Positions 1 through 51,269 of a stretch of DNA of 51,269 bases are shown here, piece after piece (position 1 is the first letter of the stretch; each line of letters starts with the position of its first letter). Both the position numbers and the translations under genes were made by a program. The notes beneath the pieces are model-generated. The model was not told the DNA's origin, ran no database searches, and worked only from the letters and a program-made list of their open reading frames with translations. The stretch is from an uncultured Bacteroidales bacterium (GTDB lineage: Bacteria > Bacteroidota > Bacteroidia > Bacteroidales > JAFGXI01): positions 1-51,269 of the forward strand of contig CAMZKE010000040.1 in NCBI GenBank assembly GCA_947311115.1, written 5' to 3'.

Positions 1-293
1 GCGTTTTTCTTTTTCTGAGATGAGGCGACGAACCATGCCGCTGTATATGAATACTGCAAATGGTTTGCAACGAAGTATAAGGAAAAGAAAAATGTATGTT
101 GAAAAATATAACCACCCAAATTTAGCGTTTTAGGTTTTACGATAATCGGCTGTTTATAAACAGATTACACATAATATCATTGAATTATATGAATAATGCG
201 GGTTAATATTCTTAATAACTACTTATAAAGTAAGTGTCAAAATATTTTTAACTTATAGTTTTTTTTATATATTGCGATTTTAAAGAAAATAAC
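1..293. other. Left-edge region without a complete gene
   Basis: No complete gene is visible. Bases 1-120 are richer in G+C than the surroundings. Forward frame 1 has a TGA at 16-18 and then 27 open codons to a TGA at 100-102. On the minus strand an ATG at 36-34 opens 12 codons that run off the window edge (MVRRLISEKEKR). Neither reading is recognised. Bases 188-246 carry a repeat also found near 41.8 kb, so this may be the eroded end of a mobile element. Bases 250-293 form the AT-rich leader of the next gene, with a possible TATATTGC box near 268-275. Confidence 0.4.
188..246 (-). repeat. Dispersed repeat, copy A (shared end blocks)
   Basis: Two blocks match the opposite strand at 41792-41875 exactly. 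TATGAATAATGCGGG at 188-202 matches the complement of 41861-41875 (15 of 15), and TGTCAAAATATT at 235-246 matches the complement of 41792-41803 (12 of 12). Order and orientation agree, but the spacing differs (32 against 57 bases). This looks like two members of one small element, possibly ends of an insertion sequence or a non-autonomous derivative. No transposase gene lies beside either copy. Confidence 0.5.
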
Positions 294-677
294 ATGGATA
301 AATTAGAAAAATACACACTCGAATATACATTTAAATCATCACCAAAGGTTTTGTACAATAGAATTAGTACTGTTGGAGGGCTTTCTGAATGGTTTGCTGA
401 TGATGTATCAATAAATGGAGACAAATACACATTTACATGGGATGGCTCAGAGCAAGACGCTAAACTAATTTCGTCGAAAGACCAAGTATCTGCGAGATTT
501 AAATGGTTAGATGATGAAGATGAAAAAACATACTTCGAATTTAAAATAAGTATTGACGATATAACCGGAGACGTAGCTCTAATAATTACAGACTTTGCCT
601 ATGCTGACGAAAAAGAAGACGCAATAAACTTATGGGAAGCTCAAATTGATGATTTACATCAAATTATAGGCTCATAA
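294..677 (+). CDS. START-like domain protein
   Basis: A 127-residue acidic, soluble protein with no signal peptide. It resembles the short START-like/SRPBCC family (helix-grip fold) that is common in Bacteroidota. The opening strand (YTLEYTFKSSPKVLYNRIS), the tryptophan-rich GGLSEWFADDV segment and a long C-terminal amphipathic helix (INLWEAQIDDLHQIIG) fit that fold from end to end, so the gene is full length. Family members are expected to bind a hydrophobic ligand, but the substrate is unknown. It lies 26 bases before the LptF/G-type permease gene on the same strand, an arrangement often seen in Bacteroidota, so a role tied to envelope lipids is plausible but inferred. Confidence 0.75.
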   Translation: MDKLEKYTLEYTFKSSPKVLYNRISTVGGLSEWFADDVSINGDKYTFTWDGSEQDAKLISSKDQVSARFKWLDDEDEKTYFEFKISIDDITGDVALIITDFAYADEKEDAINLWEAQIDDLHQIIGS

Positions 678-703
678 AATTACCATATACTTAATATATA
701 AAA

Positions 704-2149
704 GTGAAAAGATTACATTCATTTATTGTTAAATCTTACATAGGACCTTTTATAGCTGCATTTTTTATTACCGAATTTATACTTCTTATGCAATTTTTGT
801 GGAAGTATATTGATGATTTGGTTGGTAAAGGACTTGGTGTTTGGGTTATTTTTAAACTTTTCGCTTTTATTTCAGCTGGTTTAGTTCCAATGGCAATGCC
901 TATTGCCGTATTATTATCATCAATAATGACATTTGGTAATTTAGGCGAAAACTACGAACTAACTGCAATGAAATCAGCAGGCATTTCGCTTTTAAAAATA
1001 ATGCTACCTCTTATTATTTTTAATTTCATGATAAGCTTTTCATCTTATCTGTTTTACAACGATATAATGCCATACACAAACCTAAAAGCAAGGTCTTTGC
1101 TATACGATATTAGACAACAAAGACTTGACATATCAATAAAAGGAGGTATTTTTTATAACGGAATAGATAACTATAGTATAAAAGTAGGGCGAAAAAACAT
1201 TGAGAATGGTATGCTTTACGACATGATGATATACGACCATACAGAAAGAAGAGGGAACGTAAACCTAACACTAGCTGACTCCGGCTATATAAAAATGACA
1301 CCAGACAAGCAATATCTTATACTTAAACTATATAACGGAAGTAAATATATAAATGTAAAAGAAGATCGTACATCAAATCGTCATTACAATACTTACCCTC
1401 ACGAGAAACACCGTTTTGAAGAAGAAACTGTTACAATGAAACTTAAAGGTTTTGGTTTAAAAAGAACCGATGAACAGCTATGGAAAGAACATTTTGAAAT
1501 GATGAACACCAAACAACTTAAACACGCATCCGACTCACTTAAACAAACTTTAGAAATCAACAAAAATAAATTTGCACAAAACCTTATTAAAACAAATTAT
1601 TTTAAAAAAGAAATAAAAGTTGATAGTCTAAAAAACAAAATAAATTATTCAAAGATAAAAATAATTAACATTGACAGCATTTACAATTCAAAAAATAAAA
1701 CAGAACGAATAGATATAATAAAAAGAGCCATAAATTACGCTCGCTCTGCCAAAACATATATAAGCTCATCAAACGAAGATTTTAAAAATCGTAAAAAATG
1801 GATAGTAAGGCACGATGTTGAATATTACAAAAAGTTTGCTATACCTGTAGCATGTTTTATATTATTTTTTATTGGAGCTCCGCTAGGTGCAATAATACGC
1901 AAAGGTGGACTTGGCTGGCCGGTACTAATATCAGTTTTCTTTTTTGTATTATATTACGTAATATCAATGATTAGCGAAAAATCGGTAAAAGAAGGTTTGT
2001 TACCGGCATTTGAAGGAGTTTGGCTTGCTTCGGCAGTATTATTGCCTATTGGCGTATTTTTAACATACAAATCAAATAACGATTCGGTAATATTTAATGT
2101 TGATACATATTTTGAACCAATAAAAAAACTACTAAAAAAACGAAAATGA
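704..2149 (+). CDS. LptF/LptG-family (YjgP/YjgQ) permease
   Basis: A 481-residue inner-membrane protein of the LptF/LptG family, whose members work with the LptB ATPase to extract lipopolysaccharide from the inner membrane and pass it to the periplasmic bridge. Three N-terminal membrane segments lie at roughly 12-35, 50-75 and 97-120. A periplasmic beta-jellyroll follows, and three C-terminal segments begin with FAIPVACFILFFIGAPLGA, a typical family motif. At 481 residues it is longer than enterobacterial members (about 360). The excess is a lysine-rich stretch at about 255-370, usual in Bacteroidota. The start codon is GTG at 704 with no obvious ribosome site. The stop overlaps the start of the next gene (ATGA, 2146-2149), which indicates translational coupling. 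Confidence 0.88.
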   Translation: MKRLHSFIVKSYIGPFIAAFFITEFILLMQFLWKYIDDLVGKGLGVWVIFKLFAFISAGLVPMAMPIAVLLSSIMTFGNLGENYELTAMKSAGISLLKIMLPLIIFNFMISFSSYLFYNDIMPYTNLKARSLLYDIRQQRLDISIKGGIFYNGIDNYSIKVGRKNIENGMLYDMMIYDHTERRGNVNLTLADSGYIKMTPDKQYLILKLYNGSKYINVKEDRTSNRHYNTYPHEKHRFEEETVTMKLKGFGLKRTDEQLWKEHFEMMNTKQLKHASDSLKQTLEINKNKFAQNLIKTNYFKKEIKVDSLKNKINYSKIKIINIDSIYNSKNKTERIDIIKRAINYARSAKTYISSSNEDFKNRKKWIVRHDVEYYKKFAIPVACFILFFIGAPLGAIIRKGGLGWPVLISVFFFVLYYVISMISEKSVKEGLLPAFEGVWLASAVLLPIGVFLTYKSNNDSVIFNVDTYFEPIKKLLKKRK

Positions 2150-3063
2150 AAGAATTTTTAATACTAATACTAAAAGGTGCAGGCATGGGTGCTGCTAATG
2201 TAATACCAGGTGTTTCAGGAGGTACTGTTGCATTAATTACAGGAATATTCGAAAAACTAATTAATTCAATAAAATCGTTTAATTTAAAAGCTGTAAAATT
2301 ACTTTTAAGTGGTAAATTTAAAGAATTTGCCGAATATATAAATCTAACATTTCTTATTGCCGTTTTTTTAGGAATAAGTATTAGTATAATAACTTTTGCA
2401 AGAGTTTTGGATTTTTTATTCACCAACTACCCTATCCTTATATGGTCATTCTTTTTTGGTTTAATCTTATCCTCTGTATATTTTGTAAGTAAAACCATTA
2501 CGAAATGGAATATTAGTGTAATTACGATATTCATTTTAGGAGCTACAATTGCTGTAAGTATTTCAATGATGAAACCTGCCACCGAAAATGACGCTATTTG
2601 GTATTTAATAATATGCGGTATAATTGCTGCAGCAAGTATGATACTACCAGGGTTATCAGGCTCGTTTGTGCTTATATTACTTGGTAATTATCAATTAATT
2701 ATGATTACAGCTGTTAAAGAATTAAATTTAATGATTTTATTACCGGTTGTTGTTGGAGCAGGTATTGGTTTAATCGGATTCTCTCACTTTCTTTCTTGGA
2801 TTTTTAACAAGTATAAAGATCTAACTATTGCTATTCTCTCTGGTTTTATACTTGGTTCACTTACTATTCTTTGGCCTTGGAAAAACGAAATTAAACAAAC
2901 TTTTGGAACTGGAGACCTTATTAAAGAAAAAGTAATTGGTTACGATTGGAATCTTCCTGTTTTTAACATGGAGTTTGTTTTTGCTATTGCACTAATGATA
3001 CTTGGTTACGTATCTATTTGGTTAATGGAGAGATATGCTAGTAAAGCCAATAACTTAAAATAA
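2146..3063 (+). CDS. DUF368 family polyprenyl-phosphate transporter
   Basis: A 305-residue polytopic membrane protein of the DUF368 family. Family members have recently been linked to recycling of undecaprenyl phosphate, the lipid carrier for peptidoglycan and O-antigen, across the inner membrane. The two related motifs that mark the family's inverted repeat are visible: GMGAANVIPGVSGGTVALI near residue 13 and ASMILPGLSGSFVLILLGN near residue 163. About eight hydrophobic segments are present and the length is normal. The gene overlaps the LptF/G gene by four bases, so the two envelope-lipid transport functions are probably made from one mRNA. Confidence 0.85.
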   Translation: MKEFLILILKGAGMGAANVIPGVSGGTVALITGIFEKLINSIKSFNLKAVKLLLSGKFKEFAEYINLTFLIAVFLGISISIITFARVLDFLFTNYPILIWSFFFGLILSSVYFVSKTITKWNISVITIFILGATIAVSISMMKPATENDAIWYLIICGIIAAASMILPGLSGSFVLILLGNYQLIMITAVKELNLMILLPVVVGAGIGLIGFSHFLSWIFNKYKDLTIAILSGFILGSLTILWPWKNEIKQTFGTGDLIKEKVIGYDWNLPVFNMEFVFAIALMILGYVSIWLMERYASKANNLK

Positions 3064-3079
3064 AATTTTTATTTATCAT

Positions 3080-3160
3080 ATTTTACAATTATTAATAATA
3101 GCTCTATCAATTACGCAAAACAACTCATAATAAGTTAATTACACGTTATTATTGTAAAAT
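3080..3160. repeat. 10-bp inverted repeat between convergent genes
   Basis: ATTTTACAAT at 3080-3089 is exactly complementary to ATTGTAAAAT at 3151-3160. They enclose 61 bases of AT-rich sequence between the converging DUF368 and glycosyltransferase genes. The position suits a weak bidirectional transcription stop, but no clean U-tract follows either arm, so this could also be chance in AT-rich DNA. Confidence 0.3.
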
Positions 3161-3183
3161 TAACGAGGTATTATAATAATATA

Positions 3184-4134
3184 CTAAATTTCTTTTTCAA
3201 TTAAGTATTTATTCCTATCAGAACTACTTCGTGAAATAAGTTCGCCTAAAAATCCGGCTAAAAATAATTGTGTACCAATTATTGTTAATGTTAATGACAA
3301 ATAAAACAATGGCTGATTTGTAACATCACGTGCAACTGTATTTGTAAACCAACTTACATAAATTTTAACTCCAATAAGCCACATTGCAATAAAGCCACCA
3401 ATAATAAACATTAGTGTTCCCCACACTCCAAAAAAGTGCATAGGTCGTTTTCCAAATTTTGTAATAAATGTAATCGACATTAAATCAAGAAAGCCATTTA
3501 CAAAACGTTCTAAGCCAAATTTTGTAACTCCATATTTACGCTCTTGATGCGAAACAACTTTTTCTCCAATTTTAATAAAACCTGCTTGTTTTGCCAAAAC
3601 AGGAATATATCTGTGCATTTCGCCATAAACCTCAATACTCTTAATAACAGTATGTTTATATGCTTTCAAACCACAGTTCATATCATGTAATTTCAGCCCT
3701 GTTACCATTCTTGAAACGCCATTATAAACTTTGCTTGTTTTGTTTTTTATAAACGAATCTTTTCTATTTTTTTTCCAACCTGAAACTATATCAAAATCAT
3801 CTTCAACAATCATTCTATACAATTCAGGAATCTCATCAGGACTATCTTGCAAATCAGCATCCATGGTAATAATTACATTACCCTTAGCTACTTGAAAGCC
3901 TTCGTATAATGCTGCTGACTTACCATAATTTCTACGAAACTTTATTCCTTTAATCTCAGTATTTTCAGCTTTTAATTTTTCAACAACACTCCATGAGTTA
4001 TCGTTACTACCATCATCAGCCATAATTACCTCAAAGCTAAAATTATTAGCTTGCATAACTCGTTTTATCCAAGCAAACAATTCAGGAAGCGATTCTTCCT
4101 CATTAAATAATGGTACTACTACCGAAATATCCAT
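3184..4134 (-). CDS. GT2 glycosyltransferase, DPM1/GtrB-like
   Basis: A 316-residue family 2 glycosyltransferase of the polyprenyl-phosphate sugar synthase type (DPM1, GtrB, ArnC relatives). It should transfer a sugar from a nucleotide donor to a polyprenyl phosphate on the inner face of the membrane. Visible landmarks are the start VVPLFNEEESL, the nucleotide motif ADDGSNDNSW (about 40-49), the metal-binding MDADLQDSPDEIPEL (about 91) and the acceptor motif HQERKYGVTKFG (about 196). Two C-terminal membrane helices follow (about 235-260 and 278-302). The length is normal. It lies three bases after the DUF4199 gene on the minus strand, so the two form an operon. The sugar is unknown. Confidence 0.85.
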   Translation of the reverse strand: MDISVVVPLFNEEESLPELFAWIKRVMQANNFSFEVIMADDGSNDNSWSVVEKLKAENTEIKGIKFRRNYGKSAALYEGFQVAKGNVIITMDADLQDSPDEIPELYRMIVEDDFDIVSGWKKNRKDSFIKNKTSKVYNGVSRMVTGLKLHDMNCGLKAYKHTVIKSIEVYGEMHRYIPVLAKQAGFIKIGEKVVSHQERKYGVTKFGLERFVNGFLDLMSITFITKFGKRPMHFFGVWGTLMFIIGGFIAMWLIGVKIYVSWFTNTVARDVTNQPLFYLSLTLTIIGTQLFLAGFLGELISRSSSDRNKYLIEKEI

Positions 4135-4137
4135 AAA

Positions 4138-4650
4138 TTAAAATTCTTTATTTTTCTTCAACACAGCCGAAGTTACTAATGAAATAATAAATCCCATAAA
4201 AGCTATTCCAAAAAATGCACCAATAGTTATTATTGTTGGATTTGTAAATTTCTTTATCATTTCCATCGACATATCTATCTGTTCATCAGTAATTGCAGGA
4301 TTAGTCATCATTGCTTGCTCTTGAACAGCATACAATTTATTTATTAAATCAACATCAATAACTACATATAAAATATACGTAAAAATTGCTAAAATTAATC
4401 CCGCAACAATACAAATTACAGAGCCAACTCCAAGAGCTTTTCCATAACTAATAAAACCACCATCTAACTCACGTTGCTTTTTCGTTCCAACAATAACAAG
4501 TGCAATAATTGCTACATAATTAAACCAACCAACATACTGATTAAATGTTAAATTTGTTACGTACCAAATTGTTGTTAAAATAACTAAACTCAAACCTGTT
4601 ATTGCACCATAATTAAGTGCAATTTTCCAAATACTTGACTTTTCTTCCAT
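4138..4650 (-). CDS. DUF4199 membrane protein
   Basis: A 170-residue protein with four hydrophobic segments (about 14-32, 38-55, 75-100 and 138-162) and a short polar loop rich in methionine and acidic residues between the third and fourth. It resembles the DUF4199 family, which is found almost only in Bacteroidota and often sits directly before a DPM1-like glycosyltransferase, as here. Its function is unknown; a partner or membrane anchor for the transferase is an inference. A TATATTTG -7 box lies at 4677-4670 on the minus strand, 19 bases before the ATG, and it probably drives both genes. Confidence 0.75.
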   Translation of the reverse strand: MEEKSSIWKIALNYGAITGLSLVILTTIWYVTNLTFNQYVGWFNYVAIIALVIVGTKKQRELDGGFISYGKALGVGSVICIVAGLILAIFTYILYVVIDVDLINKLYAVQEQAMMTNPAITDEQIDMSMEMIKKFTNPTIITIGAFFGIAFMGFIISLVTSAVLKKNKEF

Positions 4651-4669
4651 AGTTTTTCAGTTTAATGGG

Positions 4670-4724
4670 CAAATATACTTAATGATATTAGCTTTGCGAA
4701 AGAATTAATGTTTTTTTACATTTG
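4670..4724. promoter_or_regulatory. Divergent promoters for DUF4199 and aldehyde dehydrogenase
   Basis: On the plus strand TTTG (4693-4696) and TACATTTG (4717-4724) are separated by 20 bases. This matches the Bacteroidota -33/-7 pattern and leaves a leader of about 45 bases before the ATG at 4774. On the minus strand TATATTTG (complement of 4670-4677) serves the DUF4199-glycosyltransferase operon. The two start regions lie back to back. Confidence 0.6.
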
Positions 4725-4773
4725 AAATGCATACTTTTTTGTAATTTTATGAGCTTAAATAAACATTATAAAT

Positions 4774-6192
4774 ATGGAAGATTACAAAATATATGTTGCA
4801 GGTAAATTTGTAACAACAAATCAAACTTTAGAGGTTGCAAACCCATATAATAACGAGGTGTTTGCAACAACCTATATTGCCGGCAAAACTGAAATAAACA
4901 AAGCTATTGAAGAAGGTAAAAAGCAAGAAAAAATAATGCGAGATTTACCTATTTACAAACGCTACGAAATACTAATGCATATTGCCGAATTAATAAAAGC
5001 TGACAAGCAACGGCTAGCTAATATATTGGCTCAAGAAAGCGGTAAGCCAATGCGATATGCTCTTGGCGAAATTGACCGTGCCACCCAAACTTTTATTGTT
5101 GCTGCTGAGGAGAGCAAGCGTTTGCCAACAGAATATTTCTCGCTTGATTGGACACCATCAGGACACGGTAAAGAAGCTCTCGTAAAATATTTTCCTGTTG
5201 GATTAATTTCAGGTATTTCGCCTTTTAATTTCCCTTTAAACTTAGCTGCTCATAAAATTGCACCTGCTATTGCTTCGGGCAACCCTATTATTTTAAAACC
5301 CGCACGCTCTACTCCTCTTTCTATTTTAGAACTAGCTAAAATTATTGACAAAACAGATTTACCAAAAGGTGCAATTTCTTTATTTCCTACCGACAGAGTT
5401 GCCGGCAATCAATTAGTAACCGATTATAGAATTAAGAAACTAACTTTTACAGGTTCGCCAGAAGTAGGTTGGAAAATGAAAAGCGAAGCAGGAAGTAAGA
5501 AAATTACTCTCGAACTTGGCGGAAATGCAGGTGTTGTTGTATCAGCTAATGCTGACATAGAACAAGCTGTAACAAAATGTATTGGCGGTAGTTTTGCTTA
5601 TTCAGGACAAGTTTGTATTCATGTTCAGCGTATTTATGTTGAAAGCTTAATTTTTGATGAATTTATTGATTTATTTAAACAAAAAACTGCAAAACTTAAA
5701 TTTGGTGCTCCTACCCATGACGATACCGAAATTTCGAGTATGATTGACGAAGCAAACGCAATTCGTGTTGAAACTTGGGTAAACGATGCTGTTGCCGATG
5801 GAGCAAAAGTTTTAAGTGGAGGTAATAGAAAAGGTACTTATTACGAGCCAACAATTATAACAAACACAAAACCTCAAATGAATGTTTGCCAATTAGAAAT
5901 TTTTGGACCTGTTGTAACAATTGAAAAATTTAATAAATTTGAAGATGCTATTGCAGAAATAAACAACTCACAATTTGGTTTACAAGCAGGAATTTTCACC
6001 AATAATATAAAAGAAATAAACTATGCTTTTAACGAACTTGAGGTTGGTGGAGTTGTAAATAACGATGTACCTACTTTCCGCGTTGACCATATGCCTTACG
6101 GCGGAATAAAAAACTCAGGATTTGGTCGTGAAGGTTTAAAATATTCAATTATGGAAATGATGGAACCAAAGCTACTTGTTAAAGAAAAATAA
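4774..6192 (+). CDS. NAD(P)-dependent aldehyde dehydrogenase
   Basis: A 472-residue cytoplasmic aldehyde dehydrogenase of normal length that oxidises an aldehyde to its acid with NAD or NADP. It shows the cofactor segment ISPFNFPLNLAAHKIAPAI (about 148-166), the KPARSTPLS loop near 175, the Rossmann-fold FTGSPEVGWKM near 225, the general base E247 in LELGGNAG and the catalytic cysteine C281 in SGQVCIHVQRIY. The C-terminal GGIKNSGFGREG is also present. The overall look is of the succinate-semialdehyde, lactaldehyde or glyceraldehyde-3-phosphate (non-phosphorylating) branch, but the substrate cannot be fixed from sequence. It appears to be monocistronic, with a repeat copy directly after its stop codon. 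Confidence 0.88.
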   Translation: MEDYKIYVAGKFVTTNQTLEVANPYNNEVFATTYIAGKTEINKAIEEGKKQEKIMRDLPIYKRYEILMHIAELIKADKQRLANILAQESGKPMRYALGEIDRATQTFIVAAEESKRLPTEYFSLDWTPSGHGKEALVKYFPVGLISGISPFNFPLNLAAHKIAPAIASGNPIILKPARSTPLSILELAKIIDKTDLPKGAISLFPTDRVAGNQLVTDYRIKKLTFTGSPEVGWKMKSEAGSKKITLELGGNAGVVVSANADIEQAVTKCIGGSFAYSGQVCIHVQRIYVESLIFDEFIDLFKQKTAKLKFGAPTHDDTEISSMIDEANAIRVETWVNDAVADGAKVLSGGNRKGTYYEPTIITNTKPQMNVCQLEIFGPVVTIEKFNKFEDAIAEINNSQFGLQAGIFTNNIKEINYAFNELEVGGVVNNDVPTFRVDHMPYGGIKNSGFGREGLKYSIMEMMEPKLLVKEK

Positions 6193-6206
6193 GAATAGTT
6201 ATGTAA

Positions 6207-6302
6207 ATGAATCTCCTCGCCGCAAGCGGACGAGGTATCTTTTTGGAATACTATTTTTTTATACGTCCCAAGGGACGGGGAATTAAACCCAAACAGATTA
6301 AA
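6207..6302 (+). repeat. Double-hairpin repeat, copy 1 of 6
   Basis: First copy of the ~95-bp element described in the findings. It begins ATGAATCTCCTCGCC, 14 bases after the aldehyde dehydrogenase stop codon. Hairpin 1 is CCTCGCCG-CAAG-CGGACGAGG (8 bp with one bulged A), and hairpin 2 is CGTCC-CAAG-GGACG, in which the CAAG C and G can also pair. The tail is AACCCAAACAGATTAAA. The ATG opens a 34-codon frame (MNLLAASGRGIFLEYY...) that ends at 6311. No terminator follows. Confidence 0.85.
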
Positions 6303-6362
6303 ATACTGTAAAGTTTTTGGTTAACTAGAAACCTGCAACTTTTAACCTTTTAACTGCATTTA

Positions 6363-7376
6363 ATGATTTTCAGACACAATAATTTTAATATTAAAGAGCA
6401 TAATACTTTTAAAATTGAAGCATTTGCTAAACAATTTATAAAATTCCAAACAGTTTTTGATATTCAGCATATTATAAATTATGGCGAATTAAAAACGGAT
6501 AAGGTATTTATTCTTGGAGGAGGTAGTAATATACTTTTTACAAAAGATTTTGATGGTATTATTCTTCAATCAGACATAAATAAAATTGAAATTATTGATG
6601 AAACTGATAGCGAAGTTACTATTAAAGCCGGCTCTGGAGTTATTTGGGATAATTTTGTAAAGTTTTGCGTTAATAATAATTATTATGGAGCAGAAAATCT
6701 TTCGTTAATACCGGGTACTGTTGGAGCATCGCCGGTACAAAACATTGGAGCTTACGGTGTTGAAGCAAAAGATATTATTGATAAAGTTGAATGTATTGAT
6801 TTACAAGATGGTGAAATAGAATATTTATCGAACAACGAATGTAATTTTGCTTATAGAAATAGCATTTTTAAAAATGATTTAAAAGATAAATATATTGTTA
6901 CAAATGTATTCTTTAAATTAAAAAAAATTAAAAACTTTAAACTCGAATATGGAAATTTAGAATCTACAATTGGGAGTACAACAAATTTATCGTTACAAAA
7001 GCTAAGAGATGCTATTATAGAAACAAGGCAAAAAAAACTACCTGATACAGATAAGATTGGAAATGCCGGTAGTTTCTTTAAAAATCCGATTATTGAACAA
7101 GCACAATTTGATAAATTACAAAAAGAATTTGTCGAAATGCCTTTTTACAAATTAAAAGATAATAAATATAAAATTCCGGCAGGTTGGTTAATAGAAAATG
7201 CAGGCTGGAAAGAAAAAACCATAAATAATGTATCTGTATATAAAAACCAAGCACTTGTAATAGTTAATTTAGCAAACGCAAAGGGTGAAGACATTGTAAA
7301 TTACTCAAAATTAATTATTAACGATATTTCTGACAAATATGGTATAATAATTGAACCCGAAGTTATATTTTTATAA
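6363..7376 (+). CDS. murB: UDP-N-acetylenolpyruvoylglucosamine reductase
   Basis: A 337-residue cytoplasmic flavoenzyme that reduces UDP-GlcNAc-enolpyruvate to UDP-MurNAc with NADPH, the second committed step of peptidoglycan synthesis. FAD-binding features include NTFKIEAFAKQFIKF at the start, LGGGSNILFTKDF near 51 and LSLIPGTVGASPVQNIGAYG near 113. The catalytic region shows YRNSIFKN near 164 and GNAGSFFKNP (about 232-241), whose serine is the proton donor in the family. The C-terminal PEVIFL is typical of the longer E. coli-like type I enzymes. The ATG start at 6363 is supported by the usual N-terminal length. Confidence 0.93.
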   Translation: MIFRHNNFNIKEHNTFKIEAFAKQFIKFQTVFDIQHIINYGELKTDKVFILGGGSNILFTKDFDGIILQSDINKIEIIDETDSEVTIKAGSGVIWDNFVKFCVNNNYYGAENLSLIPGTVGASPVQNIGAYGVEAKDIIDKVECIDLQDGEIEYLSNNECNFAYRNSIFKNDLKDKYIVTNVFFKLKKIKNFKLEYGNLESTIGSTTNLSLQKLRDAIIETRQKKLPDTDKIGNAGSFFKNPIIEQAQFDKLQKEFVEMPFYKLKDNKYKIPAGWLIENAGWKEKTINNVSVYKNQALVIVNLANAKGEDIVNYSKLIINDISDKYGIIIEPEVIFL

Positions 7377-7397
7377 AACAAAACGAAAAACATAATA

Positions 7398-8561
7398 ATG
7401 AAAACAAGAATTATAATATTTTTAATTTCAGTAATATTTCTAATATCGTGTAGCTCATCAAGCCGATTATACAAAAAAGGATATTACAACAAAGCAATTT
7501 CAGTTGCTGTAAAAAAAATAAGAAAAGACCCAACAAACGAAAAAGAAATTACAATTCTCGTTAAATCATATCGCAATGCAAATAATCGTGACAACGAAAA
7601 AATAAAATACCTAAAACTTGAGGGTAAGCCTGATGTTTGGGAAGAAATTTACAATTTATATAGTAGTTTAAAAAGTCGTCAGAGTATTGTTAATACAGTT
7701 ATGCCATTAAAACTTAATGGGAAAGCTGTGAGTTTTGAACATATTGATTATGACCAAGATATAATAAGTGCGAAGAAAAAAGCAGCAGAGTATTTATATG
7801 TTCATGCAAAAAAATTACTAAATAATAATAATGTTTTTGATGCACGAACTGCCTACAACGAATTTATTCATTTAAAAGATTATTACTCAACGTATAAAGA
7901 TGTTGACAATCTGATTAAATTAGCTAGAGAAAATGGAATATCGAGAGTGTTTATTGAAAGTATTAACAGAACACATTTTAAATTACCAAAAGAATTTGTA
8001 AAAAATCTAATACCTAAAAATTTAACTCCACTTAGTTCAAAATGGGTTGAATATTATACAAATAAGAATTCAAATTACGATTACAAAGTAACATCTATAT
8101 TAAAGAGAGTAAGTGTTTCGCCTGAGCTTTTAAAAGAAGAACGCTACGAAGAATCGAAAACAATACGCGATGGTTGGCAATATGTTTTAGACAGTCACGG
8201 AAACGTAATGAAAGATTCGCTCGGAAATGACATAAAAGAAACAAAATACACTAAAATAACTTGTTTTGAAGTAAAAACTACACAACGTAGAGAAATTAGT
8301 TTGTTTTCTGAAATAATATATAAAAACCTTAGAAGCAAAAGAATAATTAAAAACATACCTATTAAAACCGATTGGTTTATAGAAAATACTTTTGCTGTTG
8401 CAAATGGCGATTTACGAGCTTTATCAAGAAAAACAAAAGAATTGCTTAACCACAAACCAATTTTAATGCCTACTGATATTGATATGATTTTTAATGCTGG
8501 CGATGTTTTACGAGAAGTAGTTAAAAACGAATTAGTAAAAAACAAACGAATTATTAGATAA
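7398..8561 (+). CDS. Exported lipoprotein of unknown function
   Basis: A 387-residue protein that I do not recognise. The N-terminus (MKTRIIIFLISVIFLISCSSSS) is a lipoprotein signal with the cysteine at about 18, followed by serines. The first 50 residues of the mature part (LYKKGYYNKAISVAVKKIRK) resemble a single tetratricopeptide-like helix pair. The rest is lysine-rich and mixed alpha/beta with no membrane segment, so it is probably anchored to the periplasmic side of a membrane. It starts 21 bases after murB on the same strand and may share its transcript. Confidence 0.6.
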   Translation: MKTRIIIFLISVIFLISCSSSSRLYKKGYYNKAISVAVKKIRKDPTNEKEITILVKSYRNANNRDNEKIKYLKLEGKPDVWEEIYNLYSSLKSRQSIVNTVMPLKLNGKAVSFEHIDYDQDIISAKKKAAEYLYVHAKKLLNNNNVFDARTAYNEFIHLKDYYSTYKDVDNLIKLARENGISRVFIESINRTHFKLPKEFVKNLIPKNLTPLSSKWVEYYTNKNSNYDYKVTSILKRVSVSPELLKEERYEESKTIRDGWQYVLDSHGNVMKDSLGNDIKETKYTKITCFEVKTTQRREISLFSEIIYKNLRSKRIIKNIPIKTDWFIENTFAVANGDLRALSRKTKELLNHKPILMPTDIDMIFNAGDVLREVVKNELVKNKRIIR

Positions 8562-8641
8562 ATATTTCAATACAAATAACAACTCATCAATAAAATACTA
8601 CAGTTCGGTAAATATTAATTTAAAACAGGTAATTGTATCTA

Positions 8642-8649
8642 TACATTTG
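8642..8649 (+). promoter_or_regulatory. Bacteroidota -7 box
   Basis: TACATTTG matches TAnnTTTG exactly and lies 36 bases before the ATG at 8686. A good -33 TTTG is not visible at the expected distance, so the upstream element is weak. Confidence 0.45.
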
Positions 8650-8685
8650 CCTTGTAAATAAATTAATAAATTTAAAACAAACAAA

Positions 8686-9327
8686 ATGAAAAAAAGTATT
8701 TTAACATTAGTGGCAGTTGTATTATTATCGGTATTGGGTTACAGTAACAACAATTTTGACAGCCAAATGAAAGAAAATCTAAAGCAGCTTAGAGCTTTGA
8801 CTGAAAAAACTAACTACAAAGATTTAGGAAATAAATTTGCAACAATTGCAAAAAACAATCCCACACGTTTCGAACCGCTTTATTATTCGGCATATTGCTA
8901 TATACTAAATAGTTGGCAACTGAAAGATACTAAAGAAAAAACCGTAATTTTAACTCTTGCAAAAACTCAAATTGACAAGGCTAACAAATTAAAATTAAAC
9001 AATGATGAGCTTATGGTTTTAGAAGCATTTTATTATCAAGCAATTATTGTTATAAACCCTCAACAAAATAGGCAAGTATATTCACAAAAAGCGAGTATGC
9101 TACTAAAAAAAGCACAATCGATAAATAAAAACAATCCACGTGCTCAATTCCTTTTAGCTCAAAATGTTTATTATACACCTAAGCAATACGGAGGAGGAAA
9201 AGAAAAAGCTTTAGCTTTATTCAAAAAAGCAGAAAAACTATACTCTAAACAAAAGCAAAACAATTACTTATCTCCAATTTGGGGGCAACATACAAATAGC
9301 AAAATGATTAAAACTTGCAAACAGTAG
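8686..9327 (+). CDS. Exported tetratricopeptide-like protein
   Basis: A 213-residue protein with a signal peptide (MKKSILTLVAVVLLSVLGYS, cleavage near 20). The mature part is almost wholly helical and contains TPR-like units: NKFATIAKNNPTRFEPLYYS at about 46, KAQSINKNNPRAQFLLAQNV at about 145 and KALALFKKAEKLYSKQ at about 174. It probably acts as a periplasmic protein-binding scaffold, but no partner is evident. It has its own -7 box 36 bases upstream. A 95-base gap separates it from the LytS-type kinase gene. Confidence 0.6.
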   Translation: MKKSILTLVAVVLLSVLGYSNNNFDSQMKENLKQLRALTEKTNYKDLGNKFATIAKNNPTRFEPLYYSAYCYILNSWQLKDTKEKTVILTLAKTQIDKANKLKLNNDELMVLEAFYYQAIIVINPQQNRQVYSQKASMLLKKAQSINKNNPRAQFLLAQNVYYTPKQYGGGKEKALALFKKAEKLYSKQKQNNYLSPIWGQHTNSKMIKTCKQ

Positions 9328-9422
9328 ATTTTTAGATTTGAAATATGAGATGTAATAGTTCTCATATTTCAGGTCTTGTATTTAATAATCTAATTTTTAT
9401 TAACTTCGTGAAAAATATAGAA

Positions 9423-10451
9423 ATGAAAAATAAACATATAAAAAATATTATAATAATTTTCGTAATAAGTATTGCAATCACATTTATATTCGATTTTGCT
9501 TTTGGTGGAGCACTTTCCAACTTACCGGAACTCTTATTAAATATTCTTTACGGAGTATTAATTGGTGGAACTCTAAGCCTTAGCGGGTTTGTAACTCGCT
9601 TAGTTTTAAAAAACTCTGACATAACAGCAAAACCGATAAAAACATATATTTTATTGTTAATTACCGTTAGCTTATTTATTGTAATAGATGTGTTTACTAT
9701 TAATACTTTGTGGTATTATTTTACTCAAGATTTAAGTATATTTTATATTTTCACTGATACAGGGTTTATACTATCATCTATAATTACAATTTTTATTGGT
9801 CTAATAATTTTCTTTATAATTTTATCGAGAAGCTATATAACAAAACTTAATGAAACAAATAATGAGCTAATAAAAATTAAACAAGAAGCCGAGAAATCTA
9901 AATTTGAAACACTAAAATCGCAGATTAATCCACATTTTTTATTTAACAGTTTAAATACACTTAGCTCATTAATTTACATTGACGCAAGTAAAGCTGATGA
10001 ATTTACAAGTAAACTATCAAAAATTTACCGATATATTCTCGACCATCAAGATGATGAGTTAACAAGTGTAAACGATGAAATTGAATTTATAAATCAATAT
10101 ATTTACCTTCAAAAAATTAGATTTGATAATAATTTTGAAGTGCAAATTGAAGATTACTCCAATTATAAAAATATGCTAATTGTACCATTATCCTTGCAAA
10201 TTTTACTCGAAAACGTATTTAAACACAATATTATTTCAAATAAAATTAAAATAAATATTTCTATAAATTTTGAGCAAAGCTATATAATTGTAGAAAATAA
10301 TAAGATTCCTAAAAAAGACGAACAGATATCTCATAATGTAGGTATTAGTAATATTATAAATCGTTATAAATTAATATGCAAAAAAGAATGTATTATTGAG
10401 AACACCGAAAATATTTTTAAAGTAAAACTACCTTTAATCGAAAACAACTAA
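9423..10451 (+). CDS. LytS-type sensor histidine kinase
   Basis: A 342-residue membrane kinase that should phosphorylate the response regulator encoded four bases downstream. Four hydrophobic segments occupy about residues 9-130. A short coiled linker (about 148-165) leads to the His_kinase domain with the phospho-acceptor motif SQINPHFLFNSLNTLSS (about 167-183). The ATP-binding part has PLSLQILLENVFKHNI (about 251). It has no periplasmic sensor domain, so it probably senses membrane state or a small ligand through its helices. I placed the start at the ATG at 9423. An in-frame ATG at 9345 would add 26 residues without similarity to the family. Confidence 0.85.
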   Translation: MKNKHIKNIIIIFVISIAITFIFDFAFGGALSNLPELLLNILYGVLIGGTLSLSGFVTRLVLKNSDITAKPIKTYILLLITVSLFIVIDVFTINTLWYYFTQDLSIFYIFTDTGFILSSIITIFIGLIIFFIILSRSYITKLNETNNELIKIKQEAEKSKFETLKSQINPHFLFNSLNTLSSLIYIDASKADEFTSKLSKIYRYILDHQDDELTSVNDEIEFINQYIYLQKIRFDNNFEVQIEDYSNYKNMLIVPLSLQILLENVFKHNIISNKIKINISINFEQSYIIVENNKIPKKDEQISHNVGISNIINRYKLICKKECIIENTENIFKVKLPLIENN

Positions 10452-10455
10452 GGCT

Positions 10456-11208
10456 ATGAATATACTTATAATTGAAGACGAAATTTTAGCATCAAAAAAA
10501 TTAGAAATATTAATAGCTAAACTTATTCCAAACTACAAAATTGTTGGAATAGCAAAATCGGTACAACAAGCTATTAAACTTATTAGTGAAAATAATATTG
10601 ATTTAGGATTTTTCGATATACAAATTGAAGATGGATTAAGTTTCGATATTTTTGATAAAACAGACATAAACTTCCCCATAATTTTCACAACAGCTTTTAA
10701 CGAATACGCTGTAAAAGCCTTTAAATTAAACAGTATAGATTATCTGCTTAAACCAATATCTGAACCTGAATTAAAAAATGCTATCAATAAATATAACAAG
10801 CATTGGAACACCGAAAATAAAAAACTTTCGCCTTTACTAATTGACGAAATAAAAAGTCTGATGCAAGGTAATTACAAAGAGCGTTTTACAATAAAAACAG
10901 GAAATAAATTAAAAATAATAAACACAAAAGATATTTGCTATTTTTTTAGTCAAGATAAAGGAACTTATGCGAAAACTATTGACAATAAAGACAACTTATT
11001 AGATTACACTTTAGAAAATATTTTTCCGTTGCTAAACAATAAACATTTTTTTAGAATAAGTAGAAAATTCATCGTAAATATTAATCATATAAAAGATATT
11101 TATTCATACTCAAACTCACGCTTAAAAGTTAATTTAGTTGTCGATAACAACGACGAACTAATTGTAAGCCGAGAAAAAGTACGTGCATTTAAAGAATGGT
11201 TGGCGTAG
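10456..11208 (+). CDS. LytTR-family response regulator
   Basis: A 250-residue transcription factor partnered with the upstream kinase. Residues 1-118 form a receiver domain with the acidic pair in IIEDEIL, the phosphorylated aspartate in LGFFDIQIEDGL (about 54), the conserved threonine in FTTAFNEYA and the lysine in YLLKPI (about 100). Residues 140-250 form a LytTR DNA-binding domain (FTIKTGNKLKIINTKDICYF and HFFRISRKFIVNINHIKDI). Its targets are unknown. LytTR proteins usually bind direct repeats upstream of a few envelope or transport genes. The gene converges on ispE with only 16 bases between the stop codons. Confidence 0.88.
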   Translation: MNILIIEDEILASKKLEILIAKLIPNYKIVGIAKSVQQAIKLISENNIDLGFFDIQIEDGLSFDIFDKTDINFPIIFTTAFNEYAVKAFKLNSIDYLLKPISEPELKNAINKYNKHWNTENKKLSPLLIDEIKSLMQGNYKERFTIKTGNKLKIINTKDICYFFSQDKGTYAKTIDNKDNLLDYTLENIFPLLNNKHFFRISRKFIVNINHIKDIYSYSNSRLKVNLVVDNNDELIVSREKVRAFKEWLA

Positions 11209-11224
11209 ATAATATTATAACAGG

Positions 11225-12028
11225 TTAATCAATAATTTCGTTCCAAACAAAATAATTTTTGTATTCTATTATATTAGGATTTGTATTAAAAATACCATAA
11301 ATAGCCGAACCACTGCCAGACATAGATGCATATTCTGCACCATTATTGTATAAATATTGTTTAATTTCTGCTAATTCAGGATGTAAACTAAATATATATT
11401 TTTCGAAATCGTTTATAACGAGATGTTTCCACTTATTAACCGGAAGTTCTAATATTTTTAATAAATCAGCAGAAGTTTTATTAATACTAACATTTTTGAA
11501 AGCGTCTTTTGTAGATATACTTATGCCTGATTTAATAACCACTATAAACTTAGCTTTTAAAAAATTTGGTAAATATTTATGATTATCGCCTTTCCCTGTT
11601 ACATACGATGGCTTATTATCAATAAAAAAGGAACAATCGCTGCCAATTTTATCAGCATATTTAAGTAATTTAGTTTTTGAAATATTTAAGTTAAAATATT
11701 TATTCAAAGCTATTAACATATATGTAGCATTGGCCGAACCGCCACCTAAGCCCGCTTCAATAGGAATAAGTTTATGTAAATGTATTTTTAATGGCGGCAA
11801 TTTATATTGCTTCGATAAAATATTATATGCTCTTAAAACTAAATTTGTATCTGAGTTTTTTAATTGTATTCCGGTTAAATTAAACTTTTGTTCGCTATTT
11901 ACCTTAAACTCAATAATATCACGTAATTTAATTGGATAAAAAACTGATTGAAGATTATGAAAACCATCATCACGTTTACTTAAAATATTTAAACCAATAT
12001 TAATTTTAGCGTTAGGAAAAACAATCAT
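11225..12028 (-). CDS. ispE: 4-diphosphocytidyl-2-C-methyl-D-erythritol kinase
   Basis: A 267-residue GHMP kinase of the MEP isoprenoid pathway. It phosphorylates the 2-hydroxyl of CDP-methylerythritol with ATP. Landmarks are the N-terminal FPNAKINIGLNILSKRDDG, with the family's lysine and histidine-containing DGFHNLQSVFYPI, the ATP loop PIEAGLGGGSANATYM (about 89-104) and the C-terminal SMSGSGSAIYG. I chose the ATG at 12028. The ATG at 12043 would add only MYFCF and would lie inside the promoter, where TATTTTTG (12040-12033) ends four bases before 12028. The mRNA is therefore predicted to be leaderless. Confidence 0.9.
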   Translation of the reverse strand: MIVFPNAKINIGLNILSKRDDGFHNLQSVFYPIKLRDIIEFKVNSEQKFNLTGIQLKNSDTNLVLRAYNILSKQYKLPPLKIHLHKLIPIEAGLGGGSANATYMLIALNKYFNLNISKTKLLKYADKIGSDCSFFIDNKPSYVTGKGDNHKYLPNFLKAKFIVVIKSGISISTKDAFKNVSINKTSADLLKILELPVNKWKHLVINDFEKYIFSLHPELAEIKQYLYNNGAEYASMSGSGSAIYGIFNTNPNIIEYKNYFVWNEIID

Positions 12029-12032
12029 AAAG

Positions 12033-12040
12033 CAAAAATA
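12033..12040 (-). promoter_or_regulatory. -7 box of ispE, four bases from the start codon
   Basis: TATTTTTG on the minus strand matches TAnnTTTG and is followed by CTTT and then the ispE ATG. Transcription is expected to begin at or next to the A of the ATG, so translation would need no leader. Confidence 0.55.
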
Positions 12041-12175
12041 CATTATATTTTATTATTTAACTCTGTAAAATAAAAAATAATAACTACAAGCATAATAAGA
12101 TTTAGCACCTATAAATCAACAATATAAGCATTATTTTAAACATATTATTATTTCTAGTCAATAATAAGTTTTTAC

Positions 12176-12199
12176 TTTGTAAATAAATTATTACATTTG
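12176..12199 (+). promoter_or_regulatory. Promoter of the small lipoprotein gene
   Basis: TTTG at 12176-12179 and TACATTTG at 12192-12199. The -7 box is perfect but the 12-base spacing is shorter than the usual 19-21, so the TTTG assignment is uncertain. The leader to the ATG at 12225 is about 20 bases. Confidence 0.5.
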
Positions 12200-12224
12200 T
12201 GATGAACATATTAAAACTTATAAA

Positions 12225-12680
12225 ATGAATACAAAAGTACTTTTAGTTATTTCGTTAGCGGCATTAATTTTTATTTCTTGTGGAAAAGATGCTGAAACTG
12301 TTACAGTTAAAAATGGTAGTGCAAAAATTACCGGTGTTGCAAAATGTGAATTAGATATGACAAATACTGAGCGTGAATATGTACCTAGCGGTACAAAAAT
12401 TATTGCAACAATAAATACTTCAGACCTAGTTACCGCTCCTGATGCCAACATTAATTATCCTCAAAAAACTTTTACAACTACGGTTGGTGCTAACGGAGCA
12501 TATACTCTTGCAGTAGATGCTAATGCAAAAACAGTAAATGTAACTATTACTGCTAGCGATTTTGAATACGATAAAAAAATTAACGACACAACTTACACAA
12601 GAACAGTTTATTCCCTTGCTCCTAATGGCGTTACTGTAATTGATGGTATTACTAAAATTAATGATTTAAACTTTAATTAA
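12225..12680 (+). CDS. Small lipoprotein with a predicted beta fold
   Basis: A 151-residue exported lipoprotein (MNTKVLLVISLAALIFISCGK, lipid-bearing cysteine about residue 19). The mature part is rich in threonine, valine and asparagine with alternating hydrophobic residues, for example AKITGVAKCELDMTNTEREY and ANGAYTLAVDANAKTVNVTI. This suggests an immunoglobulin-like or carboxypeptidase-regulatory-like beta sandwich exposed in the periplasm or on the surface. I do not recognise a specific family. It is a single-gene unit with its own -7 box and a strong hairpin terminator directly after it. Confidence 0.65.
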   Translation: MNTKVLLVISLAALIFISCGKDAETVTVKNGSAKITGVAKCELDMTNTEREYVPSGTKIIATINTSDLVTAPDANINYPQKTFTTTVGANGAYTLAVDANAKTVNVTITASDFEYDKKINDTTYTRTVYSLAPNGVTVIDGITKINDLNFN

Positions 12681-12701
12681 AATAATATTCTTAATATTTA
12701 A

Positions 12702-12730
12702 AACTCGGGAATTTATTCTCGAGTTTTTTT
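12702..12730 (+). terminator. Rho-independent terminator
   Basis: AACTCG and CGAGTT pair around an inner GAAT/ATTC, and seven T follow. It closes the small lipoprotein unit and reaches the 3' end of the converging marR gene. Confidence 0.8.
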
Positions 12731-13157
12731 ATGCCTTTTTTATTATTTTTTTTAAAATATTGGATACTAATTTTGCATCAATTTCTGAAATATCAGAAAA
12801 TATATTTCCCATTACATTTTCAACAATTACTAACATTTTTTTATATAAAACAACACCATTATATGTTAGCATAACTGTATTTGCACGTTTATCTGTATTT
12901 TTAACTTCTCTTTTAACAATGCCTTTATTCTCTAATTTTAATAAATTTCTTGTAATTGCTACTTTATTCTTTCCTGTTGCATTTACTAATTCTTTTTGTG
13001 TTTGATGTTTATAATTATATAAATATGCAATTATTGTCCAATCGTCAGAAGTATATTCTAATGATTGTTTTTGAAATTCAGACTGAATTTTAGCACCAAT
13101 ATTTTTTGATACTATTTGTGTAAGTCGCCCTATTGAGCTATCAAAATTGTATTTCAT
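12729..13157 (-). CDS. MarR-family transcriptional regulator
   Basis: A 142-residue winged-helix regulator. Helix-turn-helix and wing features are visible: QKELVNATGKNKVAITRNLLKLENKGIVKREVKNTDKRANTVMLT at about residues 54-98 follows the MarR pattern, including the wing's D-K-R-A. The flanking helices form the dimer interface. It is transcribed divergently from the reductive-dehalogenase-like gene, and two TTTCAT-based palindromes lie in the 78-base gap. Local repression, probably relieved by a small phenolic or halogenated compound, is therefore the simplest reading (inference). A TATTTTTG -7 box lies upstream on the minus strand, with about 20 bases of leader. Confidence 0.85.
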   Translation of the reverse strand: MKYNFDSSIGRLTQIVSKNIGAKIQSEFQKQSLEYTSDDWTIIAYLYNYKHQTQKELVNATGKNKVAITRNLLKLENKGIVKREVKNTDKRANTVMLTYNGVVLYKKMLVIVENVMGNIFSDISEIDAKLVSNILKKIIKKA

Positions 13158-13198
13158 TAAAAATACTTTAAATTTATTTCAAAAATATATAAAATTAG

Positions 13199-13242
13199 TT
13201 TCATTTGAAATTATTTTTCATTAATTTTGTTTCATATGAAAC
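13199..13242. promoter_or_regulatory. MarR operator pair and promoter of the RdhA-like gene
   Basis: A perfect 14-bp palindrome, GTTTCATATGAAAC, at 13229-13242 spans the ATG start codon (13236-13238). A near-palindrome, TTTCATTTGAAA, at 13199-13210 lies 30 bases upstream. Both share the half site TTTCAT. The -7 box TAATTTTG (13222-13229) lies between them and abuts the second palindrome, and a TTTG at 13204-13207 is inside the first. A dimeric MarR bound to either site would block the promoter or the initiating polymerase. Confidence 0.6.
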
Positions 13243-14585
13243 TAATATTAACCGATTATATTATTTTAAGTATTGGAATTTCTGTACTAATTTCATTCAT
13301 CTATTTTTCAATAATATCATATAAAGAAAAGGAAAAGAATGCTTCAGCAAAACTTGCAATTATAGGTATTGCTATATTTTTATTATTATTTTCATTGGCA
13401 ATATACAATTTTAAATTTAAAGAAATTATTTCACTAACTATTATTACAATACTTCCCATTAGCTTAATTATTTTATTGTTTCCTTTTCGAAAAAAACATA
13501 ATATAAAAAGAATAATTCCAAAAAAACAAATAGACGAACGAGATATAATGTTTTCGAGATACAACTTAAAAGAAGACACTGAGGAATATAATAATTACTA
13601 TTTAGAAAACCCTGAGTTAAAGGATTTTGACGATTATTTAAGAAAAAAGCCCGGTTTATTATCTGATAAATCATCATTATATAATAAACATATCTTTAAT
13701 GCAACAAAAGCTAGTTTTTCGGTATCGCAACATTTAAAAAGTATTGTTAAAGGGAAGGCTAAGCAAAAAAAAGAAATTAATAAAGAAGAAACAACTAAAT
13801 TTATAAAAGCTTGGGTAAAGCATTTAGGAGCGGTTTCTGTAGGAATTACAGAACTAAAGAATTATCATTTATACTCACATCATGGAAGAGAATTACACGG
13901 AAAAAAAGTCATAAATAAAGATAAATATGCAATAGCTTTTACGGTAGAAATGGATAAAGATTTGATTGACAGTTCGCCAAATGCCCCAACTATTTTAGAA
14001 TCAGCAAAAAAATATGTTGATGCGGCAGTAATTGCTGTACAGCTTGCAGAATATATTAGAAATTTAGGATATAACGCATCAGCACATATCGACGAAAGTT
14101 ACGAAGTAGTTTGTCCGCTTGTGGCACGCGATGCAGGTTTAGGCGAAATTGGCAGAATGGGTTTACTTATGACTCCGGAACTTGGTCCAAGAGTAAGAAT
14201 TGCTGTTGTTACTACTGAACTTGAGCTAATAACAGATTCAATAAAATACGAACCAAGTGTTATAAATTTTTGTACTATTTGCAAAAAATGTGCAGATTCC
14301 TGTCCTTCAAATGCAATATCATTTAATAAACAAGAAAATATTGATGGCGTAATTAGATGGCAAATAAATCAAGAAAAATGCTTCGAGTTTTGGACTCAAA
14401 CTGGTACCGATTGCGGTCGATGCATTAGTGTTTGCCCATATTCTCACCCCAATAATTTAATGCATAATGTAGTTCGCTCAGGTATTAAAAACTCTACATT
14501 ATTCAGTTTGTTAGCTCTAAAAATGGATGATTATTTCTACGGAAGAAAACCAAAATCAAAAGTTTCTGAAAAATTTGGAGTGTAA
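13236..14585 (+). CDS. Membrane-anchored reductive-dehalogenase-like protein
   Basis: A 449-residue protein of the RdhA family of cobalamin and Fe-S reductases. Two 4Fe-4S motifs lie at the C-terminus: CTICKKCADSCP at about 346, and a second from a cysteine in EKCFEFW with CGRCISVCPYSHP at about 393. The middle shows the family motif GLGEIGRMGLLMTPELGPRV. It has no Tat signal. Instead three N-terminal membrane segments (about 3-23, 34-52 and 59-80) precede a charged linker, so the catalytic part is predicted to be tethered to the membrane. Closely related epoxyqueuosine reductase (QueG) lacks such helices. Activity on organohalides is possible but unproven. The start is ATG 13236, because the in-frame TTG at 13227 lies within the -7 box. 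Confidence 0.75.
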   Translation: MKLILTDYIILSIGISVLISFIYFSIISYKEKEKNASAKLAIIGIAIFLLLFSLAIYNFKFKEIISLTIITILPISLIILLFPFRKKHNIKRIIPKKQIDERDIMFSRYNLKEDTEEYNNYYLENPELKDFDDYLRKKPGLLSDKSSLYNKHIFNATKASFSVSQHLKSIVKGKAKQKKEINKEETTKFIKAWVKHLGAVSVGITELKNYHLYSHHGRELHGKKVINKDKYAIAFTVEMDKDLIDSSPNAPTILESAKKYVDAAVIAVQLAEYIRNLGYNASAHIDESYEVVCPLVARDAGLGEIGRMGLLMTPELGPRVRIAVVTTELELITDSIKYEPSVINFCTICKKCADSCPSNAISFNKQENIDGVIRWQINQEKCFEFWTQTGTDCGRCISVCPYSHPNNLMHNVVRSGIKNSTLFSLLALKMDDYFYGRKPKSKVSEKFGV

Positions 14586-14650
14586 AAAACCTCATAATTA
14601 ACTCATATTAAACATAATATTAAATTTATTCGTATTTTATTTGCAAAAAA

Positions 14651-14706
14651 ATTGCATATATTAAATTCTTGACATACATTTGCGGTGTACTAATACATTA
14701 ATACAC
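14651..14706 (+). promoter_or_regulatory. Promoter and YtrA-type operator of the ABC operon
   Basis: The -7 box TACATTTG lies at 14675-14682, with ATTG at 14651-14654 as a possible -33 element (20-base spacing). Directly after it, at 14685-14706, GTGTA and TACAC are separated by 12 bases, and much of the interval is also symmetric (18 of 22 positions self-complementary). This closely resembles the AGTGTA-spacer-TACACT operator described for Bacillus YtrA. The repressor gene is the third gene of this operon. Confidence 0.65.
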
Positions 14707-14721
14707 TAAAACGATTGTAAA

Positions 14722-15558
14722 ATGATTGAAATTAACAAACTAAGTTTTTCTTACAAAAAGAATAATAAGCTTTTTGATAACTTAAACCTAAAAACAGAAC
14801 CTGGACATATTTATGGCTTATTAGGGAAGAATGGTGCCGGTAAAACCACTCTTTTAAAACAAATATGCGGTTTATTATTTCCAAATGAAGGTATTTGCAG
14901 TATAGACAAACTAATTTCTAAAACTCGAAATCCTGAATTTCTGAAAAAATTCTATTTTATACCTGAAGAATTTAACACTCCTGCAATTACAATAGAACGA
15001 TATATTAAAATTTATGCCCCATTTTATCCAAATTTTAAAATTACAGAATTCAGAAATCACGTTGAACAGCTAAAGGTGCCAACCGATACAAAGCTTAATA
15101 AAATGTCTTATGGGCAAAAAAAGAAGTTTCTTCTTTCTTTTGGACTTGCGTGCAATACCGATGTAGTAATAATGGACGAACCAACTAACGGACTTGACAT
15201 ACCATCGAAAAGTACATTCCGTAAAATAATTACTTCGGCAATTACAGAAGATAAAACTTTTATAATATCAACACATCAAATAAAAGATATTGATACTATT
15301 ATTGATGGTGTAATTATTTTAGATAACGGTGTTATTCGTTTTAATAAATTTATTAACGAAATATCTGATAAACTGAAATTTACAATTACTAAAGACAACG
15401 ATAATTCTGAAAATATATTATATTCAGAACATAGTTTAGCCGGAAACAAATCTATTGTAAAAAACACAGATATGGATTTTACAAAACCGGATATGGAATT
15501 ATTGTTTAACTCAATAATTAGTAAAAACAGTAAACTTGTTAACTTTTTAAATAATTAA
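14722..15558 (+). CDS. ABC transporter ATP-binding protein
   Basis: A 278-residue ATPase subunit. Walker A is GLLGKNGAGKTTLLKQ (about 33-48), the signature region is KMSYGQKKKFLLSFGLA (about 128) and Walker B is VVIMDEPTNGLD (about 153), with the switch histidine in ISTHQIKD. The signature is MSYGQ instead of LSGGQ, as in several YtrB/BcrA-like exporters. The C-terminal 80 residues are a less conserved tail. It is the first gene of a four-gene operon with a permease, a GntR regulator and a GIN-like protein. Such YtrA-controlled exporters often respond to cell-wall-active agents, and that role is inferred here. Confidence 0.88.
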   Translation: MIEINKLSFSYKKNNKLFDNLNLKTEPGHIYGLLGKNGAGKTTLLKQICGLLFPNEGICSIDKLISKTRNPEFLKKFYFIPEEFNTPAITIERYIKIYAPFYPNFKITEFRNHVEQLKVPTDTKLNKMSYGQKKKFLLSFGLACNTDVVIMDEPTNGLDIPSKSTFRKIITSAITEDKTFIISTHQIKDIDTIIDGVIILDNGVIRFNKFINEISDKLKFTITKDNDNSENILYSEHSLAGNKSIVKNTDMDFTKPDMELLFNSIISKNSKLVNFLNN

Positions 15559-15562
15559 AATT

Positions 15563-16348
15563 ATGGAAAACTTTAATATAAACAGAGTACTTCTATTAAT
15601 AAAAAAAGATGTACTTGAAAATATAAAAATAATACTACTAGGTTATTTTGCAGTAATAGGTGCAGTTATTCTTTTCTTAATTATTGATGCAGATAAAATT
15701 AACGCACATTTATGGTTAAATTTTAATCAAATATATCAAATGTCATTAGCATTTGTTGCAATTGTAATAGCAGGTATGTCATTTACAAATTTCAGAACTA
15801 AAGAGCTATCTATTTCATACTTAACTCTGCCTGCATCAAATATCGAAAAAACTGTAAGCCAAATTATACTTATTACTTTTGGCACTATTATTAGTTACAC
15901 TATTGTGTTTTACATATCACATTTTTTGTTTATTGCAATTGGCAAAGCTTTTTACACAATAAAAATTGGAAACTTTAATCCTTTCTACTATGAAAATATA
16001 GTTTATATAAATAAAATAATTATTGCACAATCAATATTTATAGCAGGTGCATCGTACTTTAAAAAAGTACCTGTTTTTAAAACAGGGGTTGTTTTATTTG
16101 GCTTATGGATACTTATTTTTGGTTTGTTTGCTTATTTAATGCATTTTACATTTGAAAATTTACCTAATAATGTTGGAGTTATTGCTAATTCAGGAATATC
16201 TAATACACATTTAAACATAGGTGCTAAAAACATTATTGAAACATCAAATTTATTGTCAGGACAAATATTAGAAATATTTTTAACATACTTTTTAGCACCA
16301 ATATTTTGGATAATTACATATTTTAATGTTAAAGAAAAGGAGATATAA
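15563..16348 (+). CDS. ABC-2-type transporter permease
   Basis: A 261-residue membrane protein with six hydrophobic stretches (about 19-41, 54-73, 95-125, 148-168, 176-200 and 232-253) and a short cytoplasmic N-terminus (INRVLLLIKKDVLENIKI). It starts four bases after the ATPase gene and ends three bases before the regulator gene, so it is the permease half of the same exporter. The sequence family is poorly conserved; the call rests on context, topology and length. Confidence 0.75.
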   Translation: MENFNINRVLLLIKKDVLENIKIILLGYFAVIGAVILFLIIDADKINAHLWLNFNQIYQMSLAFVAIVIAGMSFTNFRTKELSISYLTLPASNIEKTVSQIILITFGTIISYTIVFYISHFLFIAIGKAFYTIKIGNFNPFYYENIVYINKIIIAQSIFIAGASYFKKVPVFKTGVVLFGLWILIFGLFAYLMHFTFENLPNNVGVIANSGISNTHLNIGAKNIIETSNLLSGQILEIFLTYFLAPIFWIITYFNVKEKEI

Positions 16349-16351
16349 ACA

Positions 16352-16714
16352 ATGGATTTTAATGATAACAAAGCGATATACCTTCAAATAGCCGATAATT
16401 TTTGCGAAAAAATTCTGCTCAAAGAATTTAGCGAAAACGATAGAATACCATCTGTACGCGACTTTGCAATAAGCTATGAGGTAAACCCTAATACTGTAAT
16501 GCGAACTTATAATTTTCTTCAAGAAAAGGAAATAATTTATAATAAAAGAGGTATTGGATATTTTATTGCTGAAGGAGCTTACAAAAAAACTCTGAGAATA
16601 AAAAAAGAAGAATTTTTATATAATGAACTACCAAACTTGTTTAAAACTATGAAACTTTTAAACATTGATTTAAACGAGATAAGTGAAAAATTAAAAGAAT
16701 TTGAAAATAAATAA
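16352..16714 (+). CDS. GntR-family regulator, YtrA subfamily
   Basis: A 120-residue repressor-type protein. The N-terminal winged helix (IYLQIADNFCEKILLKEFSENDRIPSVRDFAISYEVNPNTVMRTY, about 8-52) is typical GntR, and RIPSVRDFA with NPNTVMRTYNFLQ marks the YtrA subfamily. The C-terminal effector part is only about 50 residues, again as in YtrA. The likely target is the dyad GTGTA-N12-TACAC at 14685-14706 in the promoter of its own operon, giving autoregulation of the exporter. The inducer is unknown. Confidence 0.88.
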   Translation: MDFNDNKAIYLQIADNFCEKILLKEFSENDRIPSVRDFAISYEVNPNTVMRTYNFLQEKEIIYNKRGIGYFIAEGAYKKTLRIKKEEFLYNELPNLFKTMKLLNIDLNEISEKLKEFENK

Positions 16715-16724
16715 AATAAATAAA

Positions 16725-17321
16725 ATGAAAACAAGTTTCAAAATATTAATTCCAACCCTATTATTTATGTTTATCATGGTTTTTGCAATATTTGTTAATG
16801 TGAAAGCGGAGGTTAATAAATATGTAACAGGAGAAATAAAAATAAAAAAGAATAAGCTTGCTAACTTTAGTAATATTGTAGTAAATACAAAAAGTACAGT
16901 AAATCTATATTTAGCCAATGAAAACACAATTTATGGTGAAATTGATTTAAACAACTATAAAGTTTTAAACGACACCTTATATATTACAGATACGAATTAT
17001 GTGAAATTAGATTTTATAAATATTAAATCGATAACTTCAAATTCTGGTAGTAATATTATTATAGATAGTATTAATACGAAAAAAATGAATATTTATTCAA
17101 GCAATAATTCTACAATAGACATTAAAAAAGGGGTGATTAATAGTATTACAATATCTTCTGACAGCAGTAGCATATATCTAAGCAAATGCAATTTAAAGAA
17201 AATAGAAGGAGAACTAAGAAACAATTCGTTTATGAGATTTAATTCGCGAATAAATTCAATAAATGTTGAAATCGATACATCGTCATATTTTAATTCTTAC
17301 GGTTGGCGAAGAAATAAATGA
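16725..17321 (+). CDS. Exported GIN/DUF2807-like beta-helix protein
   Basis: A 198-residue protein with one N-terminal membrane segment or uncleaved signal (about 5-25: ILIPTLLFMFIMVFAIFV). The rest shows short, regular beta-strand periods rich in asparagine, serine and isoleucine (NIIIDSINTKKMNIYSSNNS, ISSDSSSIYLSKCNLKKI). This resembles the right-handed beta-helix of the GIN (DUF2807) adhesin-head family, which often follows GntR-ABC operons in Bacteroidota. I used the ATG at 16725; the TTG at 16701 lies inside gntR. The stop codon TGA (17319-17321) is supplied by the start of repeat copy 2, so the native C-terminus may have been altered by that insertion. Confidence 0.65.
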   Translation: MKTSFKILIPTLLFMFIMVFAIFVNVKAEVNKYVTGEIKIKKNKLANFSNIVVNTKSTVNLYLANENTIYGEIDLNNYKVLNDTLYITDTNYVKLDFINIKSITSNSGSNIIIDSINTKKMNIYSSNNSTIDIKKGVINSITISSDSSSIYLSKCNLKKIEGELRNNSFMRFNSRINSINVEIDTSSYFNSYGWRRNK

Positions 17322-17414
17322 ATCTCCTCGCCGCAAGCGGACTAGGTATAATTTTGGAATACTATTCTTTTATACCTCCAAAGGGACGGGAAATTAAGCC
17401 AAAACAAGATTAAA
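17318..17414 (+). repeat. Double-hairpin repeat, copy 2 of 6
   Basis: A more diverged copy that begins ATGAATCTCCTCGCC. Its first TGA is the stop codon of the GIN-like gene. In hairpin 1 the GGACGAGG arm has become GGACTAGG. In hairpin 2 the arms read CCTCCA and GGGACG, so pairing is weakened. The ATG-led frame remains open for 31 codons. A terminator starts 22 bases after the tail. Confidence 0.82.
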
Positions 17415-17435
17415 CACTATTAAATTTTGTATATA

Positions 17436-17467
17436 AGCTGTCATCTTAAAAAAATGATAGCTTTTTT
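17436..17467 (+). terminator. Rho-independent terminator of the ABC operon
   Basis: AGCTGTCAT pairs with ATGATAGCT (9 bp with one G-U) around an A-rich loop and is followed by six T. It ends 15 bases before the -7 box of the next gene. Confidence 0.8.
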
Positions 17468-17482
17468 ATTTAATAAAGATAT

Positions 17483-17490
17483 TATCTTTG
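17483..17490 (+). promoter_or_regulatory. -7 box four bases before a start codon
   Basis: TATCTTTG, then CAGT, then the ATG at 17495. This predicts a leaderless transcript for the YciB-like gene. Any -33 element would fall inside the T-tract of the preceding terminator. Confidence 0.5.
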
Positions 17491-17494
17491 CAGT

Positions 17495-18061
17495 ATGAAC
17501 AAAACAGACTTGCTAAAAAAACTATTACCGGGTTTATTACCTATTTTAGTATATGTAATTGCTGATGAGTATTTTGGTACAAATATAGGTATTGCAGTGG
17601 CTGTGGGTGTTGGTATTTTAGAACTAATATATTTTTATATAAAAGAACACCGAATAGAAAAATTTGTAATTGCAGATACACTCTTACTTGTTGTATTAAG
17701 CGGAATATCTATTTTACTTGATAACGATATTTTCTTTAAACTAAAACCTGCATTTATTGAATTAATTATTGTTGTTATCCTTGGTATTTCTGCTTTTTCT
17801 TCAAAAAATTTAATGCTAAATATGAGCCAACGTTATATGCGAGGCATAGAAATTAACGAGTTTGCTCGAAAAAAAATAAAACAAAACTCACAAGTATTAT
17901 TTTTCATTTTTTTATTTCACTCATTATTAATTATTTACTCGGCATATTATATGTCTGATAAAGCATGGGCATTTATTAGTACTGCTCTTTTTTATATATT
18001 AATTGGAGCTTATTTTATATTCGAAATTGCAAAAAATAAATACCTTTCAAAACATCAATAA
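17495..18061 (+). CDS. YciB/septation protein A-like membrane protein
   Basis: A 188-residue polytopic protein with five to six hydrophobic segments (about 10-27, 29-48, 58-76, 84-101, 129-150 and 155-175). The start (LLPGLLPILVYVIADEYFGTNIGIAVAVGVG) resembles the intracellular septation protein A/YciB family in length and segment pattern, and YIKEHRIEKF fits its first cytoplasmic loop. YciB homologues act in envelope integrity and cell elongation or division. Identity is moderate and could be a related unnamed family. It stands alone between a terminator and an outer-membrane protein gene, with a -7 box only four bases from the ATG. Confidence 0.5.
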   Translation: MNKTDLLKKLLPGLLPILVYVIADEYFGTNIGIAVAVGVGILELIYFYIKEHRIEKFVIADTLLLVVLSGISILLDNDIFFKLKPAFIELIIVVILGISAFSSKNLMLNMSQRYMRGIEINEFARKKIKQNSQVLFFIFLFHSLLIIYSAYYMSDKAWAFISTALFYILIGAYFIFEIAKNKYLSKHQ

Positions 18062-18123
18062 TTTGGTTTTACAATAGCTAATGGTTATTATTGTATTATT
18101 ATTATTTAACAAAAAATAACCAA

Positions 18124-19449
18124 ATGAAACAATTACTACTTTTTTTAATCATCATAAGTCTTGTAAATATTTCAACTTTTGCACAACAAGATTCAACTAT
18201 AACAGATACTACAACAGTAAAAAAGAAAACAGGTTTTAGTTTTGGAGGCGTTCCTATTATTGCTTACGATAGCGATTTAGGTTTAAAATATGGAGTATTG
18301 GTAAATTTCTTTTTTTACGGAAAAGGCGAAAGTTCTCCTGACCCAAATCATAATATTTACTTAGAATGGAATCAAACAACAAAAGGTTCGCAGCTTTTTT
18401 TAGGTAAATACAAAAGCCGTACATTAATAAAAAATATAAGAACAAATTTTGAGGCTAGATATATAACAGAAAAAGCGCTTCATTTTTATGGATTTAACGG
18501 ATATAATGCCGAGTATAACCCTTTGTTTGAAGATGAAACTGACAATCTGTACAAATCAAGATTATATTACAGACATGCAAGAAAATTACTAAGATTTAGA
18601 GCCGATTTTGAAGGAAATATTATTAAACACAAATTAAGATGGTTTGCCGGTTTATCGTATAATAAATTAGATATTTCAACTGTTGATGTAAACAATTTAA
18701 ACAAAGGATTATCCGATTCTAAATTGCCCGACACTTCGCTTTACTCAGATTATATTAACTGGGGAGTAATTAATGAAAATGAAAAAAACGGAGGATATTT
18801 AAACGAAATTAAATTTGGTGCTGTGTACGATACAAGAGACAACGAAGCAAATCCAAACCACGGTATGTGGTCAGAAATTATTTTATCAACTGTGCCTCAA
18901 TTTTTAGGAAATCAATACACTTACGGAAAATTAATTCTTACACATAGACAATATTTTACCCTTATAAAAAAACATTTAACATTTGCATATAGAGTAAGTT
19001 ACCAACCTAAAATATTTGGCACAATGCCATTTTACGCTCTTCCGTTTGTACATAGTAGCGACGATACCAGAGACGGCTTAGGTGGCTCTCGTACGCTACG
19101 TGGAATATATCGTAATCGTGTAGTTGGCGAAGATTATGCATTTGCAAATTTAGAGTTTAGATGGAAATTTGTAAAATTTAATGTACTAAAACAAAATGTA
19201 TATTTAGCTCTTTTTCCTTTTGTTGATGGTGGCTTGGTAACCAAAAAGTATAATTTTAATGAAACAGGAATTCCTCTTTCAAATAAAGATGAATTTAATA
19301 ACTCAACAGAAACATTACATATTGGTTATGGTAGTGGATTAGCTATAGCAATAAATCAAGATTTTATTATTACAGCAACTTATGCTCTTGCAAACAGCTA
19401 CAAAGATGGCACAAGCAGTTTGTATATAACAATTAATTATCTGTTTTAA
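18124..19449 (+). CDS. Omp85/BamA-type outer-membrane barrel protein
   Basis: A 441-residue outer-membrane protein. The signal peptide MKQLLLFLIIISLVNISTFA is followed by a short periplasmic stretch without POTRA repeats and then a 16-strand-type barrel of the surface-antigen (Omp85) family. Evidence includes FGAVYDTRDNEANPNHGMWS (about 240), the loop-6-like motif LGGSRTLRGIYRNRVVG (about 318, equivalent to VRGF/Y) and ANLEFRWKF. The protein ends in a phenylalanine (TINYLF), as barrel substrates of BAM do. Lack of POTRA domains separates it from BamA and TamA; a patatin-like or transport partner is not visible. The start is the ATG at 18124, since the extension from 18091 would precede the signal peptide. 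Confidence 0.75.
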   Translation: MKQLLLFLIIISLVNISTFAQQDSTITDTTTVKKKTGFSFGGVPIIAYDSDLGLKYGVLVNFFFYGKGESSPDPNHNIYLEWNQTTKGSQLFLGKYKSRTLIKNIRTNFEARYITEKALHFYGFNGYNAEYNPLFEDETDNLYKSRLYYRHARKLLRFRADFEGNIIKHKLRWFAGLSYNKLDISTVDVNNLNKGLSDSKLPDTSLYSDYINWGVINENEKNGGYLNEIKFGAVYDTRDNEANPNHGMWSEIILSTVPQFLGNQYTYGKLILTHRQYFTLIKKHLTFAYRVSYQPKIFGTMPFYALPFVHSSDDTRDGLGGSRTLRGIYRNRVVGEDYAFANLEFRWKFVKFNVLKQNVYLALFPFVDGGLVTKKYNFNETGIPLSNKDEFNNSTETLHIGYGSGLAIAINQDFIITATYALANSYKDGTSSLYITINYLF

Positions 19450-19467
19450 TGTGTATTTTTTAATTTG

Positions 19468-19559
19468 CAGAGGGGGCAAGGATCGAACTTGCCACAGCCG
19501 GTTTTATCCGTCTGCTACCGGTTTTGAAGACCGGCTGAAACACCAGTTTCGTCCCCTCT
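19468..19559 (-). tRNA. selC: tRNA-Sec (anticodon UCA)
   Basis: On the minus strand the sequence folds as a selenocysteine tRNA. The acceptor is AGAGGGG with CCCCTCT (eight pairs if C19560 and G19468 are included). The D-arm GAAAC-TGGT-GTTTC has a four-base loop. The anticodon arm is CCGGT-CTTCAAA-ACCGG with the anticodon TCA (complement of 19525-19527). The long variable arm CAGACGG-ATAAAA-CCGGCTG has one mismatch, and the T-arm is GCAAG-TTCGATC-CTTGC. The UCA anticodon, 92-base length, tight D-loop and long variable arm are diagnostic. The 3' CCA is not encoded, and the exact end base is uncertain by one. It decodes UGA as Sec with SelB. No other sel gene is in the window except the YedF-like gene. 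Confidence 0.93.
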
Positions 19560-19682
19560 GAATACTATCGCAAATGTATTAATTATTTTTATGTTAAAGA
19601 ATATTTTTTCACAAAAACACTTTATTTATAGCATTTAAGAGTAATTATTTATAACAAAATAACAAATCTATATATTTAATAT

Positions 19683-19713
19683 TTTGAACAATCATATATT
19701 TCAAGTAAATTTG
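19683..19713 (+). promoter_or_regulatory. Promoter of sucD
   Basis: TTTG at 19683-19686 and TAAATTTG at 19706-19713 with a 19-base spacer, a full match to the Bacteroidota consensus. The leader to the ATG at 19749 is about 30 bases. Confidence 0.75.
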
Positions 19714-19748
19714 GGGGAAATTTAAGAAGTTAATTAAAAATAATTATA

Positions 19749-20618
19749 ATGAGTATTTTAGTAAATAAAGATTCAAGAGTAGTTGTACAAGGTTTTACCG
19801 GTGGTGAAGGTACTTTCCACGCAACTCAAATGATTGAGTACGGAACAAATGTTGTTGGTGGAGTAACTCCCGGTAAAGGTGGTCAAGAGCACCTAGGTAA
19901 GCCTGTATTTAATACAGTTGCTGATGCTGTTGCAAAAGCACAAGCTAATACATCAATTATTTTTGTACCACCTCCATTTGCAGCCGATGCTATTATGGAA
20001 GCTGCTGATGCAGGTATAAAAGTTATTGTAGCTATTACAGAGGGGATTCCTACAGCTGATATGGTTAAAGTGAAAGAATATTTATCTGATAAAGATTGTA
20101 GAATGATTGGACCTAATTGTCCTGGTATCATTACTCCGGGCGAAGCTAAAATTGGTATTATGCCTGCATTTATTTTTAAAGAAGGTAGAATTGGAGTTAT
20201 ATCAAAATCAGGTACATTAACATACGAGGCTGTTGACCAATTAACAAAAGCCGGTTTAGGACAATCTACTGCTATTGGTATTGGTGGCGACCCAATTATT
20301 GGTACATCAACAAAAGACGCTGTTCAATTATTTATGGAAGACCCTGATACTGACGGTATTGTAATGATTGGTGAAATTGGGGGTTCTATGGAAGCTGAAG
20401 CTGCCGAATGGATTAAAGAAAATGGAACTAAGCCTGTTGTAGGATTTATTGCCGGTCAAACTGCTCCTAAAGGAAAACGTATGGGACATGCCGGTGCTAT
20501 TATTGGTGGTGCTAATGATACTGCTGCTGCAAAAATGAAAATTATGCGTGAGTGTGGTATTCACGTTGTTGAATCACCTGCTGAAATTGGTGCAAAAATG
20601 AAAGAAGTTTTAGGTTAG
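19749..20618 (+). CDS. sucD: Succinyl-CoA synthetase alpha subunit
   Basis: A 289-residue subunit of the ADP- or GDP-forming succinate-CoA ligase, which interconverts succinyl-CoA and succinate with substrate-level phosphorylation. The N-terminal CoA-binding domain shows [20 protein letters not shown] and VNKDSRV. The phosphohistidine is H247 in [13 protein letters not shown]. The length equals that of E. coli SucD. The beta subunit gene sucC is not adjacent, although it usually is; it must lie elsewhere. Codon choice (GGT, GCT rich) looks that of a highly expressed gene. With meaB at 49 kb this fits a succinate-propionate branch. Confidence 0.95.
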
Positions 20619-20635
20619 AAATACCTTATTTTATA

Positions 20636-20731
20636 ATGAATCTACTCGCCGCAAGCGGACGAGGTATCGTTTTGGAATACTATTCTTTTATACGTCCCAA
20701 GGGACGGGGAATTAAACCCAAACAGATTAAA
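20636..20731 (+). repeat. Double-hairpin repeat, copy 3 of 6
   Basis: Starts 17 bases after the sucD stop. It matches the consensus except CTCCTC to CTACTC. Both hairpins are intact. Its tail runs directly into the terminator at 20729-20756. The ATG-led frame extends 38 codons through the terminator. Confidence 0.88.
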
Positions 20732-20756
20732 AAGGTCATCTTTAGGTGACCTTTTT
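20729..20756 (+). terminator. Rho-independent terminator after sucD and repeat copy 3
   Basis: AAAAAGGTCA pairs with TGACCTTTTT (10 bp) around an eight-base loop. It abuts the 3' end of the repeat. Confidence 0.82.
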
Positions 20757-20878
20757 ACGTTTTAATTAATTAGTACAAATACCCAAATTTAATATTTACC
20801 ACAACTACTCATTAATTAGATTAACATTAATTATATCTTTACGTATCATAAAAATCATAATAACAAAAACAACAAACA

Positions 20879-21169
20879 ATGAAAAATTATTCAAAAAAAA
20901 TAATGCAAAGTGCCGAGAATAATACTTTTGTATTTAAAAGAACTTTATTAGCAGTTTCGCTATTAATAAAGCAAAACAATCAAGATTGTGCTAATTTTAA
21001 ATCATGGGTAATTTCTAAATATTATTCAAAATATAAAGATGAAATAAACTATGTGTTTAATCTCGATTTAAAGAAAAACCATTCTGACTTTTCAATTGCA
21101 CAACATCTTGCAAACAAAATTAAATATCAATACGAAAAACAATTATACAAACAGAAAGTAGCAATATAA
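20879..21169 (+). CDS. Uncharacterised small protein, paralogue A
   Basis: A 96-residue basic, helical protein without signal peptide or membrane segment. I do not recognise the family. It is clearly paralogous to the gene at 21322-21609: shared segments include FKRTL, VSL, NNQD, KDEINYVF and HLANK/HLSNK, at the same spacing. Conserved tryptophan and paired tyrosines (W-I-x-x-Y-Y-S) suggest a compact helical fold. It lies between repeat copies 3 and 4, with a TATCTTTA-like box about 40 bases upstream. No functional inference is justified. Confidence 0.65.
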   Translation: MKNYSKKIMQSAENNTFVFKRTLLAVSLLIKQNNQDCANFKSWVISKYYSKYKDEINYVFNLDLKKNHSDFSIAQHLANKIKYQYEKQLYKQKVAI

Positions 21170-21175
21170 ATAATA

Positions 21176-21270
21176 ATGAATCTACTTGCCGCAAGCGAAC
21201 GAGGTATCATTATGGAAAACAATATTTAATACGCCCTAATGGGCGAGGAATTGAACCCAAACAGATTAAA
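21176..21270 (+). repeat. Double-hairpin repeat, copy 4 of 6 (diverged, compensatory change)
   Basis: Starts six bases after the stop of paralogue A. It is the most diverged copy. In hairpin 2, CGTCC-GGACG has become CGCCC-GGGCG: the third pair changed from T-A to C-G, so pairing is kept while the loop became TAAT. The ATG-led reading frame is lost after 17 codons (TAA) and a one-base deletion shifts the rest. No terminator follows. Confidence 0.8.
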
Positions 21271-21321
21271 GCAACTATTTATGTGTTTTATAGGTCTTAA
21301 AATAACTGAAACATCAATACT

Positions 21322-21609
21322 ATGAAAACATTTGCTAAAATAATTATTAACGGAGCTTCAAAAGATAAAAATTTGTTTAAACGAACATTAATGTCAGTTT
21401 CTTTAATGCTTCAAAAAAATAATCAAGATTTAGAATATTTTAAATATTGGATTATAAACAATTATTATTCAGAGTTTAAAGATGAAATTAATTATGTTTT
21501 CGATATTGATTACTCAAAAAATAAAGACGAATTTAATATTGCTATTCATCTATCAAATAAACTAGAAAAAGAATATAATAAGTTAATAAATAAGAAAGTT
21601 ACTGCATAA
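21322..21609 (+). CDS. Uncharacterised small protein, paralogue B
   Basis: A 95-residue protein homologous along its whole length to paralogue A (20879-21169), with nearly half of aligned positions identical by eye. The most constant parts are FKRTLMSVSL near residue 19 and YYSEFKDEINYVFDIDYSKN near 49. It is highly charged and helical, with no export signal. The last 11 bases overlap the 3' end of the converging LD-carboxypeptidase gene. Tandem duplication of a repeat-plus-gene unit is a reasonable origin, since a repeat copy precedes each gene. Confidence 0.65.
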   Translation: MKTFAKIIINGASKDKNLFKRTLMSVSLMLQKNNQDLEYFKYWIINNYYSEFKDEINYVFDIDYSKNKDEFNIAIHLSNKLEKEYNKLINKKVTA

Positions 21610-22504
21610 AATTAACCTTACATATTTTTTCAGTAACATCAACTAAAACTTCGCTTCCCATGGTAAGGGCGAAGTTTTTTTGTATATGCCCCGCAGGAAA
21701 ATTAAATAATACAGGATAATTATACTCTTTTACATGTTCTAAAATTATTTCGTAAGCTGATTTACCATAAGGTGTTTCGTTATCTAGCATACTACTCATA
21801 CCACCAACAATAAGAGCTTTTATTTTAGAAAGTTTGCCAGATAATTTTAAATTCAACATCATTCTATCCAAATGATATAAATACTCGTTTAAATCTTCAA
21901 TAAAAAGTATTTTATCACTATAATCTAAATCGTATTTTGTTGCATTTAAACTGTATAATATTGAAAGATTACCACCAATTATTTCAGATTTAGCTTTTCC
22001 TAAAATATTTATTTTTTCAGGTTTTATTTCGTAACGATTTTTTAAACCTAAAAGTGTATTTTTTAAGCTTTCTAGCGAAATTACATCAGTAGTGTCAAAA
22101 TTAGTAGGCATTGTTGCGTGCAGACTACAAATTCCAATATTATTCAATGCCGAATGTAAAACTGTAATATCGCTAAAACCAATTATCCATTTAGGATTTT
22201 GTTTTAAATATTGCAAATCAATTTTTTCGATAATTCGTGTAGTTCCGTAACCGCCACGCAAACTAATTATTGCTTTTACTTTAGGGTTACGAATCATATT
22301 ATTAATATCTTCAGCCCTATGCTCATCGGTTGCCGAAAAATTATTGTAATTTTCAAAAATATACTTTCCTACTTCGGTTTTAAAACCCCACTTCGTAAAA
22401 ACAGCAATTGCATTATCTAAATGTTTCTGATTTGTTCTTCCGGCAAGAGCTACAATACCAATAGTATCACCAATATTTAAGTATTCAGGAACTATATTTT
22501 CCAT
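21599..22504 (-). CDS. LD-carboxypeptidase (peptidase family S66)
   Basis: A 301-residue serine peptidase related to LdcA and MccF, which remove the terminal D-amino acid from peptidoglycan tetrapeptides during recycling or inactivate peptide-nucleotide antibiotics. Family marks are ISLRGGYGTTRIIEKID (about 81), the nucleophile serine in IGFSDITVLHSAL (about 105), the glutamate in LFIEDLNEYLYHLDRM (about 205) and the histidine in GHIQKNFALTMG (about 273). The length is normal and there is no signal peptide, so the enzyme is cytoplasmic. It lies seven bases after the arginine deiminase gene in one minus-strand operon. Confidence 0.87.
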   Translation of the reverse strand: MENIVPEYLNIGDTIGIVALAGRTNQKHLDNAIAVFTKWGFKTEVGKYIFENYNNFSATDEHRAEDINNMIRNPKVKAIISLRGGYGTTRIIEKIDLQYLKQNPKWIIGFSDITVLHSALNNIGICSLHATMPTNFDTTDVISLESLKNTLLGLKNRYEIKPEKINILGKAKSEIIGGNLSILYSLNATKYDLDYSDKILFIEDLNEYLYHLDRMMLNLKLSGKLSKIKALIVGGMSSMLDNETPYGKSAYEIILEHVKEYNYPVLFNFPAGHIQKNFALTMGSEVLVDVTEKICKVNFMQ

Positions 22505-22511
22505 AAAACTG

Positions 22512-23783
22512 TTACCAATTTACATCTTCACGAACAATAGGCATAGTCATACAACGAGCACCGCCACCACCACGGGCAAGCTCAGAGCCATCAATAGTAA
22601 CAATACATTTTTTGTAATCATCAATATTAATTTTTTCAGCTACAACATCGGTTGCTTTTAACACAGAAAAGCCTGCATTATTTAATGCTTCAATAGTATT
22701 TGAATTTCTTCCATAACCTATAATTTTGCCGGGTGCAAAAGCAAAAAAGTTTGCTCCACTGTGCCATTGTTCACGGTCTTGATTCCATTTATCTGCACTT
22801 CCACCACACATTATTGGAGTTAATGGCATTCCAAGTTTGGCAAGCGAATCAATAATATTATTTTCTTCTTTTATTGATGTAATTTCACCACTATCGAGCT
22901 GAATATGAATAGTTTTATAATTGCCCGCATTAAGCATTAATGGCGAATAAACCATACATTTATCCTTATCTAGCAAAGTAAAAACCATATCTAAATGAAT
23001 AAACGATTCTGGTGATTTTGGTAACTCTTGCACAATAATATGCTTTTTTGAAACTTTTTGCTTATTAAGCTCTGCAATTAAAAAATCTATTGCGGAAGAG
23101 GTGCTCCTTGCCCCCATTCCAATAAGCAAAATATCATCGCGTGCAATTAAAACATCACCACCTTCAATGGTCATATTCGCATTATTTTCTATTAAATTAG
23201 GATTATATGTTTGTGCTTTAAAATAGTCGTGATTTTTAAAAATATAATCCATTATCATACTTTCTCTATCACGAACAGTATTTGCCATTTTCCCAATAAT
23301 AACTTTGCTTCCAAACGACATTGAAGCATCACGCATAAAAAAGAAATTATATAATGGTTTTAGCGAGTATCTATCTGAATTTAAAAACTTTGACAGTGTA
23401 TTTTTTTGCATTACAACTCCTTCAAAAAGCTGACGTGTAAGTTCATTTGCCGATAAAGAACGTATATATTCCTCTTCGCCAAAAACATTTTCTCTTGCAA
23501 AAATGTCATTAAGCAAGCCTGTTTTTAGTTTGTCATCTTTTAAAACATCTCTCAATAAGTCTTGAACCTCAAATGTAGTAGTAACCTTATCCAAAACACC
23601 TTTAAATTGTGCATACTCACGGTTTGCAACTTCGGCATTTAGAATATCACTATATAAAGCTCTATTTGCATTTTCAGGAGTCATATTTTCAATTTCTTGA
23701 CCAGGTTTATGCAATATTACAGCCTTTAACTTTCCTATCTCTGAATTTACATTTATTTTATACTCTTGCGACATATTTTGCAT
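22512..23783 (-). CDS. arcA: Arginine deiminase
   Basis: A 423-residue enzyme that hydrolyses L-arginine to citrulline and ammonia, the first step of the ATP-yielding deiminase pathway. Guanidino-modifying superfamily motifs are present: FFMRDASMSFG (about 148), the metal-free active-site glutamate and histidine in IEGGDV and FIHLDMVFTLLD, and the catalytic cysteine C411 in GGGGARCMTMP. The length is slightly above the usual 405-410. No arcB or arcC is adjacent, so citrulline use must be encoded elsewhere or the product is excreted. A TACATTTG box (23797-23790) ends six bases before the ATG. Confidence 0.92.
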   Translation of the reverse strand: MQNMSQEYKINVNSEIGKLKAVILHKPGQEIENMTPENANRALYSDILNAEVANREYAQFKGVLDKVTTTFEVQDLLRDVLKDDKLKTGLLNDIFARENVFGEEEYIRSLSANELTRQLFEGVVMQKNTLSKFLNSDRYSLKPLYNFFFMRDASMSFGSKVIIGKMANTVRDRESMIMDYIFKNHDYFKAQTYNPNLIENNANMTIEGGDVLIARDDILLIGMGARSTSSAIDFLIAELNKQKVSKKHIIVQELPKSPESFIHLDMVFTLLDKDKCMVYSPLMLNAGNYKTIHIQLDSGEITSIKEENNIIDSLAKLGMPLTPIMCGGSADKWNQDREQWHSGANFFAFAPGKIIGYGRNSNTIEALNNAGFSVLKATDVVAEKINIDDYKKCIVTIDGSELARGGGGARCMTMPIVREDVNW

Positions 23784-23789
23784 TTTTTA

Positions 23790-23818
23790 CAAATGTAGAA
23801 ATTTTAATTTTATCTTTG
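23790..23818. promoter_or_regulatory. Divergent -7 boxes of arcA and the GT-C glycosyltransferase gene
   Basis: Minus strand: TACATTTG (complement of 23790-23797) six bases before the arcA ATG. Plus strand: TATCTTTG (23811-23818) seven bases before the ATG at 23826. The genes are only 42 bases apart and both transcripts are predicted to have leaders of zero to three bases. Confidence 0.55.
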
Positions 23819-23825
23819 CCGAACA

Positions 23826-25814
23826 ATGATGCAATTAATTAAAATATTTAATAAACAACCTGTATTAATTACTGTAATTATAGTATTTATATTAATGCTA
23901 ATAAATCACTTATTATTTTTTTCAGGTTACTTTGGTTTCGACGATATTGTTTACTCTAATCTTTCAAGTGATATAATAAAAGCTAATTTTTCGTTAATGA
24001 AAAATCCTTTTGCGTACCGTTGGACTACTATTTTCCCTACAGCCTTTGCTTATTATATTTTAGGATATTCCGATTTTTCAAGGGCTATTTTCCCCATAAT
24101 AACAAGTATTTCAATAATTTTATTAAGTTTAATATTCGTTAAAGAAAAAACATATAAAACAAAATTAGCTACAATTTTATTTACAATATCAAGTTTTTGG
24201 TTTTTCTACTATTCCGATAAAATAATGGCTGATATTTATGTCGCATTTTCTTTTATTTTAGCATTTACAATAATTTATTATTATAAATTCTACAAACAAA
24301 AACAATCTATAAAATACGGTATATTATTAAGTTTAAGCCTCTTTCTCGGCTTTATATCAAAAGGTACAATAATTCTTATTTTACCTGTTATTGGTATTGT
24401 TTTTATTAACGATATAATAAAAAAGCAAAATATAAAGTTTTGGATAACTTCAATAATATCAACTATTTTACTTTTAACATTGTACTTTATATTTATAAAA
24501 TTGGCAACAGGTACGTACCTTATGCGATTTTATTTAATTGAATCGAACAGCTATTTCAATAAATGCAGCTACGACCAATTACCAACAATTAACACAATTA
24601 AACGTATTTCATACGAATTAATTCTCAATTTTATTGAAACAGGATTATTTATTCCAATAGTTTTTGGTTTATCAATGATAACAAAGAGTAAAATTAAAAA
24701 TATTTTTAGCACCTCATATAAATCATCATTCATATTTTTAATAACAATTTCAGCACTTTTATCAGCTAATTTTATGACAATATCAGCAACAGCTTATATA
24801 CCTATGTGTGTTGATATTAGACATTATTTATTTTTAATTCCGCTTCTATCAGTTAGTGGTAGTATTGGGTTTTCAAAATTTATTAATTCATCAATAATAA
24901 ATATATTCATACCTGTTTCATTTACTATTTTAGCTGTTATATCTGCTTTTGCAGGATACAATTATTATATATATTTTTTGTTTGGATTAGCAAGTATTTT
25001 AGTTCAAATTTTCAAACTTAACAAGAAAATATCATTAATTATTTTTTCAATTATAATGTTAAGTATTCCTATAAAAATTATGATAAATGGAAATAACGCA
25101 AAATGGTACGAACACAAATCTGAAATAAATAAATTAATAAAATCAGAAAACAATATTGCAATTATTACAAACGATGCGGAAAAACATATTATTAATATGT
25201 ATTCTAATTTTGACACTCTTAATACTAAAGTTTTTAATTTTAGAGAAATTGAAAATATTAACTTCAACAAATACAATAAAACATACTGGGTTTCATACTG
25301 GCTAACAGAGTATTATGTAGGTTTAGATTATTTTAACTTACCTTTAATAATTAGAGATAAGGATACTACTCTAAAGTATTATTACAACTCTAAAGTATTA
25401 CAAATTGTAAATCAGAATAAACCAATTGAGTTTTATAACAATTTTGAGGGCAAAAAAGGAAATTGGAACAATAACAAAAATAAAATAGAACCAAAAGGAT
25501 TTTCATCAACTTTATCAGAAAACATAAATATATCAGAGCTTGACTCACTAAATAAATTCGCCCGAATAAGTATTGATTACAAATCAAAAGATACCTGCTA
25601 TGCTCAATTAGTTATTGAGCTTTCAAACAACAATAAAAATATTTATTGGAAAAGCACAGAACTATCTAAATATTATAACATTAACAAAGAATGGAATAAA
25701 GCTATTTTAGAAGTAAAATTACCAAATACAAATAATTTTACATTAAAAACTTATGTATGGAATACAAATTCAGACAGTCTTTTAATAGATAATTTTAAAC
25801 TAATAATTTTTTAA
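23826..25814 (+). CDS. GT-C fold membrane glycosyltransferase (GT39/ArnT-like)
   Basis: A 662-residue protein with about eleven hydrophobic segments over residues 10-430 and a C-terminal extracytoplasmic part of about 230 residues. The first loop carries an acidic pair (GYFGFDDIVYSNLS, about 36-49) followed by FRW-like residues (NPFAYRWTTIF), as in PMT/ArnT-type enzymes. These transfer sugars from polyprenyl-phosphate donors to lipid or protein acceptors outside the inner membrane. The C-terminal part (WNTNSDSLLIDNFKLIIF) looks like a beta-sandwich. The donor might be made by a GT2 enzyme like that at 3.2 kb (inference). The substrate is unknown. Confidence 0.7.
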   Translation: MMQLIKIFNKQPVLITVIIVFILMLINHLLFFSGYFGFDDIVYSNLSSDIIKANFSLMKNPFAYRWTTIFPTAFAYYILGYSDFSRAIFPIITSISIILLSLIFVKEKTYKTKLATILFTISSFWFFYYSDKIMADIYVAFSFILAFTIIYYYKFYKQKQSIKYGILLSLSLFLGFISKGTIILILPVIGIVFINDIIKKQNIKFWITSIISTILLLTLYFIFIKLATGTYLMRFYLIESNSYFNKCSYDQLPTINTIKRISYELILNFIETGLFIPIVFGLSMITKSKIKNIFSTSYKSSFIFLITISALLSANFMTISATAYIPMCVDIRHYLFLIPLLSVSGSIGFSKFINSSIINIFIPVSFTILAVISAFAGYNYYIYFLFGLASILVQIFKLNKKISLIIFSIIMLSIPIKIMINGNNAKWYEHKSEINKLIKSENNIAIITNDAEKHIINMYSNFDTLNTKVFNFREIENINFNKYNKTYWVSYWLTEYYVGLDYFNLPLIIRDKDTTLKYYYNSKVLQIVNQNKPIEFYNNFEGKKGNWNNNKNKIEPKGFSSTLSENINISELDSLNKFARISIDYKSKDTCYAQLVIELSNNNKNIYWKSTELSKYYNINKEWNKAILEVKLPNTNNFTLKTYVWNTNSDSLLIDNFKLIIF

Positions 25815-25839
25815 TCTAATTTTACAAAAAAATACAAAT

Positions 25840-27981
25840 ATGAAAATTTCAAAAATTTTATTACTCGCATTTTTTATTATTAAGCTTTCGTTTTTTGCAA
25901 TTGCAGACGAAGGTATGTGGATACCAATGTTACTACAAAAGTACAACATTGAAGATATGCAAAAAAAAGGATTTAAACTTACCGCTGAAGATATTTACAG
26001 TATAAACAAGGCATCGATGAAAGATGCAGTAATGCTTTTTGGACGAGGCTGTACAGGTGAGTTAATATCAGATAAAGGTTTAGTTATTACTAATCATCAT
26101 TGCGGATACGGAGCAATACAATCGCATAGCTCGGTTGAGCACGATTATTTAACAAATGGTTTTTGGGCTAAAACTCAGGCTGACGAACTCGATAATCCGG
26201 GTCTAACAGTAACTTTTTTAGTTAAAATGGAAGATGTTACTAACGATGTTTTAGAAAATATTAATGAAAATTTACCTGAACAAGAAAAACAAAAAATTAT
26301 TAACGATAATATAGAAAAAATAAAAGCAGAAGCAATAAAAGGCACTATTTACGAAGCCGAACTTAAACCATTTTTTAATGGTAACGCATATTATTTATTT
26401 ATAAATAAAGTTTACACCGATATTCGATTAGTTGGAGCACCACCATCAGCAATAGGAAAATTTGGTGGCGATACCGATAACTGGATGTGGCCACGTCATA
26501 CAGGCGATTTTTCACTATTTAGAATTTATGCAAACAAAAATAACGAACCGGCAAAGTACAACAAAGATAATGTTCCTTTTAAGCCTAAAAAATATTTTCC
26601 TATATCGCTAAAAGGTTTCGAGAAAGACGATTTTACAATGGTTTTCGGCTACCCCGGACGAACACAAGAGTATCTTTCGTCTTATGCTGTTAAAAATATT
26701 ATGGATATTATAAATCCTAACAGAATAAAAATTAGAGACACAAAACTTTCGATAATGAAAGCTGATATGGAAACAAGTCCTAAAATTCGTATTCAATACT
26801 CAGCAAAAGCTGCACATGTAGCAAATTCTTGGAAAAAATGGATAGGACAAAACAGAGGTTTAAAAAGACTTGATGCAATAAATAAAAAACAAGAATTTGA
26901 AAAACAACTAACAGAGTGGATAAATGCCGATGAAAATCGTAAAGCAAAATATGGAAATTTATTACCTACATATAAAAAAATATACAAAACTTTAGAACCA
27001 TTAGATTATGTAGAACAATATATGTTTGAAGCAATTTTTGGTATAGAAACAATTAATTACACATGGAAATTTAATAAGCTAGAACAACTTGAAGGCGACA
27101 AACAAAAAGAAGCTATTGAAAAGTTTAAAAAAACTATTCATGGGCATTTCAAAAACTTTAACTTAGAAACTGACAAAAAAATATTTGCTGCTCTATACAA
27201 AATGTATGCCGATTCTGTACCAGACGAATACCAGTTGGAACTTGTAAAAATGGTAAATAAAAAATATAAAGGTAATTTTAATAAATATGCCAATAAAATA
27301 TACTCAAAAAGCATTTTTACCGACGAAAAACGATTAACTTCATTCTTAAATAATTTCTCGCTAAAAAAACTAAAAGCAGACCCTTTTTATTCAGCAACAA
27401 TGAATTTAATAAATATTTATCGTCAGAAAATTGCTACAACAACCCAAAACATTAATTTCCAAATTATTGACTTAAACAAGAAGTATATGAAAGCAATAAT
27501 GGAATACAAAAAAGAAAAACTTTTATATCCTGATGCAAATTTAACACTAAGAGTTACTTACGGAAAAATAAACACTTACGAACCTCGAGATGGTGTTGTA
27601 TATAAATACTTTACAACTCTTGATGGAATTATCGCAAAAGACAATCCTGAGATATACGATTACGATGTACCTGATAAGCTAAAAGAACTTTATAAAAATA
27701 AAGATTATGGACAGTATGCCGATAAAGACGGCACAATTCATACTTGTTTTATTGCAACAAACCATACAACCGGTGGCAACTCAGGAAGCCCTGTTATAAA
27801 TGGCAATGGCGAATTAATTGGTGTAAATTTTGACAGAAATTGGGAAGGAACAATGAGTGATATTATGTACGACCCTGACCAATGTAGAAATATTTCGCTT
27901 GATATTCGTTATGCACTATTTTTAATTGATAAATATGCCGGTGCAACAAGATTAATCGATGAAATGACTCTTGTTAAATAG
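25840..27981 (+). CDS. dpp11: Dipeptidyl-peptidase 11 (peptidase family S46)
   Basis: A 713-residue periplasmic serine peptidase that releases dipeptides from N-termini. The signal peptide ends near residue 22 (FFAIADEG). The catalytic domain shows the histidine in VITNHHCGYGAIQ (about 86), FGGDTDNWMWPRHTGDF (about 207) and the serine in TTGGNSGSPVINGNGELIG. The specificity residue in FDRNWEGTMSD is arginine. In the family, DPP11 has Arg here and prefers Asp or Glu, while DPP7 has Gly and prefers hydrophobic residues, so acidic specificity is expected. The length is typical. It probably supplies Asp/Glu dipeptides for fermentation. Confidence 0.88.
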   Translation: MKISKILLLAFFIIKLSFFAIADEGMWIPMLLQKYNIEDMQKKGFKLTAEDIYSINKASMKDAVMLFGRGCTGELISDKGLVITNHHCGYGAIQSHSSVEHDYLTNGFWAKTQADELDNPGLTVTFLVKMEDVTNDVLENINENLPEQEKQKIINDNIEKIKAEAIKGTIYEAELKPFFNGNAYYLFINKVYTDIRLVGAPPSAIGKFGGDTDNWMWPRHTGDFSLFRIYANKNNEPAKYNKDNVPFKPKKYFPISLKGFEKDDFTMVFGYPGRTQEYLSSYAVKNIMDIINPNRIKIRDTKLSIMKADMETSPKIRIQYSAKAAHVANSWKKWIGQNRGLKRLDAINKKQEFEKQLTEWINADENRKAKYGNLLPTYKKIYKTLEPLDYVEQYMFEAIFGIETINYTWKFNKLEQLEGDKQKEAIEKFKKTIHGHFKNFNLETDKKIFAALYKMYADSVPDEYQLELVKMVNKKYKGNFNKYANKIYSKSIFTDEKRLTSFLNNFSLKKLKADPFYSATMNLINIYRQKIATTTQNINFQIIDLNKKYMKAIMEYKKEKLLYPDANLTLRVTYGKINTYEPRDGVVYKYFTTLDGIIAKDNPEIYDYDVPDKLKELYKNKDYGQYADKDGTIHTCFIATNHTTGGNSGSPVINGNGELIGVNFDRNWEGTMSDIMYDPDQCRNISLDIRYALFLIDKYAGATRLIDEMTLVK

Positions 27982-28010
27982 TAAAAAAATTACTTTTTTT
28001 TATAATATTA

Positions 28011-28106
28011 ATGAATCTCCTCGCCGCAAGCGGACGAGGTATCGTTTTGGAATACTATTCTTTTATACGTCCCAAGGGACGGGGAACTAAACCCAAACAG
28101 ATTAAA
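28011..28106 (+). repeat. Double-hairpin repeat, copy 5 of 6
   Basis: Starts 29 bases after the dpp11 stop codon. It matches the consensus except GGGGAATTAAA to GGGGAACTAAA. Both hairpins are intact. A terminator begins three bases after the tail. The ATG-led frame runs 52 codons, through the terminator. Confidence 0.88.
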
Positions 28107-28108
28107 AT

Positions 28109-28140
28109 AAAGAAAGCCACTATAGAGTGGCTTTCTTTTT
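28109..28140 (+). terminator. Rho-independent terminator after dpp11 and repeat copy 5
   Basis: AAAGAAAGCCAC pairs with GTGGCTTTCTTT (12 bp) around a six-base loop and is followed by more T. Confidence 0.85.
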
Positions 28141-28207
28141 ACATGAATTTTTACAACAAAAAATCATAAAATAAAAATAAACCTTCAATCAATAAAATAA
28201 TAATTTA

Positions 28208-28215
28208 TAGCTTTG
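28208..28215 (+). promoter_or_regulatory. -7 box four bases before a start codon
   Basis: TAGCTTTG, then TAGC, then the ATG at 28220. This predicts a leaderless mRNA for the large FAD/Fe-S dehydrogenase. Confidence 0.55.
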
Positions 28216-28219
28216 TAGC

Positions 28220-31132
28220 ATGGATATAAGTTTAGAATTAATAGACCTTTCAGAAAAAATTGAAGGCGAAATAAAAACAGATAATTTACATAAAATTATT
28301 TATTCTACCGATGCTTCTGCGTATAAAGAAAAACCTGAAGCCGTAATATATCCTAAAAACAAAGCTGATATAAAAGAGATTATTCTTTTTGCAAATAAAT
28401 TTAAAATTCCGTTAATACCACGCACAGCAGGTACATCGCTTGCCGGTCAGGTAGTTGGCAAAGGTATTATTGTTGATGTGTCAAAATATATGACACAAAT
28501 TATTGATATTGATGAGAAAAACAGAACCGTTACCTTACAGCCCGGAGTTATTCGTGATGAACTAAATAGAATTTTAGATAAATATAATTTGTATTTTGCT
28601 CCGGAAACATCAACAAGTAATCGTGCCATGATTGGCGGAATGGTAGGAAACAATTCTTGCGGTGCCCATTCATTAATATACGGAGCAACACGCGACCATA
28701 CAATATCTGTTAAAGGGTTTTTATCTGATGGCTCTGAAGTTGAGTTTGGTCCATTAACAAAAGATGAATTTAAAAAGAAAACTTTTGGTGTACGATTAGA
28801 AAATAAACTTTACAAACAAATTAAAAAGTATTTATCTGATAAAGAATTTATTAACGAAATTAACAAACAATATCCTTATAAAGAAATAAAACGCCGTAGT
28901 ACAGGCTACGCATTAGATATTTTAGCCGACAGTTCTACTTTCACTGATACTGAATTAGACTTTAATTTTGCAAAATTAATTGCCGGTTCAGAAGGTACTT
29001 TATTTTTCATTACAGAAATTAAGCTTAATTTATTACCCAAGCTAGCTCTTGAAAAAGCACTTTGTTGCGTTCATTTAAATTCGGTTACCGAAGCAGCAAA
29101 AGCAAATATTATTGCATTAAAGCACAATCCTGATGCCATAGAGTTAATGGACAAAGACATTATGGATTTAACCAAACAAAATATTACACAAAGCAAAAAT
29201 CGTTTTTTTATAAATGGCGACCCCGGTGCTATGCTTATTGTTGAATTTATGCGAACAACAAAAGATAGTATTATTCAGGCTGTTACCGATATGGAAAAAG
29301 ATATGCGTACAAATGGTTTTGGTTACGATTTTCCGCTTGTATGGGGTAATGATATTGCAAAAGTTTGGAATGTAAGAAAAGCCGGACTTGGTTTACTTGC
29401 AAATATTCCCGGCGATGTAAAAACCGTTCCTGTAATTGAAGATACTGCTGTTCGCCCAATTGATTTACCTGAATATTTAGTCGATTTCCAAAAAATACTT
29501 GACGAGCATAATCTAAAATGTGTTTACTATGCACATATTGATACAGGCGAGCTACATTTACGTCCACTTATAAATCTAAAAAATAGCGAAGGTGTTGAAA
29601 AATTCAGAGATATTGCCACCGATGTAGCTAATTTGGTAAAAAAATACAAAGGCTCGCTTAGTGGCGAACATGGCGATGGTAGATTACGTGGCGAATTTAT
29701 ACCACTAATGTATGGAGATACTATCTATCAAGCATTTAGAGAAATTAAACATTTATGGGACCCCAATAATTTATTTAATCCTGGAAAAATTATTGACACC
29801 CCACGAATGGATTCAAATTTACGTTACAATCAAGATGAACCTGACGAAAAGATTGACACTCTTTTTGATTTCAGCAAGACAAACGGAATACTTCGCGCAA
29901 GCGAAAAATGTAATGGCTCAGGCGATTGCAGAAAAACTCATTTATCAGGCGGAACAATGTGCCCAAGTTATCAGGCAAGTAAAAACGAAAGTCAGACTAC
30001 GCGAGCAAGAGCAAATATATTGCGAGAATTTCTAACAAATTCTAAACAAAAAAATAAATTTAATCATAAAGAAATTTATGACGTAATGGATTTATGCTTA
30101 TCGTGTAAAGCCTGCAAAAGCGAATGTCCGAGCAATGTTGATGTTGCAAAATTAAAAGCTGAATTTTTGCAACATTACTACGATGAAAATGGAGCACCAC
30201 TTCGTTCAAAACTTATTGCAAATATCTCAAAAATTAATAATATTGGAGTTAAATTTAACCAAATCACAAACTTCTTTTTTAAATGTAAAATTACATCATT
30301 TGTAATTAAATCAGCAATAGGATTTTCTACAAAACGAAACATACCTTTGCTTCACAAAACCACTCTAAATAAATATGTTAACAACATAAAACAAACATCA
30401 GGTAAAAACGGTAAAGTATATTTGTTTGTTGATGAGTTTACAAATTATAACGATGTTGATTTAGGTATTACAGCTATTAGATTACTAAATCGCTTGGGGT
30501 ATGAAGTTATTGTTCCAAATCATGTAGAAAGTGGAAGAACATATTTATCGAAAGGATTTGTTAGAAAAGCCAAAGAGTTAGCTAATAAAAATGTAACACT
30601 ATTAGCCGACAAAATTACGAAAAATACGCCTTTAATTGGTATTGAACCGTCTGCAATTCTTACTTTTAGAGACGAATATCCGGAATTAGCAGACAATAAA
30701 AAGGCAGCTAAAAAACTATCGAATAGCGTATTTATGATTGATGAGTTTTTAGTCTCTGAATTTGAAAAAGGTAAATTTTCTGAAGATGTATTTACAGATA
30801 AGAAACAACATATAAAATTACACGGACATTGTCAGCAAAAAGCTGTAGCTTCTACCCTACCAACACTTAAATTATTATCAATACCAAAAAACTACACAAG
30901 TGAAGAAATCCCTTCAGGCTGTTGCGGAATGGCAGGTTCGTTTGGTTACGAAAAAGAACATTACGACTTATCAATGAAAATTGGTGAGTTAGTACTTTTC
31001 CCTACAATACGTAAAACGGAAGCAGATATAACAATTTCTGCTCCAGGTACAAGTTGTCGCCATCAAATAAAAGATGGAACTAATAGAAAAGCTTTACACC
31101 CTTTAGAAATATTGTATAATGCTATGGTCTGA
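28220..31132 (+). CDS. YdiJ-like FAD-linked and Fe-S 2-hydroxyacid dehydrogenase
   Basis: A 970-residue fusion. Residues about 35-260 form an FAD_binding_4 domain (PRTAGTSLAGQVVGKGIIVDV, GMVGNNSCGAHSLIYG). Residues 265-545 form the FAD-oxidase C-terminal domain (SLSGEHGDGRLRGEF). Two Fe-S motifs follow (EKCNGSGDCRKT with MCPSY, and CLSCKACKSECPSN near 628), then a cysteine-rich CCG-type region (GHCQQKAV, SGCCGMAGSFGYEKEHY). The order matches YdiJ, reported as a D-2-hydroxyglutarate dehydrogenase, and relatives acting on D-lactate or glycolate. It is soluble or membrane-peripheral and passes electrons to an unknown carrier. The 3' end overlaps the converging yedF-like gene by 11 bases. Confidence 0.85.
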   Translation: MDISLELIDLSEKIEGEIKTDNLHKIIYSTDASAYKEKPEAVIYPKNKADIKEIILFANKFKIPLIPRTAGTSLAGQVVGKGIIVDVSKYMTQIIDIDEKNRTVTLQPGVIRDELNRILDKYNLYFAPETSTSNRAMIGGMVGNNSCGAHSLIYGATRDHTISVKGFLSDGSEVEFGPLTKDEFKKKTFGVRLENKLYKQIKKYLSDKEFINEINKQYPYKEIKRRSTGYALDILADSSTFTDTELDFNFAKLIAGSEGTLFFITEIKLNLLPKLALEKALCCVHLNSVTEAAKANIIALKHNPDAIELMDKDIMDLTKQNITQSKNRFFINGDPGAMLIVEFMRTTKDSIIQAVTDMEKDMRTNGFGYDFPLVWGNDIAKVWNVRKAGLGLLANIPGDVKTVPVIEDTAVRPIDLPEYLVDFQKILDEHNLKCVYYAHIDTGELHLRPLINLKNSEGVEKFRDIATDVANLVKKYKGSLSGEHGDGRLRGEFIPLMYGDTIYQAFREIKHLWDPNNLFNPGKIIDTPRMDSNLRYNQDEPDEKIDTLFDFSKTNGILRASEKCNGSGDCRKTHLSGGTMCPSYQASKNESQTTRARANILREFLTNSKQKNKFNHKEIYDVMDLCLSCKACKSECPSNVDVAKLKAEFLQHYYDENGAPLRSKLIANISKINNIGVKFNQITNFFFKCKITSFVIKSAIGFSTKRNIPLLHKTTLNKYVNNIKQTSGKNGKVYLFVDEFTNYNDVDLGITAIRLLNRLGYEVIVPNHVESGRTYLSKGFVRKAKELANKNVTLLADKITKNTPLIGIEPSAILTFRDEYPELADNKKAAKKLSNSVFMIDEFLVSEFEKGKFSEDVFTDKKQHIKLHGHCQQKAVASTLPTLKLLSIPKNYTSEEIPSGCCGMAGSFGYEKEHYDLSMKIGELVLFPTIRKTEADITISAPGTSCRHQIKDGTNRKALHPLEILYNAMV

Positions 31133-31451
31133 TAACTTTTTCAGCTTTATTCATAATATTTACAAGCAATTCCATTGAGCCAACATTACCTACTTGTAAT
31201 TTTTCTCTAATATTATAAAAATCTAAGCAAGTTCCGCAAGTAGATATTACAGTTCCTTTTTGTTCGAAAAGTTTAAATAACTCAACAGCTTTATTATTTA
31301 CAGTTGCTAAATGAGCTCCGGAATTTACACATAATATTGCGTCAATATTTATAGAGCTATAAACCTTCTCAATAAAAGTTAATAATAATTTTTCGCCAAG
31401 TTCGGAATTACCTTCTCCCATTTTATTAGAATTAAGATATAGTACTTTCAT
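31122..31451 (-). CDS. yedF: YedF-type DsrE-like protein (selenium metabolism family)
   Basis: A 109-residue protein equal to the C-terminal DsrE-like half of the YedF family. The pattern LYLNSNKMGEGNSELGEKLL, VNSGAHLA and STCGTCLDFYNIREKLQVG matches that domain closely, including the conserved cysteines C76 and C79 (CGTC). Usual YedF proteins are near 200 residues with an N-terminal TusA-like sulfur-carrier domain, which is missing here with no matching frame upstream. The family co-occurs with selenium-use genes, and this genome has selC 11.6 kb away. Its biochemical role is not established. A TATTTTTG box lies 12 bases before the ATG. Confidence 0.75.
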   Translation of the reverse strand: MKVLYLNSNKMGEGNSELGEKLLLTFIEKVYSSINIDAILCVNSGAHLATVNNKAVELFKLFEQKGTVISTCGTCLDFYNIREKLQVGNVGSMELLVNIMNKAEKVIRP

Positions 31452-31586
31452 AATTTTTATTTACAAAAATATAATGTTAAAAATATTAATCTATGATTTT
31501 ACTCACAAAACTTAAATACTGAAACTACTATAAAATAAGCTATTACAAACAAAATTAAAAAAATATTTATTTTGTAAATTATATTG

Positions 31587-31617
31587 TTTGTTATTTAAAA
31601 AAAATATTATACTTTTG
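31587..31617 (+). promoter_or_regulatory. Promoter of tRNA-Ser
   Basis: TTTG at 31587-31590 and TACTTTTG at 31610-31617, spaced by 19 bases. The tRNA starts 10 bases after the -7 box. Confidence 0.75.
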
Positions 31618-31627
31618 CCCTGCTTTT

Positions 31628-31715
31628 GGAGAATTGGCAGAGTGGTCGAATGCGGCGGTCTTGAAAACCGTTGTACCGCGAGGTACCGGGGGTTCGAATC
31701 CCTCATTCTCCGCCA
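31628..31715 (+). tRNA. tRNA-Ser (anticodon UGA)
   Basis: A class II tRNA of 88 bases with an encoded 3' CCA. The acceptor is GGAGAAT with ATTCTCC and G as discriminator. The anticodon loop CTTGAAA has the anticodon TGA at 31662-31664. A long variable arm (TACCGCGAGGTA) is present, and the T-arm contains GGTTCGAATCC. It reads UCA and, by wobble, other UCN serine codons. It has its own promoter and terminator. Confidence 0.96.
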
Positions 31716-31724
31716 AAAGAAGAT

Positions 31725-31759
31725 AAAAGCCTGAAAATAAATATTTTCAGGCTTTTTTT
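31725..31759 (+). terminator. Rho-independent terminator of tRNA-Ser
   Basis: AAGCCTGAAAATA pairs with TATTTTCAGGCTT, followed by five more T. It begins 10 bases after the tRNA CCA end. The rest of the 323-base gap up to folC (31760-31912) shows no gene or clear signal before repeat copy 6. Confidence 0.85.
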
Positions 31760-31912
31760 ATGCTTTAAAACTGTGCAAAAAAGTGCAGAAAAAGACATAA
31801 TTTAGATGACAAAGCGTTAACAAAGCAAGTTTTGAAAATTTGTCTCATTATTTTTTTGCATTGTGAAATTGTAAGAAAAAGTAGGACAATAAATAATAGA
31901 CATTATGCACAA

Positions 31913-32008
31913 ATGAATCTTCTCGCCGCAAGCGGACGAGGTATCGTTTTGGAATACTATTCTTTTATACGTCCCAAGGGACGGGGAATTAAACCCTGAC
32001 AGATTAAA
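31913..32008 (+). repeat. Double-hairpin repeat, copy 6 of 6
   Basis: Matches the consensus closely (CTCCTC to CTTCTC, CCCAAAC to CCCTGAC). Both hairpins are intact. It is the only copy not directly after a protein gene: it lies 197 bases after tRNA-Ser and 30 bases before the 3' end of folC, which is on the other strand. The ATG-led frame closes after 28 codons at the new TGA. Confidence 0.86.
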
Positions 32009-32038
32009 TTCAAGAATTTCTATCTTTACAAAGACATT

Positions 32039-33283
32039 TCAAACTACTTCTGCAACTACAAAAGTACTTCCTCCAACAAAAACAAAATCAAATTTATCTG
32101 CATTTTGCTTTGCTCTTTTCAAGGCATTATTTACATCTGGAACAACCTCACCTTGCAAACCTGCATTTATTGCTTTCTCAGCTAAAATATTACAGTCTAA
32201 TGCTCGTGGAATTTTTGCCTGAGTAAAATAATAAAATGCTTGTTTAGGTAATTTTGTTAAAATATTATCAATATTTTTATCGTCAACAACTCCAAAAACA
32301 AAATGTAATTTTTTATATGCTGTTTGTTTTATTTGTTCTAAAATATATTTCCACCCAGCTTCGTTATGACCTGTATCCGCAATAATTAATGGGTTATTAC
32401 CAAGTATTTGCCATCGACCTTTTAAGCCTGTATTTTTAACAATATTAGCTAAGCCATTATAAATATTTTCGGTTTCAATACTAGTTCCATTATGTTGCAA
32501 CTCATTAATAATAGCTAATACAGTAATAATATTTTTTTGTTGATATTGACCTAATAAATCTACTTCAAGATTTTCAAAAATGAGTTTGTTATTAGCTTTA
32601 ACATTTACTATTTGCTTATTATTCTTTGTCAACAGTCCATAATCAATACTAAACAACTTATCTGCAAAAATAATATTTGTATTTTTTTGTTGAGCAATAT
32701 CAATAAAAGTAAATTCTATTTCATCTTGGGTTTCCCCTATAATTATGGGTATATTTTTTTTAATAATACCCGCTTTTTCTATTGCAATTTTGGGCAATGT
32801 ATTCCCTAAAAATGTGGTATGATCAAATGAAATATTTGTTATTACCGATAAAATTGGTGTAATAACATTTGTTGAGTCTAAACGACCTCCCATTCCAACT
32901 TCAACAACAGCAATATCAATTTGTTGCTCTTTAAAATACTGAAAAGCCATAAATACAGTCATTTCAAAAAACGAAGGTTTTTCTTTTTCTATAAAATTTC
33001 TATTATCCTCAACAAACGAAACAACAAAATTTTGGTTTACTTCCTTTCCATTAACTTTTATACGCTCAGTAAAATTACGTAAATGTGGCGATGTGTATAA
33101 ACCCACCTTATAACCAGCGTCTTGCAATACCGATGCTAACATATGAGATGTTGAACCCTTTCCGTTAGTTCCTGCAATATGTATTGTTTTATAATGTTTG
33201 TGAGGATTATTTAAATAATTATCGAATACTATTGATGTTTTCAAATCTGCCTTATAAGCAGATTTACCAACACGTTGATACAT
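32039..33283 (-). CDS. folC: Folylpolyglutamate/dihydrofolate synthase
   Basis: A Mur-ligase-like enzyme that adds glutamate to dihydropteroate and folates. The P-loop is IAGTNGKGSTSHMLASVL and the folate/Mg region is SPHLRNFTERIKVNG. VEVGMGGRLDSTNVITP, ISFDHTTFLGNT and the C-terminal ADTGHNEAGW are all present. Coordinates begin at the first ATG (33283), but the same frame continues upstream and gives NYQETIEYLFSKLP before MYQRVG, as in Bacteroidota homologues. No ATG, GTG or TTG is in frame there; the codon where Met is expected (33328-33326) is ATT. The true start is therefore probably non-canonical, or it was changed by the AT-rich repeat at 33326-33358. Confidence 0.9.
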   Translation of the reverse strand: MYQRVGKSAYKADLKTSIVFDNYLNNPHKHYKTIHIAGTNGKGSTSHMLASVLQDAGYKVGLYTSPHLRNFTERIKVNGKEVNQNFVVSFVEDNRNFIEKEKPSFFEMTVFMAFQYFKEQQIDIAVVEVGMGGRLDSTNVITPILSVITNISFDHTTFLGNTLPKIAIEKAGIIKKNIPIIIGETQDEIEFTFIDIAQQKNTNIIFADKLFSIDYGLLTKNNKQIVNVKANNKLIFENLEVDLLGQYQQKNIITVLAIINELQHNGTSIETENIYNGLANIVKNTGLKGRWQILGNNPLIIADTGHNEAGWKYILEQIKQTAYKKLHFVFGVVDDKNIDNILTKLPKQAFYYFTQAKIPRALDCNILAEKAINAGLQGEVVPDVNNALKRAKQNADKFDFVFVGGSTFVVAEVV

Positions 33284-33325
33284 TGGTAATTTTGAAAATA
33301 AATATTCTATGGTTTCTTGGTAATT

Positions 33326-33358
33326 AATAGTTAATAATTTATAGTTAATAATTATTTT
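33326..33358. repeat. AT-rich direct repeat upstream of folC
   Basis: TTAATAATT and TTAATAATTATT occur as near-tandem units joined by TATAG. The stretch resembles the motif AATTAATAGTGTATAATTAA found at 33722-33741 (inverted) and 48798-48817. It spans the likely folC start codon and touches the 3' end of the four-helix-bundle gene. Confidence 0.4.
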
Positions 33359-33717
33359 TTATTATTTAAGTTTTGCTTTGTTGTTTTAATTATTGAAATT
33401 AATAATTTTAGCAATTCCTCATTATCAATCACTAAACTATTGTAAAGTTTTTCTTCAATATATGATGTTTCATAAAGTAAATCTAACCAATATTTAGTTT
33501 CGTTAGCCTCTTTTAATGCAATACTTAATTTATGTATAAAATCAGCGTTACTTTCAGCAAATTCAGATTCACGTATCATTGCTCCAACAGAAGTTCCTGC
33601 CCGAATAATCTGCTTACTAAGTATAAATTCTTTTTTATCTGCAACAAGAAACTGAGCAAGTTTCACCACTCGAACTGAAAAACTAAAACTTTTATCACCC
33701 AATACTCCTTTCGCCAT
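33352..33717 (-). CDS. Four-helix-bundle protein (23S rRNA intervening-sequence/Avd-like family)
   Basis: A 121-residue all-helical basic protein. The segments FSFSVRVVKLAQFLVADKK, SKQIIRAGTSVGAMIRESE, DFIHKLSIALKEANETKYW and ELLKLLISIIKTTKQNLN follow the S23/four-helix-bundle family, including its G-T-S-V-G-A and E-A-N-E-T-x-Y-W signatures. Relatives are encoded inside 23S rRNA intervening sequences or act as the Avd accessory of diversity-generating retroelements; free-standing copies in Bacteroidota have no known role. It sits inside the folC-mazG gene row and is flanked on both sides by related AT-rich repeats, which suggests insertion as a cassette. Confidence 0.85.
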   Translation of the reverse strand: MAKGVLGDKSFSFSVRVVKLAQFLVADKKEFILSKQIIRAGTSVGAMIRESEFAESNADFIHKLSIALKEANETKYWLDLLYETSYIEEKLYNSLVIDNEELLKLLISIIKTTKQNLNNKK

Positions 33718-33720
33718 ACC

Positions 33721-33746
33721 TAATTAATTATACACTATTAATTATT
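33721..33746. repeat. AT-rich repeat in the leader of the four-helix-bundle gene
   Basis: The minus strand reads AATAATTAATAGTGTATAAT then TAATTAGGT and the ATG. The core TAATTAATAGTGTATAATTAAT-type motif recurs at 48796-48823. It lies directly before the four-helix-bundle start codon. Confidence 0.5.
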
Positions 33747-33757
33747 CACTCAAATAT

Positions 33758-34549
33758 TTACTTCGTAAATTTCTTAGCCTCTTCCCAAATTTCATTCATT
33801 TCGTCAAGCGACATATCGTGCAATGATTTTCCTTTTGAAATAGTTTGAGTTTCAAGATAATTAAAGCGTTTTGTAAATTTTTTATTCGTACGTTCAAGTG
33901 CTATTTCCGGGTCAATACCATACAAACGAGCGGCATTAATTACAGAAAAAAGTAAATCCCCAAATTCAGCCTCCATAGCTGTTTTATCATCTGATTTTTT
34001 TTCTGTTAGAATTTTGACCTCTTCTTTTACTTCATTTAGTTCCTCCTCTACTTTTGCCCAAACTTGCTCTTTAAACTCCCAATCAAAGCCAACTCCTCTG
34101 GCTTTTTCTTGTAAACGATTAGCTTTGGTCATAGCGGGTAATCCTTTCGGAACACCTTCTAATACTTTTTTATTTTTCTTTTCTTTTAACTTTAAAACTT
34201 CCCAATTTTTTGCAACCTCATCAGCATTTTGCACTTTCACATCACCATAAATATGCGGGTGGCGAAAAACCAATTTATCAGAGATTGCATTGGCAACATC
34301 AGCAATATTAAACTCACCAATTTCATCGCCAAGTTTTGAATAAAAAATTACATGCAATAGTAAATCGCCAAGTTCACCTTTAATTTCTTGATAGTCTTTG
34401 TTGATAATGGCATCAGCGAGTTCGTAGGTTTCTTCAATAGTATTTTTGCGTAAACTCTCAAAAGTTTGCTTTCTATCCCAAGGGCAACCAACACGCAGTT
34501 CGTCCATAATATTTAATAGACGTTCTATTGCTTTTAATTTTTCAGTCAT
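33758..34549 (-). CDS. mazG: Nucleoside triphosphate pyrophosphohydrolase MazG
   Basis: A 263-residue tandem-domain MazG that hydrolyses NTPs and dNTPs to monophosphates and pyrophosphate as a house-cleaning enzyme. The first domain has the metal-binding pattern in RVGCPWDRKQTFESLRKNTI, EETYELADAI and KGELGDLLLHVIFY. The second has VEEELNEVKEEV and EAEFGDLLFSVINAARL. VFRHPHIYGDV joins them. The length matches E. coli MazG. It precedes the four-helix-bundle and folC genes on the minus strand; 41 bases separate it from the former. Confidence 0.92.
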   Translation of the reverse strand: MTEKLKAIERLLNIMDELRVGCPWDRKQTFESLRKNTIEETYELADAIINKDYQEIKGELGDLLLHVIFYSKLGDEIGEFNIADVANAISDKLVFRHPHIYGDVKVQNADEVAKNWEVLKLKEKKNKKVLEGVPKGLPAMTKANRLQEKARGVGFDWEFKEQVWAKVEEELNEVKEEVKILTEKKSDDKTAMEAEFGDLLFSVINAARLYGIDPEIALERTNKKFTKRFNYLETQTISKGKSLHDMSLDEMNEIWEEAKKFTK

Positions 34550-34631
34550 ATTTTAGTATAAAATAATGAGTACAAGATAATACGACTTAATATATTACGT
34601 CATAATATCTGCTCTTAATAATGATAATAGG

Positions 34632-37082
34632 TTATCTTAAAACAGCTCCAAATTGCTTCTCATAAATATACTGAATTTTATTCATTACTTTATCTATTTG
34701 CTTATCGGTAAGAGTTTTATCTACATCTTGCATAATAAAACTCAATGCGTAAGATTTTTTACCTTGCTCTATCTTATCACCTTTATAGAAATCGAACAAA
34801 TCAACTCGTTTCATTAATTTTTTATCTGTTTTTAAAGCAGCTTGCTTTAATTCTGCAAATGTTACCTTTTCATCTAAAAGTAATGATAAATCTCTACGTA
34901 CCTCAGGGTGCTTAGACAATGTATTAAATTCAAATTTTAATTTTTTAATTGCGTCAATTACATTATCCCAATTAAAATCGGCATAAAAAACATTAAAATT
35001 TATATCAAACTGCTTTAAAAGTTTTGGATCAACCATTCCGAGCTGAACTAAATCGGTATTAAAATAGGATTTTGATAAACCTTCAACAAAAATATCGTTA
35101 TTTAAAAAACTACTTTTTATTTTATCAATATCGAAACCTAAACGCATTAATACTAACTCTACATAAGCTTTTAGATGAAAGAAATCTGCTTCATTTTTTT
35201 CTGATTTCCAATGTTCATCATCGTGATAACCGGAAAGTACAATTGATAAATGTTTTTCTTCGTAAAACTTATCAATAGGATTATTTCCTTCGAAAGTTTT
35301 AAGCTTGTAGGTATTTCCAAACTCAAATAATTTTATGTCTGAATTTTTACGATTTGAATTATAAATAACCGCCTCTAACGAACCAAATAACAATGTTTGA
35401 CGCATTGCATTTAAGTCTTGACTTAACGGATTTAATATTTTTACTGTATCGTCTTGTTTGTACGATTTATTATTTTTGTAATAATCGGCTTTTGTAAGCG
35501 AATTAGCCATCATTTCGCTAAAACCGTTACTACTAAGCATATCAGAAATTAAATTCTGTATTTTTTCTTTGTCTGGTTTTTGAACATAAGATAATGTAGA
35601 ATTTACTTTTTCTGCAATTTTAACATTATTATAACCGTAAACTCTTAATATTTCTTCAATTACATCTGCTTCGCGAGTAACATCAACACGATAAGTAGGA
35701 ATTTTTAGTTTAAGTTGTTCGTCGGTTTGCTCAACAATTTTTATTTCTAAAGCCTCTAAAATTTTAATAATTTGTTGCTTTGGAATTTCTTCTCCAATTA
35801 AACGGGTTACATTTTTTAAACTAACAGTAACATCGAAAAGCTCAATTATATTAGGGTAAATATCAACAATATAAGAAGAAATTTTTCCACCTGCAAGTTC
35901 TTTTATTAAAAGTGCTGCACGTTTTAACGGATAAATTGTATAATTTGGGTCTGTACCTCGTTCAAAACGAAACGAACTATCAGTATTTAATCCATGGCGT
36001 TTTGCTGTTTTACGAACAAAAACTGAATCGAAATATGCACTTTCTAAGAAAATATTTTTTGTGTTATTACTTACGCCAGAATCTGCACCACCAAAAACTC
36101 CTGCAATACACATTGGTTCAGTATCGTTACAAATCATTAAATCGTTTGCCGATAACTCTCGTTCTTCTCCATCAAGAGTTATAAATTTTGTTTTTTCAGC
36201 AACAGTATTCACAACAATTTTTTTGCTTGTAATTTTATCGGCATCAAATGCGTGTAGCGGCTGACCTGTTTCGTGCAATACATAATTTGTAATATCAACA
36301 ATATTATTTATAGGATTTATTCCAATAGCTTTTAATCTGTTTTGCAACCACTCAGGCGACTCTTTTATTTCAACATTAGTAATTGAGACTCCGGAATATC
36401 GTTTACAAGCCTCTGGTTTTGCAATATCTACTGATATTTCTAAATTATTATTATCAACTTTAAAACTATCAACTGAAGGAATATTTAATTTAAAATCGTT
36501 CCCTTTAGATTTAAAATAAGCTGCTAAATCTCTAGCACAGCCGTAATGCGATGCTCCATCAACACGATTTGGTGTTAAATCTACCTCAAAAATAATATCA
36601 TTTTCTATATTATAATATTCTGCAGCATTTATTCCTATTTTGGTATTTTGGGGTAATTCTATAATTCCATCGTGCGATGTACCAACACCTATTTCATCTT
36701 CGGCACATATCATTCCTTCAGAAACACTACCTCTAATTTTAGATTTCTTAATTTTAAATTCGTTATCTCCATCATATAAAATAGTACCTACAGTTGCTAC
36801 AACAACTTTTTGTCCGGCGGCTACATTCGGAGCTCCACAAACAATATCGAGTAAACGCTCTCTACCTACATCAACAGTAGTAACACTTAGTTTATCAGCA
36901 TTTGGGTGTTTTTCGCAAGTTTTAACCTCACCTATAACCAAACCTTTAAGTCCACCTTTTATTGATTCACGTTCTTCAATTCCGCCAATCTCTAATCCTA
37001 AATCGGTTAAAATTTCAGCCAATTTAATTGGGTCTAAATCAATGTTTACAAAATCTTTCAGCCAGCTATATGATATGTTCAT
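34632..37082 (-). CDS. pheT: Phenylalanyl-tRNA synthetase beta subunit
   Basis: An 816-residue subunit of the (alpha-beta)2 enzyme that charges tRNA-Phe. Domains in order are the B1/OB-type tRNA-binding part (about 40-150: VKTCEKHPNADKLSVTTVDV, CGAPNVAAGQKV), the B3/B4 editing region (about 210-385: NIVDITNYVLHETGQPLHAFD, RFERGTDPN), the B5 domain (about 400-475) and the catalytic-like core (LNPLSQDLNAMRQTLL). The C-terminal anticodon-binding FDX-ACB domain (KHPEVRRDLSLLLDE) closes it. The length is normal. A TATCTTTG box lies about 25 bases before the ATG. pheS is not adjacent. Confidence 0.96.
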   Translation of the reverse strand: MNISYSWLKDFVNIDLDPIKLAEILTDLGLEIGGIEERESIKGGLKGLVIGEVKTCEKHPNADKLSVTTVDVGRERLLDIVCGAPNVAAGQKVVVATVGTILYDGDNEFKIKKSKIRGSVSEGMICAEDEIGVGTSHDGIIELPQNTKIGINAAEYYNIENDIIFEVDLTPNRVDGASHYGCARDLAAYFKSKGNDFKLNIPSVDSFKVDNNNLEISVDIAKPEACKRYSGVSITNVEIKESPEWLQNRLKAIGINPINNIVDITNYVLHETGQPLHAFDADKITSKKIVVNTVAEKTKFITLDGEERELSANDLMICNDTEPMCIAGVFGGADSGVSNNTKNIFLESAYFDSVFVRKTAKRHGLNTDSSFRFERGTDPNYTIYPLKRAALLIKELAGGKISSYIVDIYPNIIELFDVTVSLKNVTRLIGEEIPKQQIIKILEALEIKIVEQTDEQLKLKIPTYRVDVTREADVIEEILRVYGYNNVKIAEKVNSTLSYVQKPDKEKIQNLISDMLSSNGFSEMMANSLTKADYYKNNKSYKQDDTVKILNPLSQDLNAMRQTLLFGSLEAVIYNSNRKNSDIKLFEFGNTYKLKTFEGNNPIDKFYEEKHLSIVLSGYHDDEHWKSEKNEADFFHLKAYVELVLMRLGFDIDKIKSSFLNNDIFVEGLSKSYFNTDLVQLGMVDPKLLKQFDINFNVFYADFNWDNVIDAIKKLKFEFNTLSKHPEVRRDLSLLLDEKVTFAELKQAALKTDKKLMKRVDLFDFYKGDKIEQGKKSYALSFIMQDVDKTLTDKQIDKVMNKIQYIYEKQFGAVLR

Positions 37083-37216
37083 AATCGAATTTTTATAATA
37101 ATTCGCAAAGATATATATTTGTTTATAGTTATTGAAGTTTTATGTATTGAAAGTACCAGAATTAATAATTAGTTTAAAGTAAGTTTGTTTTTTTATACCT
37201 TTGAAAAAAATAGATA

Positions 37217-38389
37217 ATGCAAAATACTTTAGAATATTTCATCAAAAAAATTAAAGAATCTCTTAAAGACAATACATTTGTTAAAATACTAATAAATTCA
37301 TCTCGTTCAAAATCAAACGATTTAAATAAAATAACAATAAGAATTGTTGAAATAAGTTCAGAAAAAAAATTATCTTTTTTATATAATCACAAAACAAAAG
37401 ATATAACTAAAAATTATTCATTCGAAGATGGGATTACTGAATTACAAAAATATTTGGGAGTAGATTTTCGTAATGGAATATTATACACAATTAATAATGA
37501 TATTCGTTTACAATTTAGTAAAAAAATGAAACCAAATATATCAACAGGAAAAGCTACTTATAATAAATTACCAGATACTAATCATAACAAAAAGAAAAAA
37601 CGATTTGTTAAAATTGCAAATAATAAATACCTGCAAAGCCTTGGTGTAGTTACAAATAAAGGCGAAGTTGCACAAAATATGCAAGATAAATACAAACAAA
37701 TAAACAAATATGTTGAAACAATTGATGGAATTATAAAAAACTCATCGTTAAAAAATAAAAAAGAATTACGTATTGTTGATATGGGCTCAGGTAAAGGCTA
37801 TCTAACTTTTGCTGTTTATGATTATCTTGTAAATACACTAAAAATTGATGCGAAAATTACAGGAGTAGAACAGCGTCCTGATTTAGTTGAACTTTGCAAT
37901 AATATTGCAAAAGAAAATAAATTTACCGGACTAGATTTCACAAACGGAAGTATTAACAGCTACAAAACAGATAAAGTTGATATATTAATTGCCTTACACG
38001 CCTGCGATACAGCAACTGATGATGCTATTTATAAAGGTATTAGATCGAATGCCGAAGTAATTATTACAGCTCCATGTTGCCACAAACAGGTAAGAAAACA
38101 ATTTGTTGTTGACAATGAGTTTAGAGATGTAGTAAAATTTGGAATATTAGAAGAACGCCAAGCCGAAATTGTTACTGACACAATTAGAAGTCTTATGCTT
38201 GAAGCTTATGAATATAAAACACAAGTATTTGAATTTATTGCTGATGCTCATACTCATAAAAATGTTATGATAGTTGGTTCTAAAACAAAAACCAATACAG
38301 ATAAAAATAAATATTTAGAAAAAATTAAAAACTTAAAATCTGTTTTTGGAATTAAATATCATTATCTAGAAAAACTTCTACAAAAATAA
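37217..38389 (+). CDS. SAM-dependent methyltransferase (Methyltransf_32-like)
   Basis: A 390-residue cytoplasmic protein. Residues 185-330 form a Rossmann methyltransferase domain: the SAM-binding glycine motif is IVDMGSGKGYLTFAVYDYL (about 190), with the acidic ribose-binding residue in ITGVEQRPDLVELC. LIALHACDTATDDAIYKG and ITAPCCHKQVRKQ (about 282) are typical of the Methyltransf_32 family. The N-terminal 150 residues are basic (KKKKRFVKIANNKYLQSL) and could bind RNA. The substrate is unknown; the paired cysteines after ITAP are a family trait. It has a TACCTTTG -7 box 13 bases before its ATG. Confidence 0.75.
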   Translation: MQNTLEYFIKKIKESLKDNTFVKILINSSRSKSNDLNKITIRIVEISSEKKLSFLYNHKTKDITKNYSFEDGITELQKYLGVDFRNGILYTINNDIRLQFSKKMKPNISTGKATYNKLPDTNHNKKKKRFVKIANNKYLQSLGVVTNKGEVAQNMQDKYKQINKYVETIDGIIKNSSLKNKKELRIVDMGSGKGYLTFAVYDYLVNTLKIDAKITGVEQRPDLVELCNNIAKENKFTGLDFTNGSINSYKTDKVDILIALHACDTATDDAIYKGIRSNAEVIITAPCCHKQVRKQFVVDNEFRDVVKFGILEERQAEIVTDTIRSLMLEAYEYKTQVFEFIADAHTHKNVMIVGSKTKTNTDKNKYLEKIKNLKSVFGIKYHYLEKLLQK

Positions 38390-38476
38390 TTTTAATTTAA
38401 GTTTTCTATCGTTTATCAAAAAATTACAGTTAAAATATTTTTTAATTATATATTTGCAAAACTTTTTTAAAAATAT

Positions 38477-39313
38477 ATGAGACTAGTATTTATTACAAGT
38501 ATATTTCTGCTAATTTTCAACAATTCATTCTCTCAAAATAGGGCGTACAATATTCTTAAAAAATCGACAGAAATAATGAAAACTGCAAAAAATATGACTT
38601 ATTCTAATTTTGCAGTAGAACGTATTGATGGAAAAACAGAAAAAGGCAAACTTGCGCATACAAAAGTTAATGTAAAACCATACAAAGTATATTTAAAGCA
38701 AGAAAGAGAAGGTGGTGCTGAAATACTATATAACACTGAAATAACAACTACAACAGCCTTAGTTAACCCTGGTTCTTTTCCTTATATAAATTTAAATTTA
38801 GACCCTAATGGTAGCATTATGCACAAAGGAGAGCACCATTCTATACTTCAAGCAGATATAAATTACACTTATAATATTGTTAATCATTCGTTAAAAACAG
38901 AAGCTGACAAAAAGAAAGTATCGTATATAAATACTGTTATTATTAAAGGTGTAAAATATCATAAAATAAAACTAACAAACTCTAACTATAAAATTGTTAC
39001 ATACAAGGTTAAACCCAACGAAGATTTAATAAAAATTGCAAAAAAGCTTTACCTAAACAGCTATTCTATTATTGAATTAAACAACAATATTAATGGGTTA
39101 AATGACGTAAAATCAGGCCAAATAATAAAAGTGCCAAGTCATTACGCCAAAGAAACTATAATGTACATAAATACAGATACATATTTGCTGTATAAAATTT
39201 TAGTTTACGATAACAAAGGTCTTTACGAAGCTTACGAATTTAGAAACTTAAAAATAAATGTAAATTTTAAACCCGATGAGTTTTCTAAATACTTTTCGGA
39301 ATATAACTTCTAG
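38477..39313 (+). CDS. Exported DUF1571-like protein with a LysM domain
   Basis: A 278-residue exported protein. The signal peptide MRLVFITSIFLLIFNNSFSQ is followed by a LolA-like DUF1571 region (YSNFAVERIDGKTEKGKLAH, VKPYKVYLKQEREGGAEILY). This is interrupted at about residues 174-218 by a LysM domain (TYKVKPNEDLIKIAKKLYLN and NDVKSGQIIKVPSH) that should bind peptidoglycan. The protein then returns to the DUF1571 fold (YINTDTYLLYKILVYDNKGL). A LysM inserted within, not appended to, the host domain is unusual. The role may be lipoprotein or wall-linked. Its stop codon shares CTAG with the converging Smr gene. Confidence 0.7.
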   Translation: MRLVFITSIFLLIFNNSFSQNRAYNILKKSTEIMKTAKNMTYSNFAVERIDGKTEKGKLAHTKVNVKPYKVYLKQEREGGAEILYNTEITTTTALVNPGSFPYINLNLDPNGSIMHKGEHHSILQADINYTYNIVNHSLKTEADKKKVSYINTVIIKGVKYHKIKLTNSNYKIVTYKVKPNEDLIKIAKKLYLNSYSIIELNNNINGLNDVKSGQIIKVPSHYAKETIMYINTDTYLLYKILVYDNKGLYEAYEFRNLKINVNFKPDEFSKYFSEYNF

Positions 39314-40356
39314 CTTATATAAACCATTGTAGCACCAAAGCCATATTCCTTAAACGAAGCATCTTGAAACTTATATTTTTCATATTCTTGCTGTAAAGAT
39401 TTACGCACTTCGTTTTTAAGTGTACCATTACCAACTCCATGAATAAACACTACTTTACTAACACGTTTTTCTATTGCAACTTTCATTTGCGAATGAAACT
39501 TTTGTATTTGAGCCATTAGCATTTCAGTATTTGACATACCTCTAAAATCTTCTAAAACTTCTTGAATATGAAGATCAACTTCCATTATTTCAAAACTTTT
39601 TTGTGTTTTATATTTTGTGGATAGCTGTTTTGTATAATTATCACTTTCTTGCTTTTGTGCTATTATGTTTTGAATATCTTGCTGTGTTAATTTTTCAACT
39701 TCATCTTTTAAACCATATACAAAAACAGGCTGTATTAATGCGTCTTCATGAAAATAATCATTCTCCTTAAAAATACCTTGTTTAAAGAATTTAACTGCCG
39801 GAATAACAATAGATTTTTCAATAGGGCTTTGAACACTTTTTTGCGATTTTGCAATAAATATTATTTGAAAAATATAATTAATTCCGTTTTTTATATCGTT
39901 TGTTTTGTAAGTTATAAAATTTTCTTTCATTCCAGCTTCTAATCTCGAACTAAAAATATTGTTAAACACTTCATCTTTTTGTTGATATATGTTTACAAAT
40001 AAATTATATTCACTATCGTTAATAATATAACTTTTATAATTAGAATCTTCATTAATTATACCTAACAATACTTCTGTATCATTACTTTCAACTTCAGGAA
40101 GTTCTTCTTCAAAAACATCAGTTTCAACTATTTCATCAATATTATTATCAACCTCTATATGTTTTTCCTCGTTTTCGCGATTTACAAACTCTGTTTCGGC
40201 AACATCAACAGGTACAAGTTCTTTTTCTAAAACAGGTACTTCAAAACCATACTCATTAAGTATTTCTACTGTTTCATTGTCAATAATTTTTGTTACTCTT
40301 CCCTCTCCTACTTCGTTTAAATAACGAACCTTATCACCTATTCTTAATCTCATCAT
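39310..40356 (-). CDS. DUF2027-Smr domain protein
   Basis: A 348-residue protein restricted to Bacteroidota in this architecture. Residues 1-50 are an SH3-like DUF2027 start (RLRIGDKVRYLNEVGEGRVT), then an acidic linker (about 50-90), a middle beta domain (about 95-230) and a C-terminal Smr domain (VDLHIQEVLEDFRGMSNTEM, VVFIHGVGNGTLKNEVRKSL). The Smr domain is a MutS2-type nuclease domain. Here the H-G-x-G-x-G motif is intact, so nuclease activity is possible; recent work links such Smr proteins to ribosome rescue or RNA cleavage, which is not shown here. The start overlaps the TM2 gene's stop codon (ATGATGA), so the two are translationally coupled. Confidence 0.8.
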   Translation of the reverse strand: MMRLRIGDKVRYLNEVGEGRVTKIIDNETVEILNEYGFEVPVLEKELVPVDVAETEFVNRENEEKHIEVDNNIDEIVETDVFEEELPEVESNDTEVLLGIINEDSNYKSYIINDSEYNLFVNIYQQKDEVFNNIFSSRLEAGMKENFITYKTNDIKNGINYIFQIIFIAKSQKSVQSPIEKSIVIPAVKFFKQGIFKENDYFHEDALIQPVFVYGLKDEVEKLTQQDIQNIIAQKQESDNYTKQLSTKYKTQKSFEIMEVDLHIQEVLEDFRGMSNTEMLMAQIQKFHSQMKVAIEKRVSKVVFIHGVGNGTLKNEVRKSLQQEYEKYKFQDASFKEYGFGATMVYIS

Positions 40357-40754
40357 TTTTTATATTTATCGGCATTTAGCCACATTATTACTCTATCATT
40401 ATTCTCAAATTTCGATAAATCTTTTGTTATTATTATCGATATTAAATCTATTATAGGCAAAACAACAAACCCACCACCAAGTGTTAGTGCATAAAAAACC
40501 GGCACTACCGGATGTGTACCTAAATAAAGTCTATGACCGCCTAACGGACCAGTTAATACAACTAATGCTATTGCAATAAATCGCTTTTTTGTAAAGTAAG
40601 TTTTTTTTTGCTTTTCAACTAAGGCTGTATCATTATACACACTTGTAAACTCTGTATAATTAAGCGAATCATCAACAATAGGAATTGGGCTATTATTGTT
40701 TGAAAAAACAACTACCGAACTAACAAATAATATTATTGTAATTAACTGTTTCAC
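40353..40754 (-). CDS. Exported TM2-domain protein
   Basis: A 133-residue protein with a signal peptide (MKQLITIILFVSSVVVFSNN), a short polar stretch and a TM2-type hairpin: a helix beginning KKRFIAIALVVLTGPLGGHR, a turn (LYLGTHPVVPVF) and a second helix (GGGFVVLPIIDLISIII). The G-G-H-R-x-Y-L-G motif and the aspartate in the second helix are family hallmarks. The function is unknown. It is co-transcribed with the DUF2027-Smr gene, and the stop and start codons overlap. Confidence 0.75.
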   Translation of the reverse strand: MKQLITIILFVSSVVVFSNNNSPIPIVDDSLNYTEFTSVYNDTALVEKQKKTYFTKKRFIAIALVVLTGPLGGHRLYLGTHPVVPVFYALTLGGGFVVLPIIDLISIIITKDLSKFENNDRVIMWLNADKYKK

Positions 40755-40804
40755 TTATTAAATTTATACTTACAAAATTAAACTATTTAAACAGACGAAA
40801 TAAT

Positions 40805-41695
40805 TTATTTTTTAACAAACAACTTACCTGTTGAAATAAGAATAACACCAACAACGGTTATTATACCTCCAATTAATTGATAATAATGTGGTAACTGTCC
40901 AAAATACAAAAAGGCTGTAAGTAAAACAAATAGGCTTTTTGAACTTCCTATTACTGCGGCACGTGATGCTTCAATATATTTTATTGCAGAATAACCTGCA
41001 AGTGCGGCCAAAAAAGGTCCTAATAATGAGCCAAGTGAAATATACTTTAATACATTTAAACTAATATTTACTGATTGCCCTGTAACTACAATACCAACCA
41101 CCGAAACAACAAATAAAAACACTACTCTATTTAAACTCAATAATGCAGGATTAATTTTTTGAATATTCTTTTTGGAAATAATTGTTGATGTGGCATAAAT
41201 TAAATTAGAAATAAATATTAAAATTACACCTTTCACAAAATCAGTGGCTACTTCAAAGCCCGGATTAAAACTAATAACCAATGCTCCACCAATAGTTAAT
41301 AATATTCCTATTATTTCTATTTTTATAAAATGTTCTTTTAGAATTATTACACCAAATATTGTTATTAATACCGGTGCCATATTAGCTAAAAATGATACTA
41401 TTGAAGGATTAGACATTGCATTTATTGCCGAAAAAAAGCTAATTGTACCTAATACTTCTAATCCTCCAATTACTAATAAAACTATAATATTTGACCTGTT
41501 TAATTGTTTTATTTGTTTATATTTTTTACTATAGAAAAGATAAATTAGATTGTATAATAACGCAAAAGCAAACCAATAAAACCCAAACAATATTATGTTT
41601 ATTTCTTTTAATGCGGCTTTGCTAAATATATAAACATTAGCCATAGCTAATACAGAAACAAGTACAAATAGATATCCTTTTAGATTATTACTCAT
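40805..41695 (-). CDS. EamA/DMT-family transporter
   Basis: A 296-residue ten-helix permease of the drug/metabolite transporter superfamily, with two EamA repeats: the first ends near LKEHFIKIEIIGILLTIGGA (about 125) and the second near YFGQLPHYYQLIGGIITVVG (about 270). The substrate is unknown; candidates are amino acids or metabolite export. I placed the start at the ATG at 41695. The upstream ATG at 41710 would add MYICK and lies across the -7 box TACATTTG (41707-41700), which is only four bases from 41695. Confidence 0.85.
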   Translation of the reverse strand: MSNNLKGYLFVLVSVLAMANVYIFSKAALKEINIILFGFYWFAFALLYNLIYLFYSKKYKQIKQLNRSNIIVLLVIGGLEVLGTISFFSAINAMSNPSIVSFLANMAPVLITIFGVIILKEHFIKIEIIGILLTIGGALVISFNPGFEVATDFVKGVILIFISNLIYATSTIISKKNIQKINPALLSLNRVVFLFVVSVVGIVVTGQSVNISLNVLKYISLGSLLGPFLAALAGYSAIKYIEASRAAVIGSSKSLFVLLTAFLYFGQLPHYYQLIGGIITVVGVILISTGKLFVKK

Positions 41696-41699
41696 TTTA

Positions 41700-41707
41700 C
41701 AAATGTA
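41700..41707 (-). promoter_or_regulatory. -7 box four bases before the EamA gene
   Basis: TACATTTG on the minus strand, then TAAA, then ATG. This predicts a leaderless mRNA. Confidence 0.55.
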
Positions 41708-41791
41708 CAAAAACTTACATTTACAAATCTATCTTTTCTAATATCTGCAAATATCTTTACTAACAATAAAATACCCAACACAAATACAATA

Positions 41792-41875
41792 AATATTTTG
41801 ACAAACTAATGAATAATTTATATAGCTTATTTTGGTATAATACGCCCTAACCCAAATTATCCCGCATTATTCATA
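41792..41875 (+). repeat. Dispersed repeat, copy B
   Basis: The counterpart of 188-246 in inverted orientation: AATATTTTGACA at 41792-41803 and CCCGCATTATTCATA at 41861-41875 match exactly. An internal 9-bp inverted repeat, ATGAATAAT (41809-41817) with ATTATTCAT (41866-41874), is also present. It lies in the gap between the EamA and ABCG genes, which holds no gene. Confidence 0.5.
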
Positions 41876-41911
41876 GAATCCAACAATATTACGTAAATTC
41901 TTATACAAAAC

Positions 41912-41937
41912 AAAAAAGCTCCCTAAGGAGCTTTTTT
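41912..41937 (-). terminator. Rho-independent terminator of the ABCG gene
   Basis: AAAAAAGCTCC pairs with GGAGCTTTTTT around CTAA. It is symmetric, with A and T tracts on both sides, so it can act in both directions. It lies 22 bases after the stop codon of the minus-strand ABCG-type gene. Confidence 0.85.
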
Positions 41938-41959
41938 ATTAAATCGTTAATTTAATCTT

Positions 41960-44900
41960 CTAATCTTTTTCTGCAAAGAATTTATCAGATATTTTTCCAA
42001 ACATATTAATAATCTTTGCAAATACTCTAAAATACAAGGTAATAAATAATACTAATGCAAAAAACCACAATACAATAATATTCATCCAAAAAGTATTAAT
42101 CATATAACCAAATACACTCTTGCGAGGTGCATAAAAATGCGATTTTATAAAACTATGTTGTGCATCATTATATATAGGATCTATTTTACGGTAAAGTCTG
42201 TTTTTGTATTCTACAATACCAATAGCATCTTTATTTCTCACAAAATCGGATAAAAGCTCATTAAAGTAATCTTTCTTTAACTGAATAAATGCTTTACGTT
42301 TTTCTTCTGTATTCTGTAATTTACTTATAAGCCTATCCTTTTGTTTCCCTGCTTTTTTAGATTTCTTTATATAATACTCTTTAATATCTTTAAAAAGTTG
42401 TTTAGTTTTTATATAAGTTTCTTCGTCTAACTTATCAATATATAATTTATCTAAATCATCGAATTTAAAACGTTTTTTTCTTAACAACTCGCCTTTAAGT
42501 TCATTTCTAATAAGTAGTAAATCGTTTATATTCTCCGATTTTTTTTCTTCATTACTTAAGTCTCTATGAACAGATACTAGCTTATTGTCAAGAGTTACTA
42601 GCCAATAATCTTTTTTATAGTTAGCTGTATTAATTATTTTATCGTATTTATAAAATTGTTTTTCATAATCGTTATTTTTATATTGATAGACCGACAATGC
42701 CTCATATGCCCACCTTGCAGGAATTAGCTCACCATAAAAAGGAATACTACTTGGCGATGATACATCAGGATTTAGCTTATCGTATTTTACAATAATACCA
42801 CTAAGTATAATATTTGGTATAACCAAGAAAGGTATTAATATATAAATTGTTACAGCTGTTTTAAAACTATTAGAAATATTAAGTCCAAATAAAATTGCCA
42901 CCGACCATACTGTAAATAATACTAACCAATATTGCCAATACATACCTCTAATTTCGAGTACATAATTACCAAGTAATATAAATGTTAAAGCTTGTACTGC
43001 TGATAAAGTAAGTAATATCGCAACCTTTGAAAATAAATAACTCCCCCAACTTAAATTCAAGAATTTTTCTCGTTTTAATATTAATTGGTCTTTTATTATT
43101 TCTTCGGCACTAACTGTTAGCCCCATAAAGATAGCTACAATTACCGACATAAAAATGTAAACCGGAATATTTGAATTTTCACTATAAGTGTACCCCACAT
43201 CGAGCAAAGCATCAACACTATAATACCTAATAATATACGACAAAAAGAATGATAGTACAGGTGCTTCAAGTAAGTTTATTACTAAGTATTGTTTATTTGC
43301 AAATTTTGCTAATACATCTCTAATAACAAACACTTTAAACTGCTTGAATTTATTTGGTATTCTAAATAAAATTTCTGGCAATCTACTAGGTATTTTAAGC
43401 TCTTTATTCTTTTTACTTCTTATAAATTCCTCATAATTCCCTTGCCATTCTTTTGGCGATACTTTTCTAGTATATGTTTGTTTTCCATATTCATCAAGTA
43501 CATGAGATTCTACAATATTAAATACTTGTTCAGGATTTACATTACCACAATTACTACATTCTGCCTCACTCCAGTTTGCCTGATGAGTTCGCGATTTAAA
43601 ATAAGTAATAGAATCAACAGGATTTCCATCATAAATTAAATAACCCCCTGTATCTAAAATTAATAGAGAATCAAAAAGTTTGAAAATATCAGACGATGGC
43701 TGATGTATTACTACAAAAACCAATTTACCTTTTAATGCTAATTCTTTTAAAAGGTCCATTATATTTTCTGAATCTCGTGATGATAAACCTGATGTAGGCT
43801 CATCAAGAAATAGAACAGAAGGTTCTCTAATAAGTTCTAATGCAATATTTAATCTTTTACGCTGTCCTCCTGATATTTTTTTATTCATCGGACTTCCAAC
43901 TTTCATATCTTTAATCTCATAAAGACCTAAATTTTGAAGCGTTTTAAGAACTATTCGTATTAACTGAAACTTACTAATATTATCGTAGCAAAGTCTTGTG
44001 TTATAATATAAATTTTGAAAAACTGTTAAATCTTCAATAAGCAAATCATCTTGCGATACATGACCGATTAAACCTTCAATTTTTTCGTTCTCGGTATGTA
44101 TATTTACACCATTTATAAATACACCTCCATTTGACGGAGCATTACTTCCGTTTAATACATTTAAAAGTGTTGATTTGCCGGCTCCGCTAGCCCCCATTAT
44201 ACCAACTAGATGCCCTGATTCTTGAGTAAAATTTATATCATTTAAGCCTTTTTTACCTCCTTTAAAAGTGTATTCAAGTTTTTTTGATTCAAATACTAAT
44301 TTTGTTTTTTGATTATCATCAAAAAAGGCACTTAAAATATCGCCATAATATATTGGTTTAATTTTAGGATTACGTATTGATGAACCCGGATTTAAAGCAT
44401 ATACCTTATCGGCTTGAATTAATTGGCTATTAAGTGTTAATTCACTCTCGCCTAAATATCTAAATAAATATAAATGTGCTACCGACAAATTAAAAATACG
44501 AATTTGCCCGTGTAAATTTTCAGAATAAATATGCCTTACTTTATCATGAGTAAAATTAACATCATTATCTATTTGTAATATTCTGGAAGAGTTTGGTGTT
44601 CGTTCAAAAGAATATAATACAAAAGCTTTTAACCTTATAAACTCATCGTTCTCTATATTAAATGTATCCGATACAGTTTCAACAAATTCTAACTCTTGGT
44701 CTGTTATTTCGTCAAAATCATCTTTAATAAATTCTAATAATCTTATTAAAACAATAATTTTTTGTTTTAAAGTAAGTTCGGTATTTATTTGCGTACAAAT
44801 TTTAAGAACTTTTACAGAGCTTAATGCAATAGATTTTCTTTTCTTTTTACCTGAATTTTTCTTTTGATATTGGTCGTAATAATCATCAAAAATTAATAAA

Positions 44901-45037
44901 TATTCATTAACAAGTTCGGTATTTAATTGCTGCTTTAAAAAGGCACCAACAACGGTTCGTCTTTCGCCCTTGTTACTGTCTGGTTTCGCAATTATTGCGA
45001 AAAGTTGCATTAAAGCTTTTAATATTCTTTCACTCAT
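41960..45037 (-). CDS. Large ABCG-type ABC transporter with N-terminal TerB-like extension
   Basis: A 1025-residue half-transporter fusion. Residues 1-140 are helical and TerB-like. Residues 150-235 form a beta-rich part with LNPGSSIRNPK. The ATPase is at about 255-490, with Walker A VGIMGASGAGKSTLLNVLNG, signature KISGGQRKRLNIALEL, Walker B VLFLDEPTSGLSSRD and HQPSSD. A cysteine pair (CSNCGN, about 504) follows, then an ABC2-type membrane domain from about 580. The last periplasmic or cytoplasmic loop contains a long charged insert (about 800-950) before the final helix. The substrate is unknown. Fused TerB-like and beta modules suggest regulated gating. It follows two exported-protein genes on the minus strand. 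Confidence 0.82.
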   Translation of the reverse strand: MSERILKALMQLFAIIAKPDSNKGERRTVVGAFLKQQLNTELVNEYLLIFDDYYDQYQKKNSGKKKRKSIALSSVKVLKICTQINTELTLKQKIIVLIRLLEFIKDDFDEITDQELEFVETVSDTFNIENDEFIRLKAFVLYSFERTPNSSRILQIDNDVNFTHDKVRHIYSENLHGQIRIFNLSVAHLYLFRYLGESELTLNSQLIQADKVYALNPGSSIRNPKIKPIYYGDILSAFFDDNQKTKLVFESKKLEYTFKGGKKGLNDINFTQESGHLVGIMGASGAGKSTLLNVLNGSNAPSNGGVFINGVNIHTENEKIEGLIGHVSQDDLLIEDLTVFQNLYYNTRLCYDNISKFQLIRIVLKTLQNLGLYEIKDMKVGSPMNKKISGGQRKRLNIALELIREPSVLFLDEPTSGLSSRDSENIMDLLKELALKGKLVFVVIHQPSSDIFKLFDSLLILDTGGYLIYDGNPVDSITYFKSRTHQANWSEAECSNCGNVNPEQVFNIVESHVLDEYGKQTYTRKVSPKEWQGNYEEFIRSKKNKELKIPSRLPEILFRIPNKFKQFKVFVIRDVLAKFANKQYLVINLLEAPVLSFFLSYIIRYYSVDALLDVGYTYSENSNIPVYIFMSVIVAIFMGLTVSAEEIIKDQLILKREKFLNLSWGSYLFSKVAILLTLSAVQALTFILLGNYVLEIRGMYWQYWLVLFTVWSVAILFGLNISNSFKTAVTIYILIPFLVIPNIILSGIIVKYDKLNPDVSSPSSIPFYGELIPARWAYEALSVYQYKNNDYEKQFYKYDKIINTANYKKDYWLVTLDNKLVSVHRDLSNEEKKSENINDLLLIRNELKGELLRKKRFKFDDLDKLYIDKLDEETYIKTKQLFKDIKEYYIKKSKKAGKQKDRLISKLQNTEEKRKAFIQLKKDYFNELLSDFVRNKDAIGIVEYKNRLYRKIDPIYNDAQHSFIKSHFYAPRKSVFGYMINTFWMNIIVLWFFALVLFITLYFRVFAKIINMFGKISDKFFAEKD

Positions 45038-45060
45038 TTATTATATTTACTAATAAGTAT

Positions 45061-45085
45061 AAAGGCGTTATAATATAACGCCTTT
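45061..45085 (-). terminator. Hairpin between the secreted-protein gene and the ABCG gene
   Basis: AAAGGCGTTAT pairs with ATAACGCCTTT (11 bp, three-base loop). It lies between the stop of the 45107-45535 gene and the start of the ABCG gene 24 bases further on. The T-run is short on the minus strand, so it may only attenuate read-through. Confidence 0.6.
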
Positions 45086-45106
45086 AATTATTTTTATAAT
45101 ATTATA

Positions 45107-45535
45107 TTATTCCTGTTTAAATCCAATAAGCAATATCGCAAAACCAGATTTTGCTGTTTTCAAATCTAATTGAGCTTCAATAATACAATCAATAGTTGAT
45201 GTAAATTTAAAATCCCAATAAGGCGAATTTTGATAGTCTTTATTTGTAAACAATAAATTTCTTTCTCTATCATAAATAGAGAAAATTAAATTGCCTTCTG
45301 ATTTACCACTGCAAGAAGATACTCTATATGTACTTCCACCATAAAAAGTTGCGTGAAACTCAGCTATTTCATCACCATTTAGTAAAGCTTTGTACTGCTG
45401 ACCATCAGAAACAAATGGAGGTACAATATATTGCGAACATAAATCTGTTGTATTTTGTATTTGTGCCTCTGTTTTATCTGTTAACACTACAAAAAACGCT
45501 ACTACTAATATGTATTTAAATAAATTCATTTTCAT
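45107..45535 (-). CDS. Small secreted protein of unknown function
   Basis: A 142-residue exported protein. It has a signal peptide (MKMNLFKYILVVAFFVVLTDKTEA) and then a beta-rich mature part with a cysteine-containing pattern: DLCSQYIVPPFVSDGQQYKA, FYGGSTYRVSSCSGKSEGNL and a final FTSTIDCIIEAQLDLKTAKS. Three cysteines remain after cleavage. I do not recognise the family; the pattern resembles Bacteroidota proteins with a short beta-sandwich. The start is ATG 45535, because the TTG-led extension to 45544 falls in the -7 box. It lies between a lipoprotein gene and the ABCG gene on the same strand. Confidence 0.6.
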   Translation of the reverse strand: MKMNLFKYILVVAFFVVLTDKTEAQIQNTTDLCSQYIVPPFVSDGQQYKALLNGDEIAEFHATFYGGSTYRVSSCSGKSEGNLIFSIYDRERNLLFTNKDYQNSPYWDFKFTSTIDCIIEAQLDLKTAKSGFAILLIGFKQE

Positions 45536-45541
45536 TTGTTT

Positions 45542-45549
45542 CAAAAATA
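45542..45549 (-). promoter_or_regulatory. -7 box six bases before the secreted-protein gene
   Basis: TATTTTTG, then AAACAA, then the ATG at 45535. It ends directly beside the stop codon of the upstream lipoprotein gene, so it would be an internal operon promoter giving a near-leaderless mRNA. Confidence 0.45.
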
Positions 45550-46482
45550 TTATTCAATTATTGTATTTCTTATTGCCGCAATTTTTTCTGATATCATATT
45601 TAGCTGTTCATCTGACATTACTAATTGTGATTCACTATTTATTACAGTTAATTTTTTATCTGCAAAAACTTCTGGCTTTTTATATGTGTAATGTACATCA
45701 ATTCCATCAAAATCATAAGCTAAATCAATTAAACTTTCAATTAACTTCCCATACTCTTCTGATTCGTTATAATATGGCGAAAGAATTTTAATCATATTCT
45801 CTAATGGATATTTTTGTTCTCCAATTCGTCTAATAATATTCTGATTTTTGCTAGTTTTAGCAATATTTACCAAAACATTTACACTTTCTAACCAACCACC
45901 GGTTAATATTAAAACTCCTAACTCACTCCTATTATTATCTTTTAAATATATATCAGCTTCTCTATAAGTTGAAGACATTATATACATTAAGCTGTCTTTA
46001 TTACCCATATTTTTTTCAACTCTAGAAATTGTTTTTTGGTCGAAAGCATTAGAAATATCAAGTTCTTGTGATAATATTTTAATTGCCGAAAAATAAGAAA
46101 CAGCATCAGGTGTTTGTTCATATATATTCAAATAACCTAAATCGGCACCATAAACACCTAAGTTTAATGCCTTTTTAAAATTATTAATATAGTTATGCGA
46201 CCTATTTACAGGATTTAAATAATCCTTATTAAAATCAATTTCCTCATCTTTTACTAAAAATGCAATTTCATATGGCGAAGGTATGCTAAACAACGAATTA
46301 TTAAACTGAACAATAGTTGCTGCCGTCGAATCTATCTCATTATCAATAGCTTCCTCAATATCCTGTTCGTCAGTTGTTGGAGAGTCAGCTCCATTACAAC
46401 TATAAAATGTAACAATTAATGCCATTGCAATAAATGAAGTTATTGAAAATCTCTTACTTAGTGTAAATATATTCCTAATCAT
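45550..46482 (-). CDS. Exported lipoprotein of unknown function
   Basis: A 310-residue lipoprotein: the N-terminus is basic and hydrophobic (SITSFIAMALIVTFYSCNGA, lipid cysteine about residue 29), followed by an acidic linker (TTDEQDIEEAIDNEIDS). The mature part is helical (FKKALNLGVYGADLGYLNIY, LIESLIDLAYDFDGIDVHYT), which suggests a repeat-like helical solenoid. I do not recognise the family. It is the first gene of a minus-strand row with a small secreted protein and the ABCG-type transporter, and may be a periplasmic partner. A TATATTTG box lies about 36 bases before its ATG. Confidence 0.65.
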   Translation of the reverse strand: MIRNIFTLSKRFSITSFIAMALIVTFYSCNGADSPTTDEQDIEEAIDNEIDSTAATIVQFNNSLFSIPSPYEIAFLVKDEEIDFNKDYLNPVNRSHNYINNFKKALNLGVYGADLGYLNIYEQTPDAVSYFSAIKILSQELDISNAFDQKTISRVEKNMGNKDSLMYIMSSTYREADIYLKDNNRSELGVLILTGGWLESVNVLVNIAKTSKNQNIIRRIGEQKYPLENMIKILSPYYNESEEYGKLIESLIDLAYDFDGIDVHYTYKKPEVFADKKLTVINSESQLVMSDEQLNMISEKIAAIRNTIIE

Positions 46483-46647
46483 AATTAATTATAGGTGTAT
46501 AAATTTATTATTAAACTCCAAATATACAATTTATGTTTTAATTTAAGAAAAATTTTAATAGCTGTTTATAAATTTTTATTATCACTATATATTTTTTCAT
46601 ATTGTAAACAATTTTTCAACATCATATATTAAACTAAGTTATTTTTA

Positions 46648-46655
46648 TAACTTTG
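46648..46655 (+). promoter_or_regulatory. -7 box of the S9 peptidase gene
   Basis: TAACTTTG matches TAnnTTTG, 24 bases before the ATG at 46680. No clear -33 TTTG is seen. Confidence 0.45.
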
Positions 46656-46679
46656 GTGTGAATTAAAATTTACATTAAA

Positions 46680-48797
46680 ATGAGATATTTTAAATATTTA
46701 CCAATTGTAGCTCTGCTTTTTGCAAGTTGCACACAAAACACAGGTATTGATAAAAAATCAAACACTAAACCTATTAAAGTTGATAACTCAGCTATCATTT
46801 CAAAACCAAACCTAAAATTAGAATCTGATGTAATGACACCAGAAGTTCTTTGGTCGTTTGGTCGCTTAGGCGACGTACAACTTTCGCCTGATAAAAAAAG
46901 TATAATATACGGTGTTAGCTATTACAGCAAAGACGAGAACAAAGGCAACAGAGATTTATTTTCTATGAATCTTGAAACAAAAAACAAAACTCAGCTAACA
47001 GCAACTGCAGTAGGCGAATACAATGCTATATGGAAACCAGATGGTAGTAAAATTGGTTATTTATCAGCCGAAAGTGGAAGTATGCAAGTATGGGAAATGA
47101 ATCCTGATGGAACAGAAAAAAAGCAAATTTCAAATTATGATGGAGATATAAATGGGTTTAAATACTCACCAGATATGAGTAAAATTGTGTTTATTGCTGA
47201 GGTAAAACTTGACACTACTCCTAAAGATAAATATCCTGACCTTGATAAAACGACAGGTCGTGTAATGCACGATATGATGTTTCGCCACTGGGACCATTGG
47301 GTAGATACATACTCACATGTTTTTGTTGCTGACTATAACAGTGGTAAAATAACAAACGAAACAGACCTAATGCCTAACGAAATGTGGGAATCGCCAGTTA
47401 GACCATGGGGCGGAATGGAACAGATAAATTTTACTGCCGATAGTAAAAATATAGCATATACATCTCGAAAAAAGCGTGGTGTTGAGTATGCTCTTTCAAC
47501 AAATACCGATATATATTTTTATAATATTGAAACAGGCACAACAAAAAACATGACAGAAGGAATGATGGGTTACGACCAAAATCCTGTTTTTTCATCAAAT
47601 GGCAAATATATGATGTTTAATAGTATGGAGCGTGAGGGGTACGAATCGGACAAAAATCGTTTATTTTTAATGAATTTAGAAACAGGCGAAAAAACTGATT
47701 TAACAGCAAGTATAGAACAGAACGCAGGAAGTTATACTTTTGCCGAGGATAATAAATCAGCTTATTTTATTAGCGATTGGCATGCTACCGATGAAATTTA
47801 CAATGTAAATTTTGAAACAAAAGAAATAAAAAAACTTACTCAAGGTATTCATAACTATCATAGTGTTATTGATGCAGGCGACAAACTTATTACTACAATG
47901 GTAAGCATGAGTAAACCAGAAGAAATTTATATTGTTGATAAAAGTAGTGGTATTGACACAGAAATATCGTTCGAGAATAAAGATATTTTAGACCAACTAA
48001 AAATGGGTAAAGTTACAAGTAAATGGGTTGCCACAACCGATGGAAAACAAGAATTAGTTTGGTATATATACCCTCCTCATTTCGATTCTACAAAAACTTA
48101 CCCTGCACTTTTATATTGCCAAGGCGGACCACAAGGAACTGTTAGCCAGTTTTGGAGTTACCGTTGGAATTTTCAAATGATGGCTGCAAACGACTATATT
48201 ATTGTTGCACCAAACCGTAGAGGTTTACCCGGTTTTGGTATTGAATGGAATGAAGAAATTTCAGGTGATTATGGCGGACAAAATATGGACGACTACTTAT
48301 CAGCTATTGATGATGCCGCAAAAGAGCCATATATTGATAAAAACCGTTTAGGTGCTGTTGGTGCAAGCTATGGTGGATTTTCTGTATATTGGTTAGCCGG
48401 ACATAATTTAAACAAACGTTTTAAAGCATTTATAGCACATAACGGTATTTTTAATTTAGAAGCACAATATACAGAAACAGACGAAATGTGGTTTGCAAAC
48501 TGGGATTTAGGTGGTGCTTATTGGGACTTAAATAATAAGGTAGCTCAAAACACTTATAAAAACTCACCTCATCGCTTTGTACAAAACTGGAATACACCAA
48601 TTTATGTAATTCATAGCGATAAAGATTATCGTATAGCATACACACAAGGAATGTCGGCTTTCGATGCTGCTCGCTTACGTGGTATTGATGCAAAATGGTT
48701 ATATTTCCCTGACGAAACTCATTTTGTTTTAAAACCACAAAACGGTATTTTATGGCAAAGAGAATTTTTTAGTTGGCTTGATAAATATCTTAAATAA
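46680..48797 (+). CDS. Prolyl-oligopeptidase family S9 peptidase, DPP5-like
   Basis: A 705-residue lipoprotein peptidase: lipobox LLFASCTQ (cysteine about 17), a seven-bladed WD40/PD40 propeller (about 50-430: WKPDGSKIGYLSAE, KYMMFNSMEREGYES) and an alpha/beta-hydrolase domain (about 450-705). The nucleophile serine is in GAVGASYGGFSVYW (about 563), the aspartate in VIHSDKDYRIAY and the histidine in PDETHFVLKP. The pattern matches bacterial dipeptidyl-peptidase 5, which prefers Ala and hydrophobic residues at P1. With DPP11 it covers much of peptide breakdown at the cell envelope. Confidence 0.87.
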   Translation: MRYFKYLPIVALLFASCTQNTGIDKKSNTKPIKVDNSAIISKPNLKLESDVMTPEVLWSFGRLGDVQLSPDKKSIIYGVSYYSKDENKGNRDLFSMNLETKNKTQLTATAVGEYNAIWKPDGSKIGYLSAESGSMQVWEMNPDGTEKKQISNYDGDINGFKYSPDMSKIVFIAEVKLDTTPKDKYPDLDKTTGRVMHDMMFRHWDHWVDTYSHVFVADYNSGKITNETDLMPNEMWESPVRPWGGMEQINFTADSKNIAYTSRKKRGVEYALSTNTDIYFYNIETGTTKNMTEGMMGYDQNPVFSSNGKYMMFNSMEREGYESDKNRLFLMNLETGEKTDLTASIEQNAGSYTFAEDNKSAYFISDWHATDEIYNVNFETKEIKKLTQGIHNYHSVIDAGDKLITTMVSMSKPEEIYIVDKSSGIDTEISFENKDILDQLKMGKVTSKWVATTDGKQELVWYIYPPHFDSTKTYPALLYCQGGPQGTVSQFWSYRWNFQMMAANDYIIVAPNRRGLPGFGIEWNEEISGDYGGQNMDDYLSAIDDAAKEPYIDKNRLGAVGASYGGFSVYWLAGHNLNKRFKAFIAHNGIFNLEAQYTETDEMWFANWDLGGAYWDLNNKVAQNTYKNSPHRFVQNWNTPIYVIHSDKDYRIAYTQGMSAFDAARLRGIDAKWLYFPDETHFVLKPQNGILWQREFFSWLDKYLK

Positions 48798-48823
48798 TTA
48801 ATAGTGTATAATTAATAATTAAT
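48796..48823. repeat. AT-rich repeat next to the mobile remnant
   Basis: AATTAATAGTGTATAATTAA is the same motif as in the leader of the four-helix-bundle gene (33722-33741, other strand). It directly precedes the element at 48824-48960. Confidence 0.5.
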
Positions 48824-48960
48824 GTATGTCCATAAAGTGGAGAGCTTTATATAGAAAGTTTGGGTTCAAGGCATGTGAGAAATTCAAACCGCAGAATACT
48901 AACATATTTGAGGATTTAGATTTTGAGCAAAAACGCATAAATCTGACTTTATAGACAAAC
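48824..48960 (+). mobile_element. MITE-like element with terminal inverted repeats and a 42-codon frame
   Basis: The ends are TATGTCCATAAAGTGGAGA and, read on the other strand from 48960, TTTGTCTATAAAGTCAGA, an imperfect inverted repeat of about 14-18 bases with TGTC.ATAAAGT in common. Inside, an ATG at 48826 opens 42 codons to TAG at 48952-48954 (MSIKWRALYRKFGFK... ending INLTL). The frame reads like real protein and ends in the inverted repeat, as expected for an internally deleted transposase gene. I cannot name the IS family. No clear target duplication is seen. Confidence 0.5.
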
Positions 48961-48981
48961 TCTAATTAAACAATTGTCATA

Positions 48982-49030
48982 CTGAGAGTAGCTAAGTATT
49001 TAGGTAATATAAATTCTTCGCTACTCTCAG
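48982..49030. repeat. 11-bp perfect inverted repeat before meaB
   Basis: CTGAGAGTAGC at 48982-48992 pairs exactly with GCTACTCTCAG at 49020-49030 around 27 bases. The left side reads GTCATACTGAGAGTAGCTAA and the right TTCTTCGCTACTCTCAG. This resembles dispersed GTCAT.CTGAGNGNAGCNAAG palindromes that I recall from other Bacteroidota genomes. It lies 25 bases before the meaB start and could affect its expression. Confidence 0.6.
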
Positions 49031-49055
49031 AATATAAAAATAAAACAACATAATT

Positions 49056-50120
49056 TTGTCTAAACTAAAAGTAAATAAAGGAATTCCGCAACCAGAGATT
49101 GTAAATAATAGTTCGGTAAATAAGTTTATAAAATTAAAACGAAGTAAACTAACAGCAAACGATTATTATAAAGGAATTATTGAAGGAAATATTTCAATAC
49201 TTGGGCGAGCTATCACCATTATTGAAAGCAACTTACCACAAGATAAAAAACTTGCATCAAAAATAATTGAAAAATGCATGCCACATACCGGAAACTCTAT
49301 TCGTATTGGTATTACTGGAGTTCCCGGGGTTGGTAAAAGTACTTTTATTGAAAGCTTTGGCAAAATAATCACCAATAAAGGTAAAAAACTTGCAGTATTA
49401 GCTGTTGACCCATCTAGCAAGCGCTCAGGAGGTAGTATTTTAGGCGACAAAACACGAATGGAAGATTTATCGCAAGATACAATGGCATTTATTCGCCCCT
49501 CTCCTTCTGCCGGCTCGCTTGGTGGTGTTGCTCAAAAATCGGCAGAAACTGTTTTATTATGCGAAGCTGCCGGATACGAATATATATTAATTGAAACTGT
49601 TGGTGTTGGACAATCGGAAGTTGTTGTACACTCAATGGTAGATTTTTTTCTACTATTAATGCTTGCCGGTGCCGGCGATGAACTGCAAGGAATAAAACGT
49701 GGCATTATGGAAATGGCTGATATGATTGCTATTACAAAAGCTGATAAAAACAACCAACAAAAAGCTAATTTAGCAAAGGCGGAATATGAAAATGCTTTAC
49801 ACCTATTCCCTTTAGCCGAATCAGGTTATTCTCCTAAAGTATCAATTTGTTCATCTTTAGAAAATATAGGTATTGATTATATTTATGATGAAATAAATAA
49901 TTACATTGCATTTACAAAAAGCAATAAATATTTTTATACTAAACGAAAAGCCCAACTTAAACAACGTATGGAAGAAAATATTAATGAAGCTTTAAAACAA
50001 CAATTCTATGCCAACCATGAAATAAAAGAACTATTCAATAAACTTCAGAAGCAGGTTGAAGATGGTAAAATTAATCTTTATCAAGCCACAGAAAAATTGC
50101 TAAATAAGTACAACTCTTAA
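49056..50120 (+). CDS. meaB: Methylmalonyl-CoA mutase-associated GTPase MeaB
   Basis: A 354-residue G3E-family GTPase that guards and reloads adenosylcobalamin on methylmalonyl-CoA mutase. It has the P-loop GITGVPGVGKSTFIE, the switch regions AVDPSSKRSGGSILGDKTRM and FIRPSPSAGSLGGVAQ, ETVGVGQSE and the base motif ITKADKNNQ. The N-terminal 33 residues (VNKGIPQPEIVNNSS) match an extension usual in Bacteroidota, so the start must be at or before them. The only candidate is TTG at 49056; a stop codon lies in frame at 49041. The TTG is also the end of TAATTTTG, a -7-like string. The partner mutase is not in the window. Confidence 0.9.
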   Translation: MSKLKVNKGIPQPEIVNNSSVNKFIKLKRSKLTANDYYKGIIEGNISILGRAITIIESNLPQDKKLASKIIEKCMPHTGNSIRIGITGVPGVGKSTFIESFGKIITNKGKKLAVLAVDPSSKRSGGSILGDKTRMEDLSQDTMAFIRPSPSAGSLGGVAQKSAETVLLCEAAGYEYILIETVGVGQSEVVVHSMVDFFLLLMLAGAGDELQGIKRGIMEMADMIAITKADKNNQQKANLAKAEYENALHLFPLAESGYSPKVSICSSLENIGIDYIYDEINNYIAFTKSNKYFYTKRKAQLKQRMEENINEALKQQFYANHEIKELFNKLQKQVEDGKINLYQATEKLLNKYNS

Positions 50121-50179
50121 AAATAGTTTTTTTTTATTATTTTTAATGCCTTTGTTAAGAACTATTATAAATAAAAAAC

Positions 50180-51109
50180 ATGAGTAAAAAGCTAAAATTT
50201 ATTATAGCCAACTTATTATTCACATCATTAATAGCTACAGCACAAATAGATATAAATACAGACTCATCTAAAACAGAATATACACAAATACACTTCATAA
50301 AATTAAATCAGGCTAACGATTTATTTACATATTGGTTTCAGTCTGACAGAAATTATTCTGATGGTGTTAATATTGAAGTTGCACATCGTATTTTTAATAA
50401 TAAAGTTGCTGATTTTATTTTATTAGGTTGTAAAGATACTCCTTACAAAGATTATAGTTTGGCTATAAGTCAGGATATGTTTACACCAAAAAACACAAAA
50501 ACTACCGAATTAGATACCACCGACCGACCATATTCTGCTCAATTATATTTAACTTATGCAAAATACTCGAATAATTTTTGGAATGGTAGAAAGTTAGTAT
50601 CTAGGGTATTTATTGGTGTACAAGGTCCTACCGCTTACGGTAAAGAAGCACAAAATACGGTTCACGGAATGATTGACAACCCTTTAGTTAATGGTTGGGA
50701 CCACCAATTAAGAAATGGGTTGATAATAGACTACGAAACTCAGTTTATACAAGCTGTTCCTGCAACATCTCATTTAACTGAGCTCCACTTATTTACTGTT
50801 GGACATATAGGTACATTATATAATTTTGCCGAACTTGGTTTTCGTTTCAAAATTGGACGATTTACTGATACATACATGAATTTTTACGGTATAGCCAACC
50901 CAAAATATAAACATAAATTAACCGTTAATGATTTGGCTAAATTTAGTAAATTCCGTAAAAAAATTATTCCAAAACGTATAAGACAAAAATCGGCACAAGA
51001 GCAAATTGATTATGTAAACAATAAATTAAATAGAAAGTTTCAATTTTATTTTTTCACTGAAGGTATGGTTAATTTTATGCTTTATGATGGTACTGTTCAA
51101 GGTAGCTAA
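50180..51109 (+). pseudogene. Lipid A 3'-O-deacylase LpxR-like, probably truncated
   Basis: 309 residues of an LpxR (DUF2219) outer-membrane hydrolase that removes the 3'-acyloxyacyl group of lipid A. The signal peptide is MSKKLKFIIANLLFTSLIATA. The active-site regions are intact: the N-D pair in QANDLFTYWFQ, the serine in RNYSDGVN and the histidine in GKEAQNTVHGMI, with NGWDHQLRN. The protein stops after YDGTVQGS, where homologues usually continue with several more beta strands of the barrel. The following sequence does not resume the family in any frame. Either the gene was cut by an insertion or it is a shortened variant. Confidence 0.7.
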
Positions 51110-51206
51110 ATTACTTTTGGAGAAAATGAATATGAATATTTTTATGATGATTATCGGCTTAATAGACAAAATGGTTGATAAAATCCTCTGTAATGTAGTA
51201 TATTCA

Positions 51207-51214
51207 TAGCTTTG
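51207..51214 (+). promoter_or_regulatory. -7 box before the right-edge reading frame
   Basis: TAGCTTTG matches TAnnTTTG and lies 16 bases before the ATG at 51231. Confidence 0.5.
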
Positions 51215-51230
51215 CATTAAATCAAAGTCT

Positions 51231-51269
51231 ATGAATAAAAAAAATGTAAAAATTGTGGAAGTACAATTA
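51231..51269 (+). CDS. Start of a gene cut by the window edge, possibly an IS zinc-ribbon transposase
   Basis: An ATG at 51231 opens 13 codons to the edge (MNKKNVKIVEVQL). The second frame after the eight-A run reads KKCKNCGSTI, a CxxC zinc-ribbon start like those of IS1-type InsA proteins, but it has no start codon of its own. One extra A in the run would join ATG AAT AAA to this frame. So either the gene uses slippage at the A-run, or the base call is wrong, or the zinc-ribbon look is chance. The window is too short to decide. Confidence 0.3.
   Translation, partial: MNKKNVKIVEVQL

Follow-up and report, generated by a model that had tools for sequence, protein, structure and literature searches.

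The question raised by this locus is whether a short segment of a 51,269-nt contig from an uncultured Bacteroidales bacterium (the window, that is, the whole stretch of DNA analysed) encodes a working selenocysteine tRNA and, if so, which UGA codons are read with it. The minus strand from 19559 to 19467 was reported by ARAGORN as tRNA-SeC with the anticodon TCA, and the Rfam model RF01852 matched the window with 59.2 bits (gathering score 47, E = 1.5e-9), which bears out the identification of selC made in a preliminary description of this DNA. The source genome (G000) is a draft MAG of 3.53 Mb in 163 contigs with 99.25% completeness; in a genome-wide scan with RF01852 selC was the sole match over the cut-off, and the next-best matches were ordinary tRNAs of 42 bits or less. 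Besides the RF01852 score, the gene has the UCA anticodon, the long variable arm and the G73 expected of a selC gene. We consider it very probable, judging from sequence, that this segment is a functional selC, and that the UGA codons served by it include those of selD and two redoxin-like genes.

The limits of the gene, 19467..19559 (minus strand), are based on ARAGORN, RF01852, covariation and the register of C74 in other tRNA genes. The anticodon TCA, which reads UGA, is located at 19525..19527 in the loop CTTCAAA (ARAGORN and alignment). Pair counts placed the 7-bp acceptor stem at 19559-19553 with 19475-19469, the D arm, of five standard pairs and the 4-nt loop TGGT, at 19537..19550, the long variable arm at 19494..19515 (99% of cells paired) and the T arm, of 5 bp with the loop TTCGATC, at 19476..19492, all on the minus strand. 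The discriminator G73 is position 19468 and C74 is position 19467, and the gene stops short of the last two bases, CA, of the CCA end. The earlier account of the anticodon loop, the four-nucleotide D-loop and the long variable arm was correct.

The pairing scheme was evaluated in an alignment of 25 full-length selC sequences from Bacteroidota genomes, with covariation counted over 24 distinct homologs. Both sides had changed in 11 pairs, compared with 3.5 in shuffles, and 96% of the cloverleaf cells were paired, compared with 35-52% when the partners were slid. G19468 is invariant (25/25), the base 3' of it is always C, and the sixth, outermost position of the D-stem, next to the five standard pairs, is unpaired in 23 of the 24 homologs, being mostly C.A or A.A. 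In the stack, 7 pairs belong to the acceptor and 5 to the T-stem, 12 bp in total rather than the 13 bp of the 8+5 subtype; the 7-bp acceptor, the 5-bp T-stem and G73 are the features of the 7+5 (Cloacimonetes) subtype. The preliminary description had proposed an 8+5 stack. This did not hold, as the C after G19468 is C74 and the eighth pair is mostly U.G elsewhere, and the 92-nt coordinates given there themselves fit 7+5.

The usual bacterial 8+5 arrangement, in which C19560 would pair with G19468 and C19467 would be the discriminator, nevertheless has some points in its favour: these two bases are able to pair, 23 of the 25 homologs of the first set have a T or a C at the place of C19560, and the Rfam alignment takes in the pair. 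Against it, further homologs show A or G at the first partner position, and in other genomes the would-be pair C19560-G19468 corresponds mostly to U.G and in some cases to A.G or G.G. The assignment of G19468 as G73 and C19467 as C74 follows from the fact that in these genomes the tRNA genes of nearly all kinds that were seen encode the discriminator and one C after it. The homologs that encode CCA (L033, L040, L043, L150, L151 and L153) carry it directly after the equivalent G, and serylation requires G73 (PMC5330540). An 8+5 stack is thus very unlikely, and the 7+5 stack is the preferred reading. Accepted tRNA-Sec with a stack of 12 bp are on record, and the Secmarker study described the 7+5 'Cloacimonetes type' in several groups, noting that a 13-bp rule puts its G73 at the wrong position; Bacteroidota are not mentioned in its text among the groups with this type (PMC5330540). 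In this group, too, the discriminator is placed wrongly by tools built on a stack of 13 bp.

The preliminary description was right that the 3' CCA is not encoded in selC, but the contrast it drew with tRNA-Ser is misleading: among nine other tRNA genes seen in the genome, tRNA-Ser(TGA) of the window is the only one that encodes it, and the remaining eight, like selC, encode N73-C74 only. In many Bacteroidales loci tRNA genes of nearly all kinds (Gly, Thr, Tyr, Leu, Lys, Phe, Pro, Arg and Ser) likewise end with the discriminator and C74, followed by unrelated sequence. For the Bacteroidetes/Chlorobi group a published survey reports that CCA is not templated by most tRNA genes, and the retained C74 is not discussed under that term in the same paper (PMC5143459).

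The gene is flanked by two open reading frames on the plus strand, which, judging from their sequence, are probably a sucD-like gene for a succinyl-CoA ligase alpha-like protein (19749..20618), divergent from selC, and a gene for an outer-membrane surface-antigen-like protein (18091..19449), convergent with it. Downstream of the sucD-like gene, two adjoining and clearly similar ORFs of about 95 aa (20879-21169 and 21322-21609, plus strand) are apparent tandem duplicates. The -7 box of Bacteroidota promoters has the consensus TAnnTTTG, and TACATTTG at 19571..19578 (minus strand), 10 nt before the tRNA, fits it. This weak signal is suggestive only: in the window the pattern has a frequency of 1.26 per kb and strand, a -33 TTTG is not evident upstream of selC at the usual spacing, and scans of the surroundings of selC for promoters and terminators did not rise above chance. 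The placement of selC was compared between the window (19467-19559), L049, L021-L041 and L150-L174. Of 34 selA loci of Bacteroidales, 26 have it immediately upstream of selA; in the two genomes of its own genus it has left the selA operon for a different site in each species, its neighbour being the sucD-like gene here and, in the sister species, a mutS2-like one.

Such a displaced gene might be a relic in a genome that no longer makes or inserts selenocysteine, and the patchy distribution of the Sec trait, which implies frequent losses, would agree with this. As the preliminary description pointed out, the gene would be a relic if selA, selB and selD were absent from the genome; a search found all three, so that this objection falls. 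The genes selA (538 bits) and selB (310 bits), which overlap head to tail, are located on contig C102, and selD (404 bits) is located on contig C154, each scoring over its curated cut-off. Together with selC they form a complete Sec-decoding gene set in one genome. The selD gene itself has one in-frame TGA, in the motif SPGAGUGCK. That these three genes are intact, that all the tRNA stems are kept and that the UGA-containing genes stay open past the UGA makes a relic hardly credible, and a functional selC remains the preferred reading.

By analogy with established biochemistry, SerRS would load serine onto tRNA-Sec, SelA would convert it to selenocysteine with selenophosphate provided by SelD, and SelB, if it binds SECIS elements as assumed, would carry Sec-tRNA to UGA codons with an mRNA hairpin behind them. 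In SelB (L009:1483-3423) the EF-Tu-like and SelB beta-barrel domains were matched. Its C-terminal part of about 270 residues had no match in Pfam, the winged-helix models included, and the SECIS-binding end of SelB may be divergent in this group.

The preliminary description suggested that UGA may be recoded in some genes of this organism and that ordinary gene calls may cut them short. At the level of sequence both suggestions are borne out, since at least three genes with an in-frame UGA, selD and two redoxins, are evidently read with selenocysteine. The search started from conserved in-frame TGA codons in related loci, which led to three T9SS-tailed families, and the redoxin-like family was then used as a query. 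The first redoxin gene (L133:2603-3397, contig C128) has the motif IDFFYSDUPTC and the second (L134:3295-4005, contig C112) the motif LDFFSVGUPTC, so that the UGA is found at the first Cys of CxxC in both (SDUPTC and GUPTC). Both match redoxin/AhpC-TSA models, and after the UGA both carry the T9SS sorting domain TIGR04183 (44.2 and 32.7 bits, respectively, with a cut-off of 23; for the second one the Pfam score is below the cut-off and the NCBIfam score above it). By eye, both proteins begin with a signal-peptide-like stretch. In the sister species the second redoxin has an ortholog, 51% identical over its full length, with Cys at this site (SVGCPSC). There are many sorting-domain matches in the genome, which suggest the presence of a T9SS.

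If the UGA is read through, the products would be UxxC thiol/selenol oxidoreductases, presumably exported by the type IX system; if translation stops there, the short fragment produced would lack both the sorting domain and the second half of the active site. As the stop would remove the sorting domain, only the selenocysteine-containing redoxin could be exported by T9SS. We infer the charging of the tRNA, the readthrough of UGA with insertion, the export and the redox activity from these sequence features.

As to the carriers suggested previously, the peroxiredoxin-like class did prove to contain UGA, and the formate dehydrogenase class did not: the genome has three molybdopterin oxidoreductases, the group to which a formate dehydrogenase would belong, none of which has an in-frame TGA. 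In the window, the selA/selB contig and the selD contig no selenoprotein gene was found except selD. The list for this genome is a lower bound; families were searched one at a time, and an AhpC-TSA scan of the genome, which recovered one of the UGA redoxins and missed the other, indicates that such a search is not exhaustive. With a UCA anticodon the tRNA could in principle carry another amino acid, and UGA would then be read as a residue other than selenocysteine through a general code change or a suppressor. The probability of this is practically negligible, given the tRNA-Sec structure with G73, the presence of selA, selB and selD, and the lack of a reported in-frame TGA in most other conserved genes covered by the searches (for example 19/20 AhpC-TSA matches and 3/3 molybdopterin genes).

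The distribution of these genes is in line with the reading of UGA as selenocysteine. Sec decoding in Bacteroidales is patchy, as had been supposed for Bacteroidota: selA was present in 35 of 295 genomes (12%), and among 60 genomes of relatives 9 had a selA that scored over the cut-off. A close relative of the redoxins was found in 82 of the 295 Bacteroidales genomes, and selA in 13 of the 16 genomes with a UGA redoxin compared with 11 of the 66 other redoxin-bearing genomes (Fisher p = 2e-6, an optimistic value because close relatives are not independent samples). Among 20 TGA-bearing stretches fetched from relatives, the TGA takes the place of the first Cys of CxxC in 19, the exception being that of G184. 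Three MAGs in which selA gave no hit have UGA at the redoxin active site (G038 with L205 and L206, G149 with L207, and G239 with L208); perhaps the selC-selA-selB cluster is missing from these assemblies, or the UGA genes are decaying.

A draft MAG and a single stop per gene are also what would be seen if the UGA redoxins were pseudogenes or sequencing errors, with selenocysteine in SelD alone or nowhere. A random stop, however, would not hit the catalytic Cys in 19 stretches on different contigs, the genomes concerned are enriched for selA, the frame stays open to the sorting domain, and the RNA after the UGA is structured, which makes pseudogenes or errors extremely unlikely as the explanation. 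RNA folding over the 48 nt behind the UGA is more stable than over those behind the Cys codon of homologs (mean z -1.66, n=18, versus 0.12, n=20; p = 1.4e-4). The hairpins of the two redoxins of this genome are only moderately unusual (z about -2), and selD, with z -0.7 after the UGA in a simpler test, is not unusual.

Two further T9SS-tailed families with in-frame UGA were observed in relatives. One is a protein of about 600 aa with an invariant UGA (TMGCFCVSUGLTPPG), encoded directly upstream of selC/selA in nine relatives (L024:4944-6734, L026:3099-4892, L027:2671-4461, L028:1930-3720, L031:3066-4859, L032:2444-4237, L035:7927-9768, L039:5801-7615 and L041:8016-9809). It has 119-odd invariant residues, a CxCxxUG motif and a common hairpin about 18-40 nt after the UGA. 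Pfam has no domain that covers the UGA, NCBIfam selenoprotein models did not match, and it looks like a new selenoprotein family; among the matches listed for the source genome, which were mostly to the sorting domain, none had a TGA. The other is a beta-propeller-like protein of about 545 aa with a conserved UGA (SLCUGSAE), encoded upstream of the former gene (L024:3300-4934, L026:1-1647, L027:1021-2661 and L031:21-1664). It also had no NCBIfam selenoprotein match and is a candidate for a second new family. AlphaFold models of two of the T9SS families were poor (pLDDT 57 and 47). In addition, two Bacteroidota have, near selA, a formate-dehydrogenase-like gene whose in-frame UGA occupies the customary Sec position, CARLUHSSTVAGL (L029:6212-8932, minus strand, and L034:9085-11802, plus strand). 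The second of these loci, from the cultured Perlabentimonas gracilis, also has selC-selA.

It is fairly probable that selenocysteine in Bacteroidales serves mostly in proteins that are secreted or displayed on the surface, in the form of an extracellular selenoproteome. Several unrelated families (the UxxC redoxins, the protein of about 600 aa and the beta-propeller-like protein) have the UGA upstream of the T9SS signal. With the UGA upstream of the sorting signal, export itself would depend on the selenium supply, and exported selenoproteins of this kind would, if real, link that supply to the cell surface. An extracellular selenoproteome was not found in the selenoprotein inventories that could be checked, and in the literature searched the words 'selenoprotein' and 'T9SS' co-occur, once each, in a single paper, which deals with a CRISPR array. 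Standard gene calling cuts the UGA redoxins at the UGA, so that the active site and the export signal are lost and misannotation results. The share of sampled Bacteroidales genomes with the marker gene selA given above can be set against a survey of 2006, which detected no Bacteroidetes with Sec decoding (PMC1794560).

A working Sec system in this genome is a further case of known bacterial Sec decoding, and its selC tRNA is nothing out of the ordinary, which is less true of the putatively exported UGA proteins. Like the selC of Escherichia coli, which is of the 8+5 type, this tRNA has a UCA anticodon, a long variable arm, a 4-nt D-loop, G73 and the partners selA, selB and selD; it differs in an acceptor that is one pair shorter (7+5 = 12 bp, not 13), in a D-stem of 5 standard pairs instead of 6 and in the lack of an encoded CCA apart from C74. 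With the Cloacimonetes type, as described in PMC5330540 from earlier work, it shares the 7-bp acceptor, the 5-bp T-stem and G73, and also an acceptor/D linker that is one nucleotide short, if the C.A position is counted in the D-stem; the likeness is one of the described fold, and the groups named there do not include Bacteroidota. The SelD of this genome does not differ notably from selenoprotein SelD (TIGR00476), with 404-411 bits and one UGA, which lies in the N-terminal UGCK motif. UxxC redoxins are among the 119 selenoprotein families of the current inventory (PMC13188914), and the two redoxins resemble its redoxin-family and Prx-like thiol:disulfide oxidoreductase selenoproteins in the redoxin/AhpC-TSA fold, as judged by sequence, and in UxxC. 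No NCBIfam selenoprotein model scored over its cut-off with the T9SS-tailed UGA redoxins, and what sets them apart from the inventoried proteins is the C-terminal T9SS sorting domain after the UGA.
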